From an uncultured Bacteroidia bacterium (GTDB taxonomy: Bacteria; Bacteroidota; Bacteroidia; Bacteroidales; UBA932): 64,000 nucleotides of DNA. A program made the translations under genes and the position numbers. Numbering within the stretch: position 1 is the stretch's first letter; the number at the start of each line of letters is the position of its first letter. The notes beneath the pieces were generated by a model. The model had not been told where the DNA came from and did not search any database. It saw only the letters and a list, made by a program, of their open reading frames with translations. Below are positions 1-64,000 of the stretch, one piece after another. The DNA is taken from assembly GCA_902781705.1 (NCBI GenBank), contig CACZKE010000001.1, positions 186,001-250,000 on the forward strand. Direction: 5' to 3'.

Positions 1-575
1 TCCGGATAGCCACGCACGCCTTTGAGCATCGTGGCCACCTTCTGCTCCTTGAAGTATTTCGCCTCGTCTCCGATCAGATGCACGAAGCTTCGGCCGGCAA
101 GGGTGGACGGCCTGTCCAGGGATCCGAAGGTGAAGTTCGTGCCGGTGAAGAAGATGATCACCCGCTTGAAGGAGATGATCCGGTTACGGGGCTTCCAGAA
201 GTGCGGCTTGAGCCATTCTTCCAGGTCGGCCTTCTCGGCATCGTTGAAAGAAGGCGGCTGCTTCTCGATGACGTAGTGGACCCCTTCGTGGTAGCCCTTC
301 CGCTCCAGCGACTCCAGGACGGTAGGGATGACGTTCTGGGTGAGGTTGGCAAAGGTATCGGATATCCAGGCACAGGGGGCGCCCGGCATATCGAAGACGA
401 TCTCCAGCATCCTTTCGGTCAGGATGTCGGTCGTCTTCGAGGATCCACGCCCCAGCTCGGCATACAGGTTCCTGGGGGAAACCAGCGCGGCAATCTGGGC
501 CATCTTGTTCATGTACTGGACGTCAGCTACCTCCTGGGCGCTGCCGTCCGTCTTAATCTGCCTCCTGTGACTCAT
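1..575 (-). CDS. terL: phage terminase large subunit (N-terminal part, cut by window edge)
   Basis: This is the ATP-driven DNA packaging motor that loads phage heads. Reading from an ATG at 575 gives 191 codons open to the window edge. A Walker A-type loop, GRGSSKT, is at residues 42-48 and a Walker B-type strand, VHLIGDEA, at about 165-172; both are the hallmarks of terminase ATPase domains. The nuclease domain would be to the left of the window. The start overlaps the end of the upstream gene (stop at 553) by 23 bases, consistent with one leftward operon. The function is well supported by motif order and phage context; the phage type is not resolved. Confidence 0.85.
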   Translation of the reverse strand, partial: MSHRRQIKTDGSAQEVADVQYMNKMAQIAALVSPRNLYAELGRGSSKTTDILTERMLEIVFDMPGAPCAWISDTFANLTQNVIPTVLESLERKGYHEGVHYVIEKQPPSFNDAEKADLEEWLKPHFWKPRNRIISFKRVIIFFTGTNFTFGSLDRPSTLAGRSFVHLIGDEAKYFKEQKVATMLKGVRGYP

Positions 576-1383
576 TCTCCATGATTTCCTGGATATCCAT
601 GTCGATGATGCCTGCATCCATCTCGATGCGCTTACGCTCGGACTCCGGCGCTCCGGAAACGAGCACCCCGTCGATGATCTCCTTCAGTTCCCGGCGGTCG
701 GCCTTGGCCAGTCCGATGGACTCAGGATCGAGGGAGAGGATCCGGTAGGATTTCTTGTAGATGGTCCGGGTGAGAACCACCGGATCCTCCCGATCCAGCC
801 CCAGTACCTCGGCCTTCATCTTCAGGATCTCGGCGGCATTCTTGTAGTCTTTCGCTGTCCTGGCCACGGTGATGGCGGCCATGTAGGCGGCATCCAGCTG
901 GTCGGCCGTCTTCTGGCGCATTGCATCCTTGCTGATGCCCCGGTTCGCGTAGAACGTCTCGATAGCCTCGGAATAGAGGTCGGTCGCCTGCGAATAGCTG
1001 AAACCAAAATAGGGGGATACCAGGAATTTGATGACATTCCGTTTCCCGTACTGGCTGTCCAGCGAGAACACGAGGTTCAGTAGGTCCAGGTAGTGCTCTT
1101 CCTGGGGCGAGAGACGTCCCCGGCTTCCGGATGCGATGTATTCCTGGACAGCCTCCCATGCGCCCATCTTCACGGGACCGCCGAACAGGTCCAGCTTGGA
1201 GAGGGGAGCGTCCTTGTTCGCCACGACATCCTGGAATCGCATCAGGCCCAGGGCATCCAGGATGATGGCCTCCGGATGGGTAAGGTCCAGTTCGCCCCGG
1301 TAGTTCACCGCCTTCGGCTCAGGCTTCTTCGGCTGTTCCGGCATTTCCGGATCTTGGTCCGTAGGATTTCTCATAGTCGGCAA
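553..1383 (-). CDS. phage protein, possible terminase small subunit
   Basis: A 276-residue, mostly helical protein directly upstream of the terminase large subunit. Its middle (about residues 100-195) has alternating helices with a run of basic and aromatic residues (YGKRNVIKFLV, then DQLDAAYMAAI and AAEILKMKAEVLGLD), which resembles the layout of small terminase or DNA-packaging adaptor proteins. I do not recognise a definite family. The N-terminus is charged and proline-rich; later in-frame ATGs (1374, 1344) would shorten the 65-base overlap with the upstream gene, so the start is uncertain. Small terminase is an inference from position and helix content. Confidence 0.55.
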   Translation of the reverse strand: MPTMRNPTDQDPEMPEQPKKPEPKAVNYRGELDLTHPEAIILDALGLMRFQDVVANKDAPLSKLDLFGGPVKMGAWEAVQEYIASGSRGRLSPQEEHYLDLLNLVFSLDSQYGKRNVIKFLVSPYFGFSYSQATDLYSEAIETFYANRGISKDAMRQKTADQLDAAYMAAITVARTAKDYKNAAEILKMKAEVLGLDREDPVVLTRTIYKKSYRILSLDPESIGLAKADRRELKEIIDGVLVSGAPESERKRIEMDAGIIDMDIQEIMENESQEAD

Positions 1384-2026
1384 TCATTTTTTCGATTTCG
1401 TTCAATTCCCGCTCCTTCGTTTCCAGGAGAGCGGCTCTCCCGGGTGCGAGGTCCGGGCGGTCTCCGGAGCGCAGCTGCTTGCCCAGTCTCCAGATGGCAT
1501 CACGCAGGTTGCCCCGGCGCCGCTCGAGACCGAGTATGCCCATGGACACGAGCTCCCGGCGGTGATTCATCTCCTCGAAGACCGGGTGCTTTCCCAGTAC
1601 CGTTCCATGCTCTTTGTAATACGCAAATTCGGAGAGGATTTTCCGATTTTGGGAGTAAAAAAAGATGCATTTTTTTGCCGTCTCCAGACAGTCTTCCAGG
1701 GTAATGCAGGCATACAGTTTCTCGTGCTCCTGGACGTACCCCCGCCATGCGGTGATCTTATCTGCCGCGAGGATCTTCAGCTCCGGCGGACAGTCGGGCT
1801 TGGAGAGGAACGGCCAGTCCTCTCGGAGGGACCGGGAACGGACGGCTGTTTCCACGATGGTGCTTCTTTTCACGCCGGTGAGCGTTTCCACCAGGAGACG
1901 GCGGTATTTCTCCGGATGACGTTCTACCATCCGGGCGAGCCATGGGTTGGGCTTGTAAACTGACAGGAGCCGAAGCCCTTCCTGGACCCCGGCTCCCGAC
2001 TTTAGCCATTGTTCGATCTCGGTCAT
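1319..2026 (-). CDS. hypothetical phage protein (helical, 235 aa)
   Basis: A 235-residue protein in the head-packaging operon; its start overlaps the stop of the upstream gene by four bases (2023-2026). The C-terminal third is rich in Arg, Leu and Glu (LERRRGNLRDAIWRLGKQL, later KERELNEIEKMIADYEKSY) and is likely a coiled coil. The central part is rich in aromatic and basic residues. No known catalytic motif is visible. Position between capsid and terminase genes suggests a head-completion, connector or packaging accessory role, but this is only inferred from context. Confidence 0.6.
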   Translation of the reverse strand: MTEIEQWLKSGAGVQEGLRLLSVYKPNPWLARMVERHPEKYRRLLVETLTGVKRSTIVETAVRSRSLREDWPFLSKPDCPPELKILAADKITAWRGYVQEHEKLYACITLEDCLETAKKCIFFYSQNRKILSEFAYYKEHGTVLGKHPVFEEMNHRRELVSMGILGLERRRGNLRDAIWRLGKQLRSGDRPDLAPGRAALLETKERELNEIEKMIADYEKSYGPRSGNAGTAEEA

Positions 2027-2598
2027 TCTTCCTTCAGCAGTTTCTTGACCAGGCCCGTGACGGCCGGCCAGCCGGCCTGATTCACATAGAGGAAGCGCTT
2101 GCGGATGAGGGCCTCGATGACGATGTGCTCGCAGGGATTCGCCCGCAGCACCTTGGTGTAGTAGTTCCCGAAATTATGGGATACCTCCAGGGCCCTGGGG
2201 ACGTTGTCCTGGACATACTGCCTGACGAAATCCTCGTCGGCAAGCTGGTCATGCTCCGGGAGCCAGTCCACGAGCACATCCTTGTCGAAGGTGACGGGAG
2301 TACGGCCCCAGAAAGTCTGACGGGCGCCGTCGATATCCACGAGCGGTGTCTGAAGCTCGCTCCAGCGGACCGGGGTGACGGGAACCAGGTTGGCAGGGAC
2401 GACGACAAAGCGGTCCGCGATGGCTTCGCCTACCTGGCCGGCCAGGATGTACTCCAGCAGCTGCTTGAGACTCCATGTTCCGTCCCAGGTAAGCACGACG
2501 AGCGGCCAGTCGCAGGACTGGCGCCAGATCTTATCGACCAGTGGTTCCGACCCGGGATGGGCCAGAACCACGATCGATGTGAGACGCTCCTCTTCCAT
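2023..2598 (-). CDS. hypothetical phage protein (alpha/beta, 191 aa)
   Basis: A 191-residue protein with alternating hydrophobic strands and helices in its first half (TSIVVLAHPGSEP, WPLVVLTWDG, ADRFVVVPANLVPV), giving it the look of a small Rossmann-like fold. No nucleotide-binding loop or metal site that I recognise is present. The C-terminal half is helical with a basic tail. It lies in the operon between the capsid-side structural gene and the 235-residue protein, touching both by a few bases. The function is unknown; a virion assembly role is likely only from its neighbours. Confidence 0.6.
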   Translation of the reverse strand: MEEERLTSIVVLAHPGSEPLVDKIWRQSCDWPLVVLTWDGTWSLKQLLEYILAGQVGEAIADRFVVVPANLVPVTPVRWSELQTPLVDIDGARQTFWGRTPVTFDKDVLVDWLPEHDQLADEDFVRQYVQDNVPRALEVSHNFGNYYTKVLRANPCEHIVIEALIRKRFLYVNQAGWPAVTGLVKKLLKEE

Positions 2599-3149
2599 TA
2601 GGCTCCGGCTTCAGAGGAAGGAGCGTCGGCGAGGGCGGGAAGCGCACCGGCGTAGGTGCCGATGACGAACTTGTCCGGCATGTCCTGCTTCCAGACGAAC
2701 TTCCGGTTGGACGCCTCCTTGGTGTTGCTGTATTCCGGCTGCATGTACAGCGGATTGCACTTGGAGCCGATGACGAGGCACTTGCCGTCGGACGAACCGT
2801 CGCATTCGCGGACCAGGGCGATGACGCCCCTGTTCAGGAACGCCTCCGTGTGGTTGGCGATGGCGACGGAATTGCCGGGATGGACATACTCGACACCCTT
2901 GATGATGCCGCGGGAATCCACCTCGCCGGACTGCTCCTCCGTCGGGATGACGGTGGAAGGAGTTGCATAGATACCGACCGCCTTCGCGCCCGTCTTCAGG
3001 GCGAAGTCGCCGGTGACTTCGGTGTTTCCGAGTTCGCGCGAGGGCTCGGTCTCGACGTCGTTGATGTCGATCAGGATGACCGTCGCGTTCTTGATGGTCG
3101 GAGCCCCGCCGTCTTCGTTGCGGGGGATGGATACTTTCACGTAAGCCAT
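2598..3149 (-). CDS. putative phage structural protein (183 aa)
   Basis: A 183-residue, beta-rich, glycine- and threonine-rich protein encoded 21 bases downstream of the major capsid gene. It has no signal peptide and no enzyme motif. The central stretch contains a conserved-looking pair of cysteines (CDGSSDGKCLVIGSKC). Its size, composition and place immediately after the capsid gene suit a capsid decoration, head-closure or tail-tube-like protein. I cannot decide among these from sequence alone. Its stop shares bases with the ATG of the next gene, which argues for tight translational coupling. Confidence 0.55.
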   Translation of the reverse strand: MAYVKVSIPRNEDGGAPTIKNATVILIDINDVETEPSRELGNTEVTGDFALKTGAKAVGIYATPSTVIPTEEQSGEVDSRGIIKGVEYVHPGNSVAIANHTEAFLNRGVIALVRECDGSSDGKCLVIGSKCNPLYMQPEYSNTKEASNRKFVWKQDMPDKFVIGTYAGALPALADAPSSEAGA

Positions 3150-3170
3150 AGTCGTACAGAATTAGATGAT

Positions 3171-4757
3171 TTACGCACCGGATTCGTCGCCGGAAGTCTC
3201 GTTGCCGGAAGCCTCGTTGCCGGAAGCCTCGGCGCCATTCTCCCAGAGGTTGGTGTCGATGTCGGCCTCGCTGCGCACGGACTCGTACGGAGTATAGCCG
3301 TCCGGGACGGAAGCGAACACGGCCTCGGCGATGGCGAAGCCCACGGAGAGGGAGTACTCGCCGAAGATCTTCACGTCGTAGTTCTCCTTCTGGATGTCGT
3401 TGATGCAGTTCTCCGGGTGGGAGAGGTCCACGAGCATCTTCATGTTCTCCTTCGGGGTGGTGAACAGGATCGGGGAGTTGTACATGGACTCCATCGGAAC
3501 GAGGACCGCGCTGGTGAAGCGGATGGAACCGTCATTCTCCTTGCCGGTGTACACACCGGTCAAGGCGAACTCTGCGCGCTGGTACTTGGTCAGGATCTCC
3601 GGAGCGCAGTGGATCTCGATCTGCTTGTTCACGAACTGGCCGCGGACGGCATCGGCAAACTTGTCGATGTAATCGTGGCACTCCTTGTCGGTCATCGAGC
3701 GGATGTCCCGGGCGTTCTTGTAGAAGTTGATCTTCGCGGCCGCCTCGTTGGTGCCGGCCTTGCCCTCGACCAGGATGGTCTCGATACCGTCCATGGAATC
3801 CTTCGCGGCGGACCCGGCGGTACCAGGCTGCAGCTGGGACACATCCACGGCCGTGTACTTACCCTTGGCGATCATGGACAGCTGGATGTCCTCCTGGACC
3901 TTCGGGAGGATGTGCTGCTCGATGACGTACCGGATGAACGGCTGCTCGGCCTGGCTCTTGCCCTGCTCATAGAGGAAGAGCAGCCAGCTTGCGAGCAACT
4001 GCGTGGGCTTGATGGCCTCGTTGATCTTGTGGCGGCGGTACTGGATCCGGATCGGCGTGAACTTCAGGGAACCCTTGGGCGTCCACTCCGGCGTGAACTG
4101 CTGGGATACCTCCGTGTGGATGGCATCGGTGGCGATGTAGTCCGTGTTCGTGTTCACGCGGGTGAAGAACTTTGCATCGGTGAAGCCCTGGTAGATCCGC
4201 TTCAGGAGGATTTCCAGGCGGAACTTCGGCGGCATGGCGATGGAGAACTCCTGGTTGAGCTCGGAGATGTCCACGTTCTGGGCGGAGAACTGGACGGCGA
4301 ACGGGTTGCCGGAGGCGAGCGCGGCGGCGACCACGGCGTTATGGCGCGCCTGCATGTCGATGGCGGCGAGTTGGGCGCCGGCCTGCGCGGCAGGGGTCTT
4401 CGCTGCGGGCTTGCCTTCCGGATCGGCGGCAAGCGTCTCGATGGTGGAACGGAGCTCCGCAATCACGGCGTCCTTATCCTTGACGATTTCCGCGGCCGCC
4501 CCCTGGACGGCTGCGTCGAAGAGGTCGGTGGCCTTGGCGGCGGCACCGTCGGTGAAGTCCGTGGCCTTCAGCTTCGCGAGGAAGCTTTCTCCATAGGTCT
4601 TCCGGATTCGGTCTTCCTCATCCTCGGACAGCTCGATGGAGCCCTCCTCGGTGAGACCGAACTCTTCCTTGTGGAAGAGGGAAGCCACGACCTTGACCAT
4701 CTTGTTGTTGGACAGCTTGGCGGCAAGCTGGCCCATGGTGGTGGTTTTCTTGTTCAT
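3171..4757 (-). CDS. major capsid protein with N-terminal scaffold-like region
   Basis: A 528-residue protein immediately downstream of a capsid protease, which is the standard place for an HK97-type major capsid protein. Residues 1 to about 130 are acidic, Ala- and Lys-rich and helical (many D/E/K, a KTPAAQAGAQLAA linker). This resembles a scaffold or delta domain that the protease would remove during head maturation. The remaining 370 residues carry the mixed alpha/beta region expected of the shell protein (for example EIHCAPEILTKYQ and ENYDVKIFGEYSLSVGFAIAEAVFA). The C-terminus ends in acidic repeats of the form EASGN. The call rests on size, operon order and composition rather than a unique motif. 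Confidence 0.75.
   Translation of the reverse strand: MNKKTTTMGQLAAKLSNNKMVKVVASLFHKEEFGLTEEGSIELSEDEEDRIRKTYGESFLAKLKATDFTDGAAAKATDLFDAAVQGAAAEIVKDKDAVIAELRSTIETLAADPEGKPAAKTPAAQAGAQLAAIDMQARHNAVVAAALASGNPFAVQFSAQNVDISELNQEFSIAMPPKFRLEILLKRIYQGFTDAKFFTRVNTNTDYIATDAIHTEVSQQFTPEWTPKGSLKFTPIRIQYRRHKINEAIKPTQLLASWLLFLYEQGKSQAEQPFIRYVIEQHILPKVQEDIQLSMIAKGKYTAVDVSQLQPGTAGSAAKDSMDGIETILVEGKAGTNEAAAKINFYKNARDIRSMTDKECHDYIDKFADAVRGQFVNKQIEIHCAPEILTKYQRAEFALTGVYTGKENDGSIRFTSAVLVPMESMYNSPILFTTPKENMKMLVDLSHPENCINDIQKENYDVKIFGEYSLSVGFAIAEAVFASVPDGYTPYESVRSEADIDTNLWENGAEASGNEASGNETSGDESGA
3186..3230 (-). repeat. three 15-bp in-frame repeats at the capsid gene 3' end
   Basis: Three adjacent 15-bp units (3186-3200, 3201-3215, 3216-3230) encode the EASGN/ETSGD repeats at the C-terminus of the capsid protein. 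The last two units are identical and the first differs at two bases. In-frame slippage would change the length of the acidic tail without breaking the protein. Confidence 0.8.
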
Positions 4758-4772
4758 AAAGCTGGTATAGAA

Positions 4773-5642
4773 TTAGGGTTTGAATTCAGCGCGGATGAAG
4801 ACGTTCTGGACGCATTCCTCCAGGGTGGCCATGCCGTCGGCGAGCCCCAGCTGGAGGGCGTCGCCGGCGAGGAAGTCGGCTCCGGAGAGGACGCCGTCCG
4901 CGTCGGTCTTCAGGGAAGGCCGTCCGGCTTTCACGGCGCTGTGAAAAGCCTGGACAAGCTTGGAAAGCTGCTGCTGCATCTTCTCAGGCTTGCCGTCCAG
5001 GGCCTCCCGGTAGGCGAGGTTCTTGTCGGTGGATTCAGGAGCGTAAACGGTGACGACCTTGAAGCCGGTCTGTTTGTCTTCCCGGTCATCCAGGAACTGT
5101 GCGTAGGCACCGATGGAGCCGAGGCCGGACAGGGCGTTGTCGGCAAAGATGGCATCGCATTGGCTGGCAACCCAGTAGGCGGCGGAATAGCAGCTGTCGA
5201 CATGGGCAATGACCGGCTTGCCGGCCGCCTTGATCCGAGCAATCGCTTCGACCATGGGCGCGACGGCATTGGCCGCACCGCCCGGGGAGTCGATATCCAG
5301 GACGAATCCGACCACGGACGGGTCGGAAAGATATCGGCCAATCCGTGTGGCCAACTGGGTGGTACCGTAGTTCTCGCACGTCTCGTATTTGGTCATCGAG
5401 CCGTGGATGGGAATGACGATGACGCGCCTGTTCTGCGCCTCTTCCTCCGTAGCCTGGACGGAGTCGCCGTCGGCGGACATCCGGAAAGCAGGAAGGGATA
5501 GCTCCGGAAGGGGATTGGCCTCCGAGAGTTGCCGGCTGAACAGGGCGTTGACGAGCGGCATGAAAATGCCGGGATCCTTAATGAGCCAGCTTCCGCGCCT
5601 CAGGTCAAGGAGAAGCTGGACGACATTCGTGTTTCTGGCCAT
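4773..5642 (-). CDS. S49-family phage capsid (head maturation) protease
   Basis: A 289-residue SppA/S49-type serine peptidase that would cut the scaffold region of the capsid protein during prohead maturation. The family strand VVGFVLDIDSPGG is at residues 110-122. The likely nucleophile is Ser153 in CYSAAYW, followed by the SGLGSIGAY strand at 172-180. Lys207 lies about 54 residues after the serine, as expected for the Ser-Lys dyad of S49 enzymes; assigning it is an inference. There is no signal peptide, which favours a phage role over membrane signal-peptide digestion. The capsid gene follows after 15 bases. Confidence 0.88.
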   Translation of the reverse strand: MARNTNVVQLLLDLRRGSWLIKDPGIFMPLVNALFSRQLSEANPLPELSLPAFRMSADGDSVQATEEEAQNRRVIVIPIHGSMTKYETCENYGTTQLATRIGRYLSDPSVVGFVLDIDSPGGAANAVAPMVEAIARIKAAGKPVIAHVDSCYSAAYWVASQCDAIFADNALSGLGSIGAYAQFLDDREDKQTGFKVVTVYAPESTDKNLAYREALDGKPEKMQQQLSKLVQAFHSAVKAGRPSLKTDADGVLSGADFLAGDALQLGLADGMATLEECVQNVFIRAEFKP

Positions 5643-5699
5643 CTGCGCAATGTTTGATGCAAAGATGGCCTTTTGCTGAGAGGGAGAAAGGACATACCC

Positions 5700-6023
5700 C
5701 TACAGGGCATCCTGCCAGTCGCAGGAAATCTTCAACGGGTTACCTCCTGCGATGGACAAGCGGACGGGCATCTCTGAGGTCCCGATCTGGATCCTGATAC
5801 CGCTGTCATATACGGCCATGATGCGCAGGTCGCCGGTGAGCCAGGAAGGACCGGACGGGTGGATCCTTTCCAGGACCGCATTCAGCCGGAAAGTCCTGAC
5901 TGGTCCGTTCTTGCTGTCAGCCGTATCGATGTCGAGCGTCCCGGATCCCGGGACCATGTCCATGTCCGTCCAATCGACGTCCGAAGGAAGCTTGTAGTGG
6001 AGTTCGATGAGGTTGTGTCTCAT
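5700..6023 (-). CDS. hypothetical phage protein (107 aa)
   Basis: A 107-residue beta-rich protein whose ATG overlaps the TGA of the upstream gene (6020-6023), so the two are translationally coupled. It lies 57 bases upstream of the capsid protease gene. Alternating hydrophobic strands (TFRLNAVLERI, DLRIMAVYDSGIRIQIG) suggest a compact beta-barrel or sandwich. No motif that I recognise is present. A minor virion role is possible from position only. Confidence 0.6.
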   Translation of the reverse strand: MRHNLIELHYKLPSDVDWTDMDMVPGSGTLDIDTADSKNGPVRTFRLNAVLERIHPSGPSWLTGDLRIMAVYDSGIRIQIGTSEMPVRLSIAGGNPLKISCDWQDAL

Positions 6024-6553
6024 GGTTTATTGAATGTTAGGCCGTCGTAATTGATGGACTCGTTCAGGTAGTATGCTTTCCGGAGAAGACGTTGGCGGAT
6101 TCTTTCCTGGGCGCGCTGCTGGTTGCGATAGACGCGCTTGTGCAGGGCGTCGTACGTCTCGGGGGCCAGGTGGCGGGAAAAGATGTAGGCTTCCACGATA
6201 TCCATCTTCCGCATACCCATCTCATCGCCCTTCCGATAGTAGCCGGCAAAATCCAGATCGAATTCCGCACGGAGCGCCAGGTTGATCCGGGCAACGGCTT
6301 CCTTGGAGAAATACACGTAGTGGTTGGTGAGCGACGTCGTTGCATTGTCGTACCGGGGAATGTCCAGCATTACCAGATGATCTCCGGTGACCTCGCTGGG
6401 CATGAGCGCCGGCCGGGCGAATGCAACCATGAGCGCTCCTGTGGGCCGGGACACCGAGACACGGCACAGCTCCGACCCTTCGGCCGGAGGGAACAGGTAT
6501 CTCAGGAAGTCGGCGAGCATCTGGGACTCGACATTGATGACGCTCTGGTACAT
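6020..6553 (-). CDS. first gene of the phage structural operon, function unknown (177 aa)
   Basis: I chose the ATG at 6553 (MYQSVINVE) over the one at 6712 because the extra 53 residues are translated from AT-rich, promoter-like DNA and look non-coding. The resulting 177-residue protein has a beta-rich N-terminal half and a strongly basic, helical C-terminus (about residues 130-165, many Arg and Gln). The basic tail could bind nucleic acid or a partner. It is the first gene after the non-coding region, so it heads the leftward structural operon. I do not recognise a family. Confidence 0.6.
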   Translation of the reverse strand: MYQSVINVESQMLADFLRYLFPPAEGSELCRVSVSRPTGALMVAFARPALMPSEVTGDHLVMLDIPRYDNATTSLTNHYVYFSKEAVARINLALRAEFDLDFAGYYRKGDEMGMRKMDIVEAYIFSRHLAPETYDALHKRVYRNQQRAQERIRQRLLRKAYYLNESINYDGLTFNKP

Positions 6554-6557
6554 AGGG

Positions 6558-6592
6558 CAAATATAATCAATTTGTGCCAAAGTACGGCACAA
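6558..6592 (-). promoter_or_regulatory. possible promoter and operator of the structural operon
   Basis: A TATATTTG box (minus strand, 6565-6558) matches the Bacteroidota -7 pattern but lies only four bases before the chosen start codon. Next to it, 6572-6592 is a perfect 7-7-7 inverted repeat (TTGTGCC, seven bases, GGCACAA), a likely protein-binding site. A clear -33 TTG at the right distance is not seen, so the exact promoter is uncertain. Confidence 0.35.
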
Positions 6593-6667
6593 TATAGGGG
6601 TGGGTCGGTCGAAAATACACCTATAGGCAATCTTGCAAAACACCCCATACCAAAAATCGGATAAAAT

Positions 6668-6905
6668 GTGTGCAAGTGTGCTTGTTGGGCTAATTTGTTG
6701 ATATATAGACAATTGAATAGTTCACACCATGTGTGCTAGGTCGAAGCGTGCTGTTTAGTGCTGATGTGTGCTGCATCTGTGCTTTCTGAAAATCGGATTA
6801 TTTGAAGTGATTTCAATATTGCAAATGGTTTAATAAGAAATACTTATGCTCAATCACCTAAAGTATATGAAGCCATGTAGCTGAATAGATAGCACACTTG
6901 CACAC
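6668..6905. repeat. 15-bp perfect inverted repeat pair
   Basis: GTGTGCAAGTGTGCT at 6668-6682 is repeated exactly on the other strand at 6891-6905. Each arm itself contains two GTGTGC words. More loose copies of GTGTGCT or GTGCT lie between the arms on the plus strand (about 6730-6780). The arms enclose about 208 bases of non-coding DNA. Confidence 0.8.
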
Positions 6906-7173
6906 TTTTTTTCTATTCTTAGGGGTAGGGTTATTGAAAAGAATATAAAATATATAAATATGTTTATAAATAGCTGATTTCCAATTTTTCCGCTCATTCC
7001 GTCTGTTTTCTCAGTCCTCCCGTTCAGATGATTATTTATAAAAAATGGGGGATACAAGGGGGCTACAAGGGCCCCGGCAGTTCAGTTCACAAGTTCAAAA
7101 GCACAGATTCACCCTGAAAGGTAAAGCCCGATCCGGGCGCTATTCGGCCTCACGGCCGGCACCCGGCGGGCAT

Positions 7174-7201
7174 GAAAAAGCCCCGGATTGCTCCGGGGCT
7201 T
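7174..7201 (-). terminator. rho-independent terminator after hicB
   Basis: Nine-base-pair GC-rich stem (7179-7187 with 7192-7200), four-base loop, followed on the minus strand by a run of five T. It lies about 30 bases beyond the hicB stop. Confidence 0.85.
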
Positions 7202-7228
7202 CCGCTCCTTACGGGGTGTCGGGAAAGG

Positions 7229-7633
7229 TCAGAAGATGAAAGACAAGCGGCGACAAATTCCCTTTATGCCGTCGTGGATTCTTTTCTGCATCTCGGGACG
7301 AGGGTGACGCTGTCCGTTTGCGTAGTGGCTGAGCTGCTGCTCGGCGATGCCGGTTTCTTTGGAGAGAGCCTTCCGGGTAATAAAGTTGTCACAGTACTTT
7401 AACTGGGCCCGCGTGCTAAGGATAAACTCAGGCTCCCATTCTCCAAGAAGTTCCGCAGGGACCGGCTCTCCGTCCTCCTGAAGCCCTTCCACGTGGAATT
7501 GCAGGGCGCTTACAATGTTTTGCTCGACTTCTTCAAGGGTTTTGCCGGTGGCCACGCATGCGATATCCTCGTTTGCCGGGGAAGCGCCGTAGTTGTCCGG
7601 GACCCAGTCGATGTTGATTCTTACTTTAGCCAT
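7229..7633 (-). CDS. hicB: HicB-type antitoxin with C-terminal DNA-binding domain
   Basis: A 134-residue antitoxin. The N-terminal part (IACVATGKTLEEVEQNIVSALQFHVEGL) is the HicB fold, a degenerate RNase H-like domain that caps the HicA toxin. The C-terminal part (about residues 85-125, KALSKETGIAEQQLSHYANGQRHPRPEMQKRIHDGI) is an XRE-type helix-turn-helix that would bind the operator upstream of hicA. The gene follows hicA after about 50 bases and ends at a strong terminator. Toxin first, antitoxin second is the usual HicAB order. Confidence 0.88.
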   Translation of the reverse strand: MAKVRINIDWVPDNYGASPANEDIACVATGKTLEEVEQNIVSALQFHVEGLQEDGEPVPAELLGEWEPEFILSTRAQLKYCDNFITRKALSKETGIAEQQLSHYANGQRHPRPEMQKRIHDGIKGICRRLSFIF

Positions 7634-7686
7634 ATTTCGATTTGTGTTTAAAGTTGCTCTATTTCAGACGGAAGAGGGAGGGTGGA

Positions 7687-7884
7687 TTACTTCCACCCTG
7701 CCTGCTTCCAGATGCTGTTCAGTAGTTCTTGACTCAAATTCTCGCTCTCCTTTCCGTTGACTGTCACCGTTCCGGGCTTGCCTTTGGTATTCTTGAGTTG
7801 GCGGTGATCGCCTTTCGTTCTCTTGATTTCCCAGCCGTCTTTTCGGAGGAGGTCGAGGACTTGTTTGACTTTGTACCGTTTCAT
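7687..7884 (-). CDS. hicA: HicA-type mRNA interferase toxin
   Basis: A 65-residue HicA toxin, a small double-stranded-RNA-binding-like fold that cleaves mRNA when not bound by HicB. The conserved GDHRQ segment contains the catalytic histidine of the family. The start at 7884 (MKRYKVKQVLDLL) is chosen because the longer reading frame upstream runs through the promoter and AT-rich DNA. A good promoter lies 20-50 bases upstream. The length matches typical HicA proteins of about 60-80 residues. Such pairs in prophages usually help stabilise the element or defend against other phages; that role is inferred. Confidence 0.88.
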   Translation of the reverse strand: MKRYKVKQVLDLLRKDGWEIKRTKGDHRQLKNTKGKPGTVTVNGKESENLSQELLNSIWKQAGWK

Positions 7885-7903
7885 CTTCTTGTCTTTTGCA
7901 ATA

Positions 7904-7934
7904 CAAAGATATAAAATAATATAACAAAATCCAA
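7904..7934 (-). promoter_or_regulatory. hicAB promoter with palindromic AT-rich upstream site
   Basis: On the minus strand TTG at 7934-7932 is followed after 20 bases by TATCTTTG at 7911-7904, a good Bacteroidota promoter. Just upstream, around 7945-7962, a near-palindromic GATATAATATTTTATATC stretch could be the HicB operator. Confidence 0.6.
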
Positions 7935-7967
7935 ATTTAAGATATAATATTTTATATCCTTTTATGT

Positions 7968-8204
7968 TTATATGTCTGATTCGCCGCTTTGCAGCATCTT
8001 CCGCGCCTTTCTTAAGCACTGCCGGCACACGCACCCTTCCGCCGTATCCCGGATCCATTCCGGCGTCACCTCGGCAACGCAGGATCCAACCAGGTGGCGG
8101 CCACAGAGGACACGTCCGGTGGTCCAGTCAAAGATGTGCAACCTCTCGCCGCCCGAATCGAACAGGCGGCCAGAGGTTGAGTAGGTGAAAAGGTTATGCC
8201 TCAT
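7968..8204 (-). CDS. small phage protein with C-terminal cysteine pair
   Basis: A protein of 78 residues from the ATG at 8204 (MRHNLFTYSTSG). The longer form from 8243 would overlap the upstream gene by 50 bases, so the shorter start is preferred. The C-terminal CVCRQCLRKA segment, with earlier Cys and His residues (LCGRHLVGSCVAE), could form a small zinc site. It is the last gene before the HicAB promoter region. I do not recognise a family. Confidence 0.55.
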   Translation of the reverse strand: MRHNLFTYSTSGRLFDSGGERLHIFDWTTGRVLCGRHLVGSCVAEVTPEWIRDTAEGCVCRQCLRKARKMLQSGESDI

Positions 8205-8484
8205 GAGGAGCGACCTCCTCTCGCTGGATCTCGATGGAGCCATCTGCAGGGAAGCGGATGGAGAACTGGATGCGGCCCTTGCGCATCAGGAGGCACAGGA
8301 GACCGATGGCGAACTCTTCGGAGCCCTGATGAACATGGACGACAGTCCAAACGTAGGGCTTGAAAGACCGATCATACCAGGCTTCATAGTTTCTGATATA
8401 CATTCCGATGTGTTCGGCATAGTTTTTCCGGAACCGCTGCTCGTCACGGTCATTCCGGATGAGGAAGTCTTCGAACCTGGCCAT
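8194..8484 (-). CDS. hypothetical phage protein (96 aa)
   Basis: A 96-residue protein with a charged, aromatic N-terminal half (RFEDFLIRNDRDEQRFRKNY, YEAWYDRSFKPYVW) and a beta-rich C-terminal half ending in acidic residues. It overlaps its downstream neighbour by 11 bases and is one base from the upstream gene, so it belongs to the primase operon. No known motif. Confidence 0.55.
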   Translation of the reverse strand: MARFEDFLIRNDRDEQRFRKNYAEHIGMYIRNYEAWYDRSFKPYVWTVVHVHQGSEEFAIGLLCLLMRKGRIQFSIRFPADGSIEIQREEVAPHEA

Positions 8485-8485
8485 G

Positions 8486-8674
8486 TCAATTCAGGATCTC
8501 GAGCATGGAAGAAGGATATCGGTTCAGGCGCAGCTGGTCGCCGCCGCCGAAGTCAAGGAACCAGGTGCTGTCGATGCCGAACACCTTGCCGGCATCGGCG
8601 CCATCGACGCGGACGATATCACCTTCGTGAATCATCCGGCCGTTCATATCAAAATGTCCTGTTGCTGTATTCAT
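8486..8674 (-). CDS. small beta-barrel-like phage protein (62 aa)
   Basis: A 62-residue protein with the pattern GRMIHEGDIVRVDGADAGKVFGIDSTWFLDF, which resembles the short barrel at the start of YopX-like phage proteins. Its start overlaps the stop of the primase-helicase gene (8671-8674), so it is translated together with it. Function unknown. Confidence 0.55.
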   Translation of the reverse strand: MNTATGHFDMNGRMIHEGDIVRVDGADAGKVFGIDSTWFLDFGGGDQLRLNRYPSSMLEILN

Positions 8675-11600
8675 TTCTCATACGATTTGCTATCATTGTC
8701 TGCGAATTCAAGTGTCAGTTCCGGAGGCGCAGGAGCGACGACGCCGGACAGATGGCTAGTGTAGTACTCCGAGTCCCCGACGATGAAGAACTCCCTGCCG
8801 TTGGATTTGTCCGTCCGGATGGGACGGCCGTCCTTGTCATAAGAATTCCAGGTCTTGGTTTGCGGGTTGTACAGGTGAGGGTTCAGGTAGTATTTTTTCA
8901 GCCGGACATAATACCCCAGGCGCATCGAGAAGGACTTGGGAGAATAGGATATCTTCGAACTCCGGGCTGTCTGGACATGCTCAATAAATGCCCGGTACAT
9001 GTCTTGCCGGAGAATCCGGACGTTAAGATGTCCTGCGTCTTCTGCAAAATACTCTTCTGCCCAAGTCATGAAATCTTCGCCGATCTGCTGTGCGAGGCGC
9101 CGGTCCTCCAAGCGGCTGTCGGGAGCCGGAACATACCCGAAACGGAAATATATCTGGATACACTGGGCTACCAGGTTCCAGAATAAGGTCCATTGGTCCG
9201 TGTCCCATTCCTCGAAGAATAGTGCGCCGAAGTCCTGGACAGGCTGGTGGTCCTCGTTATAGTAATCGCTGAAGGCCAGCGGCCATTGGCGGGCGCGATA
9301 GGAAGATCCGTCTCCGGATACGGAGAAGTTGCTGGAAAGATAGATCTTCGGAGCCTTTCCGAACGGGACGGTATAGGCCGCCTGTCCCTTGGGGTTCACC
9401 GGCCAGTCAGAGGTGATGAGCGAGAACAGGGAATCAAAGTCGAAATCCTTCATCAGGTCATCGCCGATGACAATCCGGGACCGTTCGTCCAGACCCTCCC
9501 AGATGAACTGCCGGTTGTTGTTGCTGACGCCAAGCGCCTTTCCGTCCAGGACTTTTGCCCGGGGGAAAATCTGCCGGAGGGCGAGCCCGACCAGAGATTT
9601 CCCCGTGCGGCCGTTTGCCTCATCGAACTCCTGCTGCTTCCCGTCCATGGCGATGACGGCTTTGGCCTGACCCATGTCCTTGTAAGAGTAGGCAAGGTAT
9701 CCGATAGCGGCCAGTTTGCTAATCAGGTGCTGCGCATTGCCGGCGATATCGATGGCCTCGAGCTCCTTCGCCTTCTTCCGCCAGGTGAAGTTGGACGTAT
9801 TGGCCAGGAACTGCAGGAAGTGACAGCGCTGCCCGATCTCCGTCAGTTCGGCGTGGAAATCTTGATTGGTATCCTGCCAAATCTTGATCAGGGGCGGTAG
9901 TAGCTGGATGCCGGAGAAGTCATGGATGGCATCTTGCCAGATGTTGAAACGGATCTCCTTTAGATCGCTTTCGATGATGCTCCGCTCAGTGATCTTCCAG
10001 GCCTTGTCTTTGAAAAACAGGTAGTCGAGCCCTCGTGAAGCTTCGAAGAAGGAGCCCTTGAAAGGCTCCAGCTGTTCCAGCTGATAGGGCCCGACATACT
10101 GTGTTCCGCCCCTGAGGAGGAGTTCCCTGACATCCTTGGGCAGATACGCCTTCGTGAATTCGTGGATGAAATTCGATACCTTCCGGGGTGTGACGGCCTT
10201 GACGATACCGTTTTCGACACGAATCAGGAAATAGTTGTCATCCGAACGTTCGTAGACGTGGAAGCCCCGGCGTTCGAGAAAGGTCATGGCGTTGGTATAC
10301 ACGAATTTCAGGGGCTCACCCTTGCGGGTCTCATCCTTTTCCCAGAACTGTTCGTCGATCTCGACGGGGCTGGCAGAAACCAGCTCGCCCTTTTCGTTGA
10401 ACTTGTACTTCCAGCCCATGCATATAAATTCACGGAGCACCTTCAGCTGGTCTTTGTACTGTTCGCAGAATACCTGTGCACTGGTGAGAAAGAACTGTTC
10501 CTTGATTTTCGTGGTAGTGACCTCCGTTATATTGTACAGCTGCACATAAGTCCCCTGCAGGAGATTCTGATGCATGGCCGTGTCGATATCCTCCCTCAGG
10601 CTGTCCTCCTTCCCCTTCAGGGAGTTCGTGAGGAGATCGTCGATCCCTTTGTCCCCGGCATCATTCTTCCTGACGTGGCCATAATAGACTTCCACATAAA
10701 TTTGCTGGTTTACCAGCTCGTTCATGTAAGACTTGTACTTGCAGACGGCCGAGAAGAAGGCGGAAGGCCGTTGATTTACGGGTTTCGTCTCCGACAGGTT
10801 CCTGGAAAGGTCGTGAAGGTCCGAGTCCATTAGGAACACGACTTGCTTGACCTTGCAGTCTCGGATGAGCTTGATCAGGTCCTGAGGCAGTTTCTTGTCC
10901 GGCCCACCCAGGTTCTGAATACCACTTATGGCCACCGAAGGTATCCCGTGCTTGCAGGCTTTCTCAGCCTTCTTCTCTCCTTCCTGGATGAAGAGCACAT
11001 CGATGGGCTCTTTCGTCCTGTACGCGGCACGTACCCTTTCGGGATAATAGATGAAAGTAGGTGATCCCGCTGGAGACCTGTATTTCATTGCGCTCCCTGA
11101 TTTGTCTTTATGTGCGTCCGGGAATTGGTACCTGATCCGGTAATACGGCCTTTCCACGGGCTTGTATCCCTTGGGGGAGTACGTGTAGGTGCAGGGATTT
11201 CCCTCGATGTCATAATATCGAATCACCGCATCGTCGCCGGCGGGGTCGATTTCATATCTGTCATTGATGGTTCCTTTTTGGAAGGTGACAACCTCACGTG
11301 CATCCGAATCACCCAGGGCAAGCCGCACATGGGCCGTTACGTCCTCTTTGGTCAGACCGGACTCTTCGAGCATTCTGGAACAGAAGGACCTTGAATCGTC
11401 TATAGCGTTGTCGTATTTCTTCTCTTCCCTCTTGCCGGCCGTGGCCTTCCTGGCGGGCATCTTCCGAGGCTCATCGTAAACGGGAATCTCGCCATAATGA
11501 TGGCAGACGCACTCAACAGCCTCCTGCAACGACATCCGGGGCCCGAGTCCCATCAGGAAGTTGATGGCGTTTTTTCCGCCGACCTCATTGCAGGAAAAGC

Positions 11601-11793
11601 ATTTGTAGATCATCTTTTTGGGCGTGACGATGAGCGACCCCGCGTGACAGTGGGGGCAGACAAATGTCGTCTCTGCGTTGCTCCGTTCTTTCGGATCACC
11701 GGCTACTTCCTGGATTACGTCCAATAGTAGCTTCTCATCCTTATTAACCCGGTCGTATATTCCGTTCAGGAAATCCTTGTTAAGAAATGCCAT
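8671..11793 (-). CDS. phage DNA primase-helicase (CHC2 zinc finger, TOPRIM, P-loop helicase)
   Basis: A 1040-residue replication protein joining primase and helicase activities. A CHC2-type zinc-binding site uses Cys46, Cys49, Cys65 and Cys68 (CPHC...CFSC). A TOPRIM-like region follows at about 260-350, with the EGEKKAEK element near 270 and the metal-binding MDSDLHD near 323. The C-terminal half carries a P-loop ATPase with GRTGKS near 730 and a Walker B-like IVIGDD near 776, followed by a KIYLSSNF strand typical of superfamily 3-like phage helicases. It heads a leftward operon. A hairpin sits just before its start codon. Confidence 0.9.
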   Translation of the reverse strand: MAFLNKDFLNGIYDRVNKDEKLLLDVIQEVAGDPKERSNAETTFVCPHCHAGSLIVTPKKMIYKCFSCNEVGGKNAINFLMGLGPRMSLQEAVECVCHHYGEIPVYDEPRKMPARKATAGKREEKKYDNAIDDSRSFCSRMLEESGLTKEDVTAHVRLALGDSDAREVVTFQKGTINDRYEIDPAGDDAVIRYYDIEGNPCTYTYSPKGYKPVERPYYRIRYQFPDAHKDKSGSAMKYRSPAGSPTFIYYPERVRAAYRTKEPIDVLFIQEGEKKAEKACKHGIPSVAISGIQNLGGPDKKLPQDLIKLIRDCKVKQVVFLMDSDLHDLSRNLSETKPVNQRPSAFFSAVCKYKSYMNELVNQQIYVEVYYGHVRKNDAGDKGIDDLLTNSLKGKEDSLREDIDTAMHQNLLQGTYVQLYNITEVTTTKIKEQFFLTSAQVFCEQYKDQLKVLREFICMGWKYKFNEKGELVSASPVEIDEQFWEKDETRKGEPLKFVYTNAMTFLERRGFHVYERSDDNYFLIRVENGIVKAVTPRKVSNFIHEFTKAYLPKDVRELLLRGGTQYVGPYQLEQLEPFKGSFFEASRGLDYLFFKDKAWKITERSIIESDLKEIRFNIWQDAIHDFSGIQLLPPLIKIWQDTNQDFHAELTEIGQRCHFLQFLANTSNFTWRKKAKELEAIDIAGNAQHLISKLAAIGYLAYSYKDMGQAKAVIAMDGKQQEFDEANGRTGKSLVGLALRQIFPRAKVLDGKALGVSNNNRQFIWEGLDERSRIVIGDDLMKDFDFDSLFSLITSDWPVNPKGQAAYTVPFGKAPKIYLSSNFSVSGDGSSYRARQWPLAFSDYYNEDHQPVQDFGALFFEEWDTDQWTLFWNLVAQCIQIYFRFGYVPAPDSRLEDRRLAQQIGEDFMTWAEEYFAEDAGHLNVRILRQDMYRAFIEHVQTARSSKISYSPKSFSMRLGYYVRLKKYYLNPHLYNPQTKTWNSYDKDGRPIRTDKSNGREFFIVGDSEYYTSHLSGVVAPAPPELTLEFADNDSKSYEK

Positions 11794-11803
11794 TGATATT
11801 AAA

Positions 11804-11819
11804 GTGGATGAAAATCCAC
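11804..11819 (-). promoter_or_regulatory. hairpin just upstream of the primase start codon
   Basis: A perfect six-base-pair stem with a four-base loop (GTGGAT, TTTC, ATCCAC on the minus strand) ends 10 bases before the primase ATG, over the normal ribosome-binding position. It may control translation. A purine-rich stretch (GGGGAGGGG) lies just upstream of it. Confidence 0.45.
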
Positions 11820-11885
11820 CCCTCCCCTATTGTTTTAAATCATTGATACAAAGTGAAATAATTCGCAAAATTTGATAAATAAATT

Positions 11886-11915
11886 TTGTTAATTCAAGAT
11901 TATTTCGTACCTTTG
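11886..11915 (+). promoter_or_regulatory. strong Bacteroidota-type promoter
   Basis: TTG at 11886-11888, exactly 19 bases, then TACCTTTG at 11908-11915, in a very AT-rich upstream setting. Transcription would begin near 11921, the first base of the structured region that follows. Confidence 0.75.
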
Positions 11916-11920
11916 TAATG

Positions 11921-12107
11921 CCGAAAGGGAAGAGCCCTGGAGAGTCGGAAATCCGAAGCCGGCAAGTAGGAAAAACTAAAACCGAAGAGACATGAGCTTT
12001 AGAATCATCCTCAAGGTTTGGAGATTCAAAATCGAGTTGGCCCTCAGTCTTTAATCTCCAGCCAAGGCTCCCGGGCAAGGCCCGGGATGCCTCTTCGGCT
12101 TTAGTTC
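11921..12107 (+). ncRNA. candidate structured RNA or long structured leader
   Basis: The stretch between the promoter at 11886-11915 and the gene at 12130 has no convincing reading frame but can fold heavily. Small hairpins occur at 11926-11938 and 11945-11956. A long outer stem pairs 11974-11989 with 12091-12106, 15 of 16 bases. Inside it, 12019-12026 pairs with 12053-12060 (8 of 8) and 12069-12076 pairs with 12080-12087 (8 of 8, three-base loop). The word CCGAA occurs three times (near 11921, 11953 and 11982) against a single TTCGG, so alternative pairings are possible. No U-run terminator is seen, so it may be the leader of the 65-residue gene. I do not recognise a known RNA family. Confidence 0.55.
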
Positions 12108-12129
12108 ACCGCAAAAGTACGAAACAATC

Positions 12130-12327
12130 ATGGAAGAAACAAAACTTTCAAAGAGCTGGGGCGGCGCCCGCGAGGGAGCCGGCCGCAAGGCGATGGATCC
12201 GTCCGAGAAGAAAGCAGCATGCACTTTCTACCTGGATCCAGAGCACAAGGAGAAGATGAAAGCCGCCGCCAAGGCGGCAGGGCTTTCCCTCAGCGAGCTC
12301 CTGGCTCGGATGATCGACAGCCTCTGA
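12130..12327 (+). CDS. small ribbon-helix-helix-like protein (65 aa)
   Basis: A 65-residue basic protein. The WGGAREGAGRK segment is a common N-terminal tag of small phage and plasmid DNA-binding proteins. The rest (CTFYLDPEHKEKMKAAAKAAGLSLSELLARMIDSL) has the strand-helix-helix pattern of Arc/CopG-type proteins. It lies at the end of the structured leader, on the strand opposite to most phage genes, so it probably depends on the 11886-11915 promoter. No clear ribosome-binding site is seen before the ATG. A role as a local regulator is inferred. Confidence 0.65.
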   Translation: MEETKLSKSWGGAREGAGRKAMDPSEKKAACTFYLDPEHKEKMKAAAKAAGLSLSELLARMIDSL

Positions 12328-12329
12328 GA

Positions 12330-12533
12330 TCATTCTTTCAGGACCAGGCTTTCCACCATATCGAGAAGCTTCCCGATCCGGTTTTGTTTCTGCGCTATTT
12401 TCACGGCCTCTTCAGGCGTGAATACAGGGCCATTCTCGATACAGTCCTCTACGGATTCCAAGTGCGCCTTTAGGGCGCGCTTGATTTCGTCTATGTCGGT
12501 AGGGCCCAATGGGCCCAGGTAGTACTTGGCCAT
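12330..12533 (-). CDS. small helical phage protein (67 aa)
   Basis: A 67-residue acidic helical protein (IDEIKRALKAHLESVEDCIENG, then EEAVKIAQKQNRIGKLLDMVESLV). It converges on the 65-residue gene, the two stops being only two bases apart. Possible coiled coil. No recognised family; the pattern is gene-like but support is limited to length, composition and packing. Confidence 0.5.
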   Translation of the reverse strand: MAKYYLGPLGPTDIDEIKRALKAHLESVEDCIENGPVFTPEEAVKIAQKQNRIGKLLDMVESLVLKE

Positions 12534-12558
12534 AATAATTATGAGTCGTTCAAAATGG

Positions 12559-12662
12559 TGAAGGCCCCGGAGTCGAACCGGCCGGATGTCCGTATCCTAA
12601 TATGGCTGATCTCGACTAAACACAAAACTGTCGGTCATCCGTTGCGCCAGCGCAGGCCTTCA
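12559..12662 (-). pseudogene. tRNA-like remnant
   Basis: The minus strand contains a classic T-arm (CCGG, loop TTCGACT, CCGG; 12581-12567). It is directly followed by an arm GGCCTTCA (12566-12559) that pairs perfectly with TGAAGGCC at 12662-12655, as acceptor-stem strands would. A GGCGCAACGGAT stretch resembles a tRNA D-loop. However, no standard D-stem or anticodon stem-loop can be drawn, and the T-stem is one base short relative to the acceptor stem. It is either a decayed tRNA or a tRNA mimic; the former is more likely. Confidence 0.4.
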
Positions 12663-12667
12663 TGGGG

Positions 12668-12690
12668 TGGGCGGCTCCGGCTGCCGCCCA
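12668..12690. other. GC-rich hairpin
   Basis: Perfect eight-base-pair stem TGGGCGGC/GCCGCCCA with a seven-base loop, downstream of the minus-strand gene ending at 12736. No T-run follows on either strand, so it is not a standard terminator. It abuts the tRNA-like remnant. Confidence 0.5.
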
Positions 12691-12735
12691 GGGTGGGGGT
12701 TATCTACTCGTTCCGGTACGAGGGCTTTGGCGAGC

Positions 12736-13101
12736 TTATTTGTTGAGAGAATTGATTGTGTCGTTGAATGTGGAAGGGTCGGAGAAAGCGTGCAGGTCCT
12801 CCTTGATCCAGACGAAACGGATGTAGATGGTCCCGCAGCGCAAGGACGCGGAGTCGTAGTGTCCCTGGACGGACACGTCGTGCGGCCAGTCGCAGTGGAA
12901 GGAACAGGATATGTCTTCCTGCTTTGCCCGGCGGTTCTGTTCCAGGAACAGCTGCTGTCGCTTGATCAGGAAGTCCCGGAATTCCTCGATCCAGATCTTG
13001 CTGCAGTTGTAGTGGATAAGCGGCTTGACAAGGGGAAGGAGGTGGCGGGACGCGGCCTTCAGGTCGGATAATTGGTAGTTGATGGATTCGCAGAAATACA
13101 T
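12736..13101 (-). CDS. hypothetical phage protein (121 aa)
   Basis: A 121-residue protein with a helical N-terminal half (LKAASRHLLPLVKPLIHYNCSKIWIEEFRDFLIKRQQLFLEQNRR) and a beta-rich C-terminal half containing several His and Cys residues. I preferred this frame over the overlapping 142-residue frame because its composition is balanced, whereas the other is rich in Pro and Arg as shadow frames are. Function unknown. Confidence 0.55.
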   Translation of the reverse strand: MYFCESINYQLSDLKAASRHLLPLVKPLIHYNCSKIWIEEFRDFLIKRQQLFLEQNRRAKQEDISCSFHCDWPHDVSVQGHYDSASLRCGTIYIRFVWIKEDLHAFSDPSTFNDTINSLNK

Positions 13102-13144
13102 AGTTTTCTATTTTTCTATAAAAAGATGTCATTGACGAACCGGA

Positions 13145-13272
13145 TCAGGTGGATCGGGTGATAAGGCACCAGCCGTAGTCGGGCTTCTGACACTTCCTCT
13201 GAAGGTACCATTTGCAGCGCAGGCAGGCATTCTTCGGAAAATAGTGGGGGGGGTAGAATTGAACCGTTTCAT
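13145..13272 (-). pseudogene. small cysteine-rich gene interrupted at a run of eight C
   Basis: The ATG at 13272 overlaps the stop of the upstream gene in the usual ATGA fashion. The frame begins MKRFNSTPP and then meets eight consecutive C on the minus strand (13252-13245). Reading straight on gives a low-complexity Pro/Ser-rich tail. With one more C the frame continues as HYFPKNACLRCKWYLQRK and then CQKPDYGWC up to a stop at 13147-13145, a 42-residue protein with a CxxC plus two further Cys, typical of a small zinc-binding phage protein. The 128-base length confirms that one base is missing. Either phase variation, decay or a homopolymer sequencing error. Confidence 0.55.
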
Positions 13273-13502
13273 CGTTCAAGGACTTCCTGGATGCTTTCCA
13301 TGAGGGATTCCAAGTCATTGTAGGCGGAGTCCAGGGAATCGACGTTCTCGTATAAGGCCTGTCCGCGTTCGCTTTCCTGCAGGCTTTCCGGATAGTTGTC
13401 GTATGATTCCTGTTCTTCGTCCCGGATTTCTTCCAGGGCGGTCAGCTGTTCTTCCAGGGCGTCGTACACCTCCTGGAGGCGTTTTCTTCTGCCTCTATTC
13501 AT
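13269..13502 (-). CDS. short coiled-coil phage protein (77 aa)
   Basis: A 77-residue, strongly acidic helical protein with heptad-like spacing throughout (RLQEVYDALEEQLTALEEI, later LDSAYNDLESLMESIQEVL). It begins inside the end of the upstream gene (eight-base overlap) and its stop overlaps the next ATG. Similar short coiled-coil proteins are common in phage early operons; the function is unknown. Confidence 0.6.
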   Translation of the reverse strand: MNRGRRKRLQEVYDALEEQLTALEEIRDEEQESYDNYPESLQESERGQALYENVDSLDSAYNDLESLMESIQEVLER

Positions 13503-13845
13503 TGGGATCGTGTTTTATGAGGAAAGAAGCCTTCCCTACAAGTTTTTTGCAGTCATAATACTTCGGAAGCATTCCGTACACGCCACCTTCGAGGCAAAGG
13601 GAATATTCGTCTTCAAGATCGGGATCGACAATCAAGGCGGACACCTCCAGGGAATTGTGACGACCATACAAGGCCATGCTGATGCTGATCAAGGAATCAA
13701 TCGAAATGTCGAAGCAATTCATGTAAATGTAGATTCCGCAGGTACGCTGCTGGACGGCGACTTTGGTGGTCGGTCTGAATGCAGGCAGTATGGCATCCAT
13801 GACTGCATCCATGTCGATTTTCGGGTATTCTTTTTTCTTTTCCAT
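13495..13845 (-). CDS. hypothetical phage protein (116 aa)
   Basis: A 116-residue alpha/beta protein (RTCGIYIYMNCFDISIDSLISISMALYG; later DLEDEYSLCLEGGVYGMLPKYYDCKK) with four cysteines spread along the chain. It is followed directly by the coiled-coil gene. No known motif or membrane segment is present. Confidence 0.55.
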   Translation of the reverse strand: MEKKKEYPKIDMDAVMDAILPAFRPTTKVAVQQRTCGIYIYMNCFDISIDSLISISMALYGRHNSLEVSALIVDPDLEDEYSLCLEGGVYGMLPKYYDCKKLVGKASFLIKHDPNE

Positions 13846-13851
13846 GATAGA

Positions 13852-14028
13852 TCAGTTACTGATTTCGTCGATTTCCAACTCTTTCATCAGGGTTTCTTCT
13901 CCAAACTTTTCGACGACAGTTTTGTATGCCAGTTTCTCGGCCCGTTTGCGGGTCATCTTTCCCAGGATCACATGAATGGCCACAAGGCAGGCATAAAAAG
14001 CATGTATAGACTTGCCGCGTTCTGTCAT
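13852..14028 (-). CDS. small phage protein (58 aa)
   Basis: A 58-residue protein from the ATG at 14028 (MTERGKSIHAFYACLVAIHVILGKMTRKRAEKLAYKT...). The longer frame from 14184 runs antiparallel through the next gene and is Pro/Arg-rich, so it was rejected. Residues 9-23 are hydrophobic but short; the C-terminal half is a charged helix. One base separates it from the upstream gene. Function unknown. Confidence 0.45.
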   Translation of the reverse strand: MTERGKSIHAFYACLVAIHVILGKMTRKRAEKLAYKTVVEKFGEETLMKELEIDEISN

Positions 14029-14029
14029 C

Positions 14030-14371
14030 TTATGGCTCAGTTTGAGGGCGGGACGGAAGGGTAAAAAGGGCGGCAAGGCTGCGAGCCGCCCTCCGGACGT
14101 GAATCGCCAGAAACCGTCCGGTGTACGAGTATGCCAAGGCAGCCTTTTGTCTCGTAGAACGGAAGATCTTGCGCAGTACGACAACCTCCCTGGGACCGGT
14201 TACCAGCCAGGAAAGGCCGACGGCGCCTATGAGGTTGAAGAGGTAGTTGTCCGGGAACCGGGCGAGCTGCCCGGTCAGGGTCTCCACGCCGGCGCTCACG
14301 AAGAGCCAGGCGAGGACGGCAGTGAACGCATAGACGGCGAACACGGCCCGGTTGAAACGATAGTGGTGCAT
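14030..14371 (-). CDS. small membrane protein (113 aa)
   Basis: A 113-residue protein with a hydrophobic N-terminal segment (about residues 8-28, AVFAVYAFTAVLAWLFVSAGV) and a second one at about 43-62 (YLFNLIGAVGLSWLVTG), followed by a basic cytoplasmic tail. This suggests two membrane spans. It could be a phage membrane protein such as a superinfection or lysis factor, but nothing in the sequence decides this. The overlapping frame 14037-14381 is Arg/Pro-rich and looks like a shadow. Confidence 0.5.
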   Translation of the reverse strand: MHHYRFNRAVFAVYAFTAVLAWLFVSAGVETLTGQLARFPDNYLFNLIGAVGLSWLVTGPREVVVLRKIFRSTRQKAALAYSYTGRFLAIHVRRAARSLAALFTLPSRPQTEP

Positions 14372-14402
14372 ACTCGTACATTTTATGGGAGTTTATTTCA
14401 TG

Positions 14403-14600
14403 TTATCTCTTGATGTTGAGTTGAGTCTTGATGATTACAGGGGCCAGCGGATCTGCTTTGTCAATAAGATGAACGACCCGGACGCGGTTGGATTCCAGGC
14501 ACCGATCAAATTGGGCCTCCGCCTCCTGGAGCGTATCGAACTGTTTCTTGTAGTGTCGTTCTACGGACACCCATGACACGGTGTATCTCTTCCTCTCCAT
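14403..14600 (-). CDS. small phage protein (65 aa)
   Basis: A 65-residue basic protein from the ATG at 14600 (MERKRYTVSWVSVERHYKKQFDTLQEAEAQFDRCLESNRVRVVHLIDKADP...). Its start directly follows the stop of the upstream gene at 14603. The strand-helix-strand pattern is compact. The longer frame starting at 14801 is a shadow of the upstream gene. Function unknown. Confidence 0.55.
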   Translation of the reverse strand: MERKRYTVSWVSVERHYKKQFDTLQEAEAQFDRCLESNRVRVVHLIDKADPLAPVIIKTQLNIKR

Positions 14601-14602
14601 AG

Positions 14603-14830
14603 TCACGGGAAAAGCTGATGGCGGGTGTAGGAGGTGCCAAGGACTTCGTTGGTGGCCTGCATGACCAGGTGCTCCATGGGGAAGGATCCGGGGCGGGACT
14701 TGCCGTTCACCCACTTCCAGAAGGTGACGTCGGAGACGTGGGTCAGGGCGATGACTGCAGCCCGCAGGTCTCCCTGCCGGGAACGGTCCAGGCCGTTCCA
14801 TACATCAATAAACGTTTGATTTTCTGCCAT
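14603..14830 (-). CDS. first gene of the leftward early operon, possible DNA-binding protein (75 aa)
   Basis: A 75-residue protein with helices separated by short turns (SRQGDLRAAVIALTHVSDVTFWKWVNGKSRPGSFPMEHLVMQATNEVLG). The VSDVTFWKWVNGKSRP part looks like the recognition helix and turn of a helix-turn-helix protein. It is the first gene read leftward from the divergent promoter region and faces the helix-turn-helix gene at 14961. It could be the Cro-like partner of the switch; this is inference from position. Confidence 0.6.
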   Translation of the reverse strand: MAENQTFIDVWNGLDRSRQGDLRAAVIALTHVSDVTFWKWVNGKSRPGSFPMEHLVMQATNEVLGTSYTRHQLFP

Positions 14831-14894
14831 ATTTTATATATTTTTGCTCTTTAACCGCGTTAATAACTGCGTTTGAACTATTCATTACCTGATG

Positions 14895-14925
14895 CAAATT
14901 TAAGCGATTAAAGTTTAATTCGCAA
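14895..14925 (-). promoter_or_regulatory. leftward early promoter with palindromic operator in its spacer
   Basis: Minus-strand TTG at 14925-14923, 20-base spacer, TAAATTTG at 14902-14895. The spacer contains a perfect palindrome ATTAAA-G-TTTAAT (14907-14919) flanked by GCG and CGC (14904-14923). A repressor bound there would block the promoter. The facing gene at 14961 encodes a helix-turn-helix protein, the natural candidate. Confidence 0.65.
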
Positions 14926-14960
14926 GTATTTAGGTTAAATTTTGTTACATTAATATTATT

Positions 14961-15446
14961 ATGTCTGATTTTCAGCGGTTTATAGATGTCAATCATATCC
15001 TAAAGAAAGAAATCGCATCTTTTCTGGGTGTTTCGAATGCGTTTATTACCCAGTTGTGCGATGGCTCAAAACGCGTCCCTGCGCTGAAGTTGGCTTTAAT
15101 TAAAGCTAATGACAAGGGCTGGGATACATCAATGTTCGACTCAAGCCAGGCCGTTGGTGATAACAATTCGGGTGTTGTCATCAATGGGGGAGGAAATAAC
15201 TCCACCATCGACAACCGCCATTTCTATTCTGATAGCCCGGACGTTCTCCGGGCCCAGGTGGAGTTGCTGGAGGAACGCATCCAGGAAAAAGAGGAACGGC
15301 TGAAAGAGAAGGACGCCCAGATCAAAGAGAAGGACGCCCAGATCAAAGAGAAGGACGCCCAGATCAAAGAGAAGGACGCCCAGATCAAAGAGAAGGACGC
15401 CCAGATAAAGCAGCTCCTGGACATCATCCAGGGCTTGAAACAATAG
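14961..15446 (+). CDS. helix-turn-helix regulator with repeat-built coiled coil
   Basis: A 161-residue protein. Residues 1-50 (FIDVNHILKKEIASFLGVSNAFITQLCDGSKRVPALKL) form an XRE-like helix-turn-helix. A Gly/Asn-rich linker (VGDNNSGVVINGGGNNSTI) follows, then a long coiled coil. Five consecutive EKDAQIK heptads, coded by 21-bp tandem repeats at 15306-15410, make up most of it, ending in QLLDIIQGLKQ. The coiled coil should drive oligomerisation. The gene is divergent from the leftward early operon, as a lysogeny-type repressor would be. No CI-type peptidase domain is present, so any induction would need another mechanism. Confidence 0.75.
   Translation: MSDFQRFIDVNHILKKEIASFLGVSNAFITQLCDGSKRVPALKLALIKANDKGWDTSMFDSSQAVGDNNSGVVINGGGNNSTIDNRHFYSDSPDVLRAQVELLEERIQEKEERLKEKDAQIKEKDAQIKEKDAQIKEKDAQIKEKDAQIKQLLDIIQGLKQ
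15306..15410 (+). repeat. five 21-bp tandem repeats inside the regulator gene
   Basis: Five head-to-tail 21-bp units, each coding for EKDAQIK, one coiled-coil heptad. The first four are identical at DNA level; the last ends ATAAAG instead of ATCAAA. Copy-number change would lengthen or shorten the coiled coil in whole heptads and keep the frame. Confidence 0.95.
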
Positions 15447-15454
15447 TATTTTTT

Positions 15455-15769
15455 ATGGATGAACTAGAGCGCAATCTGGACGAAGTACGTCAGCTTATTC
15501 AATATGTCGAACATGTCAACGAAAAATGGAAAGTCGGTCTTCCAGAAATTGATCCAAGTTTTCGCCCAACCGGATACAGAAATCAACTCGATGGAATCGG
15601 ACAACAAGAACGAATCCTTCGAAAGCTCCGAGAGCGAGCGGCAGGACTTGAGCAAAAAATCAACAGTCGTAGAAACCATGATGCCGGAGATACAACCGGA
15701 AGCTCAGACCTTTTCACCCAGGAGGGCGCCACGCAATGTGGAGAAAAAGAGAGTCTGTACGGAGAATAG
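15455..15769 (+). CDS. short reading frame overlapping the BRCT gene start (doubtful)
   Basis: A 104-codon frame beginning nine bases after the regulator's stop: MDELERNLDEVRQLIQYVEHVNEKWKV at its N-terminus looks like a real helical protein. From about residue 35 it overlaps the BRCT frame and becomes less protein-like. Either a small gene overlaps the BRCT gene, or an ancestral frame was shifted, the N-terminal part here continuing into the BRCT frame. I cannot tell which. Confidence 0.3.
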   Translation: MDELERNLDEVRQLIQYVEHVNEKWKVGLPEIDPSFRPTGYRNQLDGIGQQERILRKLRERAAGLEQKINSRRNHDAGDTTGSSDLFTQEGATQCGEKESLYGE

Positions 15770-16091
15770 AGGATGGGCAGAAGGAAGTATGCCCGATAAT
15801 TATTTCAATGGGAAGACAATCGTAATTACGGGTGATATGTTGTTACTCGGCGAACGCAATCCTCTTGCTGGTCTACTCAAGAGCTTGGGTGCCAGGGTGA
15901 CATCGTCCGTCAGTCAAAAGACTGACATCGTGGTTGTAGGGGAGAAACCGGGTCCTTCCAAACTGGAGAAAGTCGCGACCCTTGCAGGAGAGGGCGTTGA
16001 CATCCGCTTGATGACAGAGCTAGAGCTTATCCTCACGCTTCACGATGAAGGAGTCAATCTCCTGGAATTCGTCCAGGGTTTTGAAGAATAA
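15504..16091 (+). CDS. BRCT-domain protein
   Basis: A 195-residue protein. Residues 1-95 are a polar, Ser/Glu-rich linker. Residues about 100-180 are a BRCT domain of the kind found at the end of NAD-dependent DNA ligases: FNGKTIVITG, then GARVTSSVSQKTDIVVVGEKPGPSKLEKVATLAGEGVDI with the conserved Gly-Lys pattern. BRCT domains bind DNA ends or phosphopeptides and are rare outside ligases in bacteria. A downstream start near 15789 (MPDNYFNGK) would give the domain alone. It shares a direct repeat with the regulator gene upstream. A role in phage DNA handling is inferred. Confidence 0.75.
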   Translation: MSNMSTKNGKSVFQKLIQVFAQPDTEINSMESDNKNESFESSESERQDLSKKSTVVETMMPEIQPEAQTFSPRRAPRNVEKKRVCTENRGWAEGSMPDNYFNGKTIVITGDMLLLGERNPLAGLLKSLGARVTSSVSQKTDIVVVGEKPGPSKLEKVATLAGEGVDIRLMTELELILTLHDEGVNLLEFVQGFEE

Positions 16092-16133
16092 AGCGTCCTG
16101 GACATCATCCAGGGCATGAAATAACACGAATAT

Positions 16134-16220
16134 ATGAACACTGCCGAAAAGAAATCAATGCCGCCACCGGCACCGTCTCCATCCAGGGTGCCCGAACCGC
16201 AGGAACACAAGAAATTCTGA
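16134..16220 (+). CDS. very small proline-rich reading frame (28 aa)
   Basis: A 28-codon frame with the composition of a disordered, proline-rich tail (MPPPAPSPSRVPEPQEHKK). It starts just after the second copy of the direct repeat and ends 12 bases before the stop of the converging gene. It may be a real micro-protein or a remnant of a longer gene; evidence is thin. Confidence 0.25.
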   Translation: MNTAEKKSMPPPAPSPSRVPEPQEHKKF

Positions 16221-16231
16221 GGGCGTCTTAA

Positions 16232-16804
16232 TTAAACGATGGCCAGAATGACAAGCAGGATCACTCCGATGAAGAGCGAGGATACGGTTGAAATGACGGC
16301 TACCCTGTAAGGCTTCACGATGGATCTTAGAACGCCTTGATTGAAATCAATGAGTCTTTGCCTTTCTATCAGGTTACAGGCGAGTAAATACCGATGAGTT
16401 TCTTTCTTGTCGCAGTCTGTTGCCCGATCCATCACATCTTTCCGAAGCATTACGGAAGGTTGTTCGCCAGGCCCGAACCAGGAGACGAACAGGAAGTTCT
16501 TGAAGACGACGAAGAGAATGATTCCAAGGGAGGCTCCTAAACCATAGCTGGCGATAATGAGGACATCGGATGAGGTGGATTCGCCCCAGGTCTGGGAAAC
16601 AAGGACAGCGACCATGGATGAGGCCAGGGTGACCAACCAACCGACAAGAATCCAGCTCCGGGAAATCACGCCACGAAGCGATTGGTCCAGATATTCCAGA
16701 TGCCGCTGTGCTTCTGTATTCAAGTCTCTCAAGGCCTCTGTACTGAGAACCTGAACGGCTTCGGACACTTGTTTGTTTGCCGGTATTTCATCGATTTTTT
16801 TCAT
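16232..16804 (-). CDS. membrane protein of unknown function (190 aa)
   Basis: A 190-residue protein with hydrophobic segments at about residues 50-70 (WILVGWLVTLASSMVAVLV), 81-105 (DVLIIASYGLGASLGIILFVVF) and 168-190 at the C-terminus. N-terminal and loop regions are charged. It has its own good promoter (16821-16850). No family recognised. As the last gene before the chromosomal genes it could be a lysogeny-expressed accessory (cargo) gene of the prophage; that is inference. Confidence 0.65.
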   Translation of the reverse strand: MKKIDEIPANKQVSEAVQVLSTEALRDLNTEAQRHLEYLDQSLRGVISRSWILVGWLVTLASSMVAVLVSQTWGESTSSDVLIIASYGLGASLGIILFVVFKNFLFVSWFGPGEQPSVMLRKDVMDRATDCDKKETHRYLLACNLIERQRLIDFNQGVLRSIVKPYRVAVISTVSSLFIGVILLVILAIV

Positions 16805-16820
16805 GGCCGAATGCTTTCCA

Positions 16821-16850
16821 CAAAGGTAGAAAATCGGGCAGAAAAAGCAA
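16821..16850 (-). promoter_or_regulatory. promoter of the 190-residue membrane protein gene
   Basis: Minus-strand TTG at 16850-16848, 19-base spacer, TACCTTTG at 16828-16821. This is an excellent match to the Bacteroidota pattern, 17 bases before the start codon. Confidence 0.75.
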
Positions 16851-17050
16851 ATTTCGCAAAATGCAAAATGCGCAAACGACTACGTAAATCACTGTTTCAT
16901 CTCAACATGAGAACACGTGTACCGGGACTCAAACGGGACAAAATTCGCCGAATTGCCTCCGAGATTCGATAATAAGTTTAGAATTTGAGAATAATCTTAT
17001 CGCAACACAATATGGAACCCCCTGAGCAGCAAATCTCTACATCTCAACGA

Positions 17051-18154
17051 CTATCGGACCACGATCCGTTCGATCCTCCGGGGAATGGAGGCGAGGATCT
17101 CGTAAGGGATCGTTCCCAGGACGTTCGCCAGTTCGGTGACGGTGGGGTCCGCGCCGAAGACGGTGACGGTGTCGCCTACCTTCACGTCGATGCCGGTGAC
17201 GTCCAGCATGCACATATCCATACAGATGTTGCCGATGGTGGGGGCGCGGTGACCGTTCACGCTGAAGGACGCATGTCCCTGGCCCAGGTGACGGTCGATG
17301 CCGTCGGCGTAACCGACGGGGATGGTGGCGATGACGGTGCCCGGACGGGCTTTGCCCCATCGGCCGTACCCCACGGTATCCCCTTCACGCAGATGCTTGA
17401 TCTGCAGAATCTTACATTTCAAGGAAGCGACCGGGGCAAGTTGGACGCCCGGCAGGGCGCTGATGCCGTAGATGCCGATGCCCAGGCGCACCATGTCGTA
17501 CTGATGCTCCGGGAAACGCTCGATGCCGGCGGAGTTGAGGATATGGCGCATGGGCATGTAGCCGATCCCTGCTGCGATGGACTGCGTGTTCTGTTCGAAC
17601 AGGCGGAACTGGGCGGCCGTGAAGGCATCTTCCTCGGGATCGTCGGCGACGCAGAGGTGGGAGAACATGGATTTCACCTTCACCTCCGGGTGCGCGTTCA
17701 GAAAATCCACCAGCGCAGGAATCTCCGAAGTCATGAAGCCCAGGCGGTGCATGCCGGTGTCCAGTTTGATATGGACGGGATAATCCTGCAGGCCGGCCGC
17801 CCGGAGATGGCTGCAAAAGGCCTCCAGCGACTCCAGGTTCGGAATGCTGGGTTCCATGCGCGTGGCGATGATCTCGGGATAGAAGTCCGTTCCCGCCGTG
17901 AGGACGATGATCGGCAGGCTGATACCGTTCTGCCGCAATTCCAGGCCCTCCACGGGATAGGCGACGGCGAGGTAATCGGCCCCCGCACGCTGCATCATCG
18001 CGGCAAACTCCACGGCTCCGTGTCCGTACGCGTTGGCCTTGACGAGAACGAGCAGTTTCGTCTGCGGCTCCAACAGGGAACGGAAATACCGGTAGTTCCG
18101 CTCACAGCCCTTCAGGTCCAGTTCCAACCGGGAAAAATCATCCTCTCGCATCAT
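17051..18154 (-). CDS. alr: alanine racemase
   Basis: Interconverts L- and D-alanine for peptidoglycan with pyridoxal phosphate. The PLP lysine is Lys39 in VKANAYGHG and the second catalytic base is Tyr263 in VGYGRW, both in their family contexts. The chosen start at 18154 (MMREDDFSR) gives 367 residues, the normal length; the longer frame to 18187 would start upstream of a TAAATTTG -7 box at 18183-18176. In many Bacteroidales the racemase is fused to MurF; here it stands alone. It is the first clear housekeeping gene to the right of the prophage. Confidence 0.95.
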   Translation of the reverse strand: MMREDDFSRLELDLKGCERNYRYFRSLLEPQTKLLVLVKANAYGHGAVEFAAMMQRAGADYLAVAYPVEGLELRQNGISLPIIVLTAGTDFYPEIIATRMEPSIPNLESLEAFCSHLRAAGLQDYPVHIKLDTGMHRLGFMTSEIPALVDFLNAHPEVKVKSMFSHLCVADDPEEDAFTAAQFRLFEQNTQSIAAGIGYMPMRHILNSAGIERFPEHQYDMVRLGIGIYGISALPGVQLAPVASLKCKILQIKHLREGDTVGYGRWGKARPGTVIATIPVGYADGIDRHLGQGHASFSVNGHRAPTIGNICMDMCMLDVTGIDVKVGDTVTVFGADPTVTELANVLGTIPYEILASIPRRIERIVVR

Positions 18155-18243
18155 CGCATTCAGTAAAATAGTCAGCAAATTTAACAATATCGGCTGACAT
18201 TTCCGTATAAAATGTGTATTTTTGTAGAAAAGGAAAACGCGAT

Positions 18244-18921
18244 ATGAGTACTTCCATGATTTGGATCCTGATGATCATCGTGATGGTCCTGAGCATGCTC
18301 ATCCAGGCCCGTCTGAAAAACCGTTTCGAGAAATACCAGGAGGTCCCCACCGCCCTTACGGGTGCCGAGGTCGCCCAGCGCATGTTGCAGGCCCACGGCA
18401 TCCATGACGTGAAGATCGTCTCCGTGGAAGGCACCCTCACGGACCATTACAACCCGCAGACCAAAACCGTGAACCTGAGCCACGACGTGTATTACGGGCG
18501 CAGCGTCGCCGCCGCGGCCGTGGCAGCCCATGAATGCGGCCATGTGGTTCAGCATCAGGAAGGTTACGCGCCGCTCCGGCTGCGCTCCGCCCTGGTTCCG
18601 GTGGTGAGTTTCGCCAACAGTTGGGTGTCCTGGGTGCTTCTCGCCGGCGTGGTCCTGATCAACGTTTTCCCGCAGCTGCTCTGGATCGGAATCGGCCTTT
18701 TCGCCATGTCCACCCTGTTTAGCTTCGTCACCCTTCCCGTGGAGGTCAATGCCAGCGCCCGGGCCGTCAAATGGCTGGACGGGGCCGGCATCGTCAATTA
18801 CGAGACCAAGCCCATGGCCGCGGACGCCCTCAAATGGGCGGCCTACACCTATGTGATCGCCGCCATCGGCTCCCTCGCCACCCTTCTCTATTACATTTCC
18901 CTTGCAAACCGCAGAAACTAA
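18244..18921 (+). CDS. membrane zinc metallopeptidase (YugP/Zn_peptidase_2 type)
   Basis: A 225-residue integral membrane protein with an N-terminal span (about 3-20), the zinc-binding motif HECGH at residues 96-100 (AAHECGHVVQH), and two to three further hydrophobic segments (about 130-165 and near the C-terminus). This matches the YugP-like family, whose physiological substrate is not established. The ATG at 18244 is preferred over 18214, which lies within the likely promoter: a TATTTTTG box is at 18217-18224. The DJ-1 family gene follows after seven bases, so they are probably co-transcribed. Confidence 0.85.
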   Translation: MSTSMIWILMIIVMVLSMLIQARLKNRFEKYQEVPTALTGAEVAQRMLQAHGIHDVKIVSVEGTLTDHYNPQTKTVNLSHDVYYGRSVAAAAVAAHECGHVVQHQEGYAPLRLRSALVPVVSFANSWVSWVLLAGVVLINVFPQLLWIGIGLFAMSTLFSFVTLPVEVNASARAVKWLDGAGIVNYETKPMAADALKWAAYTYVIAAIGSLATLLYYISLANRRN

Positions 18922-18928
18922 TCTCCCC

Positions 18929-19483
18929 ATGAACGGAATCTATATTTTCCTTGCCGACGGCTTCGAGGACATGGAAGCCATCGCCACCCGCGACGTGCTC
19001 CTCAGGGGCGGCGTGGATGTCCAGACCGTATCCATTACCGATGATCCTTTCGTGACCAGTTCCCACGGCATCACCGTGAGCGTGGACCTCACCCGGGACG
19101 ACTTCGACGACGACACTCCCGCCGTGATGATCTTCCCCGGCGGCATGCCCGGTTCCAAGAACCTGGCCGCGGACAAGGCCCTGATGGCCCTGATGCGCAA
19201 GTGTTACGCCGGCGGCGGCATCGTCGCGGCCATCTGCGCAGCCCCCGGCCTCGTTGCTTCCCAATTGGAGGATGTCGCCGGCAAGCGCTTTACCTGCTTC
19301 GAGGGATTCCAGGACGCGATGATTGCGAAGGGTGCCGTCTATACGCCCGAAAGCGCCGTTGTGGACGGGCAACTCATCACCGGCCGCGGTGCCGGCCACG
19401 CCGTGAATTTCGGCCTCGCTATCCTGGAAACGCTGAGAGGAAAAGAAGCGGCCGACCGCGTCCGGGCCGGCCTGATGCTGTAA
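18929..19483 (+). CDS. DJ-1/PfpI family protein
   Basis: A 184-residue member of the DJ-1 superfamily, proteins linked to protein or nucleotide deglycation and oxidative stress protection. The reactive cysteine is Cys103 in the nucleophile elbow IVAAICAAPG, and the supporting acidic residue is Glu13 in LADGFEDME. Length and layout match the YajL/ThiJ branch. The ATG at 18929 is chosen because the frame from 18902 overlaps the upstream gene. The exact activity is uncertain, as it is for the family as a whole. Confidence 0.88.
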   Translation: MNGIYIFLADGFEDMEAIATRDVLLRGGVDVQTVSITDDPFVTSSHGITVSVDLTRDDFDDDTPAVMIFPGGMPGSKNLAADKALMALMRKCYAGGGIVAAICAAPGLVASQLEDVAGKRFTCFEGFQDAMIAKGAVYTPESAVVDGQLITGRGAGHAVNFGLAILETLRGKEAADRVRAGLML

Positions 19484-19489
19484 GGGTTT

Positions 19490-19786
19490 TTATTCCAACA
19501 CCTTGCGCAGAACACGCGTAAGTTGGTCGGAGCAGGAAGTCCCGCGCTCCTTACAGTCGATGCCCGAGAGACGCTCCAGGGCGAAATCCGCGCTCTGGCC
19601 TTCCAGCAGGGCCCCCAGGGCCTTGAGATTGCCGTTGCATCCCGCGATGTACCGCAGGTTGTGGATCTTTCCGTCAATGAGGTCGAAATCGATCTGACGG
19701 GAACAAACCAGGGCAGAAGGCACGGCCGTAATATGACGCACCCCGTTCACGGTGCTGTCGCTCAGTATCTGGATATCTTCAGGCAT
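19490..19786 (-). CDS. TSCPD-domain protein
   Basis: A 98-residue protein matching the small free-standing TSCPD domain, also found at the end of some ribonucleotide reductases. Four cysteines occur at conserved-looking places (VCSRQIDFDL, IAGCNGNLKALGALLEG, GIDCKERGTSCSDQL), with the name-giving TSC-D near the C-terminus, here TSCSD. They probably bind a metal. It converges on the DJ-1 family gene and is followed upstream by a small putative DNA-binding gene after two bases. The cellular role is unknown. Confidence 0.8.
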   Translation of the reverse strand: MPEDIQILSDSTVNGVRHITAVPSALVCSRQIDFDLIDGKIHNLRYIAGCNGNLKALGALLEGQSADFALERLSGIDCKERGTSCSDQLTRVLRKVLE

Positions 19787-19788
19787 TT

Positions 19789-20019
19789 CTAAAATAACGT
19801 AGGGTGATTCTCTTCGAGTTCCGATAGGATCTTGGACATGATGGCTTCCCGGAAGAGGGCGGCTTTCGCATGGACCTTGAAGCGGGAGCAGTACTCGTCC
19901 ACGGCGGCCATTTCGCTGTCGTTGAAATACAGGACGTAGCGGTTTTTGCGCAGGAGGGCGGCCTTCTGCTTTTCGAGGTAGGCCGGGTCCACGCCCGGAA
20001 TCTTGCGTTTTCTTGCCAT
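19789..20019 (-). CDS. small putative DNA-binding protein (76 aa)
   Basis: A 76-residue basic protein from the ATG at 20019 (MARKRKIPGVDPAYLEKQKAALLRKNRYVLYFNDSEMAAVDEYCSRFKVHAK...). The strand NRYVLYFNDSEMAAVDEYC followed by two helices resembles a ribbon-helix-helix fold, with a lysine/arginine-rich N-terminus. It is encoded two bases upstream of the TSCPD gene and probably shares its transcript. A regulatory role is possible; its target is unknown. Confidence 0.6.
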   Translation of the reverse strand: MARKRKIPGVDPAYLEKQKAALLRKNRYVLYFNDSEMAAVDEYCSRFKVHAKAALFREAIMSKILSELEENHPTLF

Positions 20020-20050
20020 CGGATGCAAATTTAGCAAAAACCCTTCAGAA

Positions 20051-20485
20051 TCAGCGCTTGGAGCGGAAAAAATCCTGCATCAGGGCCGTGCATTCGTCCG
20101 AAAGGACGCCGGCTGTGACCTCCGTCCGCGGGTGGAGGAGGGAAGGGGAGAAGAGGGAGAATCCGCGGCGCGGGTCGATGGCCCCGTACACGATCCGTCC
20201 GACCTGGGACCAGTTCAGGGCGCCGGCACACATGGGACAGGGTTCCACCGTTACGTATAAGGTGCAGTCCTGCAGATACTTTCCGCCCATGGCCTCGGTG
20301 GCGGCGGTGATGGCCACCATCTCCGCATGGGCCGTGGTGTCCCGGAGCCGTTCGGTCATGTTGTGCCCCCGGCCGATGATGCGCCCCTTCCAGGTGATGA
20401 CGGCGCCGATGGGAACTTCCCCGGCGGCGAGGGCGGCGGACGCTTCCCGGAGCGCCTCCCGCATGAATTTCTCGTCCTGTTCCAT
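20051..20485 (-). CDS. tadA: tRNA-specific adenosine deaminase
   Basis: Deaminates adenosine 34 to inosine in the anticodon of tRNA-Arg. The zinc site is complete: HAE at residues 53-55 (TTAHAEMVAI) and PCPMC with Cys83 and Cys86 (VEPCPMCAGAL). The 144-residue length is normal for the bacterial enzyme. The C-terminal DPRRGFSLFSP segment fits TadA rather than free cytidine or guanine deaminases. It stands alone next to the utilisation locus and is not functionally linked to it. Confidence 0.93.
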   Translation of the reverse strand: MEQDEKFMREALREASAALAAGEVPIGAVITWKGRIIGRGHNMTERLRDTTAHAEMVAITAATEAMGGKYLQDCTLYVTVEPCPMCAGALNWSQVGRIVYGAIDPRRGFSLFSPSLLHPRTEVTAGVLSDECTALMQDFFRSKR

Positions 20486-20560
20486 TGCGTGCGTATTGAG
20501 ATTGCTAAGATACGGATAATCCCGGATTATTCGCGGATAAATGTTGAAATAGTATCATTA

Positions 20561-20591
20561 TTGCAGGAATTCGGAGAAATTCCTACCTTTG
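20561..20591 (+). promoter_or_regulatory. promoter of the first AraC gene with inverted repeat
   Basis: TTG at 20561-20563, 20-base spacer, TACCTTTG at 20584-20591. The spacer contains a perfect 6-6-6 inverted repeat, GGAATT (20566-20571) and AATTCC (20578-20583). The start codon follows the -7 box by only four bases, so the transcript would have almost no leader. Confidence 0.65.
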
Positions 20592-20595
20592 TTCC

Positions 20596-21474
20596 ATGAG
20601 CCAGGTCCTGCAAGAAATCACCCCGCTGTCCGAGAAGGACTGCTTCTATGTGGTAGAACGCCACAAGTCGGAATTCGTGTTCCCCATCCACTGCCATACC
20701 GAGTTCGAACTCAATTTCATCGAGAACGGCGCCGGCGTGCGGCGGATCGTCGGGGACAGCGTGGAGGAGATCGGCAACTACGAACTGACGCTGGTGGCGG
20801 GAGAGCGGCTCGAACACGCCTGGGAGCAGGGGAACTGCCGCAGTGCGGACGTGCGGGAAATCACCATCCAGTTCTCCCGGACCCTGTTTCCGGAGGAACT
20901 CCTCGCCCGCAAGCAGTTCCGGACCATCCGGGAGATGTTCCTGAAGGCGGCGAACGGGCTCACCTTTTCCCTGAAGGCCATCATGAAGGTATATAACCTG
21001 CTGGATGTCCTGGCCTCGGAACCGGATGGTTTCGAGCAGTATCAGCGTCTGCTGCAGATTCTTTACACCCTCTCCAACGATGAGGGTGCCCGGGTGCTGG
21101 CCAGTTCTTCCTTCGCCAACATGGAGCACAACGTGGAGAGTCGCCGCGTCCGGAAGGTCCAGGAGTACATCAATGCCCACTACAGCGAAGAAATCCGCCT
21201 GGAAGACTGCGCTGCGATGGTGGGGATGTCTCCCTCGGCCTTCAGCCGTTTCTTCAAGCAGCATACGGGCCGGACGCTGATGGACTATATCATCGACATC
21301 CGCCTCGGAAACGCCGCCCGGCTCCTGGTGGATACGTCGGAAGGTATCTCGGAGATCAGTTACGCCTGCGGTTTCAACAACCTGTCCAATTTCAACCGGG
21401 CCTTCAAGGCCAGGCGGGGCTACACGCCCCGGGACTTCCGGACGCTGTTCCGGAAGAACCGCGTCTTCGTGTAG
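20596..21474 (+). CDS. AraC-family transcription regulator (block A)
   Basis: A 292-residue regulator. The N-terminal half is a cupin-like sensor (FVFPIHCHTEFELNFIENGAG, later AGERLEHAWEQG). The C-terminal 100 residues are the double helix-turn-helix (RKVQEYINAHYSEEIRLEDCAAMVGMSPSAFSRFF and EISYACGFNNLSNFNRAFKARRGYTPRDFR). It stands just upstream of the mannanase operon in the same direction and is probably its activator. It resembles the second AraC protein (38343-39203) along its length, including the start region MSxxxQEIxPxxxxD, which supports the chosen ATG despite the missing leader. Confidence 0.9.
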   Translation: MSQVLQEITPLSEKDCFYVVERHKSEFVFPIHCHTEFELNFIENGAGVRRIVGDSVEEIGNYELTLVAGERLEHAWEQGNCRSADVREITIQFSRTLFPEELLARKQFRTIREMFLKAANGLTFSLKAIMKVYNLLDVLASEPDGFEQYQRLLQILYTLSNDEGARVLASSSFANMEHNVESRRVRKVQEYINAHYSEEIRLEDCAAMVGMSPSAFSRFFKQHTGRTLMDYIIDIRLGNAARLLVDTSEGISEISYACGFNNLSNFNRAFKARRGYTPRDFRTLFRKNRVFV

Positions 21475-21519
21475 AATTTACAATCTGCAAGAAAGTATCG
21501 GATTTAGGTTTTATTGTAT

Positions 21520-21563
21520 TTGTCCGTGCGCGTTCCAAAAAGTATCTTTGTATCATACTTTTT
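21520..21563 (+). promoter_or_regulatory. main promoter of mannan operon A with overlapping inverted repeat
   Basis: TTG at 21520-21522, 20-base spacer, TATCTTTG at 21543-21550. A perfect nine-base inverted repeat, AAAAAGTAT at 21537-21545 and ATACTTTTT at 21555-21563, straddles the -7 box. A similar AAAAAAGT/ACTTTTTT pair lies before the symporter gene at 39259-39276. Confidence 0.7.
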
Positions 21564-21580
21564 TGAAGCGCGCTACCACA

Positions 21581-22873
21581 ATGAGACAAACACTGAAAAC
21601 TGTCGTGATCGCTGCGACCGCCCTTCTGGCCATCGCCTGCGGCCCTAAGCCCAAGCCGTCCCCGTACGTGCGGGTCGAGAATGGGCAATTCGTCCGTAAC
21701 GACCGACCGTATTCGTATATTGGTACCAATTTCTGGTATGGGCCCATCCTGGCTTCGGACGGTCAGGGCGGGAATTATGACCGGCTGGTCCGCGAACTGG
21801 ATGCGCTGAAGGAACTGGGTATCGACAATCTCCGCGTCCTGGTGGGCGGAGACGGCCCCGACGGCGTCTTCTCCCGCGTGGAACCGACGCTTCAAAAATC
21901 GCCCGGCGTCTATAATGATACTATTTTGACCGGCCTGGACCGTTTTCTGACCGAACTGGCGAAGCGGGACATGCAGGCCGTCCTGTACCTGAACAACTCC
22001 TGGGAGTGGTCCGGCGGTTACGGACAGTACCTGGAGTGGGCTGGCGCCGGCAAGGCGCTCATCCCGCTCGTGGACGGGTATGTGCCTTTCATGAGCCAGA
22101 TGGCGCAGTTTTCGACGAATGAGAAGGCGCAGGAACTGTTCTTCAATCATCTGAAGGCGATCGTGGGACGCACCAACAGTCTCACCGGCAAGCCTTACAG
22201 CGAGGATCCGGCCATTTTCTCCTGGCAGATTGGCAACGAACCCCGCTGCTTCTCCTCCGATCCGGCCGTCCAGGACGGATTCATCGGCTGGCTCACCGAG
22301 GCCGCGCGCCTCATCAAGGAGATCGACCCGAACCACATGGTCTCCGTGGGCAGCGAAGGGCTCTGGGGCTGCGAGAACGACCCGGCGCTGCTGGAGCGTG
22401 TCACCGCCATCCCCGGCGTCGACTACATGACCGTCCATATCTGGCCCTACAACTGGAGTTGGGCCCATGCGGAAAGCCTCGTGGAGGACCTTCCGAATGC
22501 TTTCGAGAAGACAGACGAATATATCGCCGCCCACCTCGGGCTGGCGAAAAAGTACGGGCAGCCCGTCGTCGTGGAGGAGTTCGGCTTCCCGCGGGATGGC
22601 TTCTCGCCGGAGCGCAGCGCGACGACCCAGGGGCGTGACGCTTATTACCGCCACATGTTCTCCAAGGTCGGAAAGGAACTCGCCGGTGCCAATTTCTGGG
22701 GCTGGAGCGGTTTCGCCCGTCCTTCCCACACCCAGTGGGAAAGCGGGGACGACTACACCGGCGATCCGGCCCAGGAGGCCCAGGGCCTGAACGGCGTCTA
22801 TGCGGACGACACCACCGTAGAAATCATCAAACAATCCATAATCAACATCAACAATCAACCAAACAACCAGTAG
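21581..22873 (+). CDS. GH5-type endo-beta-mannanase lipoprotein
   Basis: A 430-residue lipoprotein (signal peptide ending ALLAIAC) with a GH5 barrel resembling the mannanase subfamily GH5_7. The acid/base is Glu220 in WQIGNEPR and the nucleophile Glu333 in VVVEEFGFPR. It would cut beta-1,4-mannan backbones, either at the cell surface or in the periplasm. The ATG at 21581 is preferred because the longer frame from 21548 starts inside the promoter. Four bases separate it from the susC-like gene, so it is the first gene of operon A. Confidence 0.88.
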   Translation: MRQTLKTVVIAATALLAIACGPKPKPSPYVRVENGQFVRNDRPYSYIGTNFWYGPILASDGQGGNYDRLVRELDALKELGIDNLRVLVGGDGPDGVFSRVEPTLQKSPGVYNDTILTGLDRFLTELAKRDMQAVLYLNNSWEWSGGYGQYLEWAGAGKALIPLVDGYVPFMSQMAQFSTNEKAQELFFNHLKAIVGRTNSLTGKPYSEDPAIFSWQIGNEPRCFSSDPAVQDGFIGWLTEAARLIKEIDPNHMVSVGSEGLWGCENDPALLERVTAIPGVDYMTVHIWPYNWSWAHAESLVEDLPNAFEKTDEYIAAHLGLAKKYGQPVVVEEFGFPRDGFSPERSATTQGRDAYYRHMFSKVGKELAGANFWGWSGFARPSHTQWESGDDYTGDPAQEAQGLNGVYADDTTVEIIKQSIININNQPNNQ

Positions 22874-22877
22874 TAGC

Positions 22878-25800
22878 ATGAAAAACAAGCTGTTAACCTT
22901 CATGCTCGCGCTCCTCGCGACCGCAGGGTCCCTGTTTGCCCAGAACAGGGTCACCGGTACCGTCACCGACGATATCGGACCGGTCATCGGAGCCAGCGTG
23001 ATGGAGAAGGGCACCCAGAACGGTGCCGTCACAGACCTGGATGGAAACTACGTGATCACGGTGAAGCCCGGCGCGACGCTCGTGTTCTCTTCCATCGGCT
23101 ATGCAACGCAGGAGATCGCCGTGGGCAGCCAGTCCACGATCAACGTCCTCCTGAAGGAAGACACCGAATTCCTCGACGAGGTCGTCGTCGTGGGTTACGG
23201 TACCATGAAGCGGAGCGACCTCTCCGGCGCTTCCGTATCCATGAAGGAAGAGGATCTAAAGGGGTCCATCATCACCAACCTGGACCAGTCCCTCCAGGGC
23301 CGCGCCGCCGGTGTCACCGCGGTGCAGACCTCCGGTGCCCCGGGTTCTTCCTCCTCCATCCGCGTCCGCGGCCAGGCGACGGTCAATGCCAACGCCGAAC
23401 CGCTGTATGTCATCGACGGTGTGATCGTCCAGGGTGGCGGCAATTCCGGCGGCGACTTCGGTCTGGGCGGACTCGGAAACGGCAAGGTTTCCACCATCTC
23501 CCCGCTCGCCACCATCAACCCGGCCGATATCGTGTCCATGGAAATCCTCAAGGATGCTTCCGCGACGGCCATCTACGGTGCCCAGGGTGCGAACGGCGTC
23601 GTCCTCATCACCACCAAGCACGGTAAGGCCGGCGACGCCAAGTTCTCCTACGACGGCATGTTCGCGGTTTCCCGCCAGAACAGCCGCATCGACATGATGG
23701 ACCTCCGCCAGTTCTCCGAATACTACAACGACCTGGCCGAGCAGGGCCTCGTGGACCACAACGGGTATTATGCCGATCCGTCCATTCTCGGCAAGGGTAC
23801 CAACTGGCAGGATGAGGTGTTCCGCACCGCGCTCCAGCATCAGCACCAGATCAGCGCCCAGGGCGGTTCCGAAAAGGTGCAGTACTATGTGTCCGGTTCC
23901 TACATGGACCAGCAGGGTACCATCATCGGTTCCAACTTCGACCGTCTGTCCTTCCGTACCAACCTGGATGCGCAGCTCAAGGACTGGTTCAAGCTGGGCG
24001 TGAATGCCACCTACGCCGTGACCAACGACGACATCAAGCTTGCCGACGGTCAGGAGGGTGTCATCTTCTATTCCCTGAGCACGCTGCCCGACATCCCGGT
24101 CTATGACCTGGACGGCAACTACTCCACGACGGTCCGTGAGGGTTACACCTCCGCCAACCCGGTGGCCCTCGCCATGCTGGACCAGAACCTCCTCAAGCGT
24201 CAGAAACTCACCGGAAACGTCTATGCGGACCTCACGCCCGTCAAGCATTTCACCTGGCGCAGCGAAGTCGGCTTCGACGTTTCCAACTCCGAGGCGACGA
24301 CCTACAAACCGATGGTGAACCTCGGCGGCTGGCAGCGCGGCAACAACTCCATGAGCACCCAGCGCAACGCCAGCACCTACTGGTCCATCAAGAACTACCT
24401 GACCTATTCCAACACCTTCGGCAAGCACAGCCTGACGGCGATGGTGGGCCAGGAAGCCTGGGAATCCCGCTGGAACTACCTCGGTGCCAACAACACCGGC
24501 CTTCCTTCGGACGATATCCACAATATCAAACTCGCCACCGGCAACCCGACCGTGAACTCTGGTTTCGGTTCCTCCGCGATGGCTTCCTTCTTCACCCGTG
24601 AGACCTACAACTACGACGACCGCTACCTGGCTACCTACACCTTCCGCCGGGACGGTTCCTCCAACTTCGGTCCGGACAACCGCTGGGCGAACTTCCATTC
24701 CTTCGCCGCCTCCTGGCGTTTCACCAACGAGGCCTTCCTGAAGGACTTCACCCGTTCCATCGGCCTGGACAACGGTAAGATCCGCGTGGGCTGGGGCCAG
24801 ACGGGTAACGCCAACATCGGCGGCGGCGCCTGGGAGTCCGGCATGAGCAAGATGCCCACCGGCCTCGGCGACAGCCAGCGTCCGGCGAACATCTCCAACA
24901 CCGGTATCCACTGGGAGAAGCAGGTGCAGACCAACGTCGGTTTCGACCTGAACTTCCTGAAGAACCGCCTCAACCTGACGGTGGACCTCTATAGGAAGGT
25001 CTCTTCCGACATGCTGATGTCCCTGACCCTCCCGTCCTACATGGGTACGCAGGGCAACGGTTCCTCCGCCCTCGCCGCGCCGAAGGGCAACTTCGGTACC
25101 ATTGAGAACAAGGGTTTGGAAATCACCCTGGACACCCATCCGATCGACAACAAGAACTTCGGCTGGGACAGCAACTTCCAGGTCTCCTTCAACAAGAACA
25201 AGCTCGTCGCCCTGGACGGCTCCGCCAATGCGCAGCTCGTGGGCTACGGCCAGTGGAGCGACATCGTTTCCGTGACCGAGATCGGCCAGTCCCTCTACAA
25301 CTTCTACGGCTATGTCGTGGAGGGTGTGTACGAGTCCCTCGAGGACATCCAGAACTCCCCGAAGGCGGAGAAGTATCCGGCCGACGGCGTGTTCAACCGC
25401 GCGACCACCGTGTGGGTGGGCGACATCAAGTTCAAGGATGTCAACGGCGACGGCGTCATCAACGAGCATGACCAGACCAACATCGGTTCCCCGCTTCCGA
25501 AGTTCACCTTCGGCTGGACGAACTCCTTCCGCTACAAGAACGTGGACCTGTCCGTGTTCCTGAACGGTTCCTATGGCAACAAGGTCCTCAACTACAACAT
25601 GATGGGCCAGGGCTACAACGGCCTCGTGCACATGAACAGCACCTGGACGAACCAGCACGTGTCCATCCAGGACCGCGCCCGCCTCGTGGTCGTGGACGCC
25701 GAGAAGACGTACGCCGACGGTTCCATGTGGTATGACGACATCACCAACGTGAAGGTCGCCAACTCCGGCACCAAGACCCCGCGTCCGACCATCCAGGACC

Positions 25801-26093
25801 CGAACGACAACGACCGCCTGAGCACCCGCTACATCGAGGACGGTTCCTACCTCCGCATCAAGAACATCACCCTGGGCTACACGTTCCCCAAGACCGTGCT
25901 CCAGAAGGTGAAGATCGACAATGTGCGCGTCTATATGAACATCCAGAACCTCTACACCTTCACGAAGTACACCGGCTTCGATCCGGAAGTGGGCGCCTCC
26001 ACGCAGGATTCCTCCGGCCTGACCTTCGGTGTGGACAACGGACGTTATCCTTCTCCGATGACCTGTTCCTTCGGTCTGAACATCACTTTCTAA
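22878..26093 (+). CDS. SusC-like TonB-dependent outer-membrane transporter (pair 1)
   Basis: A 1071-residue oligosaccharide importer. Signal peptide 1-21 (SLFAQ), a carboxypeptidase-regulatory-like domain at about 24-100 (VTGTVTDDIGPVIGASV...GYATQEI), the family hallmark FLDEVVVVGYGTMKRSDL at about 100-118, then the plug (RVRGQATVN...PLYVIDGV) and the 22-strand barrel ending in GLNITF. Its SusD partner follows after 18 bases. Together with the mannanases around it, beta-manno-oligosaccharides are the likely cargo. Confidence 0.96.
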   Translation: MKNKLLTFMLALLATAGSLFAQNRVTGTVTDDIGPVIGASVMEKGTQNGAVTDLDGNYVITVKPGATLVFSSIGYATQEIAVGSQSTINVLLKEDTEFLDEVVVVGYGTMKRSDLSGASVSMKEEDLKGSIITNLDQSLQGRAAGVTAVQTSGAPGSSSSIRVRGQATVNANAEPLYVIDGVIVQGGGNSGGDFGLGGLGNGKVSTISPLATINPADIVSMEILKDASATAIYGAQGANGVVLITTKHGKAGDAKFSYDGMFAVSRQNSRIDMMDLRQFSEYYNDLAEQGLVDHNGYYADPSILGKGTNWQDEVFRTALQHQHQISAQGGSEKVQYYVSGSYMDQQGTIIGSNFDRLSFRTNLDAQLKDWFKLGVNATYAVTNDDIKLADGQEGVIFYSLSTLPDIPVYDLDGNYSTTVREGYTSANPVALAMLDQNLLKRQKLTGNVYADLTPVKHFTWRSEVGFDVSNSEATTYKPMVNLGGWQRGNNSMSTQRNASTYWSIKNYLTYSNTFGKHSLTAMVGQEAWESRWNYLGANNTGLPSDDIHNIKLATGNPTVNSGFGSSAMASFFTRETYNYDDRYLATYTFRRDGSSNFGPDNRWANFHSFAASWRFTNEAFLKDFTRSIGLDNGKIRVGWGQTGNANIGGGAWESGMSKMPTGLGDSQRPANISNTGIHWEKQVQTNVGFDLNFLKNRLNLTVDLYRKVSSDMLMSLTLPSYMGTQGNGSSALAAPKGNFGTIENKGLEITLDTHPIDNKNFGWDSNFQVSFNKNKLVALDGSANAQLVGYGQWSDIVSVTEIGQSLYNFYGYVVEGVYESLEDIQNSPKAEKYPADGVFNRATTVWVGDIKFKDVNGDGVINEHDQTNIGSPLPKFTFGWTNSFRYKNVDLSVFLNGSYGNKVLNYNMMGQGYNGLVHMNSTWTNQHVSIQDRARLVVVDAEKTYADGSMWYDDITNVKVANSGTKTPRPTIQDPNDNDRLSTRYIEDGSYLRIKNITLGYTFPKTVLQKVKIDNVRVYMNIQNLYTFTKYTGFDPEVGASTQDSSGLTFGVDNGRYPSPMTCSFGLNITF

Positions 26094-26111
26094 ACATGGG
26101 AGGATCAGAAA

Positions 26112-27893
26112 ATGAAAAATACGCTTAAATATATCGTCCTCTCCGCGGCCCTCGTCCTGAGTTCCGTCTCCTGCGAGAAGTTCCTGGACCGTCCGTCCGA
26201 GGATTCCTACACCACCGCCGACTTCTATAAGAACGACGCGCAGGTCGAACAGGGTATCAACTACCTGTACAACTCCCCGTGGTACGACATCATCCGCTTC
26301 TACATCTATGGCTCCGAAACCATGTGCGGCAATGTCTATCAGGGCCAGAACGCCTATTCCACCCTGACCGTGAACGGAACGGACAAGGACCTCAAGAACA
26401 TGGCCTATTCCCTCTGGGCGGTGAACGCGCAGTGCAACACGGTCATCAACAACATCCTGAATGCGGAAACCACCGCTTCCCAGGCTGTCAAGGACCGCTG
26501 CATCGGCGAGGCCCTCGCCTGGAAGGCGATGACCTATTTCCTGCTGGTGCGCACCTTCGGCGACGTCCCGATCATCCATGACAACACCGAGGTGATCAAG
26601 GAAGCCAGCTACAACGAGGTATTCAAGGTGCAGAAGGCCGATGTCTATGAGTACATCGTCATGACCCTCGAGAAGGCCATGGAACTTCTTCCGAAGAACG
26701 CCTATATTGGCAAGCTCAACCGCATCGACTACTATGCCGCCGAGGCCCTTCTCTCGAAGGTCTATCTCACCAAGGCCGGTGTCTCCGGTTCCCTGAACCA
26801 GGACGATCTCGCCGCCGCGGCCCGCTATGCAAAGGATGTCATCGACAATTCCGGCCGTACGCTGACCCCGAAGTACTCCGACATCTTCCGGATGACTCCG
26901 GACAAGTACCAGCAGACCGGTGAGGAACTCTTCACCTGGCACTGGCAGTGCAAGCAGGAGGTCTGGACTTCCCAGAACTCCATCCAGTGCGACGTAGGTC
27001 TGGTCGGCTTCGACGAGAACGGTAACCTCTGGGGCGACTGGAAGGGCCCTTCCATTGACCTCCAGGAGGCCTTCGGCGTGCTGGCTACGGACGACCCGAC
27101 CCAGCGGACCAATACCGACGACCGCCGCCAGGCGACCATGATGATGTTCGGTGACCAGTACGACTATTTCTGGACCGACATGGGCGGTTTCGACTTCTAC
27201 CGCTTCTTCTATGACGACAGCTACGCTCCGGGCGGCCTCTCGGCCAACGCTTCCAGCAAGTCCTTCGGTTGCTCTTCCGGTGCCAACTATGCCAAGCACC
27301 TCTATGGCGACGTCGCCGACCACGTGGCTGCGTTCGGCTATCCGTCCTTCGGCATGTACAACCAGCTTCCGACGCACATCCTGCGCCTGGGTGACATCTA
27401 CCTCGTCTATGCCGAGGCCGCTTTCCTGACCGGCAACACCTCCGACGCCCTCACCTATGTGAACAAGATCCGCGAGCGTGCCCATGCCACTCCGCTCACT
27501 TCCGTCACTTACGAGGACATCTGGAAGGAGCGCCGCCTGGAACTCGCCCTCGAGGGCGACCGCTGGTACGACTATGTGCGCCGTTCCTACTACGATGTGG
27601 ACGCCTGCATCGCCGACCTGCTGGCCCAGCACCGTTCCAAGTGGAGCGGGGACCTGAACGGGGTGTACAAGACCTTCGTGACCGACGCCCAGGGCAATTA
27701 TGTCGGCCCCGGCGCCCGCGAGTTTGACGCCAGCGCCATCACTTACGATCCTTCCGAGGACCTTGCCGACGTGAAGCCCTCCATGTTCACGATTCCTTTC
27801 CCGACGGAAGACGTCGTGATGAACCCGAACGTGGCCTCCACCGCCGAACCGGTCCATGTGGATGTCCGCGAGACTTATTCGTATGACTTTTAA
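26112..27893 (+). CDS. SusD-like surface lipoprotein (pair 1)
   Basis: A 593-residue lid of the SusC transporter. Lipobox cysteine at 21 (SSVSCEKFLD, the usual SusD start), then the helical TPR-like fold with family elements such as IGEALAWKAMTYFLLVRTFGDVPI and, near the C-terminus, WKERRLELALEGDRWYDYVR. It binds glycans and delivers them to SusC. Its TAA shares a base with an ATG of the next frame (27893), so translation is coupled to the surface-binding protein downstream. Confidence 0.95.
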   Translation: MKNTLKYIVLSAALVLSSVSCEKFLDRPSEDSYTTADFYKNDAQVEQGINYLYNSPWYDIIRFYIYGSETMCGNVYQGQNAYSTLTVNGTDKDLKNMAYSLWAVNAQCNTVINNILNAETTASQAVKDRCIGEALAWKAMTYFLLVRTFGDVPIIHDNTEVIKEASYNEVFKVQKADVYEYIVMTLEKAMELLPKNAYIGKLNRIDYYAAEALLSKVYLTKAGVSGSLNQDDLAAAARYAKDVIDNSGRTLTPKYSDIFRMTPDKYQQTGEELFTWHWQCKQEVWTSQNSIQCDVGLVGFDENGNLWGDWKGPSIDLQEAFGVLATDDPTQRTNTDDRRQATMMMFGDQYDYFWTDMGGFDFYRFFYDDSYAPGGLSANASSKSFGCSSGANYAKHLYGDVADHVAAFGYPSFGMYNQLPTHILRLGDIYLVYAEAAFLTGNTSDALTYVNKIRERAHATPLTSVTYEDIWKERRLELALEGDRWYDYVRRSYYDVDACIADLLAQHRSKWSGDLNGVYKTFVTDAQGNYVGPGAREFDASAITYDPSEDLADVKPSMFTIPFPTEDVVMNPNVASTAEPVHVDVRETYSYDF

Positions 27894-27904
27894 TGCGTGA
27901 TCCG

Positions 27905-29209
27905 ATGAAAGCAATTACCAAATATACCGGCTTCATCCTGGGTGCGATCCTTTCCGTCTCCTGTGCCAACCTGGACTATCCGGACCGTTTCAAGGAGACG
28001 ACCGGTGTCCCGACGGTCCACTTCGTCCGTTACGCGGACCGGGACATCGCCATCACCCAGGCCAACATGGAAGAGCTCGTGTGCGTGGTGGGCGACAACC
28101 TCACCAGCGTCCACGACATCTACTTCAATGACCAGGCCGCCGTCCTGAACTCGAGTTACATGACCCCGCACACCATCGTGGTGGCGGTGCCCAAGAACAT
28201 GCCCGTCGAGCAGACGGACAAGATGTACCTGATCACCCGCGACAGCTCCGTCGTGGCCTATGACTTCAAGGTTCTCCCGCCGGCTCCGAAGATTTCCGGC
28301 ATGTCCAACGAGTGGGCGAAGCCCGGTGAGACCGTGAGCATCTACGGCTCCTACCTCTTCCCGCCGATTTCCGTCGAGTTCCCGGGTGCCGATCCTGTGG
28401 AGGTGACCACCGGCGACGGTACGGCCGTCAGCGTGGTCGTTCCTGCCACCGCCCAGCCGGGCAAGATCAAGGTCAACAACGACTCCGGTACCGCCCAGTC
28501 CGTGTTCATGTACCGGGATTCCCGCGGCATGCTGTTCGACTTCGACGGTGCGACGGGCCTGGACAACCATGGCTGGAACGGCCACAGCTCCCAGGACGAC
28601 GACGGAACGGGCGTGAGCGGACGGTACTTCCAGTTCGGCGACGGCGTCACGCCGCTCACCGGCGACTGGGAAGAGGCCCACTTCTCCTTCGTTTACTGGC
28701 CGGGTTCCTGGAACGATCCCGAGAATTATCAGGACGGTCCGATGGGTGCGCGCCTGATCGACCTTGCCGACTTCACCGACTGGAAGAACATGGCCCTCAA
28801 GTTCGAGATCTGCGTTCCTGCCTCCAATCCCTGGACGGGCACTCCGATGCAGCTCACCATGGCTGGTGTGGACAAGGTGTCCTTCGGCGGCGCTGTGACG
28901 GATATCTACGGAAACCAGTGCGCCGGTGCGAACAACACCTACATGTCCAGCAACGACACGCCCCGCGGACTGTATCGTCCCTGGGCTGCGACAGGCAGCT
29001 TCGACACGGGTGGCCAGTGGGTGACCGCGACCATTCCGCTGGCGGAATTCACCTACGGCTGGGACGGTAATCCTTCCTCCGGAACCCTGAATGCCGACAG
29101 CTTCTCCAGCCTGTGGATCTTCATCTGCGCCGGCGGTGCCGAGAAACCGGCCGAGCCTTGCACGCCGATCATCAAGATCGACAACATCCGCGCTGTCCCT
29201 TACAAATAA
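27905..29209 (+). CDS. surface glycan-binding lipoprotein, SGBP type (434 aa)
   Basis: A lipoprotein with Cys20 (LSVSCANLDY) placed directly after the SusD gene, the usual position of SusE/SGBP-B proteins. The first 190 residues carry IPT/TIG-like immunoglobulin domains (APKISGMSNEWAKPGETVSIYGSYLF). The last 230 residues form an aromatic-rich beta-sandwich (DNHGWNGHSS, FVYWPGSWNDPENY, GTPMQLTM) like the C-terminal glycan-binding domain of xyloglucan SGBP-B. It would hold mannan at the cell surface. The internal ATG at 27905 starts a proper signal peptide and is preferred over 27893. Confidence 0.82.
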   Translation: MKAITKYTGFILGAILSVSCANLDYPDRFKETTGVPTVHFVRYADRDIAITQANMEELVCVVGDNLTSVHDIYFNDQAAVLNSSYMTPHTIVVAVPKNMPVEQTDKMYLITRDSSVVAYDFKVLPPAPKISGMSNEWAKPGETVSIYGSYLFPPISVEFPGADPVEVTTGDGTAVSVVVPATAQPGKIKVNNDSGTAQSVFMYRDSRGMLFDFDGATGLDNHGWNGHSSQDDDGTGVSGRYFQFGDGVTPLTGDWEEAHFSFVYWPGSWNDPENYQDGPMGARLIDLADFTDWKNMALKFEICVPASNPWTGTPMQLTMAGVDKVSFGGAVTDIYGNQCAGANNTYMSSNDTPRGLYRPWAATGSFDTGGQWVTATIPLAEFTYGWDGNPSSGTLNADSFSSLWIFICAGGAEKPAEPCTPIIKIDNIRAVPYK

Positions 29210-29227
29210 TGAGAGGAGATTGAGTCT

Positions 29228-31618
29228 ATGAAAAAAATACTGAAATACTCCGTAATGGCGTTCCTCTGCCTCTCCGCGGTCTCCCTGACCGGCTGCAAGC
29301 AGGAGGAATACGATACCGACCAGTATGCCGGCGCCGTGGCGCTGAGCGCCGTCGCCCCGAATCCGGTGATGCGCGGCGGTGAACTCCGCATCCTGGGCAG
29401 CAACCTGGAGAACGTCTCCGAGATCCGCTTTGCCGGCGATGTCACCGTGACCGACTTCACCGTCACCAAGTCCGGCGCCCACGGTGAACTGCGTGTCATG
29501 GTCCCGCTCGAAGGTCCTGTGGTGGGCAAGGTGTCCATCGTCACCAAGGACGGCACCGTCCTGGATTCCTTCGCGGACCTGGAGTTCACCGAACCCATCG
29601 AACTGGATTCCTTCGCTCCGGCGGAGGTCCTCTCCGGCGATGTGGTCACCGTCAAGGGTGAATACCTGAACAACGTGCAGGAGGTGATCCTGGGCGGTGT
29701 GTATATCACCGAATTCGTGAGCAAAGACCGCCACGAACTCAAGTTCGTCGTTCCTTCCGATGCCGTTACCGGCTATGTGATTGTGGGCGACGTGAACGAG
29801 ATCGCGGATCCCAACACGATTCCGAACCAGATCTATTCCGCGACGGAGCTCGTCGTGGGCGACCCGACCGTGAACGCAGCCCAGAAGGCGACCTACAAGA
29901 GCGGTGACGTCATCACCGTGACCGGCGCCCATCTGGACATGATCGAGAAGGTGGACCTTGTCGGTGCCTCCGAGGTCGAGTTCACCGTGGCCGAGGATGG
30001 CAGCAGCCTGAGCTTCAACCTTCCCGCCAGCGCTACCGACGGTGGGATCACCCTCACTTCCTATGCCGGCAAGACCTTCACCGCCGGTGAGATCGAGACC
30101 GTGACGGTCGCCGACCTCGCTATCGAGTCCCTCGCCGAGGACGGCCGCTACAAGGCTGGCTCCGAGGTGAAGATCTCCGGCAGCGACCTCGACCTCGTGA
30201 CCAAGGTGGACTTCACGAATGCCTCCGCCTCTTCCTGGTATTATTCCGACGGCGTCATCACCGCGACGATCCCTGCCGAGGCCAAGGACGGTGCCGTTAC
30301 CGTCACCCTGGATTCCGGCAAACAGGCCTATACGCCTGAAATCGAGGTGGTGAAGCCGGTCGCGACCGGCGTGGACAAGACCGAGGCGGTCGCCGGCAAG
30401 GACAAGGTGGTCGTTTCCGGTACGGACCTCGACCTCGTGACCGGCGTCACGATCGGTGACAAGGTCCAGTCTTTCATCACCTGCGAGTTCTCCGTGAACA
30501 GCGCCGAGGAAGCGGTCGTGACCATTCCTGCCGCCGCTTACGACGGTGTCCTCACCCTGACCGCGGAAAGCGGTTACACGAGCGAGACCGAGGTCATTGC
30601 CATTTCTTACAACGAAGAGATTTCCGTCGTCTACGACGCTCCTTCCTTTGAAATGGGCGAGGTCATCTCCTTCACCGGCACCGACCTGCTGAAGGTGGAG
30701 TCCGTCTCCCTCAAGGGAAACAAGGTGCTTCAGTATCTTGTCCGTGAAGACCAGGCGATGGCCTTCACCATGCCGGAAGGCGTGGGCCCGGGCGTCTATC
30801 GCCTGGACTTCACGCTCATCGACGGCACGTCCCTGACCTGGCCGGTCCCGTTCGAGATCACGGCTCCTTACACCGAGACCTTCCTGTTCCAGGGCTCCCA
30901 GGATCTGGGTTCCTGGAGCATCAACTGGTCCCTGACGCCTGCCGATGCGATGGTTCAGGCCGGCGCCAAGGCCGGTGACATCCTCCGCATCTACGGCACG
31001 CCGACCGCCGACTGGTGGCAGATCCAGATGTTCGACGGCCATTGGGGCGGCATGGACCTGGGTCTGGGCAATGGAAACAATGTCAATCCCAACATCTACG
31101 ACCTCTCCGAAGGTTATATCGCCATCGAACTGGATGCGGATCGCGCCGAGAAGTTCACGACCCTGACCGACTGGGGCCAGTACGCCATCCTCCAGGGCGA
31201 GAACTTCATCGTAACCGGCATCTCCCTGATCCAGTTCGGCCTGACCGAGACCGTGGTCTGGGAAGGCCCCAGCGCCCACACGGGTGATTATGACCTGAAT
31301 CAGGAACTGGGCTCTGAAGACGCCTGGCTGAACGCTGGTCTTCGTGAAGGAGCCGAAGTCCGCATCTATTTCACCCCGGATGACTGGAACGACTGGTCCA
31401 TCCAGATCTTCGACGGCCACTGGAACGGCATGGGCTATGTCACGCCGAACGGTAAACAGTGGAATGTGGAGAATACACCCGATGCGGCCGAGAAACACTA
31501 TGTGTCTTTCATCGCGGAAGGTGACGCCTTCAAGGCCCTGACGACCCCGGCGGGATGGGGCTATGCGATTGTCCTGCAAGGCAAGAACATGGTCTTCGAC
31601 AAAGTCGTCTTCTTCTAG
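29228..31618 (+). CDS. surface glycan-binding lipoprotein with duplicated C-terminal domain (796 aa)
   Basis: A lipoprotein (Cys23, LTGCKQEE) with about six tandem IPT/TIG-type domains up to residue 545 (repeated motifs such as GSNLENVSEIRF, GEYLNNVQEVIL, GAHLDMIEKVDL, GSDLDLVTKVDF, GTDLDLVTGVTI). Two related beta-sandwich modules follow at about 550-671 and 674-796. Both share the pattern WxIQ(M/I)FDGHWxGM and a final ILQG or VLQG strand, so they arose by duplication. The aromatic residues around FDGHW are likely sugar-binding. It probably extends far from the surface as a glycan catcher next to the SusC/D pair. Confidence 0.8.
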   Translation: MKKILKYSVMAFLCLSAVSLTGCKQEEYDTDQYAGAVALSAVAPNPVMRGGELRILGSNLENVSEIRFAGDVTVTDFTVTKSGAHGELRVMVPLEGPVVGKVSIVTKDGTVLDSFADLEFTEPIELDSFAPAEVLSGDVVTVKGEYLNNVQEVILGGVYITEFVSKDRHELKFVVPSDAVTGYVIVGDVNEIADPNTIPNQIYSATELVVGDPTVNAAQKATYKSGDVITVTGAHLDMIEKVDLVGASEVEFTVAEDGSSLSFNLPASATDGGITLTSYAGKTFTAGEIETVTVADLAIESLAEDGRYKAGSEVKISGSDLDLVTKVDFTNASASSWYYSDGVITATIPAEAKDGAVTVTLDSGKQAYTPEIEVVKPVATGVDKTEAVAGKDKVVVSGTDLDLVTGVTIGDKVQSFITCEFSVNSAEEAVVTIPAAAYDGVLTLTAESGYTSETEVIAISYNEEISVVYDAPSFEMGEVISFTGTDLLKVESVSLKGNKVLQYLVREDQAMAFTMPEGVGPGVYRLDFTLIDGTSLTWPVPFEITAPYTETFLFQGSQDLGSWSINWSLTPADAMVQAGAKAGDILRIYGTPTADWWQIQMFDGHWGGMDLGLGNGNNVNPNIYDLSEGYIAIELDADRAEKFTTLTDWGQYAILQGENFIVTGISLIQFGLTETVVWEGPSAHTGDYDLNQELGSEDAWLNAGLREGAEVRIYFTPDDWNDWSIQIFDGHWNGMGYVTPNGKQWNVENTPDAAEKHYVSFIAEGDAFKALTTPAGWGYAIVLQGKNMVFDKVVFF

Positions 31619-31633
31619 CGACTCACTTTCAAT

Positions 31634-31668
31634 CCGGAGGGGGCTGACCCTCCCTCCGGGTTCCATTT
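31634..31668 (+). terminator. intra-operon hairpin, possible partial terminator
   Basis: Perfect eight-base-pair stem CCGGAGGG/CCCTCCGG (31634-31641 with 31652-31659), followed by a weak T-rich stretch. It lies between the surface-binding genes and the GH26 gene and may lower transcription of the enzymes relative to the SusC/D part, or stabilise the upstream mRNA. Confidence 0.5.
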
Positions 31669-31669
31669 T

Positions 31670-31695
31670 GTCATTCTGAGCGAAGCGGAGAATCT
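31670..31695 (+). repeat. short dispersed intergenic repeat (single copy seen here)
   Basis: The 26-base element GTCATTCTGAGCGAAGCGGA plus GAATCT matches a short repeat I remember from intergenic regions of many genomes, though other copies are not in this window. It lies directly after the hairpin at 31634-31659. Confidence 0.45.
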
Positions 31696-31701
31696 AAAGA
31701 T

Positions 31702-33117
31702 ATGACTATGAAACGATACCTGTATATCCTGGCCGCTGCCCTGACGGCACTCCTCGGGTCCTGTGAGAAGGAACCGGCCGGCAACACCGATCCTGTGGAC
31801 AACACACCCAAGGACATCACCCTCAGCGCCACCTCCTTCGAGGCGGTGACCGCGGGCGGTGACTTTTCGCTTACCGTCACGGCCCCTTCCCGGCCCAAGG
31901 TTACCGGGGAACCTGACTGGATTACCGTTAAAGACGGTACTTACAGCAATTTCAAGATCACTTACGGATTGACCGTCAAGGAGAACACGACTTACGAAGA
32001 ACGCACCGCGACGCTTACCGTCACGGCCGGAAGTCTCTCCAAGACCGTCTCCGTCAAGCAGGCGCCCGCCGAGAAGCCTGAGCCGGTGACGCCGGCCGGG
32101 ATCGATGAGAACCTGACCAATGCCAAGGCCAGCGCCGCTGCGAAAAAGGTCTATGCCTTCCTCCGCGAGCAGGCTGGCTCGAAGGTCCTGAGCGGCGTCC
32201 AGTCCGGTGGAACGGCCAACAACAATGACCGGATCAACGAGATTTTCCAGAAGACCGGCAAGCATCCCGCCCTGGCCGGCTATGATTATATCTTCCTGCA
32301 GTATTCGCCGACCCCGGCCGGCTGGAGCTGGGTGGTGAATTACGGCGACATCTCCGCAGCCAAGGAGCAGTGGAAGAACAACGGTCTCGTCTCCTTCATG
32401 TGGCACTGGAACGTCCCCAATTCGGAAGCGGACTGGACGAAGGGCAAGGCGGGCGATTTCTCCGGCTATAACTTCTACTGTGATAAGACTTACTTCAGCA
32501 TCGTCCGTGCCCTTCAGGAAGGAACCTGGGAGAACGAGTTCATCCTCAAGGACATCGAGAAGGTGGCCGGCTATCTGAAACTCCTTCAGGCGGAGGGGAT
32601 CCCGGTCCTGTGGCGTCCGCTGCACGAAGCCGCCGGAAACTATACCCTGTACGGTTCCAACGGTGCCTGGTTCTGGTGGGGGCGCGGCGGTGCCGAACCT
32701 TGCAAGAAACTGTGGAAACTCCTTCGTGACAAACTGGAAGGGGAGTACGGCCTGGACAACCTGATCTGGGTCTGGACCCTGGATGCGACGGTGGGCGCCG
32801 AGAAGGATTATGCGTCCTGGTACCCGGGAAATGATCTCGTGGACATCGTGGGCGTGGATATTTATGCCGATGACACCGAAGCCAAGTCCCGTCAGCACAA
32901 GGCGGCCGTAGATCTCTCCGGCGGACATAAACTGGTGACGGTGAGCGAATGCGGCAACATCCCCGATCCCGGAAAATGCCTCTCGGCCGGGGAAACGTGG
33001 AACTGGTTCCTGGTTTGGGATCTGGAAAGTTACAAACTGAATACGGACGCCTATTGGAAGAGCCTGATGTCTTCCAGCCGCGTCCTGACCCGTGAACAAA
33101 TGCCATCCCTGAAATGA
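31702..33117 (+). CDS. GH26 beta-mannanase lipoprotein with BACON domain
   Basis: A 471-residue lipoprotein (Cys21, LLGSCEKE). Residues about 38-115 form a BACON domain (ITLSATSFEAVTAGGDFSLTV...VSVKQAP). The GH26 barrel follows: acid/base Glu309 in WRPLHEAAG with the conserved WFWWG downstream, nucleophile Glu416 in VTVSECGN. It would cut mannan at the cell surface, the BACON domain possibly serving as a spacer or mucin/glycan contact. Its TGA overlaps the ATG of the GH5 gene (33114-33117). Confidence 0.92.
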   Translation: MTMKRYLYILAAALTALLGSCEKEPAGNTDPVDNTPKDITLSATSFEAVTAGGDFSLTVTAPSRPKVTGEPDWITVKDGTYSNFKITYGLTVKENTTYEERTATLTVTAGSLSKTVSVKQAPAEKPEPVTPAGIDENLTNAKASAAAKKVYAFLREQAGSKVLSGVQSGGTANNNDRINEIFQKTGKHPALAGYDYIFLQYSPTPAGWSWVVNYGDISAAKEQWKNNGLVSFMWHWNVPNSEADWTKGKAGDFSGYNFYCDKTYFSIVRALQEGTWENEFILKDIEKVAGYLKLLQAEGIPVLWRPLHEAAGNYTLYGSNGAWFWWGRGGAEPCKKLWKLLRDKLEGEYGLDNLIWVWTLDATVGAEKDYASWYPGNDLVDIVGVDIYADDTEAKSRQHKAAVDLSGGHKLVTVSECGNIPDPGKCLSAGETWNWFLVWDLESYKLNTDAYWKSLMSSSRVLTREQMPSLK

Positions 33118-34649
33118 TGAAAAGATACCTGACCCTCCTGGCCGCGGTGCTGGCGGCCGTTTCCTGTGGCGGAGACGACCCCGTGGACCCGACGCCCACT
33201 CCTTCCGCACCTACGTCCATCACGCTGAGCAAGAGCTCCTTCGAGATTGCCCAGGCCGGAGAGACGGTGTCCCTGGATATCACCGCTCCGGCCCGTCCGC
33301 AGGTGACGGGCATGCCGTCCTGGATGACGTACAGGGACGGAACCTACAAGGACTATAAAATGACGGTGAGTTTCGTTGTCACCGCCAATGACACGTACGA
33401 GAGTCGTACGGCCTCGCTCTCCGTCGCGGCAGCCGGAGCCTCCGCCCAGACCGTGACGTTTACCCAGCCCGGCAAGGATAGTATCCCTACGCCCCCGGAG
33501 CCGTCTCCAACGGATTGGGAATATGCTGCGACAGCCGTCCGCAACATGGGCGCCGGGTGGAACCTGGGGAATTCGCTGGATGCCAACAGCGGGGACCTGG
33601 ACAACATGTGGATCGAGGCCTATTCGGACCGGAAGCCCGCGACCTATGAGACGGCGTGGGGGCAGCCCGTCACGACCCGGGCGCTTTTCCATATGTTCAA
33701 GGAGGCTGGTTTCAACGCCATCCGCATCCCCGTGACCTGGTATCCGCATATGGGAAAGGTTACGGTGACGACCTATCATGCCGACGACGGCGAGTGGCGG
33801 GGCCGGTGGGATCCTTCCACCTGGACGGGCTACGACATCGACCCGGCCTGGATGGCCCGGGTGAAGGAGGTCGTGGACTATGTCATCGACGAAGGCATGT
33901 ATTGCATCCTGAATGTCCACCACGACACCGGTGCGGCCTCGACGGCCTGGCTTGTGGCCGACGAAGCCGGTTACAAGGCGGCGGAGGCCCGTTATCGGGC
34001 GCTCTGGCAGCAGATTGCCGATACGTTCAAGGATTACGGCGAGAAACTGCTGTTCGAGTCCTACAACGAAATGCTGGACCCGTATGATTCGTGGTGCTTC
34101 GCCTCGTTCGCCACGCCGGCGCGCTATGACGCCGCAGTGGCCGCATCGGCCTACCAGGGCATCAACAGCTATGCGAAACTCTTCGTGGAGACGGTGCGCG
34201 CGAGCGGCGGGAACAATGCGACCCGGAACCTGGTCGTGAACACCTATGGCGCCTGCAGCGGGGACGGGACCTGGAACAACCATCTGAAGGATCCGCTTTC
34301 CTCCCTGGTCCTTCCCGAGGAGCCCGGCCACATCGCCGTGGAAGTCCACAGTTACTGGGAAGCCGTCAAATTCGAGGAACAGAAGGCCGACATCGACCGG
34401 CTCTTCTCCAACCTGAACCAGTATCTGGTCCGCCGCCTGGGCGTTCCCGTGATCATCGGGGAATGGGGCGGCGGAGAGGCTACGGACGGGGAGACCGCCC
34501 GATTTGCCGGTTATTTCTCCCAGAAAGCCCATGACACCGGCATTGCCGCCCTGATGTGGATGGGGCTGTCGAGCGAAGCGGACCGGGCCGTCCCGGCTTG
34601 GACCATGCCCCTGACCAAGGACGCCATCCTGAAACCTTACCTGCAATAA
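33114..34649 (+). CDS. GH5 endoglycanase lipoprotein with BACON domain
   Basis: A 511-residue lipoprotein (AAVSCGGDD) with a BACON domain at about 35-120 and a GH5 catalytic barrel. The barrel opens with MGAGWNLGNSLDA, typical of GH5 subfamilies 2 and 4 (cellulases, xyloglucanases, mannanases). Acid/base Glu319 is in FESYNEML and nucleophile Glu450 in VIIGEWGGG; HHDTG is in the expected loop. In this locus it may attack glucomannan or cellulose-like stretches; the exact specificity cannot be read from sequence. Confidence 0.9.
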   Translation: MMKRYLTLLAAVLAAVSCGGDDPVDPTPTPSAPTSITLSKSSFEIAQAGETVSLDITAPARPQVTGMPSWMTYRDGTYKDYKMTVSFVVTANDTYESRTASLSVAAAGASAQTVTFTQPGKDSIPTPPEPSPTDWEYAATAVRNMGAGWNLGNSLDANSGDLDNMWIEAYSDRKPATYETAWGQPVTTRALFHMFKEAGFNAIRIPVTWYPHMGKVTVTTYHADDGEWRGRWDPSTWTGYDIDPAWMARVKEVVDYVIDEGMYCILNVHHDTGAASTAWLVADEAGYKAAEARYRALWQQIADTFKDYGEKLLFESYNEMLDPYDSWCFASFATPARYDAAVAASAYQGINSYAKLFVETVRASGGNNATRNLVVNTYGACSGDGTWNNHLKDPLSSLVLPEEPGHIAVEVHSYWEAVKFEEQKADIDRLFSNLNQYLVRRLGVPVIIGEWGGGEATDGETARFAGYFSQKAHDTGIAALMWMGLSSEADRAVPAWTMPLTKDAILKPYLQ

Positions 34650-34653
34650 TCCA

Positions 34654-35760
34654 TTGACCATGAATAAACTGATACCCATGCTACTGACCGCTGCGGCCCT
34701 CGCATCCTGCTCTTCCGGCGACAAGAAGCCGGTGGAGACGCCCAAGGACCGGCTGGTCCATGACCTGTTCTCCCACGTGGAAAAAGGAGAAATCCTCTAT
34801 GGCCACCAGGATGACCTGTCCTACGGCCACAACTGGAAAGTGGAGGACTGGGAGAATGACGACCTCACCCGGTCCGACGTCAAAGCCGTGACGGGCATGT
34901 ATCCCGCCATCGTGGGCTTCGACCTCGGTGGCATCGAAATGGGGGACAAGGCCAACCTGGACAGCGTCGATTTCGGCCTGATGCGGAAGGCGGTCCTCAC
35001 GCATGCGAAGCGTGGCGGCATCGTCACGTTCTCCTGGCATCCCCGGAATCCGCTTACGGGCGGCGACGCCTGGGATGTCTCCTCCGACCAGGTGGTGAAA
35101 TCCATCCTGGAAGGCGGCGAACTGCATAACCTGTTCATGGACAAGTGGCTGAGGAACCTCGGAGACTTTCTGGAGAGCCTGGAAGGAACCCCGGTCATCT
35201 TCCGGCCCTGGCACGAGAACGTGGGCAGCTGGTTCTGGTGGGGCGGCAAACTCTGCACCGAGCAGCAGTACAAGGAACTGTACCGGACCACCTGGACCTA
35301 TCTCGTGAAGGCCCGCGGCCTGACCAACATCCTGTGGTGCTATTCACCGAACAGCAACATCTCCGTGGAGGAGTACATGGGCCGCTATCCCGGCGACGAG
35401 TTCGTGGACATGCTGGGCCTCGACCATTACGAGTATGTGGGCGAAGAAGGCCTCGAGGAGGCCGGCGTCCGTTTTGCGGAAGAGCTCAAGCGCTCCCTTA
35501 CCTACATCAACCGGGTCGTGACAGAGCATCACAAGCTCATGTGCCTGTCCGAAACCGGCCTGGAGAGCCTTCCGGACCCGGTTTGGTGGACGAAGGTCCT
35601 GTATCCTGCCATGGCGGATTTCCCGGTTGCCTATGTCCTCACCTGGCGCAATGCGCATGACAAGCCGGAGCATTTCTACGCCCCCTGGGAGGGCTTTGCG
35701 AACGCCTCGGATTTCCAGGCCTTCAGCGCCCTGGACGATATCGTTTTTCTGAATCCTTAA
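34654..35760 (+). CDS. GH26 beta-mannanase lipoprotein
   Basis: A 368-residue lipoprotein (ALASCSSGDKK) made almost entirely of the GH26 barrel. It starts with ILYGHQDDLSYGHNW, as in Bacteroides mannanases. Acid/base Glu188 is in FRPWHENVGSWFWWG and nucleophile Glu300 in LSETGLES. It lacks the BACON domain of the other two GH26 proteins here, so it may be periplasmic and act on imported oligosaccharides, as one of the two enzymes does in characterised galactomannan loci. It lies four bases after the GH5 gene. Confidence 0.92.
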   Translation: MTMNKLIPMLLTAAALASCSSGDKKPVETPKDRLVHDLFSHVEKGEILYGHQDDLSYGHNWKVEDWENDDLTRSDVKAVTGMYPAIVGFDLGGIEMGDKANLDSVDFGLMRKAVLTHAKRGGIVTFSWHPRNPLTGGDAWDVSSDQVVKSILEGGELHNLFMDKWLRNLGDFLESLEGTPVIFRPWHENVGSWFWWGGKLCTEQQYKELYRTTWTYLVKARGLTNILWCYSPNSNISVEEYMGRYPGDEFVDMLGLDHYEYVGEEGLEEAGVRFAEELKRSLTYINRVVTEHHKLMCLSETGLESLPDPVWWTKVLYPAMADFPVAYVLTWRNAHDKPEHFYAPWEGFANASDFQAFSALDDIVFLNP

Positions 35761-35772
35761 AACCTGACCGAT

Positions 35773-36933
35773 ATGACTTTCAACGAAAGGCTGGTTGAAC
35801 TCAATTACAACCACGAAAAACTTCTTTCCCGTCCCAACGAACCCATTATGGGCAACGGTGTTTATGAACGGTACAAATATCCCATCGTGACGGCGGAGCA
35901 TGCCCCGCTGTTCTGGCGCTATGACCTGGACGAAGCGACGAATCCTTACCTGATGGAGCGCTTCGGTATCCACGCGACGCTGAACAGCGGCGCCATCAAG
36001 TGGAACGGCAAGTATGTGCTGGTCGTCCGCGTGGAGGGAGCCGACCGGAAGTCCTTCTTCGCCGTGGCGGAGAGCCCGAACGGGGTGGACAACTTCCGCT
36101 TCTGGGACCGTCCGATCACGATGCCGGAGTACGGAGAACCGGCGACGAATGTCTATGACATGCGCCTGACGGCCCATGAGGATGGCTGGATCTACGGGAT
36201 CTTCTGCGTGGAACGGAAGGATCCGGACGCCGCCCCCGGCGACCTGTCTTCTGCGGTTGCGGCGGCGGGCATCGCCCGGACGAAGGACCTCGTGAACTGG
36301 GAGCGCCTTCCGGACCTCCAGTCCAAGAGCCAGCAGCGGAACGTCGTCCTGCATCCCGAATTTGTGGACGGGAAATATGCCCTGTATACGCGTCCGCAGG
36401 ACGGTTTCATCGACGCGGGCAGCGGCGGCGGCATCGGCTGGGCGCTCGTGGATTCGATGGAGCATGCGGTCGTGGAGGAGGAGAAAATCATCAACTTCCG
36501 TCACTACCACACCATCAAGGAAGTCAAGAACGGCGAAGGCCCGCACCCGATCAAGACCCCGCAGGGCTGGCTGCATCTGGCCCATGGCGTCCGCGGCTGC
36601 GCGAGCGGCCTCCGCTACGTCCTATACATGTATATGACGGCCCTGGACGACCCCACCCGCGTGATTGCGGAGCCGGCCGGCTTCTTCATGGCACCGGAAG
36701 GGGAGGAGTACATCGGCGACGTGATGAACGTACTCTTCGCCAACGGCTGGATTGCCGATGAGGACGGGAAGGTGTTCATCTACTACGCTTCCTCCGACAC
36801 CCGGATGCACGTGGCGACCTCCACGGTGGACCGCCTGGTGGACTACTGCCTGCATACGGCTCCGGACGGCCTGCGGACGGGACTCTCCGTGGTGACCCTG
36901 AACCGGCTCATCGACAAGAATCTCAGAAAATAG
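35773..36933 (+). CDS. GH130 beta-mannosyl-glucose phosphorylase (GH130_1 type)
   Basis: A 386-residue cytoplasmic enzyme without signal peptide. The single catalytic Asp of the family is Asp129 in NVYDMRLTAHEDGWIYGIF, and phosphate/sugar-binding elements follow (QQRNVVLHPEFVDGKYALYTRP; HPIKTPQGWLHLAHGVRG). The pattern is closest to mannosyl-glucose phosphorylases, which split Man-beta-1,4-Glc into mannose 1-phosphate and glucose. In known pathways the substrate comes from mannobiose through a 2-epimerase, which is not encoded in this window. It is encoded just before the sugar transporter. Confidence 0.9.
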   Translation: MTFNERLVELNYNHEKLLSRPNEPIMGNGVYERYKYPIVTAEHAPLFWRYDLDEATNPYLMERFGIHATLNSGAIKWNGKYVLVVRVEGADRKSFFAVAESPNGVDNFRFWDRPITMPEYGEPATNVYDMRLTAHEDGWIYGIFCVERKDPDAAPGDLSSAVAAAGIARTKDLVNWERLPDLQSKSQQRNVVLHPEFVDGKYALYTRPQDGFIDAGSGGGIGWALVDSMEHAVVEEEKIINFRHYHTIKEVKNGEGPHPIKTPQGWLHLAHGVRGCASGLRYVLYMYMTALDDPTRVIAEPAGFFMAPEGEEYIGDVMNVLFANGWIADEDGKVFIYYASSDTRMHVATSTVDRLVDYCLHTAPDGLRTGLSVVTLNRLIDKNLRK

Positions 36934-36935
36934 TG

Positions 36936-36943
36936 TATATTTG
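36936..36943 (+). promoter_or_regulatory. possible internal promoter before the GPH transporter
   Basis: A TATATTTG -7 box lies 20 bases before the transporter start, partly behind the GH130 stop. A -33 TTG at the right distance is not present, so it may need an activator. Confidence 0.4.
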
Positions 36944-36963
36944 TAGGAAATAACACTTTCGCT

Positions 36964-38307
36964 ATGGCCAAACTCTCCGAAAAAATCGGATATGCCCTGG
37001 GCGATGCCGCCGCCGGCGGCATCACTTGGAAAGTCATGTCCATCGCCTTCCCGCTGTTCTTTACCAATGTCTTCGGCCTCACCGTGGCCGACACGGCGAC
37101 CCTGATGCTGGTGGCCCGCCTGTTCGACGTCGTGACGGACCCGATGATGGGCGCCCTGGCGGACCGGACACAGTCCAAGTGGGGTACCTACCGTCCCTGG
37201 CTCATCTTCGGCGCCATTCCGCTGGGCATCGTCTTCGCCCTGCTGCTGTACACGCCGGACTTCGGTCCCGTGGGCAAGCGGATCTGGGCCTATTCGCTGT
37301 ATCTGCTGATGATGGCGGTCTATACGGCCGTGAACGTGCCCTACGGCTCGCTCCTGGGCGTCATGACGGACGATGACAACGAGAAGAACGAATTCTCCTC
37401 CTACCGGATGGTGGGCGCCTATGCCATGGGCTTCGTCACCCTGCTCTCCTTCCCGTACCTGCAGAAGATGGTGGGCGGAAGCGAGGCGCACCAGTACGCC
37501 ACCCTCGGCGTCATCCTGGGCGCGCTGGCGGCCCTGGGCACCCTGGCCTGCGGCCTCCTCACGAAGGAACGGCTCAAGCCCATCCGGGCGGAGAAGTTCT
37601 CCTTAAAGCCCTTTGCGGACCTGTTCCGGAACCGGCCGTGGATCATCCTCACGCTCATCGGCATCTGCACGAACTTCTTCAACGGATTCCGCTATGCCGT
37701 AGCGGGTTACCTGCTGGAATACTGCCTGCACGGGGATGTGACCGTCTCCGGCCTCATCATCAACTACACCGTGTTCATGACCTTCGGTGAGGTGACCTGC
37801 ATGATCTTCGGCGGCCTGTCCCCGAAGTTCACCAAGTGGGTGGGCTCCAAGCGCAAGGCCTTCGTATGGTCGGCCATCATCTGCGCCGTGACCTCCATCG
37901 CCTTCTTCTTCATCCCGATGGACCCGAAGTACATCTGGCTGATGATCGTGATGGTCATCCTGACTTCCATCGGCATCGGCTTCTATTCCCCGCTGCTGTG
38001 GTCCATGTACGCCGACGTGGCGGATTACGCCACCGAGAAGAACGGCACCTCCTCCACGGGCCTCATCTTCTCCTCCGGTACCATGGCCCAGAAGTTCGGT
38101 TCGGCCATTTCCGGCGCCCTGGTGGCCCTTCTGCTCGGCATCGCCGGCTTCGTCTCCGGCACCGACCCGGCCACCGGCCAGACGGTCGTCACCATCACCA
38201 ACGAGGCCTCCGTCCAGCACATGATCTGGGCCCTGTTCTCCATCTTCCCGGCGGCCATCGCCCTCCTCATCGTCCTGCTGATGCGGTTCTATCCGATCCA
38301 GAAATAA
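36964..38307 (+). CDS. GPH-family inner-membrane sugar transporter
   Basis: A 447-residue carrier with 12 predicted membrane spans. It belongs to the glycoside-pentoside-hexuronide:cation symporters: EKIGYALGDAAAGGITW at the start, DVVTDPMMGALADRTQSKWGTYRPWL between spans 2 and 3, and DVADYATEKNGTSSTG in the second half are family signatures. It would import short beta-mannosides for the cytoplasmic GH130. It is the last gene of block A, before a strong terminator. Confidence 0.9.
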   Translation: MAKLSEKIGYALGDAAAGGITWKVMSIAFPLFFTNVFGLTVADTATLMLVARLFDVVTDPMMGALADRTQSKWGTYRPWLIFGAIPLGIVFALLLYTPDFGPVGKRIWAYSLYLLMMAVYTAVNVPYGSLLGVMTDDDNEKNEFSSYRMVGAYAMGFVTLLSFPYLQKMVGGSEAHQYATLGVILGALAALGTLACGLLTKERLKPIRAEKFSLKPFADLFRNRPWIILTLIGICTNFFNGFRYAVAGYLLEYCLHGDVTVSGLIINYTVFMTFGEVTCMIFGGLSPKFTKWVGSKRKAFVWSAIICAVTSIAFFFIPMDPKYIWLMIVMVILTSIGIGFYSPLLWSMYADVADYATEKNGTSSTGLIFSSGTMAQKFGSAISGALVALLLGIAGFVSGTDPATGQTVVTITNEASVQHMIWALFSIFPAAIALLIVLLMRFYPIQK

Positions 38308-38313
38308 ACGAAA

Positions 38314-38344
38314 GAATCCCGGCTGTGAGGCCGGGATTCCTTTT
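38314..38344. terminator. bidirectional terminator between block A and the second AraC gene
   Basis: Perfect nine-base-pair stem GAATCCCGG/CCGGGATTC (38314-38322 with 38331-38339), eight-base loop, followed by TTTT on the plus strand and preceded by A-rich sequence, so it can also work leftward. Confidence 0.85.
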
Positions 38345-39203
38345 AGTATTTGATCAGCATCTGGCTGATGAACTTGCGGTATTCGATGGGCGCCATGCCT
38401 TTCTTCTTCCGGAAGATGCGGATGAAATTGGACTTGTTGTTGAAACCGCAGTCGTAGCAGATTTCCGAGGCGCTGAGGGTGGTTTCGGCAAGGAGGGTGC
38501 AGGCCTTGGCGACGCGCTGGTTGTTCACATAGTTGATATAGGACATGCCCGTGCGTTTCTTGAAGAAGTGGGAGAAGGCCGAGTCGGACATGTTCACGAG
38601 AGCGGCCACTTCGCTGAGACTCAGTTCCTTGTCCAGGTTCTTGTCGATGTGCTCGCACACTTTGGAGATGCGGCGGCTCTTCGCGTTGGCGCCGAGTTCC
38701 TGCTCGTACAGGTTGGTGACCAGCCGTTTCCGGTTCGCGTTGGCCATGAGGTTCAGGATGCCGAGGAAAGTCGTGACCGACTGGAAACCCTGCATCCGGG
38801 TCAGGGCGATGATCTGTTCCTTGATGGCGGCCTGCTCCGGCCCTTCGAAACTGAGCCCGTGGACGGAATCCTGGAGCAGTTGCCGGATCGGGGCGAAAAT
38901 CCGCTTGGAGACCATCGGGTAGGTGAGCATGTCGGCCGAGAACTGGATGGTGATCACATGGTTGGTTTCCGCTTCGGATTTCCAGGCGTGGGGCAGGGAA
39001 GGGCCGACCATGACCAGGTCCGACCGGCCGAAAGTCTCCTCGGAATCTCCGACCACCCGCGTTCCCGTGCAGTCCATGACCAGGTTGATCTCGTATTCCG
39101 GATGATAATGGACCGGATAGTCGAACTTGGCGTTGGGGTGGTTGAGGATGATGAAGAGGTCATCCTTGTTGATGGGGACGATTTCCTGCTGGAACTCACT
39201 CAT
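38343..39203 (-). CDS. AraC-family transcription regulator (block B)
   Basis: A 286-residue regulator from the ATG at 39203 (MSEFQQEIVPINKDD). N-terminal cupin-like domain (KFDYPVHYHPEYEINLVMDCTG), C-terminal double helix-turn-helix (RISKVCEHIDKNLDKELSLSEVAALVNMSDSAFSHFF and EICYDCGFNNKSNFIRIFRKKKG). It is related to the first AraC protein throughout. It is divergent from the symporter gene and probably regulates it, the block-B enzymes, or both. Its promoter has a TACCTTTG box at 39227-39220. Confidence 0.9.
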   Translation of the reverse strand: MSEFQQEIVPINKDDLFIILNHPNAKFDYPVHYHPEYEINLVMDCTGTRVVGDSEETFGRSDLVMVGPSLPHAWKSEAETNHVITIQFSADMLTYPMVSKRIFAPIRQLLQDSVHGLSFEGPEQAAIKEQIIALTRMQGFQSVTTFLGILNLMANANRKRLVTNLYEQELGANAKSRRISKVCEHIDKNLDKELSLSEVAALVNMSDSAFSHFFKKRTGMSYINYVNNQRVAKACTLLAETTLSASEICYDCGFNNKSNFIRIFRKKKGMAPIEYRKFISQMLIKY

Positions 39204-39219
39204 GGTGCTGTGGTTTGTA

Positions 39220-39320
39220 CAAAGGTAGCAAGAATTCGGAAAAGAGAACCGGCTTTTCAAAAAAGTACACTTTTTTAACCGATATATACAACCTACCGTC
39301 CGTCGCATGCGCTATCTTTG
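39220..39320. promoter_or_regulatory. divergent control region of second AraC and symporter genes
   Basis: Holds two -7 boxes: TACCTTTG on the minus strand (39227-39220) for the AraC gene and TATCTTTG on the plus strand (39313-39320) for the symporter. Between them is an inverted repeat AAAAAAGT-AC-ACTTTTTT (39259-39276) like the one at the operon A promoter. A GAATTCGGA word (39232-39240) is also found in the first AraC promoter (20567-20575). Confidence 0.6.
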
Positions 39321-39344
39321 CATTACCACAGAAACTAAAGCGCC

Positions 39345-40925
39345 ATGGGGTCCATTGCTATCGGTTGGGTCGATGTCGCCATCATCGTCCTGTATCTTGT
39401 CTTTATCGTCTGGTGGGGACTCCGCCACGGCAGGAGCGGGGATGCCGGATCGTATTTCCTGGCCGGACGGTCCATGCCCTGGTGGGTGGTGGGGCTTTCC
39501 CTGTTCGCAGCCAGCATCTCCTCCACGACCCTGATCGGCCAGTGCGGGGATGCCTATGACACCGGCATCGCCGTGTTCAATTACAACCTGACCGGCGTCG
39601 TGGTCATGGTCCTGTTCGCTACTTTCCTGCTGCCCCTTTACCTGAAGTCCCGGATATTCACCATTCCGGAGTTCCTCCAGAAACGTTTCGACAGGCGGTC
39701 CCGTTACTATTTTTCCGCCATCTGCATCATCGTCAACATCTTCCTGGACGCGGCCGGGGCCCTGTATGCCGCGGCGCTCATCATCAAACTGGTGTTCCCG
39801 CAGGCGGACCTGCATCTGATCATCCTCATCTTCGCCTTGCTTGCCGCTTCCTATACCATCCCAGGCGGCCTGTCGTCGGCCATCAATGCGGAACTGATCC
39901 AGGCGCTCATCCTGATCGTCGGCTCCGTGATCCTGACCGTGGCCTGTTTCGCCCGGGGAGGCGGGGAGTACCTCTCCGGCCTGCTCGCTTCCGGCGACCT
40001 TTCCATGAAACTGATCCGGCCGCTTGACGATCCGGCGACCCCGTGGCTGGGCCTCATCGTGGGCATGCCCGTTTCCGGCATCTATTTCTGGGCCAACAAC
40101 CAGACGCTCGTCCAGCGGGTGCTCAGTGCCAGGAGTGTGGACGAAGGACGGAAAGGGGTCATGCTCGCCGGCTTCCTGACGCTGCTCACCCTCGTGATCA
40201 TCGTTTTCCCCGGCGTCATCGCCCGGAACCTGTTCCCCGGAATCGAACGCCCCGACATGATCTATCCGACCCTGGTGCTGAAACTGTTGCCCACCGGCCT
40301 GCTGGGCATCATGCTGTCGGCCCTGCTGGCCGCCCTGACCTCCACCATCAGCGCCATCCTCAATGCTACGGCCACTTTGTTCACCATGGATTTCTATGCC
40401 CAGGCCCGGCCCGGGGCGGATTCCCGGAAACTGGTCGTCGTGGGGAAGGTTACGGCGCTCGTGGTCATTGTCATCGCTGCCCTGTGGGCTCCCAATATCG
40501 GCAGGTTCGGCTCCCTGCTGAAATACTACCAGGAAATGCTTTCGTACATCGCACCGCCGGTCGTGGCCGCATTCCTGATGGGCATGTTTTCCAAACGGGC
40601 CAACGGGAGCGGCGCCTTCATCGGCCTGCTTTCGGGACTCGGGATGGCGGTGGTCATGCTGCTGTGGCGGCATCGGATCTTCGGCGACCTGCATTTCCTG
40701 CTGATCATCCCTATCCTGCTCGTCTTCAGCATGGCCGTCATCGGACTTTCGTCCCTGGCGTTCCCGCGTCCGACCGCTGACCAACTCCGGGATACGACCT
40801 TTTCCCTCAGGGATTTCCGTGCGGAAGGCGCCGCTCTCCGCAAAGGACCTTTCTATCAGAATTATCGCTTCTGGGCCGGTTGCCTTCTCGCCGCCTGCGC
40901 CCTTATCCTCATCCTTTTCCAGTAG
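39345..40925 (+). CDS. sodium:solute symporter (SSS family)
   Basis: A 526-residue transporter with about 14 membrane spans. N-terminal GDAGSYFLAGRSMPWWVVGLSLFAASISSTTLIG and later FTIPEFLQKRFDRRSRYY match the SGLT-like branch of the SSS family. It would couple sodium entry to uptake of sugars across the inner membrane. It is followed after three bases by a GH130 gene, so a mannoside substrate is likely. It forms a second uptake route beside the GPH transporter of block A. Confidence 0.9.
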   Translation: MGSIAIGWVDVAIIVLYLVFIVWWGLRHGRSGDAGSYFLAGRSMPWWVVGLSLFAASISSTTLIGQCGDAYDTGIAVFNYNLTGVVVMVLFATFLLPLYLKSRIFTIPEFLQKRFDRRSRYYFSAICIIVNIFLDAAGALYAAALIIKLVFPQADLHLIILIFALLAASYTIPGGLSSAINAELIQALILIVGSVILTVACFARGGGEYLSGLLASGDLSMKLIRPLDDPATPWLGLIVGMPVSGIYFWANNQTLVQRVLSARSVDEGRKGVMLAGFLTLLTLVIIVFPGVIARNLFPGIERPDMIYPTLVLKLLPTGLLGIMLSALLAALTSTISAILNATATLFTMDFYAQARPGADSRKLVVVGKVTALVVIVIAALWAPNIGRFGSLLKYYQEMLSYIAPPVVAAFLMGMFSKRANGSGAFIGLLSGLGMAVVMLLWRHRIFGDLHFLLIIPILLVFSMAVIGLSSLAFPRPTADQLRDTTFSLRDFRAEGAALRKGPFYQNYRFWAGCLLAACALILILFQ

Positions 40926-40928
40926 GTT

Positions 40929-41954
40929 ATGAAACTTGTCAAATATATAGGTAATCCCATCCTGTCCCCGCATCCCGACCATCCTTGGGAGAGTCTCGTG
41001 ACCAGCAATCCCGGTGTTATCTACGACCAGGGTACCTTCCATATGCTGTACCGGGCTGCCGGTGACGATGAGGAGCACGTCATCCGTTTCGGCCATGCGG
41101 TGAGTACCGACGGATTCCATTTCACCCGCGTTTCCGATGCGCCGGCCTTCGGCCCCAGTGAGGACGGGCCGGACAGCGGCTGCGTGGAGGATCCCCGCAT
41201 CGTCAGATTCGGCGACACCTTCTATGTCACGTACGCGTACAGGCCCTATGCACCAGGACGCTACTGGACTTTCCCGCACGATACGGTCCGGTATCCCGAG
41301 GCCGATGCTTCCGCGCCCGAGGCCTGGAAGCAGAACCTGGGAAACACAGGGCTGGCGATGACAAAGGATTTCAAGCGCTTCCGTCGTTTAGGCCGGATTA
41401 CGTCCCCGGTCCTGGACGACCGCGATGTCATCCTTTTCCCGGAGAAGGTGGCGGGGAAGTATGCACTGTTGCATCGGCCCAAACAATACGTGGGGCCTGC
41501 GTATGGGGTGGCGTATCCCTCCATCTGGATCAAGTTTTCGGACGATCTCCTGGACTGGGAGGACAAGCCCAGCCACCTGCTCCTGGCCGGACGTCCCGGC
41601 ACTTGGGAGGAGAAGGTGGGTGGAAGTACGCCGCCCGTCCTGACGGAGGAAGGCTGGCTGATGCTCTACCATGGCGTGGCCGACGGCGGCCGTTCCCGGT
41701 ACAGCGTCGGTGCCGCGCTGCTGGACCGGGACGATCCCCGGAAAATCATTGCCCGGCTGAGGGAACCGATCCTGGTACCGGAGTTCCCTTACGAGACGCA
41801 AGGGTGCTACGAAGGATGCGTCTTTCCGACGGGAAACGTCGTTGTGGACGGAACGCTCTATGTCTATTACGGCGCGGCGGATCAGTATGTAGGCGTTGCG
41901 ACCTGCCGCTTGGACGAACTCCTGCACGAATTGCTCGATTTCAAAAAAGTATAA
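40929..41954 (+). CDS. GH130 beta-mannoside phosphorylase (GH130_2-like)
   Basis: A 341-residue cytoplasmic protein without signal peptide. The catalytic Asp is probably Asp88 in GCVEDPRIVRFGDTFYVTYAY, followed by DRDVILFPEKVAGKYALLHRP, KVGGSTPPVLTEEGWLMLYHG and the final YYGAADQYVGVATC strand of the five-bladed propeller. It is shorter than the block-A GH130 and closer to mannooligosaccharide phosphorylases, which release mannose 1-phosphate from beta-1,4- or 1,2-mannosides. The precise linkage cannot be assigned. Its last codons contain AAAAAAGTAT, similar to the operator-like half-sites elsewhere in the locus. Confidence 0.88.
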   Translation: MKLVKYIGNPILSPHPDHPWESLVTSNPGVIYDQGTFHMLYRAAGDDEEHVIRFGHAVSTDGFHFTRVSDAPAFGPSEDGPDSGCVEDPRIVRFGDTFYVTYAYRPYAPGRYWTFPHDTVRYPEADASAPEAWKQNLGNTGLAMTKDFKRFRRLGRITSPVLDDRDVILFPEKVAGKYALLHRPKQYVGPAYGVAYPSIWIKFSDDLLDWEDKPSHLLLAGRPGTWEEKVGGSTPPVLTEEGWLMLYHGVADGGRSRYSVGAALLDRDDPRKIIARLREPILVPEFPYETQGCYEGCVFPTGNVVVDGTLYVYYGAADQYVGVATCRLDELLHELLDFKKV

Positions 41955-42037
41955 TCATTGAGCAGAAATTAGAATTTATCTTAGGAAAAAACACGGTTAC
42001 TTTGCAATGTAAGATCAGGACCACATTTCTGACACGG

Positions 42038-43483
42038 ATGAAACGCTTTTGGTTGGTTGTTATGGTGATGCTTGCCTGCGGGTGCTCCCGGACGGAGCGC
42101 CTGCGGGTCAGCGTATCGGATGCGGTCCTGCAGTCTTCCTATCTGGGCAACGGTGTCGAATGGGACCCCTACGACGAAGCCCCCGGCTGGGGTGTCGAAG
42201 TCTCGGATGCCGATTGGAAGAAATTGACCGCCCGCATGGATTTCCTCCGCCCCGGTTTCATCCGCTGCATGATCGGCGGCCAGAACTTGTATTATGACCA
42301 CGGTGCCTTCGACCGGGAAAGGAACGCCGGCCCGCTCCTGAAACTGCTCGCTTACTGCCAGGAGCGGGGCATCGAAGTCCTGTTCGGAGAATTCAACCCG
42401 CCGGACAAGTCCCTGAAGGCCGATCCGGCCTGGGTGAAGATGAGCGTGGATTATCTGGACTGGCTGGTGCAGGAAAAAGGTTTCGACTGCATCCGCCATT
42501 TCATCATCTTCAACGAACCCGACGGGGACTGGGCCACCCCGGAGGGCGATTATGCTTTCTGGAAGTCCATGATGGAGCGTTTCCATCAGGAGATGGCCCT
42601 CCATCCGGGTCTGCTGGACAAGGTCTCCCTGGCGGGACCGGATGTGGTGGTGGAATACCGCAACCCGGCATCGGCCTATGACGCCCCCGGCTGGGTGGCG
42701 CAGACTGCGGCTGACCTGGACTCCCTGGTCGGCCTGTATGACATTCACGCCTATCCGGGACAGCAGCAGGTCCGGAGCGGCGCTTTCGCCGATCTGCTGC
42801 AGGAATACCGCATCCCGGAGGGGAAGCGGCTCGTCCTCGGAGAGGCCGGTTACAAGTACTGGCGCGAAGAGGATGCGGCGCTGCAGGCGGAGAACGACCG
42901 CCGGGCGGCGGCATCCCCTTATACCCAGGGGACGGACAGCCAGATGCTCTGCGGTGATTTCTTCTATGGGCTGGACCTTTCCGTCCTGGCGATGGACGTG
43001 ATGAACGGCGGCGTGTCCGGCATGGCCGTCTGGATGCTGGACGATGCGCTGCACGCCGGCGGCGACAGTCCCCGGAACCTCAAGGTATGGGGCTTCTGGA
43101 ATATTCTGGGAGAGGAACTCTTCGGTGATCCCTCCCTGGAAGATCCCAAACCTTCTTTCTACGGCTGGGCACTGATGAGCCGGTTTTTCCCAGCCGGCTG
43201 CGACATCCTCCGGGTGGAGGCGCCGCCGATGGAAGGCCTGCGGATGGCCGCCGCCGTCCTGGACGGACGGCACACGCTGGCCGTCGTGAACTTCTCCGAC
43301 ACGGACCGGAACCTGGAAGTGCATCTGCCGCTTTCGGGCGCCGTCCGTTATGAATACGTGGAGGGTGCCTGTCCGGCCGATGCAGACGGCCTGCCCGTCC
43401 CCGTATCGACCGGTATCGGCGGGAAACGGCACGAAGTGGCCGTGCCCGCGCAGAGCCTGGTCCTCCTGACCGACATGCCATAA
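42038..43483 (+). CDS. clan GH-A-like glycoside hydrolase lipoprotein
   Basis: A 481-residue lipoprotein (MVMLACGCSRTE). I chose the ATG at 42038 because the upstream part of the open frame runs through the GH130 gene in another frame. The barrel has an acid/base-type Glu160 in HFIIFNEPDGDW and a likely nucleophile Glu269 in RLVLGEAGYKYW, as in GH39, GH5 and GH30-type clan A enzymes; the family is not certain. The C-terminal 100 residues form a beta-domain. Its 83-base upstream gap contains a weak TTACTTTG box, so separate control is possible. Confidence 0.75.
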   Translation: MKRFWLVVMVMLACGCSRTERLRVSVSDAVLQSSYLGNGVEWDPYDEAPGWGVEVSDADWKKLTARMDFLRPGFIRCMIGGQNLYYDHGAFDRERNAGPLLKLLAYCQERGIEVLFGEFNPPDKSLKADPAWVKMSVDYLDWLVQEKGFDCIRHFIIFNEPDGDWATPEGDYAFWKSMMERFHQEMALHPGLLDKVSLAGPDVVVEYRNPASAYDAPGWVAQTAADLDSLVGLYDIHAYPGQQQVRSGAFADLLQEYRIPEGKRLVLGEAGYKYWREEDAALQAENDRRAAASPYTQGTDSQMLCGDFFYGLDLSVLAMDVMNGGVSGMAVWMLDDALHAGGDSPRNLKVWGFWNILGEELFGDPSLEDPKPSFYGWALMSRFFPAGCDILRVEAPPMEGLRMAAAVLDGRHTLAVVNFSDTDRNLEVHLPLSGAVRYEYVEGACPADADGLPVPVSTGIGGKRHEVAVPAQSLVLLTDMP

Positions 43484-43504
43484 AAACTTTATAGTCTTAA
43501 CGAT

Positions 43505-44542
43505 ATGAATACATTCGTCAACCGATTCGTCATCGGGGCATCCGCCTTTGTCGCCGTGCTTTCCTGCACCGAGGCGCCCCGCAACACGGAACCCCTGGTG
43601 GACCCCTGGCTCCGTGAGCGTACGCCGGTCAATCTCCGCCTGGAGTCCCAGATCGGCGCCGCCGTCATCTCCGACGACTGGCGCAACGACGGGGAAGGAT
43701 CCATTGTCGTGAACCTCATCACCAGCGGACTGGACATGTCCGCCGTGAAAGTGGAAGCCCTGGATTTCAAGTTCCCGGACAGCGAGTACTGCCCGAAGGC
43801 CAGCGTCGCCCCCGGCGGGACGCTGGACTTCAGTTCTGGAAAGGCATCCTTCACCGTGACGGCCTACAACGGTGAAACACGCACGTACACGGTAAGTTAC
43901 ACCCAGTTCAAGGACCCGCTGGAAGGAACGTATACCTTTACCCAGGTCGGTGGTCTGCTTGACGGCAGCGCTCCTCCCTGTGCCTTCATCATCGTGGGTG
44001 GATGGGACGACGCGGTCGTGCGTTCCACGGTCATGGACAAATGGTGGCACTGGGGCACCGGCTACATGCCTACCGACGAGGACGACAACACCCTGAGTTT
44101 CCGTCTGGAGGAGGCCGATCCCGAGACCGGCGCCACTTACGGCACCCTGGTGAATACCCCTGGCGACAACGGCCTGTATGCCAATTACATGTACAACAAC
44201 AGCATCGATGTCAACGACAAGTACCGGATCTTCCCGGCCGGAAAGAGCCGCTGGGCGAAGCCCGGTGACGGGACGATCGTCGTTTACGACTATGCGGACG
44301 AGGAGTATGCGAACCCGCTCTGGAGCGTGGAACTCGTCGAAGGAGGCGACCATACTTATGCCGGCCAGACGTTCAACGTACCGAACCTCGCCTTCGGCCG
44401 CAGTTTCCCGGGTCCCTTCGACGTCATCGACTGGAACTGGCCGGACACCCGCTGGTTCACGGACAACGTCCGCAATACCTTCTGGCTCGTGAAGAAGGAC
44501 GCCGACACGCCCATCCCCGACCACTCCGATTATCTGGACTAA
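43505..44542 (+). CDS. DUF5018-like lipoprotein, possible surface glycan-binding protein
   Basis: A 345-residue lipoprotein (AVLSCTEAPR). Residues about 40-135 (LRLESQIGAAVISDDWRNDGEGSIVVNL...FTVTAYNGETRTYTVSY) resemble the DUF5018-type Ig-like domain seen in polysaccharide-utilisation lipoproteins. The C-terminal 200 residues are rich in Trp, Tyr and Asp (WWHWGTGYMPTDEDD, DWNWPDTRWFTDN) and have no catalytic pattern, which suits carbohydrate binding. It sits between a glycosidase and a GH26 gene with gaps of 21 and about 15 bases. Function is inferred. Confidence 0.65.
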   Translation: MNTFVNRFVIGASAFVAVLSCTEAPRNTEPLVDPWLRERTPVNLRLESQIGAAVISDDWRNDGEGSIVVNLITSGLDMSAVKVEALDFKFPDSEYCPKASVAPGGTLDFSSGKASFTVTAYNGETRTYTVSYTQFKDPLEGTYTFTQVGGLLDGSAPPCAFIIVGGWDDAVVRSTVMDKWWHWGTGYMPTDEDDNTLSFRLEEADPETGATYGTLVNTPGDNGLYANYMYNNSIDVNDKYRIFPAGKSRWAKPGDGTIVVYDYADEEYANPLWSVELVEGGDHTYAGQTFNVPNLAFGRSFPGPFDVIDWNWPDTRWFTDNVRNTFWLVKKDADTPIPDHSDYLD

Positions 44543-44557
44543 GCCATGCGGAAGGAC

Positions 44558-46006
44558 ATGAATACGATCCTTTCCCTCTTCGCCCTCGTCGGTGTGCTGG
44601 TCTCCTCCTGCGGCAAACCGGATCCGGATCCGGTCGTCCCGTCGGACACCCGGCACATGAGCTTTGCCAAGGACGCCGTGGAGGTGGGCTACGCCGAGAC
44701 GGGCTTCTCCGTCAGCGTCGATGCCAACTTCGACTACTCCGTGGATATCCAGGCCGACTGGATCGTCGCCGATCCGGCCCGGACCTCCACCTCCACCACA
44801 CAATACTTCATCGCCCGGGCGAATGAAACGACTTCCTCCCGGTCGGCCAAGATCCGTTTCGCCGACAAGAAGGACCGCTACTTCGCCAAGGACGTGACCG
44901 TCACCCAGGCGGCCAATCCGGTGGAGAAGGTGACTCTCAAGATCGTGGACAAGGACGCCACGGATGAGACGAAGGCCCTCCTCGCGAACCTCTGGGCCGT
45001 TGCCGACAAGGGATGGATGTTCGGCCACCACGACGACCTCTGGTACGGCCGCTACTGGTATGACGAGGCCGGAAACTCCGATACGAAAGCCGTCTGCGGC
45101 GATTATCCGGGCGTTTTCAGCGTGGATTTCGCCGAAATCATGGACGACCGCCACGGAAGCAGCGCCAACGCCATCCGCCGCCGCGTGATCCTCGAAGCCC
45201 GCGAAAGGGGAGAGGTGATCCTCGCGTGCATCCACATCAACAATCCCAAGACGGGAGGCGATTCCTGGGACAACTCTTCCAAGGACGTCGTGAAGGAAAT
45301 CCTTACGGCGGGAACGGCTACCCGGACCAAGTACCTGACCTGGCTGGACCGCTGCGCCGACTTTGCGAACAACCTCAAGGACAGCCGCGGAAAACTCATT
45401 CCGGTCATCTTCCGGATGTACCATGAACATACTCAGGGCTGGTCCTGGTGGGGCTCCTCCTGCACCACCGCCTCCGAGTTCGTGGAGTTCTGGCAGTTCA
45501 CGGTCAAGTACCTCCGCGACACCAAGGGCGTCCACAACTTCCTGTATGCGGTTTCCCCGCAGATGGATGCCAATTACGGCGACGGTACGAAGGACCGCCT
45601 CCTGTTCCGCTGGCCCGGCGACGATTGGGTGGACTTCATCGGCATGGACTGCTACCATGGCACCAACGATGACGCTTTCCAGTCCAACGTCAAGGCCCTG
45701 GAGGCCCTCTCCCTGGAGAAGAAGAAGCCCTGCGGAGTGACCGAGGACGGCAAGGAATCCTTCACCGAGACGGATTTCTGGACCCGTCACGTCGTGGCCC
45801 CCGTCGGTGACCGGCGCATTTCGCTGGTGACGATGTGGCGCAACAAATATGTCGGGAACAACGAATCCGACAAGCACTACTACAGCGTCTATCCCGGCCA
45901 TCCGTCCGAGGACGATTTCCGGAAGATGTACAACGAGCCGCGCAGTCTGTTCAGCCGGGACCTCCCGGACATGTACACCCTGCCGGAAGGCTATGAAATC
46001 AAATAA
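44558..46006 (+). CDS. GH26 beta-mannanase lipoprotein with BACON-like domain (third GH26)
   Basis: A 482-residue lipoprotein (LVSSCGKPD) from the ATG at 44558. A BACON-like domain spans about 30-125 (FSVSVDANFDYSVDIQADWIVADP...DVTVTQAA). The GH26 barrel shows the family WMFGHHDDLWYGRYWYD strand, acid/base Glu290 in FRMYHEHTQGWSWWG and a likely nucleophile Glu396 in CGVTEDGKES. TED replaces the more usual SE(T/C) around the nucleophile, so specificity may differ from the block-A enzymes. It lies just upstream of SusC/D pair 2. Confidence 0.9.
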   Translation: MNTILSLFALVGVLVSSCGKPDPDPVVPSDTRHMSFAKDAVEVGYAETGFSVSVDANFDYSVDIQADWIVADPARTSTSTTQYFIARANETTSSRSAKIRFADKKDRYFAKDVTVTQAANPVEKVTLKIVDKDATDETKALLANLWAVADKGWMFGHHDDLWYGRYWYDEAGNSDTKAVCGDYPGVFSVDFAEIMDDRHGSSANAIRRRVILEARERGEVILACIHINNPKTGGDSWDNSSKDVVKEILTAGTATRTKYLTWLDRCADFANNLKDSRGKLIPVIFRMYHEHTQGWSWWGSSCTTASEFVEFWQFTVKYLRDTKGVHNFLYAVSPQMDANYGDGTKDRLLFRWPGDDWVDFIGMDCYHGTNDDAFQSNVKALEALSLEKKKPCGVTEDGKESFTETDFWTRHVVAPVGDRRISLVTMWRNKYVGNNESDKHYYSVYPGHPSEDDFRKMYNEPRSLFSRDLPDMYTLPEGYEIK

Positions 46007-46018
46007 AACCTTACGATA

Positions 46019-49000
46019 ATGACTAAGACACTGAAAACTGTCCTGGCATGCGCGCTTGCCGCGCTGCTCGGAACCGTCGGCCCGGCGCTGCAGGCGCAGG
46101 GTACGCGGACGGTCGGAGGTACCGTCTTGGACGAACGCGGGGAGCCCCTGTACGGCGCCTTCGTCGTCCAGCAGGGGACTTCCAACGGCGTCTCCACCGA
46201 CTTGGACGGCAAGTACTCCATCCGGGTACCGGCCGGGCAGGTCGTGCTCGAATTCCAGTTCATCGGGTACACGACCCTCGCGAAGACCGTCCCGGCGTCG
46301 CAGAGCGTCCTGGATGTCACGATGTCGATGGACACCAACCTCATGGACGAAGTCGTGGTCACGGCCTTCGCCACCCAGAAAAAGGTGAACGTGACGGGCG
46401 CCATCTCCTCCGTGAACGGCAGCGACATTCTGTCGGCCCCGGTCTCCAACATCTCCAACGCCCTCATCGGCAACACCCCGGGCGTGGCCGGTCTCCAGAC
46501 TTCCGGTGAGCCGGGCCGCAACGCGGCGAACATCTATGTCCGCGGTGTCTCCACCTACGGATCTTCCACCCCGCTCATCATCATCGACGGGGTCGAGCAG
46601 GCGTCCGAGCAGGCCTTCGCCGAGTTCAATGCCATGGACCCGAACGAAATCCAGGGCATCAGCGTCCTCAAGGATGCGGCCTCCACGGCCGTGTACGGTG
46701 TCCGCGGTGCGAACGGCGTCATCATCGTGACGACCAAGCGCGGTTCCCAGGGTAAGCCGGTCATCAACTTCTCCGCCAACTACGGCCTTACCCAGGCGAC
46801 GCAGTTGCAGGAGGGCGTGACGGCCTACGAGTACGCCCTGTTCCGCAACGAGGCCATCCGCAACGAGCAGAAGGCCTATCCGGGCAACGAAGGCCTCAAT
46901 TCGTACATCTATGACGACTACGACCTGTGGAAGTTCAAGAACAACCGCGACTTCACCCCGCAGGAAGTGGATGCGATGACGAACCTCACCGACGCGCAGA
47001 AGGAGCAGCTCAAGAACAGCCCGGCCCTCTACTATGCCGACCACAACCTGTACAAGGAGCAGTTCAACAAACTGGCGCCGCAGTACCAGGCGAACCTGAA
47101 CGTGGCGGGCGGTACCGACCGGGTGAAGTACTTCGTCTCCTTCGGTTACTTCCGTCAGGAGGGTATCACGAGTTCCGTGCAGTACTATGGGGCCGACACC
47201 CGTTCCCTGTTCAACCGCTACAACTTCCGTTCGAACTTCGACATCAAGATCACCGACCGCACCACCCTCACCGTCAATTCCGCCGGCCAGTTCGGCGAGA
47301 CCACGGGCCCGGGCAACGGCGCGGACGCCTACGACCTCTCCGGCCGTTACAAGATCATCATGCAGTACATCTACGACTGTAATCCGTTCATCAGCCCGGG
47401 CATCGTGGAGGACCATCTGATCAGCGGCTTCGCCGGCATCGCCGGTTCCGCCCAGAACCCCCTCGCCACGAAGACCAACAGCAGCATCGGCTTCCAGAAC
47501 GCCGTGTACAACCTCCTGACGAGCGGAACGGCCACCGTCTACAACAGCCTTCTGGACAACACCCTGAAGTTGAACCACAGGATGGACTACCTGCTGAAGA
47601 ACCTCTCTTCCCATGTCACGGTATCCTATCAGGACAACTACAACCGGTATGTCCGGTACACCCCGTCCCTCCCTTCCTACAGCATCCAGCGCAATGCGGA
47701 GAATCCGCTGAAGTACGACTTCTTCGGCGGCTCCATGGGCGGCGGCTCCTTCAATTCCTACGGCTATTCCAACTGGAACAAGTTCTATGTGGACGCCGGC
47801 TTCGACTGGAACGGATCCTTCGGGGACCACAACTGGTCGGCCCTCCTCCTGGGCAAGGCCTCCAAGTTCACGATGCCGTCCGACTCCTACCACGTGCCTT
47901 CCGGCATCATGGGTTTCGTGGGCCGTGTCACCTACAACTACGCCGACCGCTACATGGCCGAGGTGAACGTGGGTTACAACGGTACCGAGCAGTTCGCGGA
48001 AGGACACCGGTTCGGTCTGTTCCCGGCCGTCTCGGTGGGTTGGGTTCCGACCCTGGAACCCTGGTTCCCCCAGAACGATGTCCTGAGTTTCCTGAAACTC
48101 CGCGTTTCTTACGGCGAGGTGGGTAACGACCAACTCGGCGCCAGCCGCCGGTATTACTACCTGCCCAACACCTGGAACCTGAACCAGGGCGGCTACTGGC
48201 TCGGAAACGGCGACGGATCGGCTCCCAACACCTATTTCGAAGGTGCGACCGAGGGCAGTCTCGGCAACAAGGACATCACCTGGGAGCGTGCTCGCAAGTT
48301 CGACGCCGGCGTGGAATCCAAGTTCTTCCGGAACCGCCTCTCCATCGACTATGACTGGTTCTACGAGAAACGTAACAACATCCTCACCACCCTGGGCATC
48401 ATCCCGGCCATCTACGGTGTGAGCCAGAGCGATGTCCCGCCGGCCAACGTGGGTATTACGATGAACAAGGGTTACGAGGTCGTGGTGAACTGGACCGACA
48501 AGGTCGGTGACCTGCTTTATACGCTGGGAGCGGACCTGAGTTATTCCCGCAACAAGATCATCTACATGGCCGAGGCCAACAACCCCTACGAGTGGATGAA
48601 CAAGACCGGCCACATGATCGGCCAGCGTTTCGGCCTGCAGAGCGACGGCCTGTTCAACACCCAGGCCGAACTGGACGCCCGTCCCGAGAACACCTATACC
48701 GGCAACCAGGCCACCCTGGGCGACATCCGCTACAAGGACCTGGACGGGGACGGCAAGATCAACCAGAACGACGTGGGCCCCATCGGCTTCCCGCGCTACG
48801 CGATGTACCACTTCAACTTCAAGGTACAACTCGGTTACAGGGGCTTCGACCTGAAACTGCTCTTCACGGGCAGCAAGGACGGCTCCTACTACCTGCCCAG
48901 CGGTTACACCATCCCGTTCTACAAGAATGCGGGCAACGCCTGGAAATGGCAGTACGACGGCCGCTGGACCGAGGCGAAGTACCTCGCCGGGGAAGAGATC

Positions 49001-49306
49001 ACCTATCCCCGTGCCGTGTACTCCGGCGACACCTCCCACAACAACTTCCTGACCAGCGACTACTGGATGGTCTCCTCCGACCACTTCAAACTCAAGAACG
49101 TGGAACTCGGCTACACCTTCGACCTGGGCAAGGGCGGCCGCGACACCATCCTGCAGGGCGTGCGCCTGTATGTCAATGCGAACAACATCTACACTTTCCG
49201 GAACGCGCTGACCCGCTACGGAATCGACCCTGAAGCGACGGACGGCAGCACCTACGTGTATCCGCTCACCCGGATCATCATGGCCGGCATCAGTTTCCGT
49301 TTCTAA
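46019..49306 (+). CDS. SusC-like TonB-dependent outer-membrane transporter (pair 2)
   Basis: A 1095-residue importer with signal peptide (GPALQAQ), carboxypeptidase-regulatory-like domain (TVGGTVLDERGEPLYGAFVVQQG...FIGYTTLAK), the linker NLMDEVVVTAFATQKKVNVTGA, plug (YVRGVSTYGSSTPLIIIDGVEQ) and barrel ending AGISFRF. The hallmark reads VVVTAFATQKK in place of the common VVVGYGTQKK. It follows the third GH26 gene after 12 bases, so it probably takes up that enzyme's products. Confidence 0.95.
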   Translation: MTKTLKTVLACALAALLGTVGPALQAQGTRTVGGTVLDERGEPLYGAFVVQQGTSNGVSTDLDGKYSIRVPAGQVVLEFQFIGYTTLAKTVPASQSVLDVTMSMDTNLMDEVVVTAFATQKKVNVTGAISSVNGSDILSAPVSNISNALIGNTPGVAGLQTSGEPGRNAANIYVRGVSTYGSSTPLIIIDGVEQASEQAFAEFNAMDPNEIQGISVLKDAASTAVYGVRGANGVIIVTTKRGSQGKPVINFSANYGLTQATQLQEGVTAYEYALFRNEAIRNEQKAYPGNEGLNSYIYDDYDLWKFKNNRDFTPQEVDAMTNLTDAQKEQLKNSPALYYADHNLYKEQFNKLAPQYQANLNVAGGTDRVKYFVSFGYFRQEGITSSVQYYGADTRSLFNRYNFRSNFDIKITDRTTLTVNSAGQFGETTGPGNGADAYDLSGRYKIIMQYIYDCNPFISPGIVEDHLISGFAGIAGSAQNPLATKTNSSIGFQNAVYNLLTSGTATVYNSLLDNTLKLNHRMDYLLKNLSSHVTVSYQDNYNRYVRYTPSLPSYSIQRNAENPLKYDFFGGSMGGGSFNSYGYSNWNKFYVDAGFDWNGSFGDHNWSALLLGKASKFTMPSDSYHVPSGIMGFVGRVTYNYADRYMAEVNVGYNGTEQFAEGHRFGLFPAVSVGWVPTLEPWFPQNDVLSFLKLRVSYGEVGNDQLGASRRYYYLPNTWNLNQGGYWLGNGDGSAPNTYFEGATEGSLGNKDITWERARKFDAGVESKFFRNRLSIDYDWFYEKRNNILTTLGIIPAIYGVSQSDVPPANVGITMNKGYEVVVNWTDKVGDLLYTLGADLSYSRNKIIYMAEANNPYEWMNKTGHMIGQRFGLQSDGLFNTQAELDARPENTYTGNQATLGDIRYKDLDGDGKINQNDVGPIGFPRYAMYHFNFKVQLGYRGFDLKLLFTGSKDGSYYLPSGYTIPFYKNAGNAWKWQYDGRWTEAKYLAGEEITYPRAVYSGDTSHNNFLTSDYWMVSSDHFKLKNVELGYTFDLGKGGRDTILQGVRLYVNANNIYTFRNALTRYGIDPEATDGSTYVYPLTRIIMAGISFRF

Positions 49307-49319
49307 AACTCCGCGAGAC

Positions 49320-51146
49320 ATGAAAAAGATTATCACCATACTCTTCACGACGGCGGTTCTGTCCGTCACCTCGTGCAGCCTCTTCCTCGAGAAGCCGGAT
49401 ACCACGGGTACCGTGGACCAGGAGGCGGTGTTCTCCACCACGAAGAATGCCCGCGCCGCCCTGATGTCCTGCTATCGCAACGTCCTCCGCCACGGCTGGC
49501 CGGGCGGCATGGGCATCGGCCACTGTACCTACGGGGCCATCTCCGGCGAGGTGGGCCGCGGCTACAACTGGCACGGCAGTTACCATATCTCCCAGCAGGG
49601 CCTGACCGTGAACGGCACGGACGGCTCCGATGCGGGTGCCGAAAACTACGGCAACAACTGGCGCTTCATCCGGGAGTGCTACATCGTCATCGAGAACGTG
49701 GACAACGTCGCGGACATGTCCGACGCGGACAAGGCCGTGATCAAGGCCGAAGCCACGGCGCTCATCGCCTATCGCTACATGGGCATGTTCTACCGCTACG
49801 GCGGCGTGCCCATCGTGGAGAAGTCCTTCGAATCCTCCGACGACCTGAGCGCTCCGCGCGCCTCGCTCGCCGAGATGGTCGAATTCATCACCCGCCTTTG
49901 CGACGAGGCCGCCGAGGTCCTTCCCGCCAAGTGGGACGGGGCCAACACCGGCCGTATGACCAAGGGCGCCGCCCTAGCCATCAAGGCCCGGACGCTGCTT
50001 TTCGCCGCCCGTCCGCTGTTCAACAGCGCGACCCCTTACCTGGACAACGGCGAACACAATGACTTGATCTGTTTCGGAAATGCGGACAAGGAGCGCTGGA
50101 AAGCGGCCATCGACGCCAACGAGGCGGTCCTCGCCTGGGCGGCCGCGAACGGCGTGGCCCTCTTGAACACCGGCGGCGCCGGTGCGGGGCAGCCCAATCC
50201 GAATGCCTTCGACGACTACGGCAAGGCGACGTCGGTCCCCGCCAACGAGGAACTGATCCTCGCCTACAAGTTCGACGACACCGGCGGCTGGGATCCCCTG
50301 GTGAACTTCATCAACACCTCCCGCTACCAGGGCAACAACCGTTACGATACCGACTGCAGCGGCGTCCTGACGAACCACCTGGAGAAGTACTGGGCCGCCG
50401 ACGGCTCCGAGATGTCCTGGCCGAAGGTCGGTGACGCGCTTCCCCGGAACGGCTCCGACTGGGTCGCCAACGTCGCGAAGATCGAGCCGCGCGCCAAGGC
50501 CGACATCAAGTTCGGCGGTCACGACTCCGCGAACAATCCCGGCGACTATTACTGGCAGAATGCCGGCTGGAACCGCGGCGGCTATGCGGCCGACAAGGAC
50601 AAGGGCGACGTCTTCCCCAATGCCATCGACAGTGACAAGGGCTGCGGCGAGCGCACGAAGTTCTTCTACCATGCGGGCAGCCGTACCTGGTTCGAACCGC
50701 CGCTCTTCCGCCTGGCCGAGACCTACCTCAACCTGGCGGAGGCCTACAACGAGTACGGCAACAGCGCCAAGGCCCTGGAGAACCTGAACAAGGTCCACAA
50801 CCGCGCCGGTCTCCCGGCCGTCACCGAGACCGACCAGGCGAAACTCCGCGCCATCATCCAGCGCGAATGTGCCGTCGAATTCTTCCAGGAGAACCACCGT
50901 TACTACGACGTGAAGCATTGGAAACTGGCCGATATCGGGAACGGTATCTGCGGCGGTGCGATGCGGATGCTCCAGTTCAACATCAAGAACGATGACAGTG
51001 TGGTTTGGCCGTACGCGGCGAACAATGTCGAGACTTACTGGGACGCCGTCGCCTACAATTCCTACTGGTCCGACGCGATGTTCCTGGAGCCGTTCCCCCA
51101 GACCGAAATCAACAAGGGAACCATTACCCAGAACCCCGGTTATTGA
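49320..51146 (+). CDS. SusD-like surface lipoprotein (pair 2)
   Basis: A 608-residue lipoprotein (SVTSCSLFLEKPD) with the SusD helical fold: EATALIAYRYMGMFYRYGGVPIVEKSF, GAALAIKARTLLFAARPLFN and, near the end, IQRECAVEFFQENHRYYDVKHWKLADIG. It ends in KGTITQNPGY, the family's usual C-terminus. It is 13 bases after SusC of pair 2. Codon use is strongly biased like its neighbours, suggesting high expression. Confidence 0.95.
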   Translation: MKKIITILFTTAVLSVTSCSLFLEKPDTTGTVDQEAVFSTTKNARAALMSCYRNVLRHGWPGGMGIGHCTYGAISGEVGRGYNWHGSYHISQQGLTVNGTDGSDAGAENYGNNWRFIRECYIVIENVDNVADMSDADKAVIKAEATALIAYRYMGMFYRYGGVPIVEKSFESSDDLSAPRASLAEMVEFITRLCDEAAEVLPAKWDGANTGRMTKGAALAIKARTLLFAARPLFNSATPYLDNGEHNDLICFGNADKERWKAAIDANEAVLAWAAANGVALLNTGGAGAGQPNPNAFDDYGKATSVPANEELILAYKFDDTGGWDPLVNFINTSRYQGNNRYDTDCSGVLTNHLEKYWAADGSEMSWPKVGDALPRNGSDWVANVAKIEPRAKADIKFGGHDSANNPGDYYWQNAGWNRGGYAADKDKGDVFPNAIDSDKGCGERTKFFYHAGSRTWFEPPLFRLAETYLNLAEAYNEYGNSAKALENLNKVHNRAGLPAVTETDQAKLRAIIQRECAVEFFQENHRYYDVKHWKLADIGNGICGGAMRMLQFNIKNDDSVVWPYAANNVETYWDAVAYNSYWSDAMFLEPFPQTEINKGTITQNPGY

Positions 51147-51163
51147 TTGAAAGGAGGATTGCT

Positions 51164-53953
51164 ATGAAACAATTGATTACTAGATATTCCGCGCTCCTTT
51201 GCGCCTTTCTCGCGGCCGTGACGCTCCCGGCCCAGGAATATGGCACGGGCGCCATTTCCACCGCCTCCGGCGACCAACTTTACAAGACCGAGAACGCCAA
51301 CCTGTCCAATACCTTCGCCGGTGCCTTCAACGGGCTCGCGGTGATGCAGGGAAGCGGCGAACTGGGCAACAACACGGCCAAGTGGCTTGTCCGCGGCATG
51401 GGATCCTACGGCGTGGGCTCCTGGTCCACCGCCAAGATCTTCGTGGACGGGTTCGAGGTGAACAAGGAGTATATGTCCGCCATCTCGCCGGCTGAGATCG
51501 AGAAAGTCGAAGTCCTCAAGGACGCCGCGGCCCTCGCCCTCTACGGCGAACGGGGCGCCAACGGCGTCATCCGGATCACCACCCGGCGCGGAGCCGAAGG
51601 CCGTCCGACCGTGAGCGCCCGCGTGCGGTCCGGCCTCCAGGCGCCCGCTTTCCTGAACAAGCCGCTCGGCTCCTACGAGTTCGCCTCCCTGTACAACCAG
51701 GCCGTGTCCAATGACAACGGCATGGTGTGGACGCCCGCCTATTCCGCGGAGCAGTTGAATGCGTACAAGGACGGAACCGGCGTGGACGTCGATTGGTATG
51801 ACACCGCGCTGCAGCGCTTCGGAACCTTCCGGGACGCCGACATCATCCTGAACGGCGGCTCCAAGGACGCCCGCTACAACATCAACCTGGACTACCTCGG
51901 AGGCGAGGGCATCCTGGGCACGCGGAACACCGACCAGACGAAGAATCTGGGCTACAACCGGTTCAACGTCCGCGCGAACCTGGACTTCAACGTCCTGAAG
52001 ATCTTCGAGGTCCGCTTCGACATGGGCGGCCGGATCGAGATGCTGCACCGTCCGAACTACGCGGTGTCCAGTCTCTTCGGAGACCTAGCCCGCTATCCGT
52101 CCAACATCTACGATGTCTATGACGACGCTGAGCGGACGCACTTGAGCGGTACGGCCGTGTTCCCGAACAACCCGTACGGCTCCGTCAACGAGCTGGGCTG
52201 GTATTCCTACAAGGGCCGCAGCCTGCAGACGAACCTCGCCGTGCGGGAGCGCCTGGATATGATCGCCAAGGGCCTGTATCTGGAAGAGGCGGTGTCGCTG
52301 TACAGTTACACGCTCAGCACCTATTCCAAGACAAAGGACTACGCCCGCTGGCACAACGGCGTCAATACCACCACCAACCAGACCACGACCATCACCGCGA
52401 GCGGCTACGGCTCCGGCGGTATGCAGGACTGGAAGCAGGGCCGGGTGACGCTGGGGTACGACAAGACAGAAGGCCCGCACTATGTGAGCGCCGCCTTGAA
52501 CGGCTACGTGTCCGCCTACAAGGGTGACGGCTACTTCTCCTACAAGTACAACACGCTGAACCTGAACGGCTACGTGAAGTATGACTATGACCACCGGTAC
52601 ATCCTGGAGGCCGCCTTCTCCGAGTTCGGCAACGATGCCTATGCGCCGGGACACCGCTGGGCCTTCTATCCGACGGGCTCTTTCGCCTGGGTCCTCTCCA
52701 ATGAGGAATTCCTCAAGGGATCGGCCTTCAACCTCCTGAAACTGCGCGCGTCGGCGGGTCTTTCCGGTTTCTCCGATTCCGGTTCGACCTCGGTCCTTGC
52801 GGATTACTCCTCCAACGGCCGTTACCTGTTCAAGGATTACTACACCTACAGTTACATCGGTTCCTTCTACACCGGCGCCACCAATCCGGCCTGGCAGAGC
52901 ACCCTCGTCCCGATGTTCGTCCCCAATGAGGACGTGCACGCCGAGAAGAGCCTCAAGTTCAACGTGGGCCTGGACGCCCGGGTCGGCGGGTTCTCGCTGA
53001 CGGCGGACGCCTTCCTGGACAAGCGCTCCGACATCCTCACGCTGGACAACTCCCTGATGGGCTACTACGGCAAGCAGTACAGTTTCTCCAACATCGGCAA
53101 AATGACCAACAAGGGTGTTGAGCTGGAGATGGCTTACGAGGGTGTCAGCGGCGTTTTCGGCTACCGGATCTTCGGATCGGCCGCCTATACGCACAACACT
53201 GTGGACTATATGGCGGAGGTCACGCCGGCTAATGCCTTCAGTGCCGCCACCGGCCGTCCCTACGGCACGTACATCGGCCTGGTGGCCGACGGATTCTATG
53301 ACATCGACGACTTCGACGACGCCGGGAACCTCGTCTCCGGCATCGCCCTGCCGGCCTTCGGCGCCGTGCAGCCGGGTGACGTGAAGTACCTGGACCTGGA
53401 CAAGAATGGCATCGTGGACCAGAACGACGTCACCAAGATCGGCCGCAGTTGGGTCCCTGAATGGAACTTCGCCTTCGGCGGTAAGGTTTCCTACAAGGGC
53501 TTCGACCTCGAATGCCTGTTCCAGGGCATGGCCGGGGTGAGCGCGAACCTGCTGGACAACTGGACCCAGACCGTCGCCTTCGTGGACAACGGCAACGCCT
53601 ACCCGATTGCGAAGGGCGCCTGGGCCTACTATCCCACGGAAGGGATCGACAACCGCGCGAACGCCACCTACCCGCGCCTCACCACGCAGGGCAATTCCAA
53701 CAAATACCGGGCGAGTTCCCTGTGGATCAAGGACGCTTCCTTCCTGAAACTGCGGAACCTGGAACTGGGGTACACCTTCGCGTCCAAGGATCCGGACAAG
53801 GCAGGCGTCAAGGCCTTCCGCTGCTTCGTGAACGGACAGAACCTCCTCACTTTCAGCCCGCTGCTGAAAGAGTGGGGACGGGATCCCGAGAACCTGTCCG
53901 GACTGTATCCTACGCTGAAGTCCTTCAATGCCGGCATCGCCATAACCTTCTAA
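51164..53953 (+). CDS. SusC-like transporter lacking the N-terminal regulatory-like domain (pair 3)
   Basis: A 929-residue TonB-dependent transporter. After the signal peptide (AVTLPAQ) it goes almost directly into the plug (TENANLSNTFAGAFNGLAVMQGSGELG, WLVRGMGSYG, IFVDGFEVNKEYM...IEKVEVLKDAAALALYGERGANGVI). The usual 75-80-residue carboxypeptidase-regulatory-like domain and the DEVVVVGYG linker are missing; compare 1071 and 1095 residues for the other two. The barrel ends AGIAITF. The ATG at 51164 has a good AAGGAGG ribosome-binding site; the frame upstream overlaps the SusD gene and is not used. Confidence 0.92.
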   Translation: MKQLITRYSALLCAFLAAVTLPAQEYGTGAISTASGDQLYKTENANLSNTFAGAFNGLAVMQGSGELGNNTAKWLVRGMGSYGVGSWSTAKIFVDGFEVNKEYMSAISPAEIEKVEVLKDAAALALYGERGANGVIRITTRRGAEGRPTVSARVRSGLQAPAFLNKPLGSYEFASLYNQAVSNDNGMVWTPAYSAEQLNAYKDGTGVDVDWYDTALQRFGTFRDADIILNGGSKDARYNINLDYLGGEGILGTRNTDQTKNLGYNRFNVRANLDFNVLKIFEVRFDMGGRIEMLHRPNYAVSSLFGDLARYPSNIYDVYDDAERTHLSGTAVFPNNPYGSVNELGWYSYKGRSLQTNLAVRERLDMIAKGLYLEEAVSLYSYTLSTYSKTKDYARWHNGVNTTTNQTTTITASGYGSGGMQDWKQGRVTLGYDKTEGPHYVSAALNGYVSAYKGDGYFSYKYNTLNLNGYVKYDYDHRYILEAAFSEFGNDAYAPGHRWAFYPTGSFAWVLSNEEFLKGSAFNLLKLRASAGLSGFSDSGSTSVLADYSSNGRYLFKDYYTYSYIGSFYTGATNPAWQSTLVPMFVPNEDVHAEKSLKFNVGLDARVGGFSLTADAFLDKRSDILTLDNSLMGYYGKQYSFSNIGKMTNKGVELEMAYEGVSGVFGYRIFGSAAYTHNTVDYMAEVTPANAFSAATGRPYGTYIGLVADGFYDIDDFDDAGNLVSGIALPAFGAVQPGDVKYLDLDKNGIVDQNDVTKIGRSWVPEWNFAFGGKVSYKGFDLECLFQGMAGVSANLLDNWTQTVAFVDNGNAYPIAKGAWAYYPTEGIDNRANATYPRLTTQGNSNKYRASSLWIKDASFLKLRNLELGYTFASKDPDKAGVKAFRCFVNGQNLLTFSPLLKEWGRDPENLSGLYPTLKSFNAGIAITF

Positions 53954-53966
53954 ATGCGCACCTGAG

Positions 53967-55631
53967 ATGAAAACAAGATATATCGCACTGGCCATCCTGG
54001 CGGCAGCCCTCACCGTTTCCTGCGACAAGTTCCTGGACACCAGTCTGGACCTGAACTCGTCCGGAGAAACCGTGGAAACCAACCGCGGTACCATCTGGAG
54101 TTTCGCGAACGCTTTCTATTCCCCGATCATCTACGGATACGGGGTGCTGGACGGCAACCTGTTCGCCGCCGCCTCCGACGAGGCGCAGCAGACGGCCGCG
54201 TCCTCCAATGCCCTGTTCTTCAACAAGGGCATGCTCAACGCGAGCGTGAATCCGATGTGGACCTACTACAACAACTGCTACGAAGGAATCCGCGCGGCGA
54301 ACTTCTTCCTTGACTATGTGGCCGACGGGAAGGGTGTGGCCCTGCTGCAACTCAATCGCAACCTGATCACCGATGCGGCGAGTTATGCCCGCGACCTCGC
54401 TTCCCTGAACTGGTACATCGCCGAGGCCCATGTCGCCCGCGCCTATTACTACAGCGAACTGATCAAGATGTACGGCGGCGTTCCCATCGTGGAGCAGACC
54501 CAGCAGCAGAGCGGCGGTGAGTTCGTGGAGCGTTCCTCCTACGACGCCTGCGTGGAGTACATCGTGAAGGAAATCGACGGCTGGAAGGACCAACTCGCCC
54601 TGAACTGGGATGCCGACAACACCCGTGAAGGCCGGTTCACCCTGGGCGCCGCGCTGGCCATCAAGGCCCGCACCCTGCTCTATGCCGCTTCTCCGCTGCA
54701 CAATCCTTCGAACGACCGCGCCAAGTGGGTCCGGGCTGCCGAGGCCGCCAATGAACTGATTTCCAATACGAACCTGTCCTATACGCTGGACAGCGACTAT
54801 GAGGCCCTTTTCCGCGGAGGCAACTCTCTGGGAAGCAAGGAGGCCATCTACATCGTCCGCCGTGCCGCGAACAATACGATGGAGACGAACAATTACCCGA
54901 TCGCCACTTCCGGCGGCAAGAGCGGCGTGTGCCCGACCGAGAACCTGGTCTCCGCCTATGAGTGGATCGGAGAACCCGACCCGGCCAACCCGTACGCCAA
55001 CCGCGACCCGCGCCTTGCCGCTTCCATCGTCACGAACGGCAGCACCTGGAACGGCCGTGTCATCGCCCAGGGCGCCGGCGAGACCGACGACATGGCCCGG
55101 GCCAATGCCAGCAAGACCGGTTATTACCTCAAGAAGTTCCTCACCGACGGACTGAACCTCACCCAGGGCCAGACCGCCCAGCACAACTGGATCGCCTACC
55201 GCTATGCGGAGGTCCTGCTGAACTATGCGGAGGCCGTGAACGAGGCCTGGGGCCCGACCACGGTGCCTGCCGGTTTCCCGATGAGCGCCGCCGAGGCCCT
55301 GCAGCGGGTTCGTAACCGCGCTAGCGTGAGTCTTCCGGCCGTCGCTGCGGGGACGGTCGATTCCTTCCGCAAGGCCGTCAAGCACGAGCGCCAGGTGGAA
55401 CTCGCCTTCGAGGACCATCGCTACTGGGACCTTCTCCGCTGGAAGGATGCCATGACGGTGCTTAACCAGCCGGTCCAGGGCGTGAAGGTCACCCGTACGG
55501 GCAATACGTATTCCTACAAGGTTGTGGATGTGGCCGACCGTACTTTCGCCGCCCGCAACTATTACCTGCCGCTGATGCGTTCCGAGATCGAGAACGCCGC
55601 CGGAACGTTGGAGCAGAACCCCGGGTATTGA
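53967..55631 (+). CDS. SusD-like surface lipoprotein (pair 3)
   Basis: A 554-residue lipoprotein (LTVSCDKFLDTSLDL) with SusD elements (NWYIAEAHVARAYYYSELIKMYGGVPIVEQT, AALAIKARTLLYAASPLHN, KHERQVELAFEDHRYWDLLRWKDA) and the C-terminal GTLEQNPGY. It forms a pair with the short SusC 13 bases upstream. It is only distantly like the SusD of pair 2, so pair 3 probably recognises a different oligosaccharide rather than being a recent copy. Confidence 0.95.
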   Translation: MKTRYIALAILAAALTVSCDKFLDTSLDLNSSGETVETNRGTIWSFANAFYSPIIYGYGVLDGNLFAAASDEAQQTAASSNALFFNKGMLNASVNPMWTYYNNCYEGIRAANFFLDYVADGKGVALLQLNRNLITDAASYARDLASLNWYIAEAHVARAYYYSELIKMYGGVPIVEQTQQQSGGEFVERSSYDACVEYIVKEIDGWKDQLALNWDADNTREGRFTLGAALAIKARTLLYAASPLHNPSNDRAKWVRAAEAANELISNTNLSYTLDSDYEALFRGGNSLGSKEAIYIVRRAANNTMETNNYPIATSGGKSGVCPTENLVSAYEWIGEPDPANPYANRDPRLAASIVTNGSTWNGRVIAQGAGETDDMARANASKTGYYLKKFLTDGLNLTQGQTAQHNWIAYRYAEVLLNYAEAVNEAWGPTTVPAGFPMSAAEALQRVRNRASVSLPAVAAGTVDSFRKAVKHERQVELAFEDHRYWDLLRWKDAMTVLNQPVQGVKVTRTGNTYSYKVVDVADRTFAARNYYLPLMRSEIENAAGTLEQNPGY

Positions 55632-55632
55632 T

Positions 55633-57267
55633 ATGAAAAAGTTGCTGACCTCCCTTGCCGTGATTTTCTGTGCCCTGACGGCCGTCGCCCAGGTGGTGTC
55701 GGTCCAGGGGCCTGCCGCCCGCGTGCCGCAGTACGGTCGGGCCGATTTCACGGTCATCCTGAAAGGGGAGTGGAACAACCCTTGGCTTCAGGAAGAAGCC
55801 GCCCTGGACCTGCTCCTGACGGCTCCTTCTGGAAAGCAGCTCGTGCTGCCCTGTTTCTATGTCGATGGCAAGAGCGGGGCGGAGAGCCGCTGGGCGGCCC
55901 GTTTCACCCCGCAGGAGAAGGGAACCTACACCTACCTGTTCCGCTATAGCGAGGACGGCCGTCCTGTCTCGGAATCTGCGAAAGGAAGTTTCGAGACGGG
56001 GAAGCCGGCCGGCCACGGCATCCTGCATACGCGGGACAACTGGACGCTCCGGTACGATGACGGGACCCCGTTCCGGGGTGTGGCGGAGAACATCTGCTGG
56101 GAATCCCGTGCGAACGACGATTCCAAGTTCTTCAGTTCCCTCCACGAGATGCACGACCGGTACAACTATGACGTGATGCTTCCGCAGTTCGCGGCCGCCG
56201 GCGGCAATTTCACCCGGATGTGGATGTGCTCCTGGAACTTCCCGATCGACCGGCAGGACCGTTTCAACAACCCCCGCTACGAAGCGTCGGACGAGTATAT
56301 GAACCCGAGCGCCGTCGCGCGGCTGGACCACACCGTGGATCTGGCCGAGCGGCTGGACATCCGCATCATGCTGTGCATGGGCGGCGGCAATGTCCGGACG
56401 GACCGGGATTTCTTCAATTCGGCGGAAGCCAAAGCCCGTTACCGCAACTACCTCCGCTACATCGTCGCCCGCTGGGGCTACAGCCCGGCCATCGGCATGT
56501 GGGAGTTCTTCAACGAGATCGACAACATCCAGTTCCGCGACCAGCGGAATCCGATCCCGGCCTCCGAAATCGTGGCCTGGCATACGGAGATGTCGGCCTA
56601 CCTGAAGTCCATCGATCCTTTCGGCCATATCGTCACCACCTCCATCTCGCACCGCGACCTGGAAGGGCTGAACAGCGTGAAGGACATGGACATCAATCAG
56701 AAGCACATCTACCGGGCCACCTCTTCCATCCCGGGTACGATCACCCGCTATGAGCAGCAGTTCGGGAAGCCGTATGTCATCGGCGAGTTCAGTTACGAGT
56801 GGGACTGGTCCCGGAATTTCGACGATTTCGCCGAGGACATGGACCTGGACTTCAAACGGGGACTCTGGTACGGTATCTTCTCGCCGACGCCCATTACGCC
56901 GATGAGTTGGTGGTGGGAGTATTTCGAGAACCGCGGCATGGTCCCGTACTTCCGGCATGTCCGGTATGTAAGCGACCGGATGCTCAAGGATGGCAAGGGA
57001 TCCTTCGAGACGGTCCCCGTACAGGCCGATGGCGCCGACGCTTTTGCCGTCCGTTGCGGGAAGAAGGTGTATGTCTATGCCTATAACGTATCCGACAAAC
57101 CGGTGTCTTCCGTTTCCATCCCGATGGGAGGACGGTGCAAAGTGACGCCGTACGACTTCGGAAAGACCGCATTCCGGGGGGGAAAACGGGTGAAGCCGCA
57201 GGACGGCCGCCTCGTCATCCCGCTGGACCTGGCTCCGCGCTGCGAAGCCCTCTTTGAAATCAAGTAA
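55633..57267 (+). CDS. DUF5060-type glycoside hydrolase
   Basis: A 544-residue secreted protein (signal peptide ending AVAQ). Residues about 20-115 form a DUF5060-like beta-sandwich (RVPQYGRADFTVILKGEWNNPWLQEEAALDLLLTAPSGKQ). A clan A-type barrel follows with a possible acid/base Glu295 in MWEFFNEIDNI and nucleophile Glu385 in PYVIGEFSYEW. A short C-terminal beta-domain ends the protein. Such proteins are often annotated as putative GH5-like or DUF4038-type enzymes. The substrate is unknown; it is one base from the SusD stop, so it is part of operon C. Confidence 0.78.
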   Translation: MKKLLTSLAVIFCALTAVAQVVSVQGPAARVPQYGRADFTVILKGEWNNPWLQEEAALDLLLTAPSGKQLVLPCFYVDGKSGAESRWAARFTPQEKGTYTYLFRYSEDGRPVSESAKGSFETGKPAGHGILHTRDNWTLRYDDGTPFRGVAENICWESRANDDSKFFSSLHEMHDRYNYDVMLPQFAAAGGNFTRMWMCSWNFPIDRQDRFNNPRYEASDEYMNPSAVARLDHTVDLAERLDIRIMLCMGGGNVRTDRDFFNSAEAKARYRNYLRYIVARWGYSPAIGMWEFFNEIDNIQFRDQRNPIPASEIVAWHTEMSAYLKSIDPFGHIVTTSISHRDLEGLNSVKDMDINQKHIYRATSSIPGTITRYEQQFGKPYVIGEFSYEWDWSRNFDDFAEDMDLDFKRGLWYGIFSPTPITPMSWWWEYFENRGMVPYFRHVRYVSDRMLKDGKGSFETVPVQADGADAFAVRCGKKVYVYAYNVSDKPVSSVSIPMGGRCKVTPYDFGKTAFRGGKRVKPQDGRLVIPLDLAPRCEALFEIK

Positions 57268-57273
57268 CTGTCT

Positions 57274-60008
57274 ATGAGAAAGTCCATTCTCCTGATTATG
57301 GGTATGACCCTCATGGCCTGCCCGCTCGGGGCACAGGAAAGGCATCGCCAGCAGGTGTCCTCCAACTTCGGGCTGACCGCTCCCCACGACCCGGCGGACC
57401 TGCCGGTGTCGCGGGCGGCGGTCGTATGGCCGGAGCGGAATCCGAAGCAGGTGCCGGCCCCGCGGCTGGACCTCCAGGAGGATGGCACCTGGCTGCTTGT
57501 CGGCGGCTGGGAACTCCGCGCGGGGGATTCCGACGAATGGCTGGACGCCGTCGTTCCGGGAACGGTCCTGACGTCACTGGTCGCTGACGGAATCTATCCG
57601 GATCCGCATTACGGGCTGAACAACCTGGTCATTCCCGAAGACCTGTGCCGCAAGGACTGGTGGTACCGGACGGAACTGTCCCTGACGGATGGATTGCTGG
57701 CCAAGGAAAAACTGGAACTGCTCTTCAACGGCATCAATTACCGGGCGGAGGTCTGGCTGAACGGCGGGAAACTCGGCCGTATCGACGGCGCTTTCGTCCG
57801 CGGCCGCTTCGACATCACGGCCCTGGCCCGGAAGGAGAACCTGGTCGAGGTCCATATCTTCCCGCCGGCTAACCCCGGCATCCCGCACGAGCAGTCGGCG
57901 CGGACCGGACGGGGACCGAACGGCGGCGTCCTGTGCCTGGACGGCCCCACCTTCATCTGCAGCGAAGGATGGGACTGGGTGCCGGGCGTCCGGGACCGCA
58001 ATATCGGCATTTGGCAGGATGTGCGTCTGATCGCCTCCGGCGGACTGACGCTGGGGGATACCCGGGTCGTCACGGACCTGCCGCTGCCTTCCACGGAGTA
58101 TGCCGACCTGACGGTCCGGACCTCCGTGACCAATTCCCTGGAACATGCCGCCCCGGTCACCGTCCGGGCCGCCGGCGACGGTTTCTCGGCAGAGACCTCC
58201 GTGACCGTTCCTGCGGGCGCTACCGTCCCGGTCGAACTGCATGCCCGGATGGACCATCCGGCGCTCTGGATGCCGAACGGTTATGGCGAACCCAACCTCT
58301 ATGACCTTTCGCTTACCTGCAGCGTCGACGGCCGGGTGTCCGACCGCCAGTCGCTCCGTTTCGGCGTCCGGGAATTCACCTACGAACTGACGGCCGATGC
58401 GCCCGGACGACCGGGCCTTCGGATCGGCTACGACCCCGCTCTCGGGGCCATCTTCAACAACCGCCTTCTCCGAGGCGTCGGAGGCGGCGTTTCGGTCCCT
58501 TCGCTCAAGGAAGGGGTCGATCCGGACCGGCTTCCGCTTCTGGAACCGGACGCCATGGCGCCCTATCTCGTGATCCGGGTGAACGGGGTCCGCATCTTCT
58601 GCAGAGGCGGCAACTGGGGTATGGACGACATGCTCAAGAATACGGCCCGGGAGCATCTGGAACCCTATTTCAAACTCCATCGGGCCGCCGGATTCAACAT
58701 GGTCCGGAACTGGACCGGCGAGAATACGGAAGAGATCTTCTACACCCTGTGCGACGAGTACGGCCTCCTGGTCTGGAACGACTTCTGGATGTCCACGGAA
58801 GGGTACAACCTCCAGCCGGTGGACGAGAACCTGTTCATGGCCAATGCCGCCGATGTCGTCCGCCGGTTCCGGAACCATCCTTCCATCGCCGTCTGGTGCC
58901 CCCGCAATGAGGGGTATGCCCCGGAGAGTCTGGAAGCGAGACTGTCGGCCCTGATCGCGAAGGAAGACGGAACCAGGCTCTATCTCCCGAATTCCCGGGA
59001 TTGCAACCTGCGGCCGAGCGGGCCCTGGCACTATTTCACCGATCCGGCCCGTTACTACACCGAGACCGCCGCCGGTTTCAATACCGAACTGGGGTCTCCG
59101 TCCGTCCCCACGGCCCGTTCCATGCGGAGATTCCTGCCGGAGGCCGACCTGTGGCCGATCGGGGATGCCTGGCATTACCATGACCTGCATCCCGAGACGA
59201 AGGTGTTCCGCGAGTCGCTGGAGCGCCTCTACGGCCCGGCGACGGACCTGGACGACTTCTGCCGCAAGGCCCAGCTCATGGGCTACGACAGTTACCGCGC
59301 CATGTTCGAGTCCTGGAACAGCCGGCTGTGGGACAATACCTCCGGCGTCCTCCTCTGGATGTCGCATCCGGCCTGGCCCAGCGTGGAATGGCAGAGTTAT
59401 TCCTGGGACGGCGAGACCATGGGCTCCTGGTTCGGCAGCAAGAAGGCCTGTACGCCGTTGCATGTCCAGATGAATCTGCACGACCGGAAAGTGGTCCTGG
59501 TGAATACGACCCCGTCCGATACGCCGGACCTCATGGTGGAACTGACCGTGACGGACCTCTCCGGGAAAGTGCTTTATCGCCGTTCCGACCGGAAGGTCTC
59601 GGTCGAAGCCAATTCGTCAGTCCCTGTCTTTACGGCGGACATTCCCTCTTTCGAGGGGGTGGTTCTGGCCCGGCTGCGTTTGCTCGACATGGACTCGAAA
59701 GTGCTGGAAATCAATGATTATTTGCTCTCTGGCGGAGATGATTTCCTCCCCTTGAACGATCTTCCAAGCGTGACGCTGAAGGCGCGCCGCCTCCGGGACG
59801 GCCGCTATGAAATCTCCAATCCGTCCAGGGTCCTGGCCGTGGGCGTGAAACTGAATCTGATGCGTGGCGGCGAGCAGGTGCTCCCGGCCCTTTTCTCCGA
59901 CGGATACTTCCATCTGCTTCCCCGGGAGAAGCGCATCATTGACGTGGAATATGACGGCGGCGGGGTGGTTACCCTTTCCGCCGAAGGCTATAACATTGAC
60001 GGAATCCG

Positions 60009-60012
<4 letters not shown>
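57274..60012 (+). CDS. GH2 exo-glycosidase (beta-mannosidase or exo-beta-glucosaminidase type)
   Basis: A 912-residue secreted protein (CPLGAQ). It shows the GH2 domain order: sugar-binding sandwich (WWYRTELSL...ELLFNGINYRAEVWLNGGKLG), Ig-like domains, and barrel with acid/base Glu546 in VWCPRNEGY and nucleophile Glu605 in AGFNTELGSP. C-terminal beta-domains follow. The pattern RNEG plus FNTELG fits the mannosidase and exo-glucosaminidase branch rather than beta-galactosidases. In this locus, removal of terminal beta-mannose in the periplasm is the best guess. Its stop overlaps the next start (60009-60012). Confidence 0.87.
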
Positions 60013-62602
<2,590 letters not shown>

Positions 62603-62621
62603 CGATTAAACATTTACCGAT

Positions 62622-64000
62622 ATGAAAAAAGCATTGATCCTTTTGGTCCCCGCCCTGGCGCTGCTGGCGTCCTGCGGCGATGCCATCGAGATTCCCGATG
62701 TGAGCGGCTCCGGGAATACGCCCGGCAACGTGAACCCGGACGTCCCGCTCGCGGGCGACGTCGTGTTCACGGCCACCCTGGCGGATCTGCCTGACGGGTC
62801 CCAGCCCACCTGGGCGCAGGGCGACGCCATCCTCCTGTCGGACGGTTCCACGGTCCAGACGCTCACGAACCGGGCCGCCGCCGGTCAGGTGGCCGAGTTC
62901 CCCGGCAAGGTGACGGAAGGGAAGACTTCCTTCGTCGCCGTCTCTCCGGCTGCGGAAGGGATTTCTTTCAGCGGGAGCGGTTTCTCGTTCGAGATTCCCG
63001 TGACCCAGTCCGGCGCCGGTGCCGCCTTCCGGGTGGCGAAGGCCTCCGGGACGCACCTGTTCTTCCAGAGCCTGGTCTCCGAGATCCGCTTCACGGTGGA
63101 TTTCGAAGGGGCGACCAAGGTCCGGTTCCAGACCGCCGGTGAGAAGATCGCCGGAACGGTCACGGTCGATTATTCCGGGGAGAAACCCGTGGCGGCCGGT
63201 TCTTCGGACTATGTGGAGGTGGCTGGCCCCTTCGAGAAGGGAAAGACCTATGCTTTCTCCGCCCTTCCCGGCAGCCTGGACGGCTACAGCGTCATCGTCT
63301 ATGCCGGCGATGCGGAAAAGGCCCATATCTCCGGTGAAGCCGTGGAACTGAAGGAGGGACTTTCCGCTACGCTGCCTGCTTTCGCCGAGGATATCCCGAC
63401 CTACCGCATCACCAACCTGTGGGTCGGCGGCGGTACCGGTCCGGAGTACGGCGGTGGCGGAATCATCGACATCCTCACCAAGCCCGACTATTTCAACGAT
63501 GAGGACGGCCGCGGCGTCACGGCGCTGGCGGACAACTATTACCAACTCCGTCCGGACGGGACGTTCGTGAACTATGCCGGAGAGGACGCCCGCAACTGGT
63601 GGTTCGTCTATTCCGGCAGCGTGAATCCTGTGAACGGGAAGGACATCGACCTGAGAAAGTTCTATGACGTCCTGCCGCTTTCCGAGGGACAGTATGCCAT
63701 TGACGGCTCCACGGTCACTTTCACCAAGGCTGACGGTACGACCACGACGGCTGCCTGGATGGCTCCGGGCGAGTATGATGTGCCGGGTACGGGCAAGAAG
63801 GTGACCCTCACGCATCAGGCCCTGGCGTTCACCGTCACGGGCGGCAAGGACGACTGGAACAACATCTACAAGGACTACGACAAGATCGCGGCCCGGCCGC
63901 GGGCCTTCATCATCGAACTGGAGCAACTCCCGGACGGATTCGTCGTTCCCGAGGCTTCCCGCACCTTCGATGCGGACTTCGAGTATGTCCCGCCGGTGGA
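62622..64000 (+). CDS. fimbrillin-like surface lipoprotein (cut by window edge)
   Basis: An open frame of 459 codons running off the right edge. The start has a lipoprotein signal (LALLASCGDAIE). The first 230 residues resemble fimbrillin-type beta-sandwich domains (WAQGDAILLSDGSTVQTLTN, KTYAFSALPGS). The rest (NLWVGGGTGPEYGGGGIIDIL, NWWFVYSGSVNPVNGKDIDLRK) is aromatic and acidic and is reminiscent of the C-terminal part of the lipoprotein at 43505-44542. No catalytic motif is visible. It may be a surface glycan-binding protein of block C. Confidence 0.65.
   Translation, partial: MKKALILLVPALALLASCGDAIEIPDVSGSGNTPGNVNPDVPLAGDVVFTATLADLPDGSQPTWAQGDAILLSDGSTVQTLTNRAAAGQVAEFPGKVTEGKTSFVAVSPAAEGISFSGSGFSFEIPVTQSGAGAAFRVAKASGTHLFFQSLVSEIRFTVDFEGATKVRFQTAGEKIAGTVTVDYSGEKPVAAGSSDYVEVAGPFEKGKTYAFSALPGSLDGYSVIVYAGDAEKAHISGEAVELKEGLSATLPAFAEDIPTYRITNLWVGGGTGPEYGGGGIIDILTKPDYFNDEDGRGVTALADNYYQLRPDGTFVNYAGEDARNWWFVYSGSVNPVNGKDIDLRKFYDVLPLSEGQYAIDGSTVTFTKADGTTTTAAWMAPGEYDVPGTGKKVTLTHQALAFTVTGGKDDWNNIYKDYDKIAARPRAFIIELEQLPDGFVVPEASRTFDADFEYVPPV

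Follow-up and report, generated by a model that had tools for sequence, protein, structure and literature searches.

A prophage of an uncultured Bacteroidia bacterium carries, just upstream of a small ribbon-helix-helix (RHH)-like gene, a strong promoter followed by DNA rich in complementary segments, and the question that this locus raises is what it produces and from which strand. A first-pass annotation of the 64,000-nucleotide stretch of DNA analysed here (the whole of which is referred to as the window) had read the locus as an apparently non-coding plus-strand RNA that could switch between folds, with a regulatory leader, an antisense RNA or a part in replication among its possible roles. 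The reading that we favour, with a probability of about 0.6, is that of a compact type I toxin-antitoxin-like peptide/antisense-RNA module located on prophages and phages of one Bacteroidales genus. Its computed basis consists of a conserved open reading frame (ORF), paired promoter boxes, a covarying stem and a wobble bias to the minus strand. The promoter, the conserved structure and the antisense option of the earlier interpretation have stood, whereas the non-coding character, the proposed competition among CCGAA words and the restriction to the plus strand have not.

The locus and its surroundings

The features of the locus, in window coordinates and with the evidence for each in brackets, are as follows.

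11885–11915, plus strand: promoter, with TTTG at 11885–11888, a 19-base spacer and the −7 box TACCTTTG at 11908–11915 (read in the sequence)
11944–11972, plus strand: putative shortened DUF805b-like leader pseudoknot, with a UCGG..CCGG stem and loop UCC with GGA (by eye, against the relative L011)
11969–12107, minus strand: predicted antisense RNA, with predicted ends (fold, z-scores, wobble bias, T-run)
11974–11989, plus strand: 5' arm of the outer stem, directly before the start codon (reading, folding, arm permutation)
11992–12054, plus strand: short ORF of 20 codons plus stop, MSFRIILKVWRFKIELALSL (conserved frame, genus profile matches, nine members)
12019–12060, no strand assigned: inner stem TGGAGATT/AATCTCCA, 12019–12026 with 12053–12060 (reading, folding)
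12067–12090, no strand assigned: GC-rich inner hairpin GC-TCCCGGGC-AAG-GCCCGGGA-T-GC (reading, folding)
12091–12106, plus strand: 3' arm of the outer stem (reading, arm permutation)
12112–12143, minus strand: convergent promoter, with the −7 box TACTTTTG at 12119–12112 and an upstream TTTG at 12143–12140 (read in the window)
12130–12327, plus strand: 65-codon RHH-like protein with the N-terminus WGGAREGAGRK (Pfam, PHROG)

Much of the earlier description of this region is borne out: the near-perfect promoter is present as TTTG-N19-TACCTTTG at 11885–11915, a 16-bp outer stem with one mismatch and two 8-bp inner stems are found as described, and 23 bases separate the outer stem from the RHH start codon at 12130. 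The product of the RHH-like gene scores below the Pfam cut-offs (NikA-like, 25.7 bits against a cut-off of 27; RHH_3, 16.5 against 21.6) and matches an Arc-like repressor in PHROG (E 0.0086). The prophage nature of the window is indicated by a head maturation protease (4773–5642, PHROG) and a primase (8671–11793). Two other gene arrangements were observed in the prophage, viz. a BRCT-domain protein like the end of NAD-dependent DNA ligases (15504–16091, plus strand), which adjoins a repressor-like gene at the prophage edge, and two adjoining small genes (7229–7872, minus strand) that by eye resemble a HicA/HicB toxin-antitoxin pair and for which PADLOC gave a weak unrelated match only.

Family members, the short reading frame and the outer stem

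Our searches have identified nine members of this family, viz. the window, six other genomes of the same Bacteroidales genus and two IMG/VR viral contigs (the members besides the window being L011, L150, L156, L163, L164, L165, L166, and L181). All nine contain a peptide ORF of 20–26 residues, with K-x-W in 8/9, and in all nine this ORF is flanked by complementary arms, by a TAnnTTTG box upstream (−79 to −112 from the ATG) and by a convergent TAnnTTTG box downstream (+109 to +132). Members were scored on the TAnnTTTG box, the upstream TTTG of the minus promoter having been read in the window only. The 9/9 box count is partly circular, because L165, L166, and L156 were admitted partly on layout; for the remaining six, picked irrespective of layout, the unbiased count is 6/6. 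As a control, 5,445 ORFs of 18–27 codons were scanned (1.31 Mb fetched, in partly overlapping loci); the plus box was present in 116 of them, the minus box in 96 and both boxes in 25, and these 25 correspond to ten distinct peptides, nine of them members.

The members were reached by different routes. L011 is one of 14 RHH relatives in viral contigs whose upstream DNA was inspected, the other 13 being without the module or any aligning upstream DNA. The RHH-like gene also led to L150, the third relative, and to L156, whose peptide differs in sequence and has 26 residues and which was admitted for its layout; of 12 RHH places (upstream DNA viewed at six of them plus L146), four have the module, viz. 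the window, L150, L156, and L154, the gene beside L164. A peptide profile searched against 300 genus genomes matched the window's own genome, L150, L163 (E 8.5e-10), and L164 (1.8e-5), and more weakly L165 (E 0.011) and L166 (0.0135), both admitted for layout. In total 48 of the 300 genomes have a match at E<=0.5, six of which are members; nine of the profile loci were viewed, giving four new members and five judged to be chance, and the other returned loci were covered by the two-box scan alone. L181 came from a DNA pattern search of IMG/VR, in which exact patterns returned the contig of L011 (L108) every time and, besides it, L181 and L109, the last rejected as a chance pattern match in repetitive sequence. 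Searched against 295 genomes of the order, the peptide profile returned the window's own genome only, and so did a strict DNA pattern in 398 genomes of the family. In phage and plasmid collections the window stretch found no match, and L011 matched 11 records by its promoter end alone.

The outer stem of the window encloses the 20-codon ORF. The upstream DNA of L011 aligns with the window RNA, and its best conserved stretch starts at the ATG; the peptides of the window (MSFRIILKVWRFKIELALSL), L011 (MSFRITIKIWRLRLTMELAI), and L150 (MSIRIILKVWKVRIELAVSI) are 20 codons each, and the peptide frame is the sole frame open in all three. Compared with a null in which the same substitutions are assigned to different positions, amino-acid similarity exceeds expectation in 3/3 pairs of these members (P 0.0003, 0.003, and 0.0098). 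The differences by codon position (5, 3, 8; 8, 5, 9; 9, 4, 8) have no strong third-position excess, which was counted against coding. The first-pass annotation had itself named a conserved reading frame as evidence against a non-coding RNA, and because such a frame was found, conserved at the protein level (P 0.0003–0.01), that reading fails. A short conserved peptide ORF is also what a type I toxin-antitoxin system calls for. The charge of the member peptides is +2 to +7 and their beta-type amphipathic moment is high; they are unlike a classical membrane helix, which counts against a type I reading. Pfam gave no match to them, their profile made one unrelated chance match among PDB chains (E 2.5), and PADLOC recognised neither the peptide nor the RHH-like protein.

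The outer stem covaries among the members. Its arms have diverged, viz. CTAAAACCGAAGAG (window), AACCCACCAA (L011), CTGAAACCGGAAAGG (L164), CCTACCAAAG (L165), AAAACCCGA (L166), and AAAAGACC (L156), and each is matched by its own complement. The duplex energies of cognate arms sum to −175.3 on the plus strand against a permuted mean of −117.7 (0/50,000 permutations as good) and to −217.3 against −148.9 on the minus strand (1/50,000 tied or better in one run, 0 in a second), and for the six members picked irrespective of layout the true pairing is alone among 720 in being that good, on either strand. Taken one member at a time, an arm has no better partner than its cognate in only 4/9 members on the plus strand (window, L150 tied, L011, and L164) and in 4/9 on the minus strand, because arm sequence is shared within subgroups. 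Where the window has its GC-rich inner hairpin, the relatives place a hairpin of other sequence.

Folding of 11921–12130, proposed earlier as a check, modestly beats shuffles (z −2.3; 3/200 shuffles as good). The stem-enclosed core of the window reaches z −3.9 to −4.5 on the plus strand and −5.9 to −6.6 on the minus strand. Folding energy picks no strand, since the mean z of the member cores is −5.6 on plus versus −5.3 on minus, and this was counted against our preferred reading. The idea that three CCGAA words compete in a switch does not extend to the relatives, as CCGAA occurs in the leaders of L150 and L163 in the stem arm alone and is missing from the arm of L011. In agreement with the earlier remark that the RNA matches no known family, an Rfam search of the window found no family at threshold, and a permissive search of 11700–12800 gave five low-scoring matches, all far below their cut-offs.

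The surroundings of the members are diverse. The RHH-like gene follows the module in 7/9 members, L166 and L181 being without it. L163 adjoins a DnaG-type primase and L165 a similar protein (by eye), a protein with a weak Toprim match is encoded about 2.6 kb from L011, terminase and capsid genes lie near L164, and L166 adjoins a tyrosine integrase that runs toward the module; L181 is near the end of its viral contig, after a long co-oriented gene run in which the gene checked matches a PHROG of unknown function. A repressor-like gene lies near the module in the window and L163 (by eye). The earlier suggestions of an RHH-gene leader or a part in replication are not general, because L166 and L181 lack the RHH-like gene and, over the stretches seen, have no replication genes next to them.

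Promoters, predicted transcripts and the leader

The plus promoter fits the Bacteroidota-type promoter consensus. Only the 5' part of the element, viz. the promoter and the first bases that follow, matches elsewhere, at nine places outside the window locus in the window's own genome and 100 relatives, and six of the eight that were scanned with ARAGORN directly precede a tRNA gene. Because similar promoters directly precede tRNA genes, the window promoter resembles host stable-RNA promoters. A tRNA or tmRNA inside the element itself was considered and rejected, as ARAGORN calls none in the window and the similar promoter and leader are the sole tie. Transcription from the plus promoter would start at about 11921, and the transcript would cross the leader and the 16-bp outer stem and run into the RHH-like gene at 12130. 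No plus-strand terminator was found by reading between the short ORF and the RHH-like gene in the window, which was counted against a type I reading.

The plus strand is not the only candidate source of RNA: the first-pass annotation missed the convergent minus promoter with its box TACTTTTG. Such a box is present in 9/9 members, and an antisense RNA had been listed among the options. The antisense RNA predicted from the minus promoter would end at the U-tract after the outer stem. On the minus strand a run of at least five T lies at or just inside the arm end in 6/9 members (window, L150, L011, L163, L165, and L181). Counted against this prediction were the T-runs of L156 and L166, which lie inside the arm, that of L164, which is three T long, and the loop of about 100 bases that the would-be terminator closes, which is unusual. 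The outer stem of the window has one A.C mismatch on the plus strand, and on the minus strand no mismatch and one G-U only. Over all members the outer-stem cells comprise 103 Watson-Crick pairs, 0 G-U on plus, 6 A.C on plus (equal to G-U on minus), and 4 others; this lean to the minus strand is suggestive only, because a single position in four related members accounts for four of the six A.C cells and the remaining two lie at stem ends.

The leader of L011 is an instance of the Rfam family DUF805b (RF02914), scoring 44.2 bits against a gathering threshold of 35.6 over 35 nt of leader; it is the one member that passes, the other eight being unscored by Rfam, and the window gave no match to this family at gathering or at E<=10. 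By eye, modified forms that resemble it occur in the leaders of the window, L150, L163, L164, L165, and L181, and none is visible in L166 and L156. DUF805b occurs in 16 of 101 genus genomes at E<=0.001, 13 of them above the cut-off. Among 27 DUF805b loci (L118–L144), a script located the motif in 11 loci and, downstream of it, an ATG in 10; this ATG is 21–31 bases from TAGG in nine loci (54 in L130, where another TAGG was caught), the distance in the window is 25, and several of the start codons belong to short peptide genes. In 26/27 loci the base preceding the loop dinucleotide makes a standard pair with the third base after GUA (six pair types; 0/50,000 permutations as good), the triplets having been assigned by eye, as regex scripts mis-assigned them (5/14 paired, no signal). 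The same pairing base fits in the window, L011, and L165 and fails in L164. DUF805b RNA is hence probably a pseudoknot situated shortly upstream of a start codon, at a nearly constant distance from it, and this speaks for use of the ATG at 11992; a leader of this type may tune translation of the peptide. A search of open-access papers found none naming DUF805b.

Candidate explanations and known systems

In the type I-like module that we favour, the plus promoter would produce an mRNA for a basic, amphipathic peptide of 20 residues, and the inverted repeat would fold the 3' part of this mRNA onto the stretch before the start codon, leaving the full-length message silent. The minus promoter would start an antisense RNA at about the edge of the repeat; this RNA would fold on the same repeat, end at the U-tract behind it and, being complementary to the whole ORF and the start region, block any mRNA that had opened. 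Upon loss or disturbance of the prophage, the antisense RNA would be the first to decay, whereupon the peptide would be synthesised, and the RHH-like protein would regulate transcription of the module. Both transcripts, their termination, the silencing, the toxicity and the role of the RHH-like protein are predictions. A more specific proposal, which we hold tentatively and at somewhat below even odds, is that the module represents a previously undescribed phage-borne type I family in which one repeat shuts the mRNA, serves as the body of the antisense RNA and provides its terminator, with the peptide belonging to a new basic, beta-amphipathic class and a DUF805b-type leader possibly adjusting translation. 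A shallow search of the open-access literature, in which some terms ranked poorly, turned up no description of a type I toxin-antitoxin system from Bacteroides or Bacteroidota. If the module is real, a group of gut bacteria gains a type I system on its prophages, and the nine natural variants with covarying stems are directly testable. The locus also illustrates that a gene of 20 codons can hide inside an apparent structured non-coding RNA.

Two known systems resemble the module in layout, and kinship to either is not established. In aapA/IsoA of Helicobacter pylori (PMC6733600), a cis antisense RNA lies opposite a 30-residue toxin ORF, the mRNA of about 225 nt is silenced by long-distance 5'–3' pairing covering the ribosome site, and IsoA3, of 80 nt, has its promoter inside the ORF. 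The small peptide ORF is shared with this system, and the opposite-strand antisense RNA and the long-distance pairing over the start region are predicted here, the 5' arm preceding the ATG and covarying; unlike there, the minus promoter of the window lies outside the 3' arm and the predicted antisense RNA spans the whole repeat, and the aapA/IsoA host belongs to another phylum. No sequence kinship to AapA was found, the peptides having been compared via the PDB-chain profile and Pfam and not with AapA directly. In par/Fst of plasmid pAD1, which is also present on phages and plasmids, a small toxin mRNA and an antisense RNA are transcribed from convergent promoters and intramolecular stems hide the ribosome site (PMC7472228); the system has an RNA II of about 40 nt, a shared bidirectional terminator, direct repeats and a 33-residue membrane helix, Fst. 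Convergent promoters, a stem hiding the start region (predicted here) and carriage on phages are common to both; par differs in its shared terminator and direct repeats, and the window peptide is no classical membrane helix. A further comparison is with C4/c4-2 (RF02944), a phage antisense RNA of the immunity or replication region, a setting like that of the window, where c4-2 found no match at gathering or permissively.

A possible but unlikely alternative is that the locus controls a phage decision, the peptide being an anti-repressor or signal whose level is set by the antisense RNA and the RHH-like protein. Phage P22 offers a precedent, with sar RNA and Arc/Mnt control around ant. The RHH-like gene that follows in 7/9 members, with its Arc-like PHROG match (E 0.0086), is in keeping with this explanation, as are the replication genes near the module in the window, L011, L163, and L165 (the last by eye) and the repressor-like gene near it in the window and L163 (by eye); it is opposed by L166 and L181, which have no RHH-like gene and are located elsewhere, and by the frequency of RHH relatives without the module (13/14 in viral contigs).

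Improbable, in our view, is that the minus RNA serves the early (primase) operon as an attenuated leader, with the peptide ORF being of secondary importance. The minus promoter of the window does point at the primase, with a U-tract after the stem, small genes and a replicase lie in that direction in L163 and L165, and relatives of the primase bear another structured RNA at that place. However, the minus RNA of L166 would meet a convergent integrase gene, the ORFs of at least 60 codons in L181 are nearly all on the opposite strand (one 147-codon minus ORF is present), and the plus ORF is conserved as a protein. The view that the plus strand gives a non-coding switching RNA or an RHH leader with no translated peptide has in its favour the strong promoter, the strong fold and the lack of an Rfam family, and is made hardly credible by the conserved ORF and the absence of CCGAA competition in L150, L163, and L011.

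Other structured RNAs were observed near such loci. The RNA located upstream of the primase in 76–80% relatives was rejected as a homologue of the module: it occupies the same place and has a different sequence, pairing and terminator. This second structured RNA, on the primase strand, is seen in L037, L039, L041, L042, and L069; by eye, its outer-stem 3' arm is complementary not only to the 5' arm but also to the start-codon region of the gene that follows, and changes in the three segments go together. No c4-2 match was obtained at gathering in L037, L038, L039, L041, L042, and L069. A similar element in L156 (2168–2259, plus strand), separate from the module and about 0.3 kb from it, scores 38.8 bits for c4-2 (gathering 41; E 3e-5). 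Lastly, the window contains at 12559–12662 (minus strand) a tRNA-like fold uncalled by ARAGORN and no better than shuffles (z −1.0), with an 8-bp acceptor stem UGAAGGCC/GGCCUUCA followed by CCA, a T-arm CCGG-UUCGACU-CCGG, a short D-like arm and, where an anticodon arm would be, a long arm. By eye, L038 and L069 have a similar element with another acceptor stem between the RNA/primase and the early genes, and L011 has a possible remnant of it at 1141–1215.
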